Assembly (NCBI GenBank): GCA_017461775.1
Contig: JAFTXD010000050.1
Location: 1 to 32,828 of the forward strand
Length of the DNA stretch: 32,828 nt
Reading direction: 5' to 3'
Origin: Lachnospiraceae bacterium
GTDB taxonomy: Bacteria > Bacillota > Clostridia > Lachnospirales > Lachnospiraceae
In this document: piece after piece, positions 1-32,828 of the stretch
How positions within the stretch are numbered: the first letter of the stretch is position 1
Layout: each line of letters starts with the position of its first letter
Position numbers and translations under genes: made by a program
The notes under the pieces: model-generated
Database searches by the model: none
Told to the model about the DNA's origin: nothing
What the model saw: the letters and a program-made list of their open reading frames with translations, nothing else

Positions 1-145
1 CGTCGGCACTTGGCGAGGTCTTTTCGAGCCTAGTACCGCTACGATTTTTCACTGAGCGAGAGCGGGTCAGCAAAAAGCATAGCATGTCCGTTCCCCATCT
101 GTGCACCTATCCAATCCCTACGGCGCTCTCCCGAAATCCTCTTAA
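1..145 (-). other. Structured non-coding sequence at left edge
   Basis: This sequence lies downstream of the leftward DUF5721-like gene and has no coding support. Positions 4-14 can pair with 28-38 (CGG..ACT.GGC against GCC.AGT.CCG). The c7/a35 position becomes a G-U wobble only in the minus-strand transcript, which hints that the minus strand is the RNA. A second small stem pairs CTGA with TCAG around 52-71, followed by a C-rich stretch at about 91-135 on the plus strand. It could be the 3' UTR of the neighbouring gene or one end of a repeat element cut by the window edge. The function is unknown. Confidence 0.35.
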
Positions 146-152
146 AAACAAC

Positions 153-647
153 TTATAAGACCTCGTACTCGATGCCTTCCTTGGAAAGAAACTGGGTAAT
201 GGCTTTGTCCCAGATGGTGTCCGGCTCCTTGTTCATCACAAAGGTGTGGAAGGAGGTGCCGGTGGTGAGAACAGCGCCATTGCCATCGTATTTGATGGTA
301 AGAACCAATGCTTTGACCTGTTCTATGGGGAGACTGCAGTTTCCGGCGGCAAGAAGCTTGCTTACCAACTCCGGCTTAAAGTGTAGCACAAATTTAAAGT
401 AAAGGGGCGTTCTCTTTCCCTTGATTAAGTTGAAGCAGAGTCCCTTCATATCGGTCCAAGTAGCAAAATCATAGGGGAGGGATGCCGTATCATCTCTCTG
501 ATAGAATTCTTTATTGATATGTCCGTCCATAGTGTAGGTATTTGCGGTGGAAATAGTGCCCTCAGCCAGAAGAAAATTGTCAAAGGCGCTGCCCACCAGC
601 AGATGATTCATAAAGGATTTCATGGAAGAAACTTTTAGTGCCAGCAT
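153..647 (-). CDS. DUF5721-like conserved protein
   Basis: This 164-residue soluble protein has no signal peptide or membrane segment. The N-terminal pattern MLALKVSSMKSFMNHLL, then FDNFLLAEGTISTANTYTMDG and HINKEFY, resembles the DUF5721 family of Lachnospiraceae and relatives, recognised from memory. The length fits that family, whose function is unknown. The ATG is preceded on the minus strand by a strong AAGGAG at good spacing. A TTGACA-18-TATACT promoter lies just upstream (680-709). It is transcribed alone and divergently from degV. The reading frame is very secure; the family name is moderately secure. Confidence 0.85.
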   Translation of the reverse strand: MLALKVSSMKSFMNHLLVGSAFDNFLLAEGTISTANTYTMDGHINKEFYQRDDTASLPYDFATWTDMKGLCFNLIKGKRTPLYFKFVLHFKPELVSKLLAAGNCSLPIEQVKALVLTIKYDGNGAVLTTGTSFHTFVMNKEPDTIWDKAITQFLSKEGIEYEVL

Positions 648-679
648 GGATAAATCTCCTTAAAAATTACTTTAGGTTG

Positions 680-709
680 AGTATACAACAGGACACAGGG
701 GAGTGTCAA
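680..709 (-). promoter_or_regulatory. Sigma-A promoter for the DUF5721-like gene
   Basis: On the minus strand, TTGACA (plus positions 704-709) and TATACT (680-685) are separated by 18 nt. They lie about 35 nt before the gene's start codon. The match to the vegetative consensus is excellent. Confidence 0.75.
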
Positions 710-724
710 AAGTAGTAATTTATC

Positions 725-753
725 TTTACTGGCAAAAGTTCCTGTGCTAGAAT
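725..753 (+). promoter_or_regulatory. Sigma-A promoter for degV
   Basis: TTTACT (725-730) and TAGAAT (748-753) are 17 nt apart, about 70 nt upstream of the degV start. The -35 box departs from consensus but the spacing is ideal. Confidence 0.55.
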
Positions 754-821
754 TTATGTAGTATTTAAAACTGCTATTTATTATATGCATGTGAAATAAA
801 CGGGAATTGGAGACTGGATAT

Positions 822-1658
822 ATGAGTTATAAGATTGTAGTAGACAGCTGTTGTGAGCTTCCGGAGGAACTGAAAAAGGATCCGCGTTTTGAGAGTGTAC
901 CATTAGGCTTGGAAGTAGGGGATTATCATATTCAGGACGATGAGAATTTTGATCAGAAGACCTTTCTGGCGAAGGTGGCGGCCTGTCCGACCTGTCCCAA
1001 ATCCTCCTGTCCTTCTCCGGAGCGTTTTATGAATGCATATAACTGTGATGCAGATAATATTTATGTGGTGACTTTATCTGCCAAACTTAGCGGCAGCTAT
1101 AACAGTGCTATTCTTGGGGCGAATTTGTATCATGAACAATTTGGCGCGAAGAATATCCATGTGTTTGATTCGGAGTCAGCAAGCTGCGGAGAAACACAGA
1201 TTGCGCTGAAGGTGATGGAGCTGGAGGAAGCCGGTTTATCCTATGAAGAGGTGGTTGAGCAGGGAGAGAAGTACCGGGATGAGATGCATACCTATTTTGT
1301 TTTGGATAATTTGGAGACTCTACGTAAGAATGGGCGATTGTCCAATGTAAAGGCCATGGTGGCATCCACTTTAAGTATTAAGCCCATTATGATAAGTGAC
1401 GGCGGTCAAATTGCCCAGCAGGGACAGTGCATCGGTATGAAGAAGGCACTGGCTAAATTGGCAGATTATCTGGTGGCAGAGGTGTCAAACCTTCCGGAGA
1501 AGCGTTTGATGATTACCCACTGTAATGCACCTCAGAGAGCAGAGCATATGAAGGAGCTGCTACTTAAGAAGGCGCAGTTTAAGGATATTATTATTCTGGA
1601 TACTGCCGGAATCAGTAGTATGTATGCCAATGATGGGGGAATTATAGTCACGTGCTAA
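822..1658 (+). CDS. DegV family fatty-acid-binding protein
   Basis: DegV proteins bind a single fatty acid in the cytoplasm; in Firmicutes, FakB members present it to the FakA kinase. The 278-residue product opens with YKIVVDSCCELP (the usual hxDSxxDLP start), has the fatty-acid-site motif TLSAKLSGSYNSA, and has the later signature FVLDNLETLRKNGRLS. Length matches the family. The ATG at 822 is preferred because GGAG lies 9 nt upstream; an in-frame TTG at 807 would add five residues and overlaps that site. It is a single gene with its own promoter and a strong terminator at 1685-1717. A FakB role is inference, since no fakA is nearby. Confidence 0.92.
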   Translation: MSYKIVVDSCCELPEELKKDPRFESVPLGLEVGDYHIQDDENFDQKTFLAKVAACPTCPKSSCPSPERFMNAYNCDADNIYVVTLSAKLSGSYNSAILGANLYHEQFGAKNIHVFDSESASCGETQIALKVMELEEAGLSYEEVVEQGEKYRDEMHTYFVLDNLETLRKNGRLSNVKAMVASTLSIKPIMISDGGQIAQQGQCIGMKKALAKLADYLVAEVSNLPEKRLMITHCNAPQRAEHMKELLLKKAQFKDIIILDTAGISSMYANDGGIIVTC

Positions 1659-1684
1659 TGATGTAGAACGGCGTATTCATATAC

Positions 1685-1717
1685 AAAAAGTCCGTGCAAA
1701 CTTTGCGCGGACTTTTT
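1685..1717 (+). terminator. Intrinsic terminator after degV
   Basis: The arms AAAAAGTCCG and CGGACTTTTT, plus an inner TGCAAA/TTTGCG pairing, form a nearly continuous hairpin ending in TTTTT. The A-run on the other side makes it usable in both directions. Confidence 0.85.
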
Positions 1718-1740
1718 GAAATACAACGCTAAAATAGTAG

Positions 1741-1769
1741 TTGACAAAGAGTGTACTAACTGGTATATT
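1741..1769 (+). promoter_or_regulatory. Strong sigma-A promoter for the Rpn-type gene
   Basis: A perfect TTGACA (1741-1746) is followed after exactly 17 nt by TATATT (1764-1769). It drives a leader of about 130 nt before the coding sequence. Confidence 0.8.
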
Positions 1770-1775
1770 GAAGTA

Positions 1776-1904
1776 AAGTGAAAATCTGGGAACCAATCTT
1801 GCAGCAAGGCTGCATTTCAAAATTTTCTATGGCGATTCTGCCGTGTGTCAGGGAACCCCTGCGTATTTCACAAAAATAAAAGCAGGTATGACCTGCGGAA
1901 GGGA
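1776..1904 (+). promoter_or_regulatory. Structured 5' leader of the Rpn-type gene
   Basis: Three hairpins lie between the promoter and the start codon: TGCAGC/GCTGCA (1800-1814), CAGGG/CCCTG (1849-1861) and GCAGGT/ACCTGC with loop ATG (1882-1896). The last ends directly at the ribosome binding site. The heptamer GGGAACC occurs twice (about 1788 and 1851). I recognise no known riboswitch; post-transcriptional control is inference. Confidence 0.4.
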
Positions 1905-1910
1905 ATGAAT

Positions 1911-2852
1911 ATGGAAAAGGATTTGGTAGATTATGCGTATCTGTCAGATAATGTACGTTATGCGGATTTGTTTAATGGGGTGCTTTTTGGAGGAGAGCAG
2001 GTGCTGGACGCGGAGGTCTTGGCAGAGGCAGATGTTAGAAGTATGTCCCGTGGGAAGAAAAGGAGCAGAACCAGAGATGTGGTGCGGAAGCATGGGAAGA
2101 ATACGAATTATGCAGTTCTCGGCGTGGAAAATCAGGAAGAGGTAAGCTATTGTATGCCCCTTCGCATACTGGAATATGAGACAGCAGAGTATGCCAGACA
2201 GATGGCGGCAATAAGGAAAAGGAATAAAGCTGGGGTCGGCCTATCACCGGGAGAGTTCTTGGAGCGGTATCGGAAGCTAGATAGAATTAATCCCTGTGTT
2301 TCCTTGGTGCTTTTCTGGGGAGAGGCCTGGGATGGTCCGGAGACATTAAAGGAAATGATGAATTTAGAGGATTTTCCGGAGCATCTAAGGGATTTTGTAA
2401 ACGATTATTCCATACATTTGGTAAATGTACGGGAGTTTGAAGATACCAGTGTATTTAAAACGGATTTGAAGTTGGTATTTGATTTCTTAAAATGTGCAGA
2501 CAGTAAAGAAAAGATGAAGGCGCTGGTAGAAGACAATCCGGCATATAAAGATTTGGATGAGGATACATATGACGTGATGATGGTTCATGCCCATTCTAAG
2601 GAACTGCAAAAGTTACGGGAAAATGTAAAGGAGAGTGAAGGAAATATGTGCAAGGCATTGGCTGATTGGGCAGCAGAGGAAAGAGAAATTGGAAGAGAGG
2701 AAGGAATAGAACAGGGGATCTTATTATGTGCATATAAGATGATAGCATGTGGAAGCGTCACAGTAAAAGAGGCTCTGGCTGTTTTGAATTTGAATGGAGA
2801 AGAGGCAGAGTTTGTAAAGGAGATGCAGGCGGCGGGATATCAGTTACCATAA
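1911..2852 (+). CDS. Rpn family nuclease / PD-(D/E)XK transposase-like protein
   Basis: This 313-residue protein resembles the Rpn (YhgA-like, PDDEXK-transposase) family, whose E. coli members are DNA nucleases that promote RecA-independent recombination. The N-terminal pattern RYADLFNGVLF.GEQVL, then D56 (RTRDVV) and E73-x-Q75 (LGVENQ), matches the family's PD-(D/E)XK variant. It is followed by the typical YCMPLRILEYETAEYARQ. The C-terminus carries the charged EEREIGREEGIEQGI helix common in this family. The start at 1911 is chosen for GGAAGGG at good spacing; ATG 1905 is possible, and an in-frame start at 1845 lacks a ribosome binding site. It stands alone with its own promoter and structured leader. 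Confidence 0.85.
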   Translation: MEKDLVDYAYLSDNVRYADLFNGVLFGGEQVLDAEVLAEADVRSMSRGKKRSRTRDVVRKHGKNTNYAVLGVENQEEVSYCMPLRILEYETAEYARQMAAIRKRNKAGVGLSPGEFLERYRKLDRINPCVSLVLFWGEAWDGPETLKEMMNLEDFPEHLRDFVNDYSIHLVNVREFEDTSVFKTDLKLVFDFLKCADSKEKMKALVEDNPAYKDLDEDTYDVMMVHAHSKELQKLRENVKESEGNMCKALADWAAEEREIGREEGIEQGILLCAYKMIACGSVTVKEALAVLNLNGEEAEFVKEMQAAGYQLP

Positions 2853-2861
2853 CGAAAATGA

Positions 2862-2880
2862 GAGGAGTTTTGCACTCCTC
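2862..2880. terminator. Hairpin between convergent genes
   Basis: GAGGAGT and ACTCCTC form a 7 bp stem with a 5 nt loop between the convergent Rpn-type and LytTR genes. No clear T-run follows on either strand, so it is a weak or factor-assisted terminator at best. Confidence 0.5.
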
Positions 2881-2881
2881 C

Positions 2882-3598
2882 CTAATGATGGTGACCATAT
2901 TTCTCAAACATCATCTTGGCATATTTCCTGGCACTAAAAGGTAGTGGGAAATTCTTACCATCTATCATAATCAGCTTAAACAGAGAAATATTCTTGATAT
3001 ACCGTCCATTAATTAGTACATGCTCCGTAGGGGCAAAGAAGGTTTCATAATGCTCCCACTGACCAAACAGATTCAGCACGGAGTCACGAATATTTACGAT
3101 GCGCCCATCTTTAAGAGCCACATTCACGCAGCGTTCTTCCTGAACTGCATAGAGAATATCTTCTTCCGTAACATAGAAGGTTTCCTTTTCCTCTCTGAGC
3201 TCAATAAGAGGGATACAGGAGTCCTTGAAGGCCTGGGCTTCATCCAGGGATGCGGCAAGCTCCGCCACCTTGATGGATTTGTCCAGATATTTTACCTGCT
3301 TCGGAAGCCCATCCTTCCGGTAGTCAATATCGGAAACACACATATAAATGGGAACCACTACCCCGGAAGCAATCAGGCTTCTGGCCACATCTGTACCGGT
3401 GATACCCGGTGTCTTACACATATCAATATAAAACACATCATAGAGCATGGGATGGGAGAGCATAGCCTTTTCATTGCCATAGGCGTCGATAAAAAGTCCT
3501 TCACCGGTTTCCTTCAGGCGCTTGTCAGATTCTCTGCCTAAAAGTCGCTCCATTTGCTTTCTGTCCGCTACATTGTCGTCACATACTGCTACGTGCAT
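2882..3598 (-). CDS. LytTR-family response regulator (orphan)
   Basis: This is a 238-residue two-domain regulator. The receiver domain (about 1-120) has acidic D7-D8 and the phospho-acceptor D59 in VFYIDM. The usual KP switch is changed to KS (LDKSI). Residues 140-238 form a LytTR DNA-binding domain (ILYAVQEERCVNVALKDG, then FFAPTEHVLINGRYIKNI), the type that controls exported peptides, bacteriocins and virulence functions in Firmicutes. The start at 3598 has GGAGGG upstream; the 16-codon in-frame extension has no ribosome site. No histidine kinase is adjacent, so the partner is unknown. The promoter overlaps an inverted repeat at 3631-3662. Confidence 0.87.
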   Translation of the reverse strand: MHVAVCDDNVADRKQMERLLGRESDKRLKETGEGLFIDAYGNEKAMLSHPMLYDVFYIDMCKTPGITGTDVARSLIASGVVVPIYMCVSDIDYRKDGLPKQVKYLDKSIKVAELAASLDEAQAFKDSCIPLIELREEKETFYVTEEDILYAVQEERCVNVALKDGRIVNIRDSVLNLFGQWEHYETFFAPTEHVLINGRYIKNISLFKLIMIDGKNFPLPFSARKYAKMMFEKYGHHH

Positions 3599-3620
3599 AA
3601 TCCCTCCGCTGGTGTACGAT

Positions 3621-3629
3621 ATTATACCA
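3621..3629 (-). promoter_or_regulatory. Extended -10 promoter for the LytTR regulator
   Basis: On the minus strand the sequence TGG-TATAAT lies about 25 nt before the start codon and forms an extended -10. No good -35 is seen; that position is occupied by the inverted repeat GGATTGC...GCAATCC. Confidence 0.6.
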
Positions 3630-3630
3630 C

Positions 3631-3758
3631 GGATTGCTTCGCACAATGTGCTCTCGCAATCCTAAAATATGAGAAATATGCCCTGTTCGGTCTTCTTTCT
3701 CATATTTTGAAGGTCTCAAAGTCATGTTTTTTCATGCAAGCATGAAACACATGACTTT
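3631..3758. repeat. Cluster of three strong inverted repeats
   Basis: Three palindromic structures follow one another. The first is GGATTGC/GCAATCC with inner GCAC/GTGC (3631-3662). The second has perfect 13 bp arms (3664-3676 with 3696-3708, AAAATATGAGAAA type). The third has 10 bp arms AAAGTCATGT/ACATGACTTT enclosing 8 bp TTTCATGC/GCATGAAA (3718-3758). No coding frame is supported. The first overlaps the LytTR promoter and could be an operator. The others could be terminators for the DUF1294 gene side, cruciforms or a small RNA. Confidence 0.6.
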
Positions 3759-3788
3759 TATACCTAGTGTTATATATATTGTCGCTTT

Positions 3789-4082
3789 TTAGCGAAGAAA
3801 AGTCAAGAGTAAGTAGATGAGCAGGCCGTATTCTACGAGGGCAATCAGTGGCATACCGAGCTTAAAATACCAGTGCTTGGTTTTGTGGCGGAAAAAATTC
3901 ATGCCGAAAGTGGTGCCGATGCCACCGCCTAAGAAGGCGAAAAGAAAAAGCGTTGCCTCCGGGATGCGCCATGCGCCCTTTTTCGCCTTAGACTTGTCCA
4001 TGCCCATAGCGACAAAACCAACTAGATTAATGATGACTAAGTAAGCGAATATAACAATAATAGCAATTGTGAAAATTCCCAT
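3789..4082 (-). CDS. DUF1294 small membrane protein
   Basis: This 97-residue membrane protein has an N-terminal hydrophobic helix (IAIIVIFAYLVIINLVGFVAMG), the DUF1294 signature MDKSKAKKGAWRIPEATL, then FLGGGIGTTFGM and a basic HKTKHWYF segment before a second hydrophobic helix. Length matches the family; its role is unknown. The ATG at 4082 has AGGAGG upstream. A 19-codon extension would run back through the hairpin downstream of argG and is not credible. It follows argG on the same strand, but a terminator separates them. Confidence 0.85.
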   Translation of the reverse strand: MGIFTIAIIVIFAYLVIINLVGFVAMGMDKSKAKKGAWRIPEATLFLFAFLGGGIGTTFGMNFFRHKTKHWYFKLGMPLIALVEYGLLIYLLLTFLR

Positions 4083-4100
4083 AGTGTCCTCCTGTTCGTG

Positions 4101-4132
4101 AAATAAAAGAAGCTGCCACTTGTGTGACAGCT
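4101..4132 (-). terminator. Intrinsic terminator after argG
   Basis: Read on the minus strand, AGCTG.CAC and GTG.CAGCT pair around a 4 nt loop (4111-4132), followed by a T-rich tract (TTCTTTTATTT). It lies just after the argG stop and before the DUF1294 ribosome site. Confidence 0.7.
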
Positions 4133-4154
4133 CCTTCAAAGTTTTTTCAAAGTC

Positions 4155-5378
4155 TTATTTGTTGTTCTTCTCTACTTCAGCCATCTTCATTGCACGAACC
4201 TTGCAAGAGAGACCGAATAAATTAATGAAGCCTGCTGCATCATGATGATCATATAAATCACCGGTGGTGAAGGATGCGATGCTTTCATTGTATAAAGAGT
4301 ATGGAGAAGTGGTGCCTGCCTTGATGATGTTACCCTTGTAAAGCTTGAACTTCACTTCGCCGGTCACATATTCCTGAGTCTTCTCAATGAAAGCCTGGAT
4401 TGCTTCACGCTTAGGAGTGAACCACTTGCCTTCGTATACAACATCTGCCAGCTTGTTGCCCATTTCCTTCTTCAAGGTATAGGTGTCACGGTCAAGGATT
4501 AATTCCTCAAGCTGCTGATGAGCTTCCATAAGGATGGTTCCGCCGGGAGTCTCATATACACCACGGGACTTCATACCAACTACACGATTCTCCACGATAT
4601 CGATGATACCAACACCGTGCTTGCCACCCAGCTCGTTTAACTTGCGGATGATGTCAGAAACCTTCATCTGCTCGCCGTTTACAGAGGTAGGTACACCCTT
4701 CTCAAAGGTCATGGTTACATATTCGCCCTCGTTTGGAGCCTTTTCCGGAGTGGTACCTAAAACTAATAAGTGGTCATAGTTCGGCTCATTTGCAGGATCC
4801 TCAAGCTCTAAACCTTCATGGCTGATGTGCCAGATGTTACGGTCACGGCTGTAAGAGGTATCTGCGGAGAATGGAAGGTCGATGCCATGTGCCTTGCAGT
4901 ATTCGATTTCAGATTCACGGGAATCCATGGTCCACTTGTCATCACGCCAAGCAGCGATAATCTTGATGTCCGGAGCAAGAGCTTTGATACCAAGTTCGAA
5001 ACGGATCTGGTCATTTCCCTTACCGGTAGCACCGTGGCAGATGGCAACAGCGCCCTCTTTACGAGCGATTTCTACTAATTTCTTTGCGATTAACGGACGC
5101 GCCATGGAAGTACCTAATAAGTACTTGTTTTCGTAGATTGCGTTAGCCTGTACACAAGGCATGATGTACTCGTCGCAGAACTCATCAATAACGTCTAAGA
5201 TATATAACTTCTCAGCGCCACAGAATTTTGCTCTTTCGTCAAGACCGTCTAATTCTTCGGCCTGTCCACAGTCGATGCAGACGCAAACTACTTCGTAGTC
5301 ATAATTCTCCTTTAACCAGGGAATGATGGCGGTGGTATCAAGACCACCGGAGTAAGCTAAAATTACTTTTTCTTTCAT
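4155..5378 (-). CDS. argG: Argininosuccinate synthase
   Basis: This cytoplasmic enzyme joins citrulline and aspartate, using ATP, to make argininosuccinate in the penultimate step of arginine synthesis. The 407-residue product begins MKEKVILAYSGGLDTT, with the PP-loop SGGLDTT, followed by VCVCIDCGQ, ATGKGNDQIRFELG, and the later family motifs HGVGIIDIVENR and GVYETPGGTIL. The start at 5378 has AAGGAG upstream; 33 extra in-frame residues upstream lie within the promoter region. It is divergent from argC and shares ARG-box-like sites with it, so ArgR control by arginine is likely. argH, which acts next, is not in the window. Confidence 0.98.
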   Translation of the reverse strand: MKEKVILAYSGGLDTTAIIPWLKENYDYEVVCVCIDCGQAEELDGLDERAKFCGAEKLYILDVIDEFCDEYIMPCVQANAIYENKYLLGTSMARPLIAKKLVEIARKEGAVAICHGATGKGNDQIRFELGIKALAPDIKIIAAWRDDKWTMDSRESEIEYCKAHGIDLPFSADTSYSRDRNIWHISHEGLELEDPANEPNYDHLLVLGTTPEKAPNEGEYVTMTFEKGVPTSVNGEQMKVSDIIRKLNELGGKHGVGIIDIVENRVVGMKSRGVYETPGGTILMEAHQQLEELILDRDTYTLKKEMGNKLADVVYEGKWFTPKREAIQAFIEKTQEYVTGEVKFKLYKGNIIKAGTTSPYSLYNESIASFTTGDLYDHHDAAGFINLFGLSCKVRAMKMAEVEKNNK

Positions 5379-5433
5379 AATATGTATCTCCTTTTGCAAT
5401 TTCTTGAAAGCATTTTGTTTTAATCTGTAACCT

Positions 5434-5462
5434 ACTATACAACATCTGTGTGTATAAATCAA
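5434..5462 (-). promoter_or_regulatory. Sigma-A promoter for argG
   Basis: On the minus strand TTGATT (5457-5462) and TATAGT (5434-5439) are separated by 17 nt, about 55 nt before the start codon. The -35 overlaps an ARG-box-like sequence. Confidence 0.65.
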
Positions 5463-5563
5463 GCATAAATATTGCATAAAAACAAAAAGATTAATGGGAA
5501 AACATGCATAAAAATGACTAAAAATACAATTTATAAGGAATAATTATGCATAAATATTCAATA
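5451..5563. promoter_or_regulatory. ARG-box-like ArgR operator region
   Basis: The clearest site is TATGCATAAATATTCAATA (5545-5563), close to the ArgR palindrome TNTGNATWWWWATNCANA. Weaker related sites are ATGCATAAAAATGACT (from 5504) and tandem CATAAAT half-sites between 5451 and 5480. They sit at the -35 regions of both argG and argC. ArgR binding is inferred from the match and the genes served. Confidence 0.6.
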
Positions 5564-5568
5564 TGGGC

Positions 5569-5597
5569 TTGACGAAATGCATTTTGTGTTGTATCTT
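5569..5597 (+). promoter_or_regulatory. Sigma-A promoter for the argC operon
   Basis: TTGACG (5569-5574) and TATCTT (5592-5597) are 17 nt apart. The ARG-box-like palindrome ends 6 nt before the -35, so a bound repressor would block this promoter. Confidence 0.7.
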
Positions 5598-5657
5598 ATC
5601 TTGAAAAGAGTTACACTTTCATATAGAATAAGATGGAATAATTTGGAGGATACTGTC

Positions 5658-6716
5658 ATGATTAAGGTTGGTATTATTGGTGCTACCGGTTATGCCGGAG
5701 GAGAGCTGGTTCGTATTTTGATGAATCATAAGGATGTAGAGATTAAGTGGTACGGTTCCAGAAGCTATATAGATAAGAAATATTTCCAGGTGTACAGAAA
5801 TATGTTTGAGATTGTGGAGGATGTATGTAAGGATGACAATCTCACAGAGCTGGCAGAGCAGGTGGATGTGATTTTCACCGCTACCCCACAGGGCTTCCTT
5901 GCGGGAGTTCTTACCGAGGAAATCTTAAATAAGGTAAAGATTGTGGATTTATCCGCGGACTATCGTATTAAGGATGTAGCTGTATACGAGAAGTGGTACG
6001 GCATTGAGCATAAGTCACCACAGTTTATTGAAGAGGCGGTATATGGCTTATGCGAGATTAACAGAGACAAGATTACAGAGAAGACCAGAGTGGTTGCCAA
6101 TCCGGGCTGCTACACCACTTGTTCTATTTTAACTGCATATCCGCTGGTGAAGGAAGGATTGATTGATGCATCTACTTTAATCATTGATGCAAAATCCGGT
6201 ACCTCCGGAGCAGGACGTGGTGCAAAGGTTCCAAATCTGTACTGTGAAGTAAATGAGAACATCAAGGCTTACGGCGTGGCAAGCCACAGACATACCCCGG
6301 AAATTGAGGAGCAGCTGGGCTATGCAGGTGGCAAGGAAGTAGTACTGAACTTCACCCCTCATCTGGTTCCTATGAACAGAGGAATTTTGGTAACCGAGTA
6401 TGCAAGCCTTGTGAAGAAGGCGGACGGAAGTCTTCCTACCTACGAAGAAATCAAGGCAGTATATGATAAGTATTATGCAAACGAGAAGTTTGTCCGCGTA
6501 CTGGAGAAGGGCGAGTGTCCGGAAACCAAGTGGGTGGAAGGAAGCAACTATGTGGATGTAAATTTTGTGATTGATGAGCGTACCGGAAGAATCATTATGA
6601 TGGGTGCACTTGACAATCTGGTAAAGGGAGCAGCAGGTCAGGCCGTGCAGAATATGAATATTCTTTTCGGACTGGATGAGGCAGCGGGCCTTGATTTAAT
6701 CCCTTGTTTCCCTTAG
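5658..6716 (+). CDS. argC: N-acetyl-gamma-glutamyl-phosphate reductase
   Basis: This enzyme carries out NADPH-dependent reduction of N-acetylglutamyl phosphate, the third step of ornithine synthesis. The 352-residue protein has the Rossmann motif VGIIGATGYAGGELVR, the active-site cysteine in VANPGCYTT, and the later SHRHTPEIEEQL and TPHLVPMNRGIL motifs. The ATG at 5658 has GGAGG upstream; the 27-codon in-frame extension starts inside the promoter. It is the first gene of argC-GNAT-argJ-argB-argD, with its stop 8 nt before the next start. Confidence 0.98.
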   Translation: MIKVGIIGATGYAGGELVRILMNHKDVEIKWYGSRSYIDKKYFQVYRNMFEIVEDVCKDDNLTELAEQVDVIFTATPQGFLAGVLTEEILNKVKIVDLSADYRIKDVAVYEKWYGIEHKSPQFIEEAVYGLCEINRDKITEKTRVVANPGCYTTCSILTAYPLVKEGLIDASTLIIDAKSGTSGAGRGAKVPNLYCEVNENIKAYGVASHRHTPEIEEQLGYAGGKEVVLNFTPHLVPMNRGILVTEYASLVKKADGSLPTYEEIKAVYDKYYANEKFVRVLEKGECPETKWVEGSNYVDVNFVIDERTGRIIMMGALDNLVKGAAGQAVQNMNILFGLDEAAGLDLIPCFP

Positions 6717-6724
6717 GAGGAAAA

Positions 6725-7183
6725 ATGAAAACATACGAAATTAAAACCATGACAGCCGGAGACTATGACGGACTGTATAAATTGTGGATGACCATCCATG
6801 GCTTTGGAATCCGTAGTATCGACGATTCCAAGGAAGGTGTGGAAATGTTTTTAAAGAGAAACCCAACCACCAGCGTGGTGGCGGTAGCGGAAAACGGAGA
6901 TATCGTAGGCGGTATTTTGTGCGGACATGACGGCAGACGAGGGTGTCTCTATCATGTGTGCGTAAGAGAGGATTACCGCAGAATGGGTATCGGTAAAGCA
7001 ATGGTAGTGCATTGTATGAATGCCCTGCGTGCGGAGAAAATTAATAAGGTAAGTCTGATTGCCTTTTCCGTAAATGATATCGGTAATAAGTTCTGGAGAG
7101 CGGCAGGCTGGACCAAGCGTGAGGATTTGAACTATTACGATTTTACCTTAAATGAAGCCAATATTACAGAGTTTAACAAGTAA
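6725..7183 (+). CDS. GNAT acetyltransferase in the arg operon
   Basis: This 152-residue single-domain GNAT protein has motif A, VCVREDYRRMGIGKAMV, with the R/Q-x-x-G-x-G/A acetyl-CoA loop at RRMGIG. Motif B-like FWRAAGW follows near the C-terminus. The ATG at 6725 follows TTAGGAGGAAAA. It sits between argC and argJ and is therefore co-transcribed with acetylated-intermediate enzymes. Inference: it may supply N-acetylglutamate, as short single-domain N-acetylglutamate synthases do, or acetylate another amine. The GNAT fold is certain; the substrate is not. Confidence 0.88.
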   Translation: MKTYEIKTMTAGDYDGLYKLWMTIHGFGIRSIDDSKEGVEMFLKRNPTTSVVAVAENGDIVGGILCGHDGRRGCLYHVCVREDYRRMGIGKAMVVHCMNALRAEKINKVSLIAFSVNDIGNKFWRAAGWTKREDLNYYDFTLNEANITEFNK

Positions 7184-7198
7184 ACGGAGGTTAAAGTT

Positions 7199-8422
7199 AT
7201 GAAGCAGATTGCAGGTGGTGTAACCGCGGCAAAGGGTTTCCAGGCCGCATCAGCCCAGGCAGAGATTAAGTATAAAAACAGAACCGACATGGCCCTTGTA
7301 TACAGTGAAGTGCCATGTACCGTAGCAGGCACCTTTACAAAGAATGTGGTAAAGGCAGCACCGGTTATGTGGGATAAGGAGATTGTGTCAAAATATGGTG
7401 TGGCTCAGGCGGTGGTAGTGAATTCCGGTATTGCCAATGCATGTACCGGTAAGCCGGGCATGGACTGTTGTAGGGCAGAGGCAGAGCATGCCGGAAAGCT
7501 CCTTGGCATCCCCGCGGAGAGCGTGCTGGTGGGTTCTACCGGTGTCATCGGCATGCAGATGCCGGTGGACCGTTTAAAGGCAGGTATTGAGAAGCTGGTA
7601 GCTGCAAAGGAAGGCAGCTTGGAGGCTGGTCTTGCTGCTGCAAAGGCAATTATGACCACCGACACCGTACATAAAGAGATTGCATTTGAGTTTGAGGTAG
7701 GCGGAAAGACTGCTACCATTGGTGGTATGTGTAAGGGAAGCGGTATGATTCATCCCAATATGTGTACCATGCTGGGGTATGTAACTACAGATGTAAAGAT
7801 TTCTAAGGAGATGCTGCAGAAGGCACTTTCTGCAGACATCGAGGATACCTTCAATATGGTGTCCGTAGACGGAGATACTTCTACCAACGATACCTTGCTG
7901 GTGCTGGCTAATGGTTTGGCAGGAAATGACGAAATTGTGGCAGAGGGAGCTGATTATGACGCATTCTGCGCAGCCTTAAATGCAGTAAATACCTATATGT
8001 CCAAGAAGATGGCCGGTGATGGCGAGGGTGCAACGGCTCTCTTTATGACCAAGGTAATCGGAGCAGATACCAAGGAAAATGCAAGAACTCTTGCAAAATC
8101 AGTGATTTGTTCTTCTTTAACCAAGGCGGCGATTTTTGGTCACGATGCCAACTGGGGCCGTATTTTATGCGCACTTGGCTACTCCGGAGTACAGTTTGAC
8201 CCGGAAAATGTAGATTTGTATTTTGAAGGAAAATCCGGCAAAATTCATATTTTTGGGAATGGAATTGCACAGGATTACAGTGAAGAAGAAGCAACCGCTA
8301 TTTTATCCGAGGAAGAAGTAACTGCGCTGGTGGATATGCATATGGGTGATGCCCAGGCGACTGCATATGGCTGCGATTTAAGCTATGATTATGTAAAGAT
8401 TAACGCGGATTATCGTTCTTAA
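7199..8422 (+). CDS. argJ: Bifunctional ornithine acetyltransferase / N-acetylglutamate synthase
   Basis: ArgJ moves the acetyl group from N-acetylornithine to glutamate, recycling it in the cyclic pathway; many members also use acetyl-CoA. The 407-residue precursor self-cleaves into two chains before a conserved threonine. Here the site reads [14 protein letters not shown], so the nucleophile is T190 and the preceding residue is Cys189 rather than the usual Ala. Other family marks are [23 protein letters not shown] and the C-terminal [10 protein letters not shown] clear GGAGG precedes the ATG. Whether it is mono- or bifunctional cannot be read from the sequence, and the adjacent GNAT leaves the question open. 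Confidence 0.97.
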
Positions 8423-8445
8423 GGAAAGAGAAAGAGGAGTTTATC

Positions 8446-9327
8446 ATGGAAAAGGATATGGAAAAGGTACTTCATAAGGCAGAGGTTCTCATCGAAGCAT
8501 TGCCTTATATTCAGAAATTCAATCGTAAGATTATCGTTGTAAAATACGGCGGAAGCGCTATGAGCAACGAAGAATTGCAGAAGAATGTTATTAAGGATGT
8601 AACATTACTTAAGCTGGTAGGCTTCAAGCCCATTATCGTGCATGGCGGCGGTAAGGAAATCAGCCGTTGGGTAGGCAAGGTAGGTAAGGAAGCCAAATTT
8701 GTAAATGGTCTTCGTGTAACTGACGAGGAAACCATGGAAATCGCAGAAATGGTACTGAACAAGGTGAATAAGCAGCTTGTCAGCATGGTGGAAGAGCTGG
8801 GCGTAAATGCCATCGGTATCAGCGGTAAGGACGGCGGTCTGTTAAAGGTAGAGAAGAAGTACGCGGGTGGCGAGGATATCGGCTTTGTAGGAGAAATCAC
8901 CGAGGTTAATCCTAAGATTCTCTTTGACATGCTGGAGAAGGATTTTCTTCCTATCGTAGCACCCATCGGTTTGGACGATAAGTTCCAGACCTATAACATC
9001 AATGCAGATGATGCCGCATGTGCCATTGCAAAGGCCGTAGAGGCAGAGAAACTGGCGTTCTTAACGGACATTGAAGGTTTATATAAGGATATCAATGACA
9101 AGTCCTCCTTCATCTCCAGAATCACTGCTTCTGAGGCAGAGGATTTGATTAACAGCGGATTCATTGGTGGTGGTATGCTTCCGAAGCTGAATAATTGTAC
9201 CTCTGCAATTAAGAACGGTGTAAACAAGGTGCATATTCTGGACGGACGTATTCTGCACTGTCTGCTTTTGGAAATTTTCACCAATTCCGGTGTAGGTACT
9301 GCCATTGTTGCGGACGAAGAGGTGTAA
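8446..9327 (+). CDS. argB: N-acetylglutamate kinase
   Basis: This enzyme phosphorylates N-acetylglutamate with ATP, the second step of the pathway. The 293-residue amino-acid-kinase fold shows VVKYGGSAM, the glycine-rich [17 protein letters not shown], the substrate loop [13 protein letters not shown] and the C-terminal [17 protein letters not shown] precedes the ATG at 8446. The N-terminal helix (residues 1-24, [20 protein letters not shown]) is the type found in hexameric, arginine-feedback-inhibited kinases, so allosteric inhibition is likely. It lies 24 nt after argJ and 3 nt before argD. Confidence 0.98.
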
Positions 9328-9330
9328 ACT

Positions 9331-10515
9331 ATGATGAAAAAATATATTGATGAGGCCGAAAAAGCCCTGCTTCACACCTACAATCGTTTTCAGGTAGTAC
9401 TTGATAAGGGAGAGGGCGTACATCTTTACGATATTGAGGGAAAGAAATATCTGGATTTCTGCTCCGGTATTGCAGTTTTTGCCCTTGGCTACAATGATAA
9501 GAGATATAATGATGCAGTGAAGGCTCAAGTGGATAAGCTGTTGCATACGTCAAATTATTACTACAATGTACCTGCGATTGAGGCGGCGAAGAAGATTAAG
9601 GAAGTCTCCGGTATGGACCGTGTATTTTTCACCAATTCCGGTGCAGAAGCGGTGGAGGGTGCCATCAAAGCAGCACGTAAATATGCTTATAACAAGGATG
9701 GCCAGACGGACCACGAGATTATTGCCATGGAGCATTCCTTCCACGGAAGAACCATGGGGGCTTTGTCCGTGACCGGCAATCCAAAGTATCGCGAGGCCTT
9801 CCAGCCCATGATTGGACATATCAAATTCGCGCAGATGAATGATTTTGACAGTATTTTAGCCCAGGTGACGGAGAAAACCTGTGCCATCATCATGGAGACT
9901 GTACAGGGTGAGGGTGGTATCTATCCCGCGGAGGAGGAATTCTTAAAGAAGGTTCGCGCACTTTGCGATGAGAAGGATATTTTACTCATTCTGGATGAAA
10001 TCCAGTGCGGTATGGGGCGTACAGGATACATGTACGCATGGCAGAAGTACGGTGTGAAGCCGGATATTATGACCACTGCTAAGGCTCTTGGCTGCGGTGT
10101 ACCGGTGGGAGCATTCCTGCTCACAGAAAAGGTAGCGCAGAATTCCTTGGTAGCAGGAGACCACGGAACCACCTATGGTGGAAATCCACTTGCATGTGCT
10201 GCCATAAGTAAGGTCTTGGATATTTTCAAAGAAGATGGTATATTAGAACATGTAAAGGAAACCGCTCCTTATCTGGAGACTCGTCTGGATGAGCTTAGTG
10301 CAAAGCATGACTGCATCACCACAAGACGTGGAGCAGGCTTCATGCAGGGACTTGTCTTTGATAAGCCGGTGGGCGATGTGATTAACAGAGCTCTGGAGAA
10401 GGGCTTAATCTTAATCAACGCAGGAACCAATATCATTCGTTTTGTACCACCTCTTGTAATTACTAAGGAAAATATTGACGAGATGGTAGAAATTCTGGAT
10501 TCCTGCATAGAGTAA
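9331..10515 (+). CDS. argD: Acetylornithine aminotransferase
   Basis: This PLP enzyme of the class III aminotransferases converts N-acetylglutamate semialdehyde to N-acetylornithine with glutamate. The 394-residue protein shows FCSGIAVFALGYN, FTNSGAEAVEGAIKAARKY, SFHGRTMGALS, the cofactor aspartate in LDEIQCGMGRTG and the Schiff-base lysine K251 in TTAKALGCGVP. It begins ATGATG 3 nt after argB and its ribosome site (GAAGAGG) lies in the end of argB, suggesting translational coupling. It is the last arg gene of the operon; no strong terminator follows. Confidence 0.97.
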   Translation: MMKKYIDEAEKALLHTYNRFQVVLDKGEGVHLYDIEGKKYLDFCSGIAVFALGYNDKRYNDAVKAQVDKLLHTSNYYYNVPAIEAAKKIKEVSGMDRVFFTNSGAEAVEGAIKAARKYAYNKDGQTDHEIIAMEHSFHGRTMGALSVTGNPKYREAFQPMIGHIKFAQMNDFDSILAQVTEKTCAIIMETVQGEGGIYPAEEEFLKKVRALCDEKDILLILDEIQCGMGRTGYMYAWQKYGVKPDIMTTAKALGCGVPVGAFLLTEKVAQNSLVAGDHGTTYGGNPLACAAISKVLDIFKEDGILEHVKETAPYLETRLDELSAKHDCITTRRGAGFMQGLVFDKPVGDVINRALEKGLILINAGTNIIRFVPPLVITKENIDEMVEILDSCIE

Positions 10516-10575
10516 TCCGGTGGCGGCGTCTTTTACCCAAAGTTTGATGGTTTTTTGAAAGGTCTGGGTTATTGC

Positions 10576-11874
10576 ATGCATCGTAGAATTAAGTTATTTA
10601 GTATATTGGCACTTGCCGGCATCACTGCCGGCTTGTTTGCGTATAATGGTTTTCTGGAAAGTATCCCGGAGGAAGAGGAGATTGTGGAGATTCCCGGGGT
10701 GTTCGGCAAGGAGACCATTCGTTTCTGGTATGCGGAGGAGAGCATGTCGGATTATATAAACAGCGCTGCTGTTGCCTATGGAGAGAAGGAGAATATTCGT
10801 GTCATCCCGGAGCTGGTGTCGGAAAGTCAGTATCTGGAGGCTATAAATAACGCCACCATCCGTGAGGATGTGTTCCCGGATATGTATCTGATTACCAATG
10901 ATTCCATGGAAAAGGCCTATTTAGCCGGTCTGGCTACGGAAATTATGGATACGAAGGGTGTGGTGGGAGAGAAGAATTTCTCCCCGGCGGCACTTTCTGC
11001 CGTAACCTATCAAGGAGAGTACATAGGATATCCTATGTATTTTGAGACAACAGCTCTTTTGTATAACGAGACCTATTTGCAGGAATGGGCGGCCCAGCAG
11101 GAAACACCCACGGCTGCTTCTGTTCCGGGCAATCTGGATGAGCTTTTGACCATGGCGGATACCTTTGACCCCCCGGAGACGGTGGATTCCATTTTTACCT
11201 GGGATGTGTCCGATATTTTCTACAATTACTACATGGTAGGTAATTATATCAGTGTAGGTGGGGAAAATGGTGATGATAGGAACCAGATTAATATTTACAA
11301 TAATGAGGCAGTGCTTTGTCTGCAGAAATATCAGGCATTGACCCAGTTCTTTAATATAGAGTCTTCCACGGTGGATTATGATACCGTACTACAGGATTTT
11401 ATCGATGGAAAGCTTGTATATACCATTGCTACCACGGATGCGGCGGCAAAGCTGGCCCAGGCCAAGGAGGAGGGCACCTTTACCGGAGAATACGGGTTTG
11501 CAATGCTTCCTGATGTGACCAGTGAATTAAAGAGCCGTTCCTTATCCGTGACCGGTGTGCTTGCAATCAGCAGTTATTCGGAGAAAAAGCAGGAGGCCAA
11601 TGATTTCGCCGCCTTCCTTGTGACAGAATATGCGGATGAGCTTTACGGAAGGTGTGACAAAATGTCTGCCAATATGACGGTGGATACGGACAATGGCGCA
11701 GTACAGGTATTCCGGGCAGAATACGCCGAAAGTGCACCCTTAAGTAAGATGATTGAGACCAGCAATCTGTGGATTCAGCTGGAGGTGCTGTTCTCCAAGG
11801 TTTGGAATGGTGAAGATGCCGGCATCTTACTTCAGGAGATGGCAAATCAGGTGGCGACCCAGCTGATAAAATAA
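10576..11874 (+). CDS. Orphan extracellular solute-binding protein (family 1-like)
   Basis: This 432-residue protein has a basic N-terminus and one hydrophobic segment (about residues 6-24, FSILALAGITAGLFA). No lipobox cysteine is present, so it is either secreted or membrane-anchored. The body resembles sugar-type ABC binding proteins: IRFWYAEESMSDYINSAAVAYGEK, then DVFPDMYLITNDS, GYPMYFETTALLYNE and YGFAMLPDV. No permease or ATPase gene is adjacent, which is unusual for the type. The ATG at 10576 is used; an upstream in-frame TTG is less likely. The ribosome site is weak (GAAAGG). It may be read through from argD, 60 nt upstream. Confidence 0.75.
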   Translation: MHRRIKLFSILALAGITAGLFAYNGFLESIPEEEEIVEIPGVFGKETIRFWYAEESMSDYINSAAVAYGEKENIRVIPELVSESQYLEAINNATIREDVFPDMYLITNDSMEKAYLAGLATEIMDTKGVVGEKNFSPAALSAVTYQGEYIGYPMYFETTALLYNETYLQEWAAQQETPTAASVPGNLDELLTMADTFDPPETVDSIFTWDVSDIFYNYYMVGNYISVGGENGDDRNQINIYNNEAVLCLQKYQALTQFFNIESSTVDYDTVLQDFIDGKLVYTIATTDAAAKLAQAKEEGTFTGEYGFAMLPDVTSELKSRSLSVTGVLAISSYSEKKQEANDFAAFLVTEYADELYGRCDKMSANMTVDTDNGAVQVFRAEYAESAPLSKMIETSNLWIQLEVLFSKVWNGEDAGILLQEMANQVATQLIK

Positions 11875-11936
11875 AAGAATAATTTACCAATCATATGGAC
11901 ATCCTACCCATACATGGTTTATATAGGAGGATTCAT

Positions 11937-12368
11937 ATGATTGGTATTTTTATTGCGCTGCTTTCCGGTGCACTGATGAGTGTACAGGGGGTGTTTAATT
12001 CCCAGGTGACCAAGGCTTCGGGAATCTGGGCGGCCAGTGCCTTTGTGCAGATTACGGCTTTTTTGGTGTGTATGGCGGCCTGGTTTGTAACAGAGAGAGG
12101 AAGTCTTCTGGCACCTCTTAAGGTGGAGCCAAAGTATATGCTTCTGGGTGGGGCCATCGGTGCATTTATTACGTATACAGTAATAAAAAGTATGGAGCTG
12201 CTAGGCCCTGCCAAGGCGGTGATGTTTATTGTAATCTGCCAGATTATTGTGGCGTATCTGATTGAGCTTTTCGGCCTGTTTGGAGTGGAAAAAGCGGATT
12301 TTTCCTGGAGAAAGGTGATAGGTATGGCTATTGCCATTGTGGGAGTGATCCTATTTAAATGTCGATGA
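11937..12368 (+). CDS. DMT-family small transporter (YdcZ/DUF606-like)
   Basis: This 143-residue protein has four to five predicted membrane helices and starts MIGIFIALLSGALMSVQGVFNSQV, which is characteristic of the YdcZ branch of the drug/metabolite transporter superfamily. These half-size proteins often act as pairs or oligomers. The substrate is unknown. A perfect AGGAGG at the right distance fixes the ATG at 11937. It follows the solute-binding protein by 62 nt. A palindrome CTTAAG-n5-CTTAAG just after the stop (12369-12386) may help end transcription. Confidence 0.88.
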   Translation: MIGIFIALLSGALMSVQGVFNSQVTKASGIWAASAFVQITAFLVCMAAWFVTERGSLLAPLKVEPKYMLLGGAIGAFITYTVIKSMELLGPAKAVMFIVICQIIVAYLIELFGLFGVEKADFSWRKVIGMAIAIVGVILFKCR

Positions 12369-12396
12369 ACTTAAGTTTTTCTTAAGGAATACGCCC

Positions 12397-12425
12397 TTGT
12401 AAAATTGTTACAAATATTTTACAAT
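12397..12425 (+). promoter_or_regulatory. Sigma-A promoter for the comEA-comEC operon
   Basis: TTGTAA (12397-12402) and TACAAT (12420-12425) are exactly 17 nt apart. The region is itself palindromic: TTGTAAAA (12397-12404) pairs with TTTTACAA, and TTGTAA pairs with TTACAA. This could serve as an operator. It is the only good promoter before the five-gene operon. Confidence 0.65.
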
Positions 12426-12473
12426 AAAAACATCGCATCTTGAGGCATTCCGCTTCCGAAAGGAAGAGGAAGG

Positions 12474-13037
12474 ATGAGTAAATTTAAAAAATATAATATA
12501 ATTGTTTCAGTACTTTGTACCATGATATTTTGCGGTTGTGGAAGGCAGGATGGGCTTGTACTTTTGACCTCGGAGGAGGGAAGAGAAAGTATGGAAGCAT
12601 CGGCACAGACGGCGTCGGAAATTGCTGTGTATGTCTGCGGACAGGTAGAAAATCCGGGAGTAGTGTATTTGACAGACGGCGCCAGAGTGGTGGATGCCAT
12701 AGATGCCGCCGGAGGATTGACGGAGGCTGCGGATAAAGAGTATGTGAACCTGGCAGCATATGTGGAAGACGGTGAGAAGCTTTTTATTCCGGACCTGACA
12801 GAGGGGGAAGAACTGCGCAAGCAGGAGGAAGCCAGAGCTCTGGACTATGTAAATATCAATACAGCAGACGCAGAGCAGCTGATGACCCTTCCGGGCATTG
12901 GGGAAAGTAAGGCGCAGGATATTATTGCCTACCGAAACGCGCATGGAGATTTTTCTGCAAAAGAGGACTTGATGAAGATTTCCGGGATTAAGGAGAATCT
13001 CTTTGCAAAAATAAAGGATAAAATAATTGTAGAATAG
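12474..13037 (+). CDS. comEA: ComEA-like DNA-binding lipoprotein
   Basis: ComEA captures double-stranded DNA outside the membrane and hands it to the ComEC channel. The 187-residue protein has a signal peptide ending IFCG-C22, a near-lipobox suggesting lipid anchoring instead of the usual N-terminal helix anchor. A SLBB-like domain follows at about 50-106 (VYVCGQVENPGVVYL...AAGG). The tandem helix-hairpin-helix is at about 125-187 (VNINTADAEQLMTLPGIGESKAQDI, then ISGIK). GGAAGAGGAAGG precedes the ATG. It is the first gene of an operon that ends with comEC. Confidence 0.92.
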   Translation: MSKFKKYNIIVSVLCTMIFCGCGRQDGLVLLTSEEGRESMEASAQTASEIAVYVCGQVENPGVVYLTDGARVVDAIDAAGGLTEAADKEYVNLAAYVEDGEKLFIPDLTEGEELRKQEEARALDYVNINTADAEQLMTLPGIGESKAQDIIAYRNAHGDFSAKEDLMKISGIKENLFAKIKDKIIVE

Positions 13038-13053
13038 ATTTGAGGGGAAAGAA

Positions 13054-13749
13054 ATGGCGATTAAAAGAGCTTTGGTAGTGGATGATGAAAAACTGATTGT
13101 AAAGGGAATCCGGTTTTCCTTAGAGCAGGACGATATCGAAGTGGATTGTGCATATGACGGGGAAGAAGCTTTGGAGTATGCGAAAAGCAAGGAATACGAC
13201 ATCATTCTTTTGGACGTGATGTTGCCTAAGCTTACCGGTTTTGAAGTGTGCCAGCAGATTCGTGAATTTTCCAATGTGCCCATTATTATGCTTACAGCAA
13301 AGGGTGACGATATGGACAAAATTCTGGGACTGGAATACGGTGCAGATGATTACATTACCAAGCCCTTTAATATCCTGGAGGTAAAGGCGCGTATGAAGGC
13401 AATCATGCGCCGCACCGACAGCAAAAAGGCAACCCAGGAAGTGAAGAAGGAGGTTGTCAGCGGCGAGGTGCGCTTGGATTTGGAGGGCAGAAGATGCTAC
13501 ATCGAGGAAAAGGAAATCGGCCTTACTGCCAAGGAATTTGAAGTATTTGAGCTTCTGGTGTTAAATCCCAATAAGGTGTACAGCAGAGATGAGCTTCTTA
13601 AGATTATCTGGGGGACGGATTATCCGGGAGATGTACGTACCGTGGATGTACATATCCGTAGGCTTCGTGAGAAAATTGAAAAGAGTCCCAGTGAGCCGAA
13701 ATATGTACATACGAAATGGGGAGTAGGCTACTATTTCTTTAACTCTTAA
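13054..13749 (+). CDS. OmpR/PhoB-family response regulator
   Basis: This 231-residue regulator has a receiver domain with D10-D11, phospho-acceptor D54 (ILLDVMLP), T81 and K103, then a winged-helix DNA-binding domain (about 130-230) ending RRLREKIEKSPSEPKYVHTKWGVGYYF. It resembles the WalR/PhoP-type regulators of Firmicutes. The gene starts 16 nt after comEA, with GAGGGGAAAG as ribosome site, and its partner kinase follows by 19 nt. Targets are unknown; control of its own operon, and so of DNA uptake or envelope functions, is inference. Confidence 0.95.
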   Translation: MAIKRALVVDDEKLIVKGIRFSLEQDDIEVDCAYDGEEALEYAKSKEYDIILLDVMLPKLTGFEVCQQIREFSNVPIIMLTAKGDDMDKILGLEYGADDYITKPFNILEVKARMKAIMRRTDSKKATQEVKKEVVSGEVRLDLEGRRCYIEEKEIGLTAKEFEVFELLVLNPNKVYSRDELLKIIWGTDYPGDVRTVDVHIRRLREKIEKSPSEPKYVHTKWGVGYYFFNS

Positions 13750-13768
13750 TCCAAAGGGATACAGGATT

Positions 13769-15226
13769 ATGTTGCAAAAGGTTTTGGCTTTTATAAAGCA
13801 AATCATTAGTTTTCGAAGCCTGCGAATCAGGCTGTTCTTTATCATTTTAGTTGTTGGAATCGTGCCCAGCGCTATTATGCGTCATAGTATTTTGCAAAGC
13901 TATGAGCAGCGTGCCGTACAGCAGAGAGTACAGGTGGTCCAGAACCAGCTGAGAGTTCTGGCCGACCACCTTGTAAACGACGACTATTTAAGTCGTCCCT
14001 ACTCTACGGTAGTAAATGCGGAGCTGGAGATGCTTTCCAATCTGTATGATGGCCGTGTGCTTATCATCAACAGTAATTTCAAAATTGCCAAGGATACATA
14101 TGGACTAAGCGAGGGAAAGACCATTATTTCCGAAGAAGTAGTCAAGTGCTTCAAGGGAGAAAGTCTTTCTAATTATGATGCAGAAATCGGTTATATTGAG
14201 ATGACTACGCCCATTGTGGATAACCGGAGTGCGGAGAATTCTTCTCAGATTATCGGTGTTATGCTTACCAGTATTTCCAGTGATTATATCAGTTCCACCA
14301 TGGAAATTTTGAATCGTAAGGCTTTTATCATGGAAGTCATGATGAACCTGGTTATTGGAACACTGGCGCTGGTATTCTCTGTGGCGCTGAGTAAACCCTT
14401 TGAACGAATTACCAAGGCCATTAAGGATGTGCGTGCCGGGTATAGCACAGAGCTTTTGTCCGTACCGGATATGGCGGAGACGGTGCATATTGTGGAGGCC
14501 TTCAATGAGCTCCTTGCACAGCGTAAGGCCCAGGATGATTCCCGTCAGGAGTTTGTAGCGAATGTGTCCCATGAGCTGAAAACACCTATTACCTCCATGA
14601 AGGTGCTGGCGGATTCCCTTCTCATGCAGGAGAATGTACCGGCAGAGCTTTACAGGGAATTTCTGGAGGATATTGTTTCAGAGATTGACAGAGAGAATCA
14701 GATTATCACCGATTTGCTGGCGCTGGTAAAGATGGACAAGACTGCATCCCAGCTGAATATCGCTTCCATCAATATCAACGATTTGACGGAGCTTATCTTA
14801 AAGAGACTTCGCCCCATCGCCCGTAAAAAGGATGTGGAAGTGGTATTTGAGAGCGAGAGAAGCGTAATCGCAGAGGTGGACGAGGTGAAGATGACCTTGA
14901 TTATGTCCAATCTGGTAGAAAATGCCATTAAGTATAATCATGACCATGGCTGGGTGAAGGTGGTGCTGGATGCGGATCATCAGTATTTTACCTTTAAGGT
15001 AAGTGATTCAGGAATCGGTATTCCGGAGGAGGCTCTGCCACAGATTTACGAGAGATTTTATCGTGTGGATAAGTCCCACTCCAGAGAGATTGGTGGTACG
15101 GGACTGGGCCTTGCCATTACCAAGAATGCGGTGCTGATGCACCGTGGCTCCATTACGGTATCCAGCTCAGAGGAGGAGGGATCCACCTTCCTGGTAAAGA
15201 TTCCCTTAACTCACATTGCGCAATAG
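13769..15226 (+). CDS. Membrane sensor histidine kinase
   Basis: This 485-residue kinase has a first membrane helix at about 17-36, an extracytoplasmic sensor region of about 150 residues, a second helix at about 186-208 and HAMP at about 209-260. The dimerisation/phospho-acceptor helix carries H268 in FVANVSHELKTPITS. The HATPase domain has N-box NLVENAIKYN, G1 DSGIGIPEE and G2 GGTGLGLAI. The architecture is WalK/PhoR-like but lacks a PAS domain. It pairs with the regulator just upstream, and the GerMN lipoprotein gene follows by 15 nt, suggesting an envelope signal. Confidence 0.95.
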   Translation: MLQKVLAFIKQIISFRSLRIRLFFIILVVGIVPSAIMRHSILQSYEQRAVQQRVQVVQNQLRVLADHLVNDDYLSRPYSTVVNAELEMLSNLYDGRVLIINSNFKIAKDTYGLSEGKTIISEEVVKCFKGESLSNYDAEIGYIEMTTPIVDNRSAENSSQIIGVMLTSISSDYISSTMEILNRKAFIMEVMMNLVIGTLALVFSVALSKPFERITKAIKDVRAGYSTELLSVPDMAETVHIVEAFNELLAQRKAQDDSRQEFVANVSHELKTPITSMKVLADSLLMQENVPAELYREFLEDIVSEIDRENQIITDLLALVKMDKTASQLNIASININDLTELILKRLRPIARKKDVEVVFESERSVIAEVDEVKMTLIMSNLVENAIKYNHDHGWVKVVLDADHQYFTFKVSDSGIGIPEEALPQIYERFYRVDKSHSREIGGTGLGLAITKNAVLMHRGSITVSSSEEEGSTFLVKIPLTHIAQ

Positions 15227-15241
15227 AGGAGTAGAAGCAGG

Positions 15242-16162
15242 ATGAAAAAGAAAATAGTAAATATATGTGTGCTTCTGCTGGCTTTTCTGCTGTGCGCATG
15301 TGGTCAGGAGCCGGAGCTGGGGGGAACCACATATCCCATATATTTTGTAAGTAATACAGAAACAAAGATTGAGAAAAAGGAAGTAAATGTAAACGACGTG
15401 GCCTATGAGGAGCAGCTGGAATATGTGCTGGGTGCGTTGAGTATCATGCCGGAGAAGCTGGATTATAAGGCGCCCTTCTGCATGGGCTTTTCCCTGCTGG
15501 ACTATGAGGTGGAGGATGGAAAAATTACCTTAAATGTGTCCAAGGAATACCGGAATTTGTCCGTGACTACGGAGGTGCTGGTGCGGGGAGCCATCGTTAA
15601 GACTCTGACCGGTATGCCACATATTAACTTTGTATGTATCACAGTGGAGGAGGAGCCACTGCGGGATAGTCTGGGGACCTTGGTAGGTTGGATGAACGCG
15701 GACCAGTTTATCGAGAACGACGGCAGCGAGTTCAACAGCTACGAGGAAGTGCGTCTGAAGCTGTATTTTGCCAATGAGACCGGAGACGCCCTTATCGCCA
15801 CCACACGTACCAAGGAGTACAATACCAACATTGCGGTAGAGAAGCTGATAATTGAGGAATTGATTAAGGGACCCAATGCCGAAGGCGTGTATCCTACCAT
15901 TAATCCGGATACCAAGGTGGCAAGCGTGGCGGTTAAGGACGGAGTGTGCTATGTGAATTTGGACGAGTCCTTTTTGATTCAGCCAAACAATGTGACGCCG
16001 GAGGTAACCATTTACTCCATTGCCAATTCTTTGATTGAAATGAACAATGTTAATAAAGTACAGATTTCCGTAAATGGTGACACCTCCATTCTATATCGGG
16101 AGAAATTCAGTCTGACCACGTATTTTGAGCGAAATCTGGATATGATGGCAAATTCCAAATAG
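15242..16162 (+). CDS. GerMN-domain lipoprotein
   Basis: This 306-residue lipoprotein has signal peptide MKKKIVNICVLLLAFLLCAC with lipid-attachment Cys20. Two GerMN-like repeats follow. The first is degenerate (about 55-150). The second is clear (about 170-285: VRLKLYFANETGDALI, IAVEKLIIEELIKGPN, VCYVNLDESF, TIYSIANSLIEMNNVNKVQISVNG). GerMN domains occur in spore germination and sporulation lipoproteins and in proteins encoded beside WalRK-type systems. Its place directly after the kinase suggests an accessory or sensing partner. GAGGAG precedes the ATG. Confidence 0.88.
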   Translation: MKKKIVNICVLLLAFLLCACGQEPELGGTTYPIYFVSNTETKIEKKEVNVNDVAYEEQLEYVLGALSIMPEKLDYKAPFCMGFSLLDYEVEDGKITLNVSKEYRNLSVTTEVLVRGAIVKTLTGMPHINFVCITVEEEPLRDSLGTLVGWMNADQFIENDGSEFNSYEEVRLKLYFANETGDALIATTRTKEYNTNIAVEKLIIEELIKGPNAEGVYPTINPDTKVASVAVKDGVCYVNLDESFLIQPNNVTPEVTIYSIANSLIEMNNVNKVQISVNGDTSILYREKFSLTTYFERNLDMMANSK

Positions 16163-16176
16163 AAAGGGGAAGCAAT

Positions 16177-18312
16177 ATGCGTAGACCACTTTTATTTGCC
16201 TGTGTCTGTGTGACCGCTGTCATATATTTGTATATGTGTATAGTTAACCCGCCGCCCTGGGATGTGACCGACATCCCCCAGGCGGGGGAGTATGTAACAG
16301 TAACCGGGCAAATCTACAAAAAAGAAAATCAAAACATCTATTATCTTCAAGATATCTCTATTCAGGGGCATTCTCGCAGCCCATCCATTCAAAACAATAT
16401 CCGATGTGAATTACAGCAGCATATGGACCTTCCTCTTGGTACCCTTGTCAGATTAGAGGGAACATTTCAGCCCTATGAGTCTGCGGGCAATCCGGGGGAA
16501 TTCGATGCTGCTGTGTATTATGGAATTCAGGATATCTGCGGCAGAATTAAGGGGGGACAGATCACCCACGCGGGGCAGAGCTATTGGCCGCTTAGGCAGT
16601 GGCTTTACGAAACAAGGGAGCTTTTTGCAAAACGCCTTGTGGATGCCTTCGGAGAAGAGGATGGAGGCATTTTGGTAAAGATGCTATTGGGGGACGGGAG
16701 CCTTTTAAGCAGCGAAATCAAGACCTTATATCAGGAAAATGGCATCGTGCATGTGCTCAGTATCTCCGGTCTTCATATCTCCATGCTGGGAATGGGGGTA
16801 TACAGACTACTTAGAAAATGCCGGAGAAGTATTTATACCAGCGCTCTGGCCGGAGCTGTGTTTATACTTCTTTACGGAACCATGATTGGCTTTGGTCTGT
16901 CGGCCACCAGAGCCATCGGTATGTATCTGATACATATGCTGGCCGTTATCTGGGGGAAAAGCTATGATATGCTCACTGCCATGGGGGTACTGCTTCTGAC
17001 CATGATTCTGGAGAATCCCCGGGTGCTTTTTCATTCCGGCTTTTTGTTGTCCTTTGGCTCCGTGTGTGGGCTGGGACTTTTACTTCCCAGACTAAAGGAA
17101 TATATTCCACGTTTTTCATCTCTTATCGTCAGCCTGGCGGTGACGATTTTTACCTTACCGGTACAATTCTATTATTTCTACAAAATTCCAATGTATAGTG
17201 CTTTTCTAAATCTGCTTGTGCTTCCCTTTTTAGGTATCGTGATGGTGATGGGAATTGTTGTGATGACATTGCCTTTCCTGCATCATCTGCATGTGGTTGG
17301 CAGTTTTGTGCTGCGATGGTATGAACTGCTTTGCCACCTCTTCGAACGACTGCCATTTCACACTCTTTATGTAGGATGTCCGCCGGTATGGAAGATTGTG
17401 ATTTTCTATGCGGGACTGGTGTTTTTTATCTGCTATAAGCCTAAGAAAAAAGGAAAGTGGCCACTGTTGATACCCATTGCTCTGACGGTGTTTCTATGTG
17501 TCCAGATAGTGCCGCCTTTGCGGATGGTGCTCTTGGATGTGGGACAGGGGGACGGTATCCTTTTGCAGACAAAGTGGGGAAATATACTGATGGATGGTGG
17601 CAGCAGTAGTAAAAGTGATGTGGGAAAGTATCAGATAGCACCTTGTCTTAGTTATTACGGAGTAGATTATCTGGACGCAGTGGTGATTACCCATCCGGAT
17701 AGTGACCATATGAACGGACTGGAGGGACTTCTGGAGAATGGATATGAGGGGAGAATCGGAAGGATTTTGTTGCCGGACATTGAGGTGGGCAGGCGCAGTG
17801 CGGAGTTTGGAGAAATCTATGAGCTGGCAAAGGCTTATGAGATTCCCGTGGGCTTTATGGGAGCAGGGGATGGGATGAGGTTGGGAGAGGTACATCTGGA
17901 ATGTCTGCATCCGGACAACGGCTCTTCCATCGAAGAGAGCAATGCCTATTCCCAGGTGTATTATCTGAACTATGAGGACTTTACCATGCTCTTGACCGGG
18001 GATGTGGAGGAGGAAGGGGAAGCATTGCTTTTGGAGGAATTGCAGAGACGGGATATTGAGGAGGTAACTGTTTTAAAGGTGGCGCATCATGGCTCGAAGT
18101 ATTCCACTAGTGAGGAGCTTCTAGCGCAGATTACGCCAAGGCTGGCGCTGATTTCCTGCGGCGAAAATAATTCCTACGGGCACCCACACGGAGAAACCTT
18201 GGAGAGACTTGATGCGGTGGGCTGTGAGGTGCTAACTACACCGGAATGTGGGGCGATTATTATAGAGATGGGGAAGGAGGTGAAAGTGAAAAACTGGAGA
18301 AAATCCGACTAG
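16177..18312 (+). CDS. comEC: ComEC/Rec2 DNA uptake channel
   Basis: ComEC carries single-stranded DNA across the membrane during transformation. The 711-residue protein has an N-terminal membrane segment and DUF4131/OB-like region (about 1-150). The Competence domain of many helices follows (about 170-430, including ISGLHISMLGMG and GLSATRA). The C-terminal metallo-beta-lactamase-like domain (about 445-700) has LLDVGQGDGILL, ITHPDSDHMNGL and LLTGDVEEEGE. The full length and intact motifs suggest a working gene. AAAGGGGAAG precedes the ATG. It ends its operon, and its last codons and stop lie inside the first hairpin of the array that follows. Confidence 0.96.
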   Translation: MRRPLLFACVCVTAVIYLYMCIVNPPPWDVTDIPQAGEYVTVTGQIYKKENQNIYYLQDISIQGHSRSPSIQNNIRCELQQHMDLPLGTLVRLEGTFQPYESAGNPGEFDAAVYYGIQDICGRIKGGQITHAGQSYWPLRQWLYETRELFAKRLVDAFGEEDGGILVKMLLGDGSLLSSEIKTLYQENGIVHVLSISGLHISMLGMGVYRLLRKCRRSIYTSALAGAVFILLYGTMIGFGLSATRAIGMYLIHMLAVIWGKSYDMLTAMGVLLLTMILENPRVLFHSGFLLSFGSVCGLGLLLPRLKEYIPRFSSLIVSLAVTIFTLPVQFYYFYKIPMYSAFLNLLVLPFLGIVMVMGIVVMTLPFLHHLHVVGSFVLRWYELLCHLFERLPFHTLYVGCPPVWKIVIFYAGLVFFICYKPKKKGKWPLLIPIALTVFLCVQIVPPLRMVLLDVGQGDGILLQTKWGNILMDGGSSSKSDVGKYQIAPCLSYYGVDYLDAVVITHPDSDHMNGLEGLLENGYEGRIGRILLPDIEVGRRSAEFGEIYELAKAYEIPVGFMGAGDGMRLGEVHLECLHPDNGSSIEESNAYSQVYYLNYEDFTMLLTGDVEEEGEALLLEELQRRDIEEVTVLKVAHHGSKYSTSEELLAQITPRLALISCGENNSYGHPHGETLERLDAVGCEVLTTPECGAIIIEMGKEVKVKNWRKSD

Positions 18313-18656
18313 CGAAAGAAAACGCTGACATAGTCGGAGCGTGTAAAGTAGAGTTGCCCGACTCAGGAGAGAAAAAATCCGAAGTGGTCGGGGAATTTGA
18401 CAACCTGCTCCCCGATTTGGTGAGAAAAAACATCTAATGGTCGGGCAATAGAAGTGTAAGTGGACCGACTGAAATGGAGAAAATGCGAGATAGTCGGGTA
18501 GACCAGGAGTAATTTGCCCGACTAAAAGATAGAAAACGTGTCGTAGTAGGGGAAGAGGACAAAAAGGAGTCCGACTAAAATGAGTAATATGTTAAAAAAG
18601 CGGAGAGGCAAGCAAAAAATGCCCGATTATAAATGTCAAAATACAAAAAGGTCGGA
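18304..18656 (+). repeat. Array of seven 53-nt-period hairpin repeats
   Basis: This roughly 350 nt non-coding stretch holds seven imperfect palindromes. Left arms start near 18304, 18357, 18411, 18464, 18517, 18570 and 18622; right arms end near 18338, 18392, 18445, 18498, 18551, 18604 and 18656. The CGA of the left arm recurs at 18306, 18359, 18413, 18466, 18519, 18572 and 18624 (steps 53, 54, 53, 53, 53, 52). The right-arm TCGG core follows each at 28-29 nt. Typical arms are TCCGACTA/TAGTCGGA or CCCGATT/GGTCGGG. Most units have an A-rich centre (GAGAAAA); the rest of the interior and the linkers of about 18 nt vary. It is directly upstream of, and in the same orientation as, the nuclease-like gene. 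Confidence 0.85.
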
Positions 18657-18706
18657 ATTAGCGATATGTAAAATATGAGATTAATGAAAAGTAGGAGGTA
18701 TTTCTG

Positions 18707-19510
18707 ATGAAAACAGTGGAATTAATGCTTTGTAAAGAGAAGGCTCAGCTTGAGAGGAATGTGCAACAAGTAAAAATGCGGTTGCAGAATGCCCCAGAAG
18801 GTCAATTACGCATTTCAAAAAAGCGCAAAGGGGTGGAGTACTATTACAAGAATTCTGATATTAGTAATCAAAATGGAAGGTATGTGAGAAAAGAAGAGAG
18901 GGATCTTGTTAAGGGAATAGCTCAGAGAGATTATGATATCAATGTATTAAAACATGCAGAGGAACGAATAAAAGCTATTGAATCTTTTTTAAAGAAATAC
19001 AAAGCGACAAGCCAGGAAGAGGTATCTAAGAAAACAAATGACTATCGGAAAAGTCTTTTGGATAATTATGTTATGTCTGATGAAGAGTATATAAAACAGT
19101 GGCAGGAAGTAACATACCAAGGAAAGGCATTTGCGGAGGATGCACCGGAGATTATTACGGAAAGAGGCGAACGGGTCAGGTCGAAATCAGAGAAAATAAT
19201 TGCAGATAAGATGTACATGCTAGGAATACCATATAGATACGAATATCCCCTTGCATTAATCGGGAACGTGAAAGTGTATCCCGATTTTACAATTCTAAGG
19301 ATGCCTGAACGAGAAGAGGTTTATCTGGAGCACTTTGGGTTAATGGACAATAGTGATTATGTTGACAACATGATATTTAAAATGAAAACGTATGAAAAAA
19401 ACGGGATATATCTTGGTGTGAATTTTTTTATGACATATGAAACCGGAAGGGAGCCGTTGAATACAAGAATGTTGGATGCGTTTTTAAAAAAGCTGTTTTG
19501 CAAAGAGTAA
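18707..19510 (+). CDS. PD-(D/E)XK nuclease-like protein with coiled-coil N-terminus
   Basis: This is a 267-residue protein that I do not recognise by name. Residues 1-110 are charged and helical, probably coiled-coil (KEKAQLERNVQQVKMRL; HAEERIKAIESFLKKYK), around a basic segment KKRKGVEYYYKNSD. Residues 155-265 look like a PD-(D/E)XK fold: E162 (RSKSEKIIAD), D193 (YPDFTIL), E208 (VYLEHFG), then K225/K227 and LGVNFFMTYET. The lysine normally two residues after the second acid is absent (EHF). Codons are visibly more A-rich than in neighbours, which suggests transfer. GTAGGAGG precedes the ATG. It follows the hairpin array; a bidirectional terminator follows it. A DNA or RNA nuclease role is inferred. 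Confidence 0.75.
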   Translation: MKTVELMLCKEKAQLERNVQQVKMRLQNAPEGQLRISKKRKGVEYYYKNSDISNQNGRYVRKEERDLVKGIAQRDYDINVLKHAEERIKAIESFLKKYKATSQEEVSKKTNDYRKSLLDNYVMSDEEYIKQWQEVTYQGKAFAEDAPEIITERGERVRSKSEKIIADKMYMLGIPYRYEYPLALIGNVKVYPDFTILRMPEREEVYLEHFGLMDNSDYVDNMIFKMKTYEKNGIYLGVNFFMTYETGREPLNTRMLDAFLKKLFCKE

Positions 19511-19515
19511 TACAG

Positions 19516-19545
19516 ACTGGGCGAAAAGATTCCTTCTCGCCCAGT
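19516..19545. terminator. Bidirectional terminator between convergent genes
   Basis: ACTGGGCGA and TCGCCCAGT form a 9 bp GC-rich stem between the nuclease-like gene and the convergent glycosidase gene. A short T/A-rich tract follows (TTATTA). Confidence 0.7.
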
Positions 19546-19554
19546 TATTACTAA

Positions 19555-21069
19555 TTACAAAACATAAAACGCGCAGGCACCTGCCGGAAGGGTGGTGGTG
19601 CCGGCTTCCATATCTACAGGAGTAAGCTCCGGTAATTCATTGTTTTCGCCCAGGGTCAAAGGTTTGCCGTTTAAAAGCATTACCCTTGCGCGGAATTTGC
19701 CATCGCCGGTGAGGACGTAAGCCTTAGCTGCCTTCGGAAGCTCTACCGTGGTAGCTTCTGCGGAGTTGTTGATGACCAGATAGGTGTAGCCCTCCTCGCC
19801 ATCCTTGCGGGAGTGAGCGTATACATGGGCACCCTCGGAAACCGGACCGCAGTCATATACAGTCTGACCCATTAAACGATTCCAGAGAAGGACTGCAAAG
19901 TAGTTTGGTCTGGGGTCAAAGGTTCCGTGCTTAAGGTATCCATAGTCGGAGGATGCCAGCGTATTGTGGAAAATGATACCATCGGTAACAGTGGTATAAT
20001 CACCCAACTCATTTAAGGTACGGGGAACATCTGCATAGGTGGAAGCCCAGGTATTGCCGCCGCAGCCTGCATCACCGGATTCGGTAACCCAGATTTGACC
20101 GCCCGGACAGTACTTATCACGGAGGGTGGTGTAGTAGCGGGCGCACTGTCCTGCCATTGCCAGATAGTTTTCGGAAAGAATCAATTCAAAAGGCCAGTGA
20201 CCACCCATGGCAGCGCCACGCTCGGAAACACCATTGTAATAATGGTAGCTGAAAACATCGATTTTCTCTGTGCAGTCACCGATAAGCTCATCGGTGGTAA
20301 CCATCTTAAGGGCGGAAGCAATACCGCCGCCGGTGTTCCCTTCTTTTCCACCGCCCCAGTTCTCCAGCACTTCCTTGGGCATATCACCACAGGTACAAGG
20401 ACCAACAATCATAGTGCCCGGATAATTTTCTCTTACAAATTTAACAAAGATATCATGGTCGCGGGCATGGTCATCGGCAGTATAGCCCTGTGGAAGACCG
20501 CTCATGGTCATCATATTGGGCTCGTTGGTGAATTCTACTGCATCAATAGGCACACCGTGCTGCATGCTGGTGTCAAATAAAAGCTTGGCCTGGTCAGAGT
20601 TCCAGGGCTCGTCGGCACTATGATTGCCGGGGCAGTTTGCGAAGGAAACTAAAAGCTTGCCATCCACTGCCTTTACGAAGTCAAGCAGACTGATCCACTG
20701 GTCTTTGGTCAGCAGATTCTGGTAACCTTCCGGAACCTGTCCGCCAGTATGACCGTCAAAGTCGTAGTAGGTTTTATTTGCCCAGGTACCGGATACGCGA
20801 ACCCATGCGGGACCTAGTTCCTTGGTAAGCTTAATCAGTTTTTCATTGCGGGTATCAATAGGGTCATACCACTGCTGCAGGTTGCCCATATTGTGCCAGT
20901 CGGTAATCACAGGGAATTCTTCCGTGCCGTCCACTTGCTCCGGAGTATAGGCTTTCCAGAAGGTTCCACCGGTGACCTCTGTCATTTCCACATTGTAGGA
21001 CACCAGACGCTCGTCCACGGTACGGAGCTCTTTTAAGCCTGTTGTTGAAAGTGTTACCCTTTTTGCCAT
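19555..21069 (-). CDS. GH79-like clan A glycoside hydrolase, cytoplasmic
   Basis: This 504-residue protein has no signal peptide. It looks like a (beta/alpha)8 clan GH-A enzyme: VRVSGTWANKTYYD, the acid/base E183 in VEFTNEPN, VFSYHYYNG, and the likely nucleophile E330 in IWVTESGDAGCGG. A C-terminal beta domain (about 400-504) ends the protein. The opening SYNVEMTEVTGGTFW and the VSGT motif recall heparanase/beta-glucuronidase-type GH79 proteins, so uronic-acid-containing substrates are possible. With no export signal it would act on imported oligosaccharides. AAGGAGG precedes the ATG. No sugar transporter is adjacent. The family number is a moderate guess; catalytic retention is well supported. 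Confidence 0.78.
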   Translation of the reverse strand: MAKRVTLSTTGLKELRTVDERLVSYNVEMTEVTGGTFWKAYTPEQVDGTEEFPVITDWHNMGNLQQWYDPIDTRNEKLIKLTKELGPAWVRVSGTWANKTYYDFDGHTGGQVPEGYQNLLTKDQWISLLDFVKAVDGKLLVSFANCPGNHSADEPWNSDQAKLLFDTSMQHGVPIDAVEFTNEPNMMTMSGLPQGYTADDHARDHDIFVKFVRENYPGTMIVGPCTCGDMPKEVLENWGGGKEGNTGGGIASALKMVTTDELIGDCTEKIDVFSYHYYNGVSERGAAMGGHWPFELILSENYLAMAGQCARYYTTLRDKYCPGGQIWVTESGDAGCGGNTWASTYADVPRTLNELGDYTTVTDGIIFHNTLASSDYGYLKHGTFDPRPNYFAVLLWNRLMGQTVYDCGPVSEGAHVYAHSRKDGEEGYTYLVINNSAEATTVELPKAAKAYVLTGDGKFRARVMLLNGKPLTLGENNELPELTPVDMEAGTTTLPAGACAFYVL

Positions 21070-21241
21070 AATCTACCTCCTTGTTTTGACAGTAAGTTTA
21101 TTGGTTTTGTGAAAATTTTCTGAAAGTAATATAGGATTATTGTACCATAAATCAGAAAATAGTGGGATGGTTTCCAGGAATATTTAATACATTTTTTAGG
21201 GTAAGAAAATAGTAAAGGAATAGGAAGTCGTCGACAGTTCC

Positions 21242-21270
21242 TTGATAAGAGACAAGTTTTTCACTACAAT
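21242..21270 (+). promoter_or_regulatory. Sigma-A promoter for trkH-trkA
   Basis: TTGATA (21242-21247) and TACAAT (21265-21270) are 17 nt apart, and a second TACAAT overlaps at 21270-21275. It lies about 30 nt before the trkH start. Confidence 0.7.
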
Positions 21271-21302
21271 ACAATATATTTTAGGGAAAGGAAGGGATGA
21301 CC

Positions 21303-22601
21303 ATGTTCAAGTTTTTTAAGAAGCAGTCTCCCGCAAGGATTATTGCGCTGGGATTTGCATTCGTAATTCTGCTGGGCTCATTGCTGCTGATTTTGCCTTG
21401 CAGTGTGAAGGAAGGGGTGGAGCTTCACTACATAGATTCACTGTATACTGCTACCAGTGCGGTATGTGTAACGGGGCTTATTGCGGTGGATGCCGGGGAC
21501 ACCTTTACACCGCTGGGGCAGTTCTTTCTGGCGATGCTGATTCAGGTAGGCGGTCTGGGGGTGACAGCAGTGGGAGCCGGAATCATTGTGGCTATCGGAA
21601 AGAAAATGGATTTGAAAGGGCGTAATCTGGTGCAGGAGGCCATGAATCTGGCATCCGGCAGGGGGATTATCGTCTTTGTGAAGAGCATATTTAGTACCAC
21701 CCTTGTGTTTGAAGGCGTGGGAGCACTTCTCAGCTTTTTGGTATTTGTGCAGGATTATCCGTTGCCCAAAGCGATTGGAATCAGCCTCTTTCATTCCATT
21801 GCAGCATTTAATAATTCCGGCTTTGATGTTCTGGGAAATCTGCAGAATCTGATACCCTATCAGGACAATGTGCTGCTGAATCTGGTGACCTGTGGTCTGA
21901 TTTTCTTTGGTGGAATCGGTTTTCTGGTCATCCGTGAGGTGATGGATAAGAGATTTTGCTGGAAAAAGTTCTCCATGCATACGAAGGTAGTTCTTACAAT
22001 GAGCGGCCTTTTGATCGTAGTGGGAACGGTACTGATAAAGCTGACGGTGGACATTACATGGCTGGGGGCCTTTTTCACCAGTGTTTCCGCCCGTACAGCC
22101 GGCTTTTCTACATTTCCGCTGGGAGATTTTTCCACGGCGGGTCTTTTGATTGTGGCGGCGCTGATGTTTGTCGGTGCGTCTCCCGGCTCTACCGGCGGCG
22201 GTATTAAGACCAGTACCTTTTTTGCATTGCTACAGGGCATAAAATCTGCGGCGACAGGCAGGTCAGAGAAAGCGTTTCGTTATGCCATGCCCAGGGATGC
22301 CTTTCGCAAGGCGGCGGTCATTACGGTGTTGGCAGCAGGAGTAGTGTTTGTGGGGACACTTCTAATGACAATTATGGAGCCCCATCTCCCGCTGGAGGAT
22401 ATTATCTTTGAGGTAATCAGTGCTTTCGGAACGGTGGGGCTTTCTACCGGAATCACACCGGGGCTGGGCGTGGATAGTAAGTTATTGTCCATACTCATTA
22501 TGTATATTGGAAGACTGGGGCCGCTGACGGTGGCATCTCTCTGGTATTTTTCCAGAGGAGAGAGGGTGAAATTCCCGGATGGCAATATTGCCATAGGATA
22601 A
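21303..22601 (+). CDS. TrkH/KtrB-family potassium transporter
   Basis: This membrane subunit of a K+ (or Na+/K+) uptake system has 432 residues and about ten helices. All four selectivity P-loops are visible: TSAVCVTGLIAVD, FNNSGFDVL, SARTAGFSTF and SAFGTVGLSTGI. The intramembrane loop GASPGSTGGGIKTS is also intact. The start at 21303 gives a 7 nt gap from GGAAGGG; ATG 21297 is in frame but almost touches that site. The RCK regulatory partner follows 12 nt downstream. Confidence 0.95.
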   Translation: MFKFFKKQSPARIIALGFAFVILLGSLLLILPCSVKEGVELHYIDSLYTATSAVCVTGLIAVDAGDTFTPLGQFFLAMLIQVGGLGVTAVGAGIIVAIGKKMDLKGRNLVQEAMNLASGRGIIVFVKSIFSTTLVFEGVGALLSFLVFVQDYPLPKAIGISLFHSIAAFNNSGFDVLGNLQNLIPYQDNVLLNLVTCGLIFFGGIGFLVIREVMDKRFCWKKFSMHTKVVLTMSGLLIVVGTVLIKLTVDITWLGAFFTSVSARTAGFSTFPLGDFSTAGLLIVAALMFVGASPGSTGGGIKTSTFFALLQGIKSAATGRSEKAFRYAMPRDAFRKAAVITVLAAGVVFVGTLLMTIMEPHLPLEDIIFEVISAFGTVGLSTGITPGLGVDSKLLSILIMYIGRLGPLTVASLWYFSRGERVKFPDGNIAIG

Positions 22602-22613
22602 GGAGGAGTTGTG

Positions 22614-23291
22614 ATGTTTAGAAAAAGTAAAAATGATAATTTAACATATGGAATCGTAGGGCTTGGCAGGTTCGGATATGCACTTGCCATGGAACTGGCC
22701 AAGGCAGATGCAGATTTAATCGTACTGGACGAAAGTGAAGAGAAAATCCGGGAGCTTCGGGAGGTGACGGAGAATGCTTTTGTGGTAAAGAATCTGGATA
22801 AAAAGACCCTGCGGGAGACCGGAATCCAGAACTGTGATGTGGCAGTAGTGTGTATCGGAGAGCATATGGATACATCCATCCTAACTACGCTGAATCTGGT
22901 GTCCATGTCCATTCCTAAGGTGATTGCCAAGGCTACCAGTGCAGAGCACGGTATCATTTTAGAAAAGCTGGGTGCAGAGGTGGTATATCCGGAGCGGGAT
23001 ATGGCTATCCGACTGGCAAATCGCTTAGAAGCATCCAGAGTTCTTGATTTTGTCCAGCTCAGCGAGAAAATCAATGTCTCCAAGGTACAGATACCACAGA
23101 AGCTGGAAGGAAAAAGTGTGGTGGAACTGGAGCTGCGTTCAAAGTTTGGGCTGAATATTATCGCTATTGAAAATAATGGCACTGTCACGGAAATCATAAG
23201 TCCGGCATATACGTTCCGGAAGAATGATATCCTTTATCTGGTGGGCAGTAAAGAGGGATTGTTTAAGTTTGGAGAGTGGATAGAATATTAA
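22614..23291 (+). CDS. TrkA/KtrA RCK-domain potassium uptake regulator
   Basis: This cytosolic gating subunit of 225 residues has an RCK-N Rossmann domain with G16-x-G18-x-x-G21 (GLGRFG) and D39 for nucleotide ribose binding (LIVLDE). A C-terminal RCK-C domain of about 80 residues (VSKVQIPQKLEGKSV...DILYLVGSKEGL) follows. It binds ATP/ADP or NAD(H) and controls the TrkH channel encoded immediately upstream. AAGGAGG with a 7 nt gap supports ATG 22614 over GTG 22611. It is translated from the trkH transcript. Confidence 0.95.
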   Translation: MFRKSKNDNLTYGIVGLGRFGYALAMELAKADADLIVLDESEEKIRELREVTENAFVVKNLDKKTLRETGIQNCDVAVVCIGEHMDTSILTTLNLVSMSIPKVIAKATSAEHGIILEKLGAEVVYPERDMAIRLANRLEASRVLDFVQLSEKINVSKVQIPQKLEGKSVVELELRSKFGLNIIAIENNGTVTEIISPAYTFRKNDILYLVGSKEGLFKFGEWIEY

Positions 23292-23300
23292 TAAAAAGGG

Positions 23301-23331
23301 TTGACTCTCACGTTACGTTATAGTTTACCAT
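23301..23331 (+). promoter_or_regulatory. MerR-type long-spacer promoter
   Basis: TTGACT (23301-23306) and TACCAT (23326-23331) are separated by 19 nt, the over-long spacing typical of promoters activated by MerR proteins. The spacer holds the short palindrome ACGT-T-ACGT (23310-23318). It lies directly before the merR-type gene, so autoregulation is likely. Confidence 0.5.
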
Positions 23332-23356
23332 GTTCTTACACGAGGAGGTAAGCAAT

Positions 23357-24088
23357 ATGAGAACCGTAAAAGAGGTAAGTAAATTGACGGGAGTGAGCGT
23401 ACGCACTCTGCATTACTATGATGAAATCGGGCTTTTGCATCCCACAGAGGTGACGGAGGCAGGCTACCGGCTGTATGACGATACAGCACTGGAAAGGCTT
23501 CAGCATATCATGCTCTTTCGGGAACTGGAGTTTCCGCTAAAGGATATCCGTGATATTGTCAATGGCTCTAATTTTGACAGAAACAGAGCTTTGGAGCAGC
23601 AGATACAGCTTCTGACACTGAAAAAGGAGCATATTGAAAATCTCATAACCTTCGCTCGTGGAATACAGGGAATAGGAGTGAAGAACATGGATTTTTCAGC
23701 ATTTGATGCAAAGAAAATGGATGAATATGTGGCTCAGGCCAAGTTGGCCTGGGGTAAGACAGAGGCTTATAAGGAATATGAGCAGAGGGCGGAAAACATA
23801 AGTGATAAGGAGAAGCAGCAGCTTGCTGATGAGCTGATGGGTTTCTTCAAGGAATTTGGGCAGCTGGTGGATAAGGCACCCGGGGATGCTGTAGTACAGA
23901 AGCAGGTGGAAAAGTTGCAGAATTATATTACGGACAATTTTTATACCTGCACCAACGCAATTCTGCGTGCATTGGGGAAAATGTACAGTGGTGGTGGAAC
24001 AATTACCGAAAACATTGATGCTGCCGGCGGAAAGGGTACGGCAGAATTTGTGACAAAAGCTATCGAAATTTTTTGCACAGGAAAATAA
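23357..24088 (+). CDS. MerR-family regulator with TipAS-like domain
   Basis: This 243-residue regulator has a MerR winged helix at 1-70 (VKEVSKLTGVSVRTLHYYDEIGLLHPTE..., ending in RLQHIMLFRELEFPLKDI) and a dimerisation helix at about 75-105. The TipAS-like ligand domain at about 110-243 contains WGKTEAYKEYEQR and the C-terminal FYTCTNAILRALGKMY. TipA-type proteins bind thiopeptide or other amphipathic drugs and activate transporters or their own gene. GAGGAGG precedes the ATG. No drug-efflux gene is adjacent, so the output may be autoregulation only. Confidence 0.9.
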   Translation: MRTVKEVSKLTGVSVRTLHYYDEIGLLHPTEVTEAGYRLYDDTALERLQHIMLFRELEFPLKDIRDIVNGSNFDRNRALEQQIQLLTLKKEHIENLITFARGIQGIGVKNMDFSAFDAKKMDEYVAQAKLAWGKTEAYKEYEQRAENISDKEKQQLADELMGFFKEFGQLVDKAPGDAVVQKQVEKLQNYITDNFYTCTNAILRALGKMYSGGGTITENIDAAGGKGTAEFVTKAIEIFCTGK

Positions 24089-24127
24089 TTTATTACATCG
24101 CTTTTGCCCATGGAAAGTTTGTGGTAA

Positions 24128-24155
24128 ACTGAGTAAAGTGAAAAAATAACTCAGT
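24128..24155 (+). promoter_or_regulatory. Leader hairpin before holA
   Basis: ACTGAGT and ACTCAGT form a perfect 7 bp stem around a 14 nt A-rich loop, ending 1 nt before the AAGGTGGAG ribosome site. It could modulate translation of holA, or simply mark the end of the merR-type transcript. Confidence 0.35.
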
Positions 24156-24171
24156 TAAGGTGGAGCAGTTC

Positions 24172-25149
24172 ATGCAGCGCATCAATAATGATATTAAAAG
24201 TGGACAATTTAAGCCGGTGTATTTGCTTTTCGGGGAGGAGCGCTACTTGCGCAGGCAGTATCGTGACAAGCTGAAAAATGCCCTCTGTGCACCGGACGAC
24301 AATATGAACAATCATTTCTATGACGGAAAGGGTATCAATGTGGGCGAGGTCATTGACCTGGCAGAGACTATGCCCTTTCTGGCAGAAAAACGAGTGATTT
24401 TCATGGATAACAGCGGCCTGTTTAAATCCGGCGGAGAGCAGCTGGCAGAGTATCTGGGAGGCCAGAACGATACCACTGTCTTCGTATTTACCGAATCCGA
24501 GGTGGACAAGCGAAGCAAGCTTTTCAAGGCAGCTTCTGCAAACGGCTGCGTGGTGGACTTTGCGGTGCAGGATGAAAACACCCTAAAACGCTGGATCGCC
24601 GGAATGCTGGGCAGGGAAGGCAAAAAGATTACGGAAAACAATGTTCTTCTTTTCTTAAGCAAAACCGGCACGGATATGGAGAATATCCACATGGAGCTGG
24701 AAAAGCTGATATGCTACTGCATGGAAAAGGAAGTGGTGGAGGCTGCCGATATCGAAGCCATCTGCACCACCAGAGTATCCAATCACATCTTTGATATGGT
24801 GGACGCTGTAGCAGACAAAAAAACGGACAAGGCATTGTCTCTTTACTATGATTTGATAACCTTAAAGGAGCCGCCCATGCGTATCCTTTTCCTAATAGCA
24901 AGGCATTGCAACATTCTTTTACAGGTAAAGCAGATGAAGAACAAGGGCTACGCAGCCAAGGATATGGCCTCTTCCGTAGGAGTGCCCCCCTTTGCCGTAA
25001 ACAAATACTTAGGACAGGCCCAGAAGTTCAAAACGGATGTACTGCGTAGCGCAGTAGAGAAATGCGTAGAAGCAGAAGAAGCCGTCAAAACCGGGCGTAT
25101 GAACGACGTCATGAGCGTAGAGCTACTTTTGCTCAGTGTATTTTCATAA
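24172..25149 (+). CDS. holA: DNA polymerase III subunit delta
   Basis: The delta subunit opens the beta sliding clamp within the clamp loader. The 325-residue protein begins MQRINNDIKSGQFKPVYLLFGEERYL, the standard delta start in clostridia, and includes AETMPFLAEKRVIFMDN and the helical C-terminal collar with VGVPPFAVNKYLGQAQKF. GGAG with a 6-7 nt gap supports ATG 24172; an in-frame GTG at 24160 overlaps that site. It is single-copy housekeeping, which marks this region as core chromosome. A terminator and the large inverted repeat follow. Confidence 0.93.
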   Translation: MQRINNDIKSGQFKPVYLLFGEERYLRRQYRDKLKNALCAPDDNMNNHFYDGKGINVGEVIDLAETMPFLAEKRVIFMDNSGLFKSGGEQLAEYLGGQNDTTVFVFTESEVDKRSKLFKAASANGCVVDFAVQDENTLKRWIAGMLGREGKKITENNVLLFLSKTGTDMENIHMELEKLICYCMEKEVVEAADIEAICTTRVSNHIFDMVDAVADKKTDKALSLYYDLITLKEPPMRILFLIARHCNILLQVKQMKNKGYAAKDMASSVGVPPFAVNKYLGQAQKFKTDVLRSAVEKCVEAEEAVKTGRMNDVMSVELLLLSVFS

Positions 25150-25156
25150 AATTCAG

Positions 25157-25190
25157 AACGGTTCGGATGTATGATATGTCCGGGCCGTTT
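25157..25190 (+). terminator. Probable terminator after holA
   Basis: AACGGTTCGGA (25157-25167) pairs with TCCGGGCCGTT (25179-25189), with two G-U pairs, followed by a few T residues. Its right arm overlaps the outer arm of the large inverted repeat, so the two pairings exclude each other. Confidence 0.6.
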
Positions 25191-25545
25191 GCTGTGTATA
25201 TAAAAATATGCCTGCCGGGCTGTGGGGGATGGGGTAAACGAGTGGGAGCTGTGGCGATGGGGGATTATTTTTATCAGGTTCCAATATTAAGTTCTTCTAA
25301 GATTTTTGCCAATGTATATCGAATAGCCACGCGTCGGAGGCAATGCGCGTCCATGCGCAGTGCCTCCTAAACCGAGCGTCCATGCTCGGTTTCCGCTGAT
25401 AGTGAAGCAAAAATCTAAGAAGAACTAAATATTTCCACATTCAAAAAATAATCCCCCATCGCCACAGCTCCCACTCGTTTACCCCATCCCCCACAGCCCG
25501 GCAGCATATTTTTTCAAACTAATTTGTAACCAATAGGCCCGGACA
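25177..25545. repeat. Large nested inverted-repeat element with twin GTCCAT-loop hairpins
   Basis: Non-coding. From outside inward: a 10 bp helix (25177-25186 with 25536-25545, TGTCCGGGCC/GGCCCGGACA), and perfect 60 bp arms (25213-25272 with 25444-25503). Next come a 10 x 10 nt internal loop and a 27 bp stem with two mismatches (25283-25309 with 25407-25433). At the apex are two hairpins (25336-25367 and 25369-25392) that share the hexaloop GTCCAT but have different stems (GGAGGCA.TGCGC and AAACCGAGC). No transposase or open frame is present. As RNA it would be one very long rod with a two-headed tip. A related half-copy lies at 32705-32828. Confidence 0.85.
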
Positions 25546-25598
25546 AGTATCTAATGAGTGTAGACAAAAACATGGGATATTACAAGGAGGAGTGACAC

Positions 25599-26060
25599 GT
25601 GACAAATGAAGAATTTGTGTGTCTTGTGTCGGATGCGGAGACAAAGCTCTATAGGGTGGCAAAATCTATTTTGCGGAACGATGAGGATTGTGCAGATGCC
25701 ATGCAGAGTGCTATTTTGAACGCATTTGATAAGCTGAGTACACTAAAGCAGGAAAAATATTTTACTACCTGGCTTACCAGGATTTTGATAAACGAATGCT
25801 ACCAGATATTGCGGAGCAGACGGGAACAGGTCTCCTATGAAGAGTACATGGAGAACCAGGAAAGTCCCCAGGAGGGCGGCGAGGTATACCGGGCCGTGAT
25901 GACTTTGGAGGAGAGGTATCGCCTGCCCTTTGTACTGTACTATATCCAGGGCTACTCTGTAAAAGAGGTGGCATCCATTTTGGAAATCAGTGTAAGCAAC
26001 GTGAAAATCCGATTGTCCAGAGCCAGAGGAAGGCTACAGGACATGCTGAAAGGAGAATAA
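25599..26060 (+). CDS. ECF-type sigma-70 family factor
   Basis: This is a 153-residue alternative sigma factor. Region 2 spans about 10-75 (LYRVAKSILRNDEDCADAMQSAILNAFDKL, then FTTWLTRILINECY). Region 4 spans about 100-150 (LPFVLYYIQGYSVKEVASILEISVSNVKIRLSRARG). A GTG start at 25599 is chosen, since AAGGAGG lies 8 nt upstream. The stop is 2 nt before the next gene, whose product has the usual anti-sigma layout, so the two are co-expressed. The signal and regulon are unknown. Confidence 0.94.
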   Translation: MTNEEFVCLVSDAETKLYRVAKSILRNDEDCADAMQSAILNAFDKLSTLKQEKYFTTWLTRILINECYQILRSRREQVSYEEYMENQESPQEGGEVYRAVMTLEERYRLPFVLYYIQGYSVKEVASILEISVSNVKIRLSRARGRLQDMLKGE

Positions 26061-26062
26061 CC

Positions 26063-27559
26063 ATGGGAGATAGATTTGATAATGTGAACTGGGAGAAGGA
26101 ATTTCCACAGGTGCCGGAATGTGTGCATAAGGCAGTAAGGGAGGCAAATCAAAGGATTTTACAAAAAGAGAATAAAAAGGTAAGAAAAATATCTGGAAAG
26201 GGAATTTTACTTTTGGCAGCATGTATGACACTGCTCTCCGGTATGACTGTATTTGCGGCCAGTAGCTTGTGGCAGCAGCGTATGGATGCCATGAACCGGG
26301 AAGAAGTGGAGGAGTATTTCTTAAGCATTGCAGAAAGCGGTGCGCCGGCCTTTCGCTATAGCCGTGGGCTAAGTGCCAAGGAGCAGGATAATTTTGCCCA
26401 GCTATACGTTGCCTATGAGGAAGGGGGGATATTCCCTAAAGGGTGTGTAACCATGCTTTCTGAAGTGGCAGAATATAAAGGAAAGGGTGTGGGCTATGAG
26501 CCTGTCAGCAGTACCTTCTTCCTTTCGGAAGAGGAGCTGAGCGATGAGGAGCTGCTGCAGATAGTGGATTTCTATCACAAGGCGGACTACGCCATGCAGA
26601 AGGTGGCAGAGCAGGTGACAGAAGACGTCACGGAGCCGGTGGTGGTAGAAACAGAGCCTCCGGTGATGGAAACAGAGGTGTCGGCGGTGGTGATAGAACC
26701 GGTGGTTATGCAGGATTTCGAAGCGCTGAAGGATGGGCTGGAGTATTATCAGTTCACTGTTTCTTCCGAAGAATACGTACAGGAAATTGCCACCGGCTGT
26801 GAATATATGTATCTTGGTTACAGGAAGGAAATTCTGCGCATGCCTCTGGGAACGGATGAGGCAGAGACCATTTATACTTTCGGAGAAGAAGAGTTTTTGT
26901 TTGCCTTGGATGCAGATAAGGAGGACAATCTCTATGTGTCCTTCCGCGAATATATAGCGGAGACGGACAGCTACCAGAACCATCTGATAAAGCTAAGTCC
27001 AGAAGGGGAGCTTATTCTGGAATATGATGTGGCTTCTGCAAATAACCTGAGTGAACACTATGCCTATAAGATGTTACCCGATGCAGATGGCAGACTTTAT
27101 GTGAAGGATAGATGGGCAAACCAGTTGTTAGTATATATTTTCGGTGCAGACGGAGCCTTTGAGGGGACAATTCAGGATGAGGAGCTGGAGACTCATCCGG
27201 CAGGAAGCATGTGTCTGGGAGAAGACGGAAGTGTCTATGTGCTGGGCTTTGAGGAAATCATAAAACTGGATACGGAGGAAAAATGTGTGGCAGAGGTATA
27301 CCCCTATGTCAGCCCGGAAATGGCGGCTGCAGTGGATATCCTTTATCCCTTGGACGAGGACAGCTTCTATCTGCTCAGCTATGACGGCCTCTTTGTAACC
27401 ACCTTGGGAGAGGGAACCAGCACACGGATTTTGGCTCCTTATGAGCTGGATATTTTTTCTGACGGAATGAGACGTTATCCGGTATCGAAGGATACTCTGG
27501 TGGTGGCAAATTATGCGGATCCGGGTACGAAGATAACGTATTTAAGGATGACAGAGTAG
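26063..27559 (+). CDS. Membrane anti-sigma factor with propeller-like extracytoplasmic domain
   Basis: This 498-residue single-pass protein has a short cytoplasmic N-terminus of about 45 residues (WEKEFPQVPECVHKAVREANQRI), which would hold the sigma factor. A membrane helix follows at about 47-66. The extracytoplasmic part begins with a helical section, continues through a Val/Glu/Pro-rich linker of about 30 residues near 190-220, and ends with repeated beta-strand units from about 230. Units such as DADKEDNLYVSF, LPDADGRLYVKD and LGEDGSVYVLG suggest an NHL/PQQ-like propeller. AAAGGAG precedes the ATG. Anti-sigma function is inferred from position and layout; the propeller is inferred from repeats. 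Confidence 0.8.
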   Translation: MGDRFDNVNWEKEFPQVPECVHKAVREANQRILQKENKKVRKISGKGILLLAACMTLLSGMTVFAASSLWQQRMDAMNREEVEEYFLSIAESGAPAFRYSRGLSAKEQDNFAQLYVAYEEGGIFPKGCVTMLSEVAEYKGKGVGYEPVSSTFFLSEEELSDEELLQIVDFYHKADYAMQKVAEQVTEDVTEPVVVETEPPVMETEVSAVVIEPVVMQDFEALKDGLEYYQFTVSSEEYVQEIATGCEYMYLGYRKEILRMPLGTDEAETIYTFGEEEFLFALDADKEDNLYVSFREYIAETDSYQNHLIKLSPEGELILEYDVASANNLSEHYAYKMLPDADGRLYVKDRWANQLLVYIFGADGAFEGTIQDEELETHPAGSMCLGEDGSVYVLGFEEIIKLDTEEKCVAEVYPYVSPEMAAAVDILYPLDEDSFYLLSYDGLFVTTLGEGTSTRILAPYELDIFSDGMRRYPVSKDTLVVANYADPGTKITYLRMTE

Positions 27560-27583
27560 TGAAAAATTATACCACAGGTATAG

Positions 27584-27612
27584 TTGCACCCCTTCAAAAA
27601 ACGTGGTATAGT
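27584..27612 (+). promoter_or_regulatory. Sigma-A promoter before the small gene
   Basis: TTGCAC (27584-27589) and TATAGT (27607-27612) are 17 nt apart. A short hairpin CGGAC/GTCCG (27633-27647) follows in the leader, directly before the ribosome site. Confidence 0.65.
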
Positions 27613-27660
27613 GACGATAACAAATGAGAAAGCGGACGAAAAGTCCGGAAAGGAAAAGAC

Positions 27661-27789
27661 ATGATGACAGTTAGATTTGCGTATTATTACCAGAATGAAC
27701 AGAAACTTCAGGCGCTGGACTTTAGTTGGGAACAGAGTCTTCTTGATGTACGCTCATGTAGGGTAAGAAACAGGCGAATCACTGTGTGA
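27661..27789 (+). CDS. Possible 42-residue small protein
   Basis: This short frame starts ATGATG after GGAAAGG and ends TGA at 27787-27789. The product begins MMTVRFAYYYQNEQKLQAL and ends RVRNRRITV; it is basic at the C-terminus and has no membrane segment. Support comes from a good promoter 48 nt upstream, a leader hairpin, an acceptable ribosome site and a terminator-like hairpin downstream at 27854. I recognise no family. It could also be the N-terminal remnant of a longer gene or a leader peptide for rtcB. Confidence 0.4.
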   Translation: MMTVRFAYYYQNEQKLQALDFSWEQSLLDVRSCRVRNRRITV

Positions 27790-27853
27790 GGATAGATTTT
27801 GTAGGGGGTATAAAAGGATAAATACCTGCAGAATATATACATGGATTTTAGGG

Positions 27854-27888
27854 CCGCTTATCTATATGGGTAAGCGGTCTATTTTATT
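27854..27888 (+). terminator. Terminator or attenuator upstream of rtcB
   Basis: CCGCTTA (27854-27860) pairs with TAAGCGG (27871-27877), followed by the T-rich TCTATTTTATT. It lies only about 27 nt before the rtcB start, with no clear promoter between, so read-through could feed rtcB. Confidence 0.6.
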
Positions 27889-27914
27889 ACCAAAAGTTGA
27901 GAAGGGAGAAGAAA

Positions 27915-29120
27915 ATGGACGTAATTGAGATTAAAGGACAAGTAAATACCGCCCTCTGCTATGCGAAGGTAGTAGAGGAGGAGGCCATAGAGCAGATTAA
28001 GCGAATGTGTGATTATCCCTTTACGGAGGGAAGCAAAATCCGCATTATGCCGGACGTGCATTCCGGTAAGGGATGTACCATTGGCACTACCATGACAGTG
28101 ACGGATAAGGCGGTACCCAACGTGGTGGGCGTGGACATCGGCTGTGGCATGCTTACCGTAAATATCGGTAAGGGAGAGATTGATTTTGAAAAGCTGGATG
28201 AGGCGGCACACTACATTCCAAGCGGCATGAATGTGTGGGAGGGAAAAAGAGAGAAATTTGACCTGCAAGCGCTTCGCTGCTACCGCTCTTTAAAAAATAC
28301 CAAATGGCTGGAGAAGAGCCTTGGTACATTGGGCGGTGGGAACCACTTCATCGAGGTGGATGAGGCAGGAGATGGTACAAAATATCTGATTATCCACTCC
28401 GGCAGCCGTAACCTAGGCAAGCAGGTGGCGGAGATTTACCAGCAGCTTGCCATCGACTTAAATAAGGGCAAGGAGACTTATTTTCAGCAGAGAGATGAGA
28501 TTATCCGCACCTATAAGGAGCAGGGGCGCAGGGATGAGATTCAGGCAGCGTTGGATGCCATTTCCTGGGCAAAGAGAGAGGCAACCATGCCGGAGGATTT
28601 GTGCTATTTATACGGCACTTATCTGGAGGATTACCTACACGATGTGGAAATCTGCCAGCGTTTTGCTACCAGAAATCGCGAACTGATGGCGGAGATTTTA
28701 CTGGAGAGAGCGGGACTTACCGGCACAGAGCGGTTCCATACCATTCATAATTATATCGATCCAGAGGAAATGATATTGCGAAAGGGCGCTATCGCAGCCC
28801 ATAAAGGAGAGAAGGTGCTGATTCCGATTAATATGAGGGATGGAAGTGTACTGGCGGTAGGAAAGGGCAATCCTGAGTGGAACTACTCCGCACCCCACGG
28901 TGCCGGACGAGTATTGTCACGAACCGCAGCTAAGAAGAATTTAAGTCTGGAGGAGTATCAGAAGACCATGGAGGGAGTATATACCACCTCCGTGAATGCG
29001 GAGACTTTGGACGAGGCACCCATGGCATATAAAGCTTTGGAGGACATTATCGATGTCATTAAAGAGTCTGTGGATGTGATTGATATTATGAAACCAATTT
29101 ATAATTTTAAGGCTACCTGA
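27915..29120 (+). CDS. rtcB: RtcB family RNA ligase
   Basis: RtcB joins RNA 2',3'-cyclic or 3'-phosphate ends to 5'-OH ends using GTP and Mn2+, acting in RNA repair. The 401-residue protein has the metal-site motifs MPDVHSGKGCTIG and VGVDIGCGM (D74, C77), then TLGGGNHFIE and IHSGSRNLG. The guanylylated histidine lies in YSAPHGAGRVLSR. Length fits the compact bacterial form. GAAGGGAGAAG precedes the ATG at 27915; the six upstream in-frame codons overlap it. It is followed 45 nt on by a small HTH gene and then two tRNA genes. Confidence 0.95.
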   Translation: MDVIEIKGQVNTALCYAKVVEEEAIEQIKRMCDYPFTEGSKIRIMPDVHSGKGCTIGTTMTVTDKAVPNVVGVDIGCGMLTVNIGKGEIDFEKLDEAAHYIPSGMNVWEGKREKFDLQALRCYRSLKNTKWLEKSLGTLGGGNHFIEVDEAGDGTKYLIIHSGSRNLGKQVAEIYQQLAIDLNKGKETYFQQRDEIIRTYKEQGRRDEIQAALDAISWAKREATMPEDLCYLYGTYLEDYLHDVEICQRFATRNRELMAEILLERAGLTGTERFHTIHNYIDPEEMILRKGAIAAHKGEKVLIPINMRDGSVLAVGKGNPEWNYSAPHGAGRVLSRTAAKKNLSLEEYQKTMEGVYTTSVNAETLDEAPMAYKALEDIIDVIKESVDVIDIMKPIYNFKAT

Positions 29121-29147
29121 TGCCGGCTTTCATCCGGCCGGGTAGCC
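29111..29147 (+). promoter_or_regulatory. Hairpin spanning the rtcB stop codon
   Basis: GGCTACC (29111-29117) pairs with GGTAGCC (29141-29147), with an inner CCGG/CCGG pairing. The rtcB stop lies in it and the next ribosome site (GGAGG, 29153) lies just beyond. There is no T-run, so a translational or stability role is more likely than termination. Confidence 0.45.
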
Positions 29148-29165
29148 GGAATGGAGGCAAATGAA

Positions 29166-29420
29166 ATGTTTACGATTCCCACCATCGATATGGTGAAGAC
29201 AGGACAAAATATTACTACCCTGCGTAAGAAGGCAGGATTGACCGTAAAGGATTTACAGGATGTGTTCGGTTTTGGCACGCCCCAGGCCATCTACAAGTGG
29301 CAGAAGGGAGCTGCTCTGCCTACCATCGATAACCTGGTAGTGTTGGCGGCACTTTTCGGAGTGAAGGTGGATGATATTCTGATTACGGAGGAGATGACAT
29401 TTGTGCAGGCAAGTGCCTGA
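29166..29420 (+). CDS. Small HTH (XRE-like) regulator
   Basis: This 84-residue protein consists mainly of one helix-turn-helix domain: IDMVKTGQNITTLRKKAGLTVKDLQDVFGFGTPQAIYKWQKGAALPTIDNLVVLAALFGVKVDDIL. The start at 29166 is chosen because GGAGG lies 8 nt upstream; ATG 29151 overlaps that site. It probably binds DNA as a dimer. Its position after rtcB suggests co-transcription, but its target is unknown. Confidence 0.88.
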   Translation: MFTIPTIDMVKTGQNITTLRKKAGLTVKDLQDVFGFGTPQAIYKWQKGAALPTIDNLVVLAALFGVKVDDILITEEMTFVQASA

Positions 29421-29423
29421 TAT

Positions 29424-29447
29424 GTGCAGGCTTTCGGAAGCCTGCAC
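29424..29447 (+). terminator. Perfect hairpin after the HTH gene
   Basis: GTGCAGGCTT and AAGCCTGCAC form a 10 bp stem with loop TCGG. No T-run follows. The repeated segment TGTGCAGGC (29402 and 29423) allows an alternative CAGGC/GCCTG hairpin just upstream, so two structures compete. Confidence 0.55.
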
Positions 29448-29454
29448 GAATTAT

Positions 29455-29525
29455 AGCCCTTTGGTCTAATGGTAGGGCACCAGATTCTGACTCTGGTGAT
29501 GTTGGTTCGAATCCGGCAGGGGCTG
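29455..29525 (+). tRNA. tRNA-Gln (CTG)
   Basis: The full cloverleaf is present. The acceptor AGCCCTT pairs with AGGGGCT and the D arm is GTC/GGC. The anticodon stem CCAGA/TCTGG encloses TTCTGAC, giving anticodon CTG. The T arm GTTGG/CCGGC encloses TTCGAAT. The discriminator base is G, and CCA is not encoded. Confidence 0.93.
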
Positions 29526-29529
29526 TTAT

Positions 29530-29611
29530 GGATGGGTTGCCTAGCGGCGAAGGCGGCGGACTGTAAATCCGTTACAAAGAAACAACGTAGGTTCGAGTCC
29601 TACCCCATCCA
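29530..29611 (+). tRNA. tRNA-Tyr (GTA)
   Basis: This is a class II tRNA with a long variable arm. The acceptor GGATGGG pairs with CCCATCC. The anticodon stem CGGA/TCCG encloses the loop with anticodon GTA. The T loop TTCGAGT lies in a GTAGG/CCTAC stem. The discriminator base is A, and CCA is not encoded. It lies 4 nt after tRNA-Gln, so the pair is transcribed together. Confidence 0.94.
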
Positions 29612-29657
29612 CTTTTTTGAAAAATAGTACAAAAGAACTAAAATATTTTACCCAATT

Positions 29658-29689
29658 AGCCGATTATATCTTTATATAGTCGGCTTTTT
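29658..29689 (+). terminator. Terminator after the tRNA pair
   Basis: AGCCGATTATAT and ATATAGTCGGCT form a 12 bp stem with a 4 nt loop, followed by TTTTT. A TTGAAA-16-TAAAAT promoter-like pair at 29617-29644 lies just upstream, so the hairpin could also act as an attenuator for the following gene. Confidence 0.85.
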
Positions 29690-29727
29690 GGACTTTTTTT
29701 GCACGGCTGACTGGTTTGGAGGTGTAG

Positions 29728-32637
29728 ATGTGCATGGACGCGCAGTGTAAGAGACGAACAATATTTTTGCACGGAAGCATTTGGCTTGTTCTCTTTTTTA
29801 TGATTTTTATCCTGTGTGGAAGTAAAACCCAGGCGGCAGAGGGCCGGCATGTAAAGGTTGCTTTTTTCCCAATGGATGGTTATCACGTTATGAATGCAGA
29901 CGGAACCCACGGTGGTATGGACGTGGAGTATCTGAATGCCTTGAGTGAGTATGTGAACTGGGAGCTGGAATATGTGGTGTGTGACAGCTGGGAGGATGCT
30001 CTTCGCAAGCTGGAAAAAAAGGAAGTAGATATTGTAGGTTCTGCTCAGTATTCCCAGGAAAGAGCAGAGAAGTATCAGTTTGCAGACTTATCCAGTGGAT
30101 ATACCTTTGGTGTCATCGCTACCGTACCGGGCAGCTATATTGCTTACGAGGACTTTGCCCAGATGCAGGGTATCACCTTTGGTATGGTGGAGAATTATGT
30201 ACGGAAGAATGAATTTCTGCAATATATGTATGATAATGGAATTGAAACTCCAGAGATAGTGGAGTATGAATCCACAGCTAAGCTTCAAGAGGCTCTTTCA
30301 GCGGGAGAGATTGATGCTTTTGTACATACCTTTACGGAAGTGAGAGAAGGCCAGCGGTTAATCGGACGCTTTGCGCCCAGACCCTTTTATTACATTACCT
30401 ATCCCGGGAATGATGATGTTCTGCGGGAGTTAAATGAAGCAATTGTGGATTTAAAAATCAGTCGTCCGGAGCTGGAGACGGAGCTGATGAATGAGTTCTT
30501 TTACAGTAAATTTGATAAGGCTGTGCTTTTGACTACGGATGAGAAGGCCTACATCCAGGAAAATGGAACCATTACCATCGGTTATGTGGATGGATATTAT
30601 CCCTTTTCCTACAATGAAAGCGGGGACTACCGCGGACTTACCAGAGAAGTGTTGGAGAGCGGTCTGGTGGTGGCTGGATTTAAAATCGATTACCGAATGC
30701 TGCCAAATAGAGAGGCTGCATATAAGGCGGTAAAAAATGGTGACGTGGATATTTTTGCATATTCTACGGAATCCCAGGCTACGCTGTCGGAGTATGGTCT
30801 GAAAGCGGTAGCAGAGTATGCGGAGGTGCCTCTGGTTCTGGTGATGAAGGAAGCAGGCAACAGTAACAATGTGGAGACCGTTGCTACCGTGTCATTTCTG
30901 GAGGATTATGCCCGGATGAATCTTTATACCGATTCTCTGGAGGTATATACCTGTGAGACACAGCAGGAGTGTATTGACGCCGTAACCAATGGCACAGTGG
31001 ATGCAGTGCTTTGTAACGGTTATCTGGCAGAGCATCTGTTGCGTACGGAATTTAAGTATGCCAGTCTGCAGATCAAGAACGTATTCAGTGGTGCTTATTC
31101 CATTTCTATGGCAGTCAGGGAGGAGGATAAGCTTCTTTCCGGTATTTTAAAGAAGACCATTTCACCCATTGATTACAAGATGGTCAACGAATACATGCTG
31201 AAGGAAAATACCTATCCGCTGGTGAGCTTTACGGAATTTATCAAGAATAACAGTTTGGTTATTATTGCAGTGCTAATCTTAGTACTGATTCTGGTAGTTG
31301 TGGTGGTAAGCCACATGCTGAATGACAGTAAGAAGATTCAAAAGCTGATGTATAAGGATTCCAAGATAGATATCTGGAATATGAATTATTTCACCTTCTG
31401 GGGTGAGCATCGGATATTGCCGGAGCGCAGACTGGACTATGCGGTGGTGTATGTGAATCTGGCTCAGTTTAGGCGTTATAACGTAATCTATGGCTGGAAT
31501 GCAGGAGAGCGCCTTCTAGAGAATGTGGCGGCAGTGTTGATTAAGAGTGTGGACTCGGATTCGGAAATCTGTGCAAGGGCTCAGAGTGACCGTTTTGTGA
31601 TGTTACTCAGCTATCAGGATGCAGATAAGCTGATGGAGAGAATCGGCAAGATTAAAAACGCGGTGGAGAACAATATTTTCAAGACTACGGAAAATCACAT
31701 GGCACTGCTTATGGGCATCTATCACATACCTCATGATAGCAGTGATATGCGGGGAGCAGTGAACAAAGCCAATCAGGCACTGGATTTTGCCGGTACCGGT
31801 AAGAATGATGAAATCATGATTTATGATGAAAAGCTGGAGGTTCTGATTAAGGAGCGTCACGAGAGAGAGAAGCTTCTGGAATCCGTTGATATCAATAAGG
31901 ATTTCGTGGCATTCTATCAGCCTAAGGTGGATATCCGTACCAATGCCATCGTGGGAGCAGAGGCTCTTGTCCGTTTCAAGGATCCTACAGCCGGAGGAGC
32001 AATCCGTGCGCCGGGATACTTTGTTCCGTACTATGAACAGACCGGTAAGATTACGGAGATTGACTTCTTTGTATGTGAGTCCGTCTGCAAGATGCTGAGA
32101 AAGCGTCTGGATGCAGGGCTACCCATTGTAACCGTGTCCTGTAACTTCTCCAGAATGCATTTCGTAAAGGATGGCTTTGTGGAGCGTTTCGAGGCTCTTC
32201 TGGATAAGTACCAGATTGAAAAACAGTGGATTGAAGTGGAGATTACCGAGACTCTGGTGGTGGAAGAGCTGCAGCAGAACAAGGTTAAGGAAACCATCGA
32301 TTTGCTTAAGGGCAAGGGAATCCGTATTTCCATCGATGATTTCGGTGCAGGTTATTCTTCTCTGGGAGTATTTGAGCAGATTCCGGCATCGGTAGTAAAG
32401 ATGGATAGAGCCTTCTTCTTAAACAAGCAGAACCACAACCGTCAGGTGAAAATCATGCGTGGTATTGTAAAGCTCACTGAGGAGCTGGATGCCCAGATTG
32501 TCTGCGAGGGTGTGGAGACTGAGGACGACATCCATTTGATGGAGGAAATCGGCGCATACGTGGCACAGGGCTACTTCTACTCCAAGCCTGTGGCTGAGGA
32601 TATCTTTGAAGATATGCTGGCGGGAAAAAATAAATAA
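29728..32637 (+). CDS. Membrane EAL-domain phosphodiesterase with two SBP sensor domains and degenerate GGDEF
   Basis: This 969-residue protein has a signal or first membrane segment at about 12-32. Two family-3 solute-binding domains follow (about 40-250, VKVAFFPMDGYHVMNADG; and about 270-490, ITIGYVDGYYPFSYNESGDY). A membrane helix lies at about 509-531. The GGDEF domain at about 550-690 has a site reading ARAQSDRF, so it is inactive. The EAL domain at about 715-969 has E745-A-L, CNFSRMHF, ITET, IDDFGAGYSSLG, K-x-D (VKMDRAFF), CEGVETEDD and QGYFYSKP, all consistent with active c-di-GMP hydrolysis. Ligand binding outside would control the EAL domain inside. GGAGG precedes the ATG. Confidence 0.95.
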   Translation: MCMDAQCKRRTIFLHGSIWLVLFFMIFILCGSKTQAAEGRHVKVAFFPMDGYHVMNADGTHGGMDVEYLNALSEYVNWELEYVVCDSWEDALRKLEKKEVDIVGSAQYSQERAEKYQFADLSSGYTFGVIATVPGSYIAYEDFAQMQGITFGMVENYVRKNEFLQYMYDNGIETPEIVEYESTAKLQEALSAGEIDAFVHTFTEVREGQRLIGRFAPRPFYYITYPGNDDVLRELNEAIVDLKISRPELETELMNEFFYSKFDKAVLLTTDEKAYIQENGTITIGYVDGYYPFSYNESGDYRGLTREVLESGLVVAGFKIDYRMLPNREAAYKAVKNGDVDIFAYSTESQATLSEYGLKAVAEYAEVPLVLVMKEAGNSNNVETVATVSFLEDYARMNLYTDSLEVYTCETQQECIDAVTNGTVDAVLCNGYLAEHLLRTEFKYASLQIKNVFSGAYSISMAVREEDKLLSGILKKTISPIDYKMVNEYMLKENTYPLVSFTEFIKNNSLVIIAVLILVLILVVVVVSHMLNDSKKIQKLMYKDSKIDIWNMNYFTFWGEHRILPERRLDYAVVYVNLAQFRRYNVIYGWNAGERLLENVAAVLIKSVDSDSEICARAQSDRFVMLLSYQDADKLMERIGKIKNAVENNIFKTTENHMALLMGIYHIPHDSSDMRGAVNKANQALDFAGTGKNDEIMIYDEKLEVLIKERHEREKLLESVDINKDFVAFYQPKVDIRTNAIVGAEALVRFKDPTAGGAIRAPGYFVPYYEQTGKITEIDFFVCESVCKMLRKRLDAGLPIVTVSCNFSRMHFVKDGFVERFEALLDKYQIEKQWIEVEITETLVVEELQQNKVKETIDLLKGKGIRISIDDFGAGYSSLGVFEQIPASVVKMDRAFFLNKQNHNRQVKIMRGIVKLTEELDAQIVCEGVETEDDIHLMEEIGAYVAQGYFYSKPVAEDIFEDMLAGKNK

Positions 32638-32647
32638 CGTGCGATTC

Positions 32648-32680
32648 AGGGAATCTTGGCTGGGGCTGAGGTTCCCTTTT
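32648..32680 (+). terminator. Terminator after the EAL gene
   Basis: AGGGAA (32648-32653) pairs with TTCCCT (32672-32677), and the interior can extend the stem; a T-run follows. Confidence 0.7.
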
Positions 32681-32704
32681 TATGGGGAAAGTGTGTCAGA
32701 ATCC

Positions 32705-32828
32705 GTGGGACGGGCAGTGCCTGGGGGCAGGTAGGGGGATTTTTTCAGACTCCGATATTTAAGAGTTTCTAAGACTGCTGATATAGGTTACGGAAGGCTG
32801 CGGGTCGGGTGCAATGTGCGTCCGTGCA
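32705..32828 (+). repeat. Left half of a second large inverted-repeat element (cut by window end)
   Basis: It follows the same order as the element at 25177-25545: a G-rich arm ending GGGGGATT (32734-32741), then AATATTAAG-like and TTTCTAAGA-like stretches (about 32755-32774). The apical sequence GCAATGTGC-GTCCGT-GCA at 32811-32828 matches GCAATGCGC-GTCCAT-GCG of the first copy. The loop starts about 86-90 nt after the G run in both. The G-rich arm sequence differs between the copies. The right half is beyond the window. Confidence 0.65.

Follow-up and report, generated by a model that had tools for sequence, protein, structure and literature searches.

Helix-spaced repeat arrays beside a PD-(D/E)XK-like gene suggest a DNA-acting nuclease-and-repeat system of gut bacteria

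An array of imperfect palindromes upstream of a nuclease-like gene in a Lachnospiraceae genome is one instance of a pairing that recurs in many relatives, where the arm sequences differ, and the array and the gene belong together. The spacing of these arrays follows the turn of the DNA helix, and in the three genomes checked arrays with matching arms are scattered elsewhere, features that suggest a so far undescribed nuclease-and-repeat system of gut bacteria that acts on DNA. Among the literature matches listed, in which subscription journals are thinly covered, there is no report of such arrays or of phased repeats accompanying a PD-(D/E)XK protein.

The array and the adjoining gene

The window (the whole 32,828-nucleotide stretch analyzed) contains a comEC gene at 16177..18312 on the forward strand (ORF list), followed on the same strand by the gene for a 267-residue protein, P0001 (18707..19510). 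Between them are seven imperfect palindromic units with a period of 52–54 nt and inverted arms CCGACT/AGTCGG (18304..18674, forward strand), the purine-rich strand being the coding strand. The comEC stop codon lies within unit 1 (18304..18356), and units 2 to 7 follow at 18357..18410, 18411..18463, 18464..18516, 18517..18569, 18570..18621 and 18622..18674. Both arms are exact only in unit 1 (18305–18310 and 18332–18337) and unit 4 (18465–18470 and 18492–18497); the other units are degenerate, including the right arm of unit 6. The number, period and location of the units agree with the preliminary description, but in the six units with both arms readable the arm-to-arm distance is 27–28 nt from start to start, not the 28–29 nt given there. 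When up to one mismatch per arm and a step of 52–54 are allowed, the window yields a chain of five palindromic units, and the maximum in 300 dinucleotide-preserving shuffles is two. The autocorrelation peak is 22 at lag 53, compared with a maximum of 11 over all lags for a single shuffle. An inverted repeat immediately 3′ of the P0001 gene (19516..19545, forward strand) could be a transcript end, but this is a guess since a terminator scan of the window gave no terminator-like site. By reading, a comEC-like end also lies upstream of six homologue loci (L031, L032, L002, L003, L004 and L051), and comEC homologues are present in 29 of 31 genomes of the genus.

P0001 has a C-terminal nuclease-like domain after an N-terminal region and matches the PADLOC profiles PDC-S68 (1e-23) and HEAT_CxxC_PDDEXK (5e-7). 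We aligned 124 of 154 usable family proteins (near-copies, the most distant rows and a few others were left out); PDC-S68 nuclease profiles match all 124, and E162, D193 and E208, which we take to be catalytic on the PD-(D/E)XK assignment, are invariant, with H209 next. The conserved E...D...(D/E) active-site pattern of that superfamily is present in the family; PD-(D/E)XK-like motifs are retained in the protein, a putative nuclease, in line with its earlier labelling as nuclease-like. No family could be assigned to the protein from searches of Pfam, NCBIfam, PHROGs and PDB, the last giving no sequence match below E 0.3. At E≤0.01 the 124 members together match 16 Pfam families, none of them Y1/HUH, and there are no Cas families among the Pfam or PADLOC matches of P0001. 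The similarity to PDC-S68 is limited to the nuclease domain (the profiles are ~1200 aa and only the last ~120 positions match), and this domain has further matches among proteins that carry RecD-like helicase and AAA ATPase annotations. Two phage records match the protein, one being a faecal contig of 4.2 kb in which the match, at 33%, extends over 85% of the protein; five plasmid records and nine viral contigs match in the nuclease domain only.

Association and helical spacing among relatives

Of 299 family genomes sampled, 104 encode a homologue, and presence is patchy (151 of 397 genomes). An array of period 40–120 lies upstream at 93 of the 158 homologue loci with enough upstream sequence and downstream at 20 of 158; none is detected upstream at the other 65, and the detector also misses weak arrays such as that of the window itself. 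A paralogue in the same genome, C83, has no detected array. The background is low, with two arrays, both off phase, in 326 kb from 14 family genomes lacking a homologue. The 163 loci include near-duplicates (among them L049/L103, L025/L045, L052/L082 and L041/L050), and Rayleigh p values ignore relatedness. The expectation that homologues would have upstream arrays is upheld in the recurrence of the pairing, but not in the arms, which differ from CCGACT/AGTCGG; they vary among homologues and weakly follow protein relatedness (Mantel r 0.15; 0 of 2000 permutations). Within the sample of 31 genus genomes, repeats are abundant where the gene is present: there are 32 unit matches in G000, 30 in G328 and 9 in G306, and each of these genomes has the comEC-linked gene, which is divided between two contigs in G306. 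G305 has 6 unit matches and the nuclease gene was not found in this 59% complete genome, and the remaining 27 have 0–3 matches and include relics in G304 and G301, retained beside comEC, and a partial gene in G322. The unit model derives from the units of the window's own genome and so is biased towards G000, and many of these genomes are fragmented.

Array periods are quantised near 53, 63, 74, 84 and 94 bp, which correspond to n × 10.5; the array of homologue L048, from Pseudobutyrivibrio sp. MD2005, has a period of 52. In a first set, 92 of 96 arrays have periods within 2 bp of such a value, where 44% is expected by chance, the exceptions having periods of 45, 56, 70 and 71. Later, mostly held-out sets have 31 of 34 in phase (18/18 and 13/16; the off-phase periods are 81, 90 and 100), although the L221 (G328) and L228 (G306) arrays had already been seen and several of the new genomes are from sampled genera; these loci were chosen away from contig ends. 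Across 400 kb of G282, 7 of 15 arrays of period 40–120 are in phase, and three have a period of 45 and two of 71. The turn class ranges from 5 to 9 turns between relatives, with 24 parsimony changes on a quick protein tree of 84 scored arrays, four of them to off-class arrays; counting well-supported branches alone gives fewer forced changes.

Where arms are well defined, a ~37-bp module of two inverted arms is constant and the spacer is much less conserved. In 45 arrays (period ≥60, arm score ≥2.5, arm ≥6) the short gap is 18.6, 18.8, 19.5 and 20.5 and the long gap 26.7, 35.8, 44.5 and 57.5 at 6, 7, 8 and 9 turns respectively, the short gap being the smaller of the two by construction and the 8- and 9-turn classes having only two arrays each. 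As judged by these comparisons, the spacer changes by whole turns, setting successive modules integral helical turns apart. Naive centre-to-centre distances between arms show no phase because the arm ends are ambiguous, and a within-array test found only five odd spacings, too few to inform. What had been described as a variable hairpin interior corresponds to this spacer, but across the family the module around the supposedly variable linker is the constant part. The linker word AGCAAGT is mildly enriched (17 of 92 arrays, compared with 4.5 in shuffles and 4 in controls). Units within one array are often near-identical and spacers are copied along with them, with identities of 0.73–0.93 within five of six G282 arrays.

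The quantised periods indicate that the array most likely acts as double-stranded DNA, with protein on one helical face, and not as RNA hairpins. Complementarity between the arms is also mostly lacking in some arrays: 51 of 62 arm pairs in G328 and 8 of 9 in L002 have a mismatch, although those of other arrays are perfect.

Matching arrays elsewhere in the genome

In all three genomes checked (the window's own, G328 and G282) the same arms recur in intergenic arrays that do not adjoin the nuclease gene. The own genome has three besides that in the window and G328 has nine. The complete genome G282 encodes two nucleases with five array places each, with identical arms, fixed gaps (30 and 29–30) and diverged spacers; it therefore holds at least two arm types, and a reversed-pattern control gave no matches. 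In the cases counted there are ~30 unit matches per genome. Some G328 arrays, and only these, end in AGTAGGG. The neighbours of the scattered arrays are unrelated genes. The preliminary description had named arrays near unrelated genes as evidence against a link; such arrays are found and the objection holds in part, but in these three genomes they match a nuclease of the same genome. Array positions are not shared between two species (tblastn, with a positive control), and from this and the diverged spacers we infer that the nuclease may spread the arrays.

A different reading is that the protein is a DNA-binding regulator, with the adjacent array as a cooperative operator for its own gene and those scattered elsewhere as operators of other genes. 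The array is upstream of its own gene, a co-directional ORF follows each of the 12 scattered arrays in the own genome and G328 (simple ORF caller), and GNAT-like proteins account for three of the nine neighbouring products tested, although one of these is slightly below the cut-off. However, with the same ORF caller, none of the 19 scattered arrays with clear neighbours is between divergent genes and three are between convergent genes, and a repressor would not need invariant nuclease motifs. We consider such a regulon unlikely. Two further scattered arrays, L255 and L258 in G282, have less clear neighbours and would lie between divergent genes if short or overlapping ORFs are real.

Relation to known systems and a proposed mechanism

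The layout most resembles the REP/RAYT (TnpA-REP) 'REPtrons' and BIMEs, described as a nuclease gene adjoining cognate palindromic repeats that alternate in orientation, are scattered and intergenic, co-vary with the protein and follow the gene in abundance (PMC2817692, PMC8266576). All of these features are seen here, and the comparison drawn in the preliminary description fits because cognate arrays are also scattered genome-wide. There are several differences. The protein is PD-(D/E)XK-like with no match to the HUH/Y1 tyrosine transposase, and is of a type unlike those of either REP/RAYT or type III toxin-antitoxin loci, as had been proposed; there is no general GTAG-type tetranucleotide beside the palindrome, and by inspection the arms of different arrays share none; the gene is not flanked by two inverted repeats, arrays being mostly upstream; and the unit matches are the ~30 per genome noted above. 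Spacing is locked to whole helical turns and the arms of some arrays do not pair, so double-stranded DNA is a more likely form than a single-stranded hairpin.

On balance we lean towards a nuclease-repeat system that would work as REPtrons do but with another protein and a helix-phased double-stranded target, its binding, cleavage and purpose being inferred from sequence. The protein would form a cooperative oligomer bound to the arms of double-stranded DNA along one face of the helix, and its nuclease domain would act at or near the arrays. Breakage and repair could then let arrays expand, homogenise and arise at new intergenic sites, where they would be tolerated or used by the cell, as proposed for REP/BIME elements. 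The array upstream of the gene may also regulate its expression.

The arrays might alternatively keep a toxic nuclease on DNA, as a decoy in an addiction or defence system, with array loss or invading DNA freeing it. Binding capacity would rise with scattered arrays and the nuclease domain is related to those of PDC-S68/S69 and HEAT_CxxC_PDDEXK, which are PADLOC candidate defence proteins. However, that likeness is confined to a domain shared with helicase and ATPase annotations, and relic genes survive in G304 and G301; we regard this as improbable. A role in chromosome organisation, with the arrays as centromere-like or BIME-like bridging or topology sites bound by the nuclease-like protein, agrees with their scattered intergenic positions, fixed arm geometry and phasing, and BIMEs are reported as protein-binding sites (PMC2817692). 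It is a rather doubtful explanation, given the patchy presence of the family, the unshared positions and the multiple arm types of G282. The F plasmid partition centromere sopC consists of tandem palindromes in 43-bp repeats. It is similar in that each tandem unit holds an inverted repeat and the period is near whole turns, but the arrays here occupy several places per genome, vary from 5 to 9 turns across relatives and have a nuclease-like candidate binder.

In type III toxin-antitoxin loci such as ToxIN a tandem repeat array lies 5′ of the nuclease gene. The window has this arrangement on one strand, and many arrays have perfect arms, as would suit a hairpin RNA that neutralises a downstream endoribonuclease. 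This is very unlikely, since periods are quantised by the B-DNA turn, arm mismatches are frequent in G328 and L002, arrays also adjoin unrelated genes, and in eight of 92 arrays purines make up ≤0.40 of the coding strand, which is otherwise usually purine-rich. A ToxN-like endoribonuclease with a repeat-RNA antitoxin was also rejected as a candidate because the window array has no Rfam match at gathering score and PD-(D/E)XK-containing profiles match the protein. The earlier suggestion of an RNA antitoxin or guide is thus unsupported on these same grounds. Its exclusion of CRISPR holds, spacers being copied with units and P0001 having no Cas match. Plain tandem duplication, functionally unlinked to the gene, would produce the near-identical units but is most improbable in view of the link to the gene, the phase, the conservation of arms in trans and the low background, the later set having kept both phase and association.

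Beyond the nuclease-repeat reading preferred above, it is quite possible, though somewhat less likely than not, that these loci represent a new class of sequence-specific DNA system, in which a PD-(D/E)XK protein would polymerise on one face of double-stranded DNA along bipartite sites set at whole turns. A single genome would have several orthogonal protein-array pairs, and the protein would copy and maintain its arrays genome-wide, as a selfish or domesticated double-stranded counterpart of REPtrons. The spacing rule has held even though the protein tree shows many period-class changes; it is an unusual signature of one-face DNA reading and makes function directly testable through spacer length. 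The family also provides a set of candidate DNA-recognition pairs that differ in specificity. If correct, the system would be a second, unrelated protein solution to the problem posed by REP/RAYT, of how populations of short palindromic repeats are gained and retained in bacterial genomes, and would account for one class of repeats that lie between genes in gut Lachnospiraceae and in some Treponema.

A periodic array before a nuclease-like gene

Seven imperfect palindromic units, spaced 52–54 nt apart, extend from 18304 to 18674, with the first beginning within the end of comEC and the last stopping ~30 nt short of a 267-codon gene (18707–19510) on the same strand. The window sequence contains a chain of five units with no more than one mismatch per arm, and the longest chain in 300 dinucleotide-preserving shuffles has two units; the periodic palindromes of the preliminary description are thus real. 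No Rfam family matches within the array at the gathering score. Elsewhere in the window, Clostridiales-1 RNA and TwoAYGGAY RNA score above it, at 3622–3772 and 25276–25439 (both minus strand), and two tRNA genes lie side by side at 29455–29611.

The 267-residue product has no significant match in Pfam, NCBIfam, PHROGs or PDB. In PADLOC, its C-terminal part matches profiles of candidate defence proteins that carry a PD-(D/E)XK domain, and one of these profiles, PDC-S68, matches this part in 124 of 124 homologues. Residues S159, K160, E162, Y178, E179, D193, F194, E208, H209, G211, Y218 and E245 are invariant in all 124 aligned homologues, and we take E162, D193 and E208 to be the active site. 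The profile matches and the invariant residues support the earlier label ‘nuclease-like’. We note that a contig in a phage collection (MT839528.1; 4212 bp, human faeces) has a 33% match covering 85% of the protein.

Homologues are present in 104 of 299 genomes in a sample of the Lachnospiraceae and in 151 of 397 in a later, overlapping sample; a second, named collection has 53 loci (mostly Lachnospiraceae, some Treponema and Fibrobacter, and one Coriobacteriia). Phylum-wide, 22 of 398 sampled genomes match, the full-length matches being in the window's own family. Of the 158 homologue loci with 300 nt or more of upstream sequence, a tandem array (period 40–120, within 1500 nt for the upstream count) lies upstream in 93 and downstream in 20, and the upstream share climbs with identity to the window protein, from 2/11 below 30% to 17/23 above 40%. 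These counts are conservative because the array in the window, at a score of 22, falls under the detector threshold of 25. Background sequence lacking a homologue (326 kb from 14 family genomes, in 20 stretches, four being contigs under 3 kb) contains two arrays of period 40–120, both out of phase with the 10.5-bp turn. One paralogue in the window's genome (contig C66) has an array of period 81, and at another (contig C83) no array was detected. Arrays recur upstream of many homologues, with varying arms and periods. The upstream region of one locus, L006, has a 53-bp array together with ~45-nt repeats resembling the nuclease gene's own 5′ end.

Helical phase and unit geometry

The periods of 96 upstream arrays (period at least 40) cluster at 52–54, 62–64, 72–75, 83–85 and 94. 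Measured against multiples of 10.5, 92 of them deviate by 2 bp or less (all but 45, 56, 70 and 71), where evenly spread periods would give 44%, and a free modulus scan peaks at 10.4 with a resultant length of 0.86 (0.85 at 10.5). Later loci were judged with the modulus fixed at 10.5. Among 27 loci from genus relatives and two paralogues in the window's genome, 13 of 16 scored arrays are in phase, two of the 16 having been seen earlier; the loci off phase are L165, L227 and L223 (81, 90 and 100). Newly drawn genomes contributed 25 loci, 20 with a repeat and 18 with a period of at least 40, and all 18 are in phase, giving 31 of 34 for both later sets. By eye, GGTAC-type arms flank the gene on both sides at L165. 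Steps of one B-DNA turn have no RNA explanation that we are aware of. One survey runs against the rule: in 400 kb of the complete genome G282, which encodes three of the nucleases, only seven of 15 arrays of period 40–120 are in phase, with periods including 45 (three arrays) and 71 (two arrays), so that phase belongs to gene-adjacent arrays more than to every tandem repeat.

Parsimony on a quick protein tree (124 proteins, 84 scored arrays) gives 24 changes of turn class, four of them to arrays outside the classes; well-supported branches alone force fewer (e.g. 3 of 9 for class 5 and 10 of 14 for class 7). The periods of some close relatives are about a turn apart (L087, 74, and L093, 83; L030 and L113, 62, and L126, 73).

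In 45 arrays with a period of at least 60 and well-defined arms (16, 25, 2 and 2 arrays of 6, 7, 8 and 9 turns), the shorter inter-arm gap is constant (means of 18.6, 18.8, 19.5 and 20.5) and the longer one increases (26.7, 35.8, 44.5 and 57.5), so that the two-arm module, ~37 bp long, stays the same and the spacer changes in steps of a full turn. The conserved block in G282 is TGTACCATAT, a weakly conserved linker and ATATGGTACA, followed by a 30-bp spacer. Spacer identity is 0.73–0.93 inside an array (five of six arrays) and 0.28–0.63 between arrays, the lowest values being near those of shuffled sequence (about 0.3); the spacers have thus drifted while the arms stayed unchanged. The highest value, between the arrays at 2313k and 2362k, shows some of the scattered arrays to be distantly related copies. 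Arms are perfect in G282 and many other arrays, and among pairs located by regular expression 51 of 62 are mismatched in the same-genus genome G328 and 8 of 9 at locus L002; arm complementarity is not required. The usual strand composition is reversed in 8 of 92 arrays, which have a purine share of at most 0.40 on the coding strand.

Scattered arrays with matching arms

Arm sequences vary from homologue to homologue and covary with the protein significantly but weakly (Mantel r 0.15, 0/2000 permutations, 68 arrays), their similarity going up only above about 50% protein identity. Three additional arrays in the window's genome, on contigs C134, C86 and C74, share the arms of the window array and have a period of ~53 bp; homologues were found on C21, C66 and C83 only. 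G328, where the nuclease–array locus also follows comEC, has nine further arrays over six contigs, one of just two or three units. Unit matches (E≤1) in a genus sample of 31 genomes number 32 in the window's genome, 30 in G328, 9 in G306, 6 in G305 (59% complete; nuclease gene not found) and 0–3 in the other 27. In G282, the exact arms of nuclease L148 are present at five places apart from its own array, each time with a gap of 30 (22–40 allowed), and those of L130 at five further places with a gap of 29, once 30 (16–36 allowed); reversed arm patterns gave zero matches. With up to three mismatches allowed, the L148 set comes to 29 units, spread over six arrays, and a further three isolated sites. 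By the preliminary description, arrays just as frequent near unrelated genes would speak against a link to the nuclease; scattered arrays do lie beside other genes, but in the window's genome, G328 and G282 their arms match a nuclease of the same genome. By eye, other repeat types (GTGGGGTAGAT, TACCCCATGG and ATTACGGA/CCGTAAT) adjoin the tested G282 arrays L250, L251 and L258.

No flanking protein is common to the three scattered loci of the window's genome and the ten G328 loci, and as a positive control the comparison recovers the comEC locus of both genomes (comEC 41%, nuclease 61%). Among the genes adjoining scattered arrays (L173, L247, L238 and neighbours) are some for GNAT-like acetyltransferases (of nine neighbouring products tested, two match clearly in Pfam and a third narrowly misses the cut-off), as well as genes for a MATE transporter, for a glyoxalase-like protein and for an AAA domain protein. 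Several scattered G328 arrays (L234–L243) resemble one another in their final unit and in a ~35-nt tail leading up to the next gene, as though copying stopped at a set right-hand boundary.

Relics of the nuclease gene lie beside comEC in G304 (one stop) and G301 (three stops), and at L178 and L182 comEC is followed, by reading, by a predicted holA, indicating that the nuclease–array unit has been gained or lost at this place. In another genus genome, G300 (L186), this place holds repeats of a different arm type (GGGGCAT/ATGCCCC), which run on after comEC until the contig stops.

Relation to REPtrons and possible roles

PMC2817692 and PMC8266576 describe REPtrons as a gene with its cognate palindromes, which are scattered and alternate in orientation, with gene–repeat co-evolution and repeat abundance tied to the gene (see also PMC8049555). 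The nuclease–array system follows the same logic. However, its protein is outside the REPtron protein superfamily, no general GTAG head is seen, and the two-sided flanking of REPtron genes is not found, so it is REPtron-like in its working and is not a REPtron. No description of the system was found among the literature matches listed, mostly outside subscription journals, and earlier publication is possible.

The system may instead have a role in regulation, in sequestration or in chromosome organisation. Two observations speak against a regulon. By simple ORF calls the neighbours are clear at 19 of 21 scattered arrays, with 16 co-directional, three convergent and none in a divergent promoter region (L255 and L258 are ambiguous, and would count as divergent should their short or overlapping ORFs be genuine), and the motifs of the nuclease are conserved; we therefore rank the REPtron-like reading above a regulon. 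Under the REPtron-like reading, the protein would bind the arrays as double-stranded DNA, probably cooperatively and on one face of the helix, and would cut DNA, and its action may spread and homogenise the arrays.
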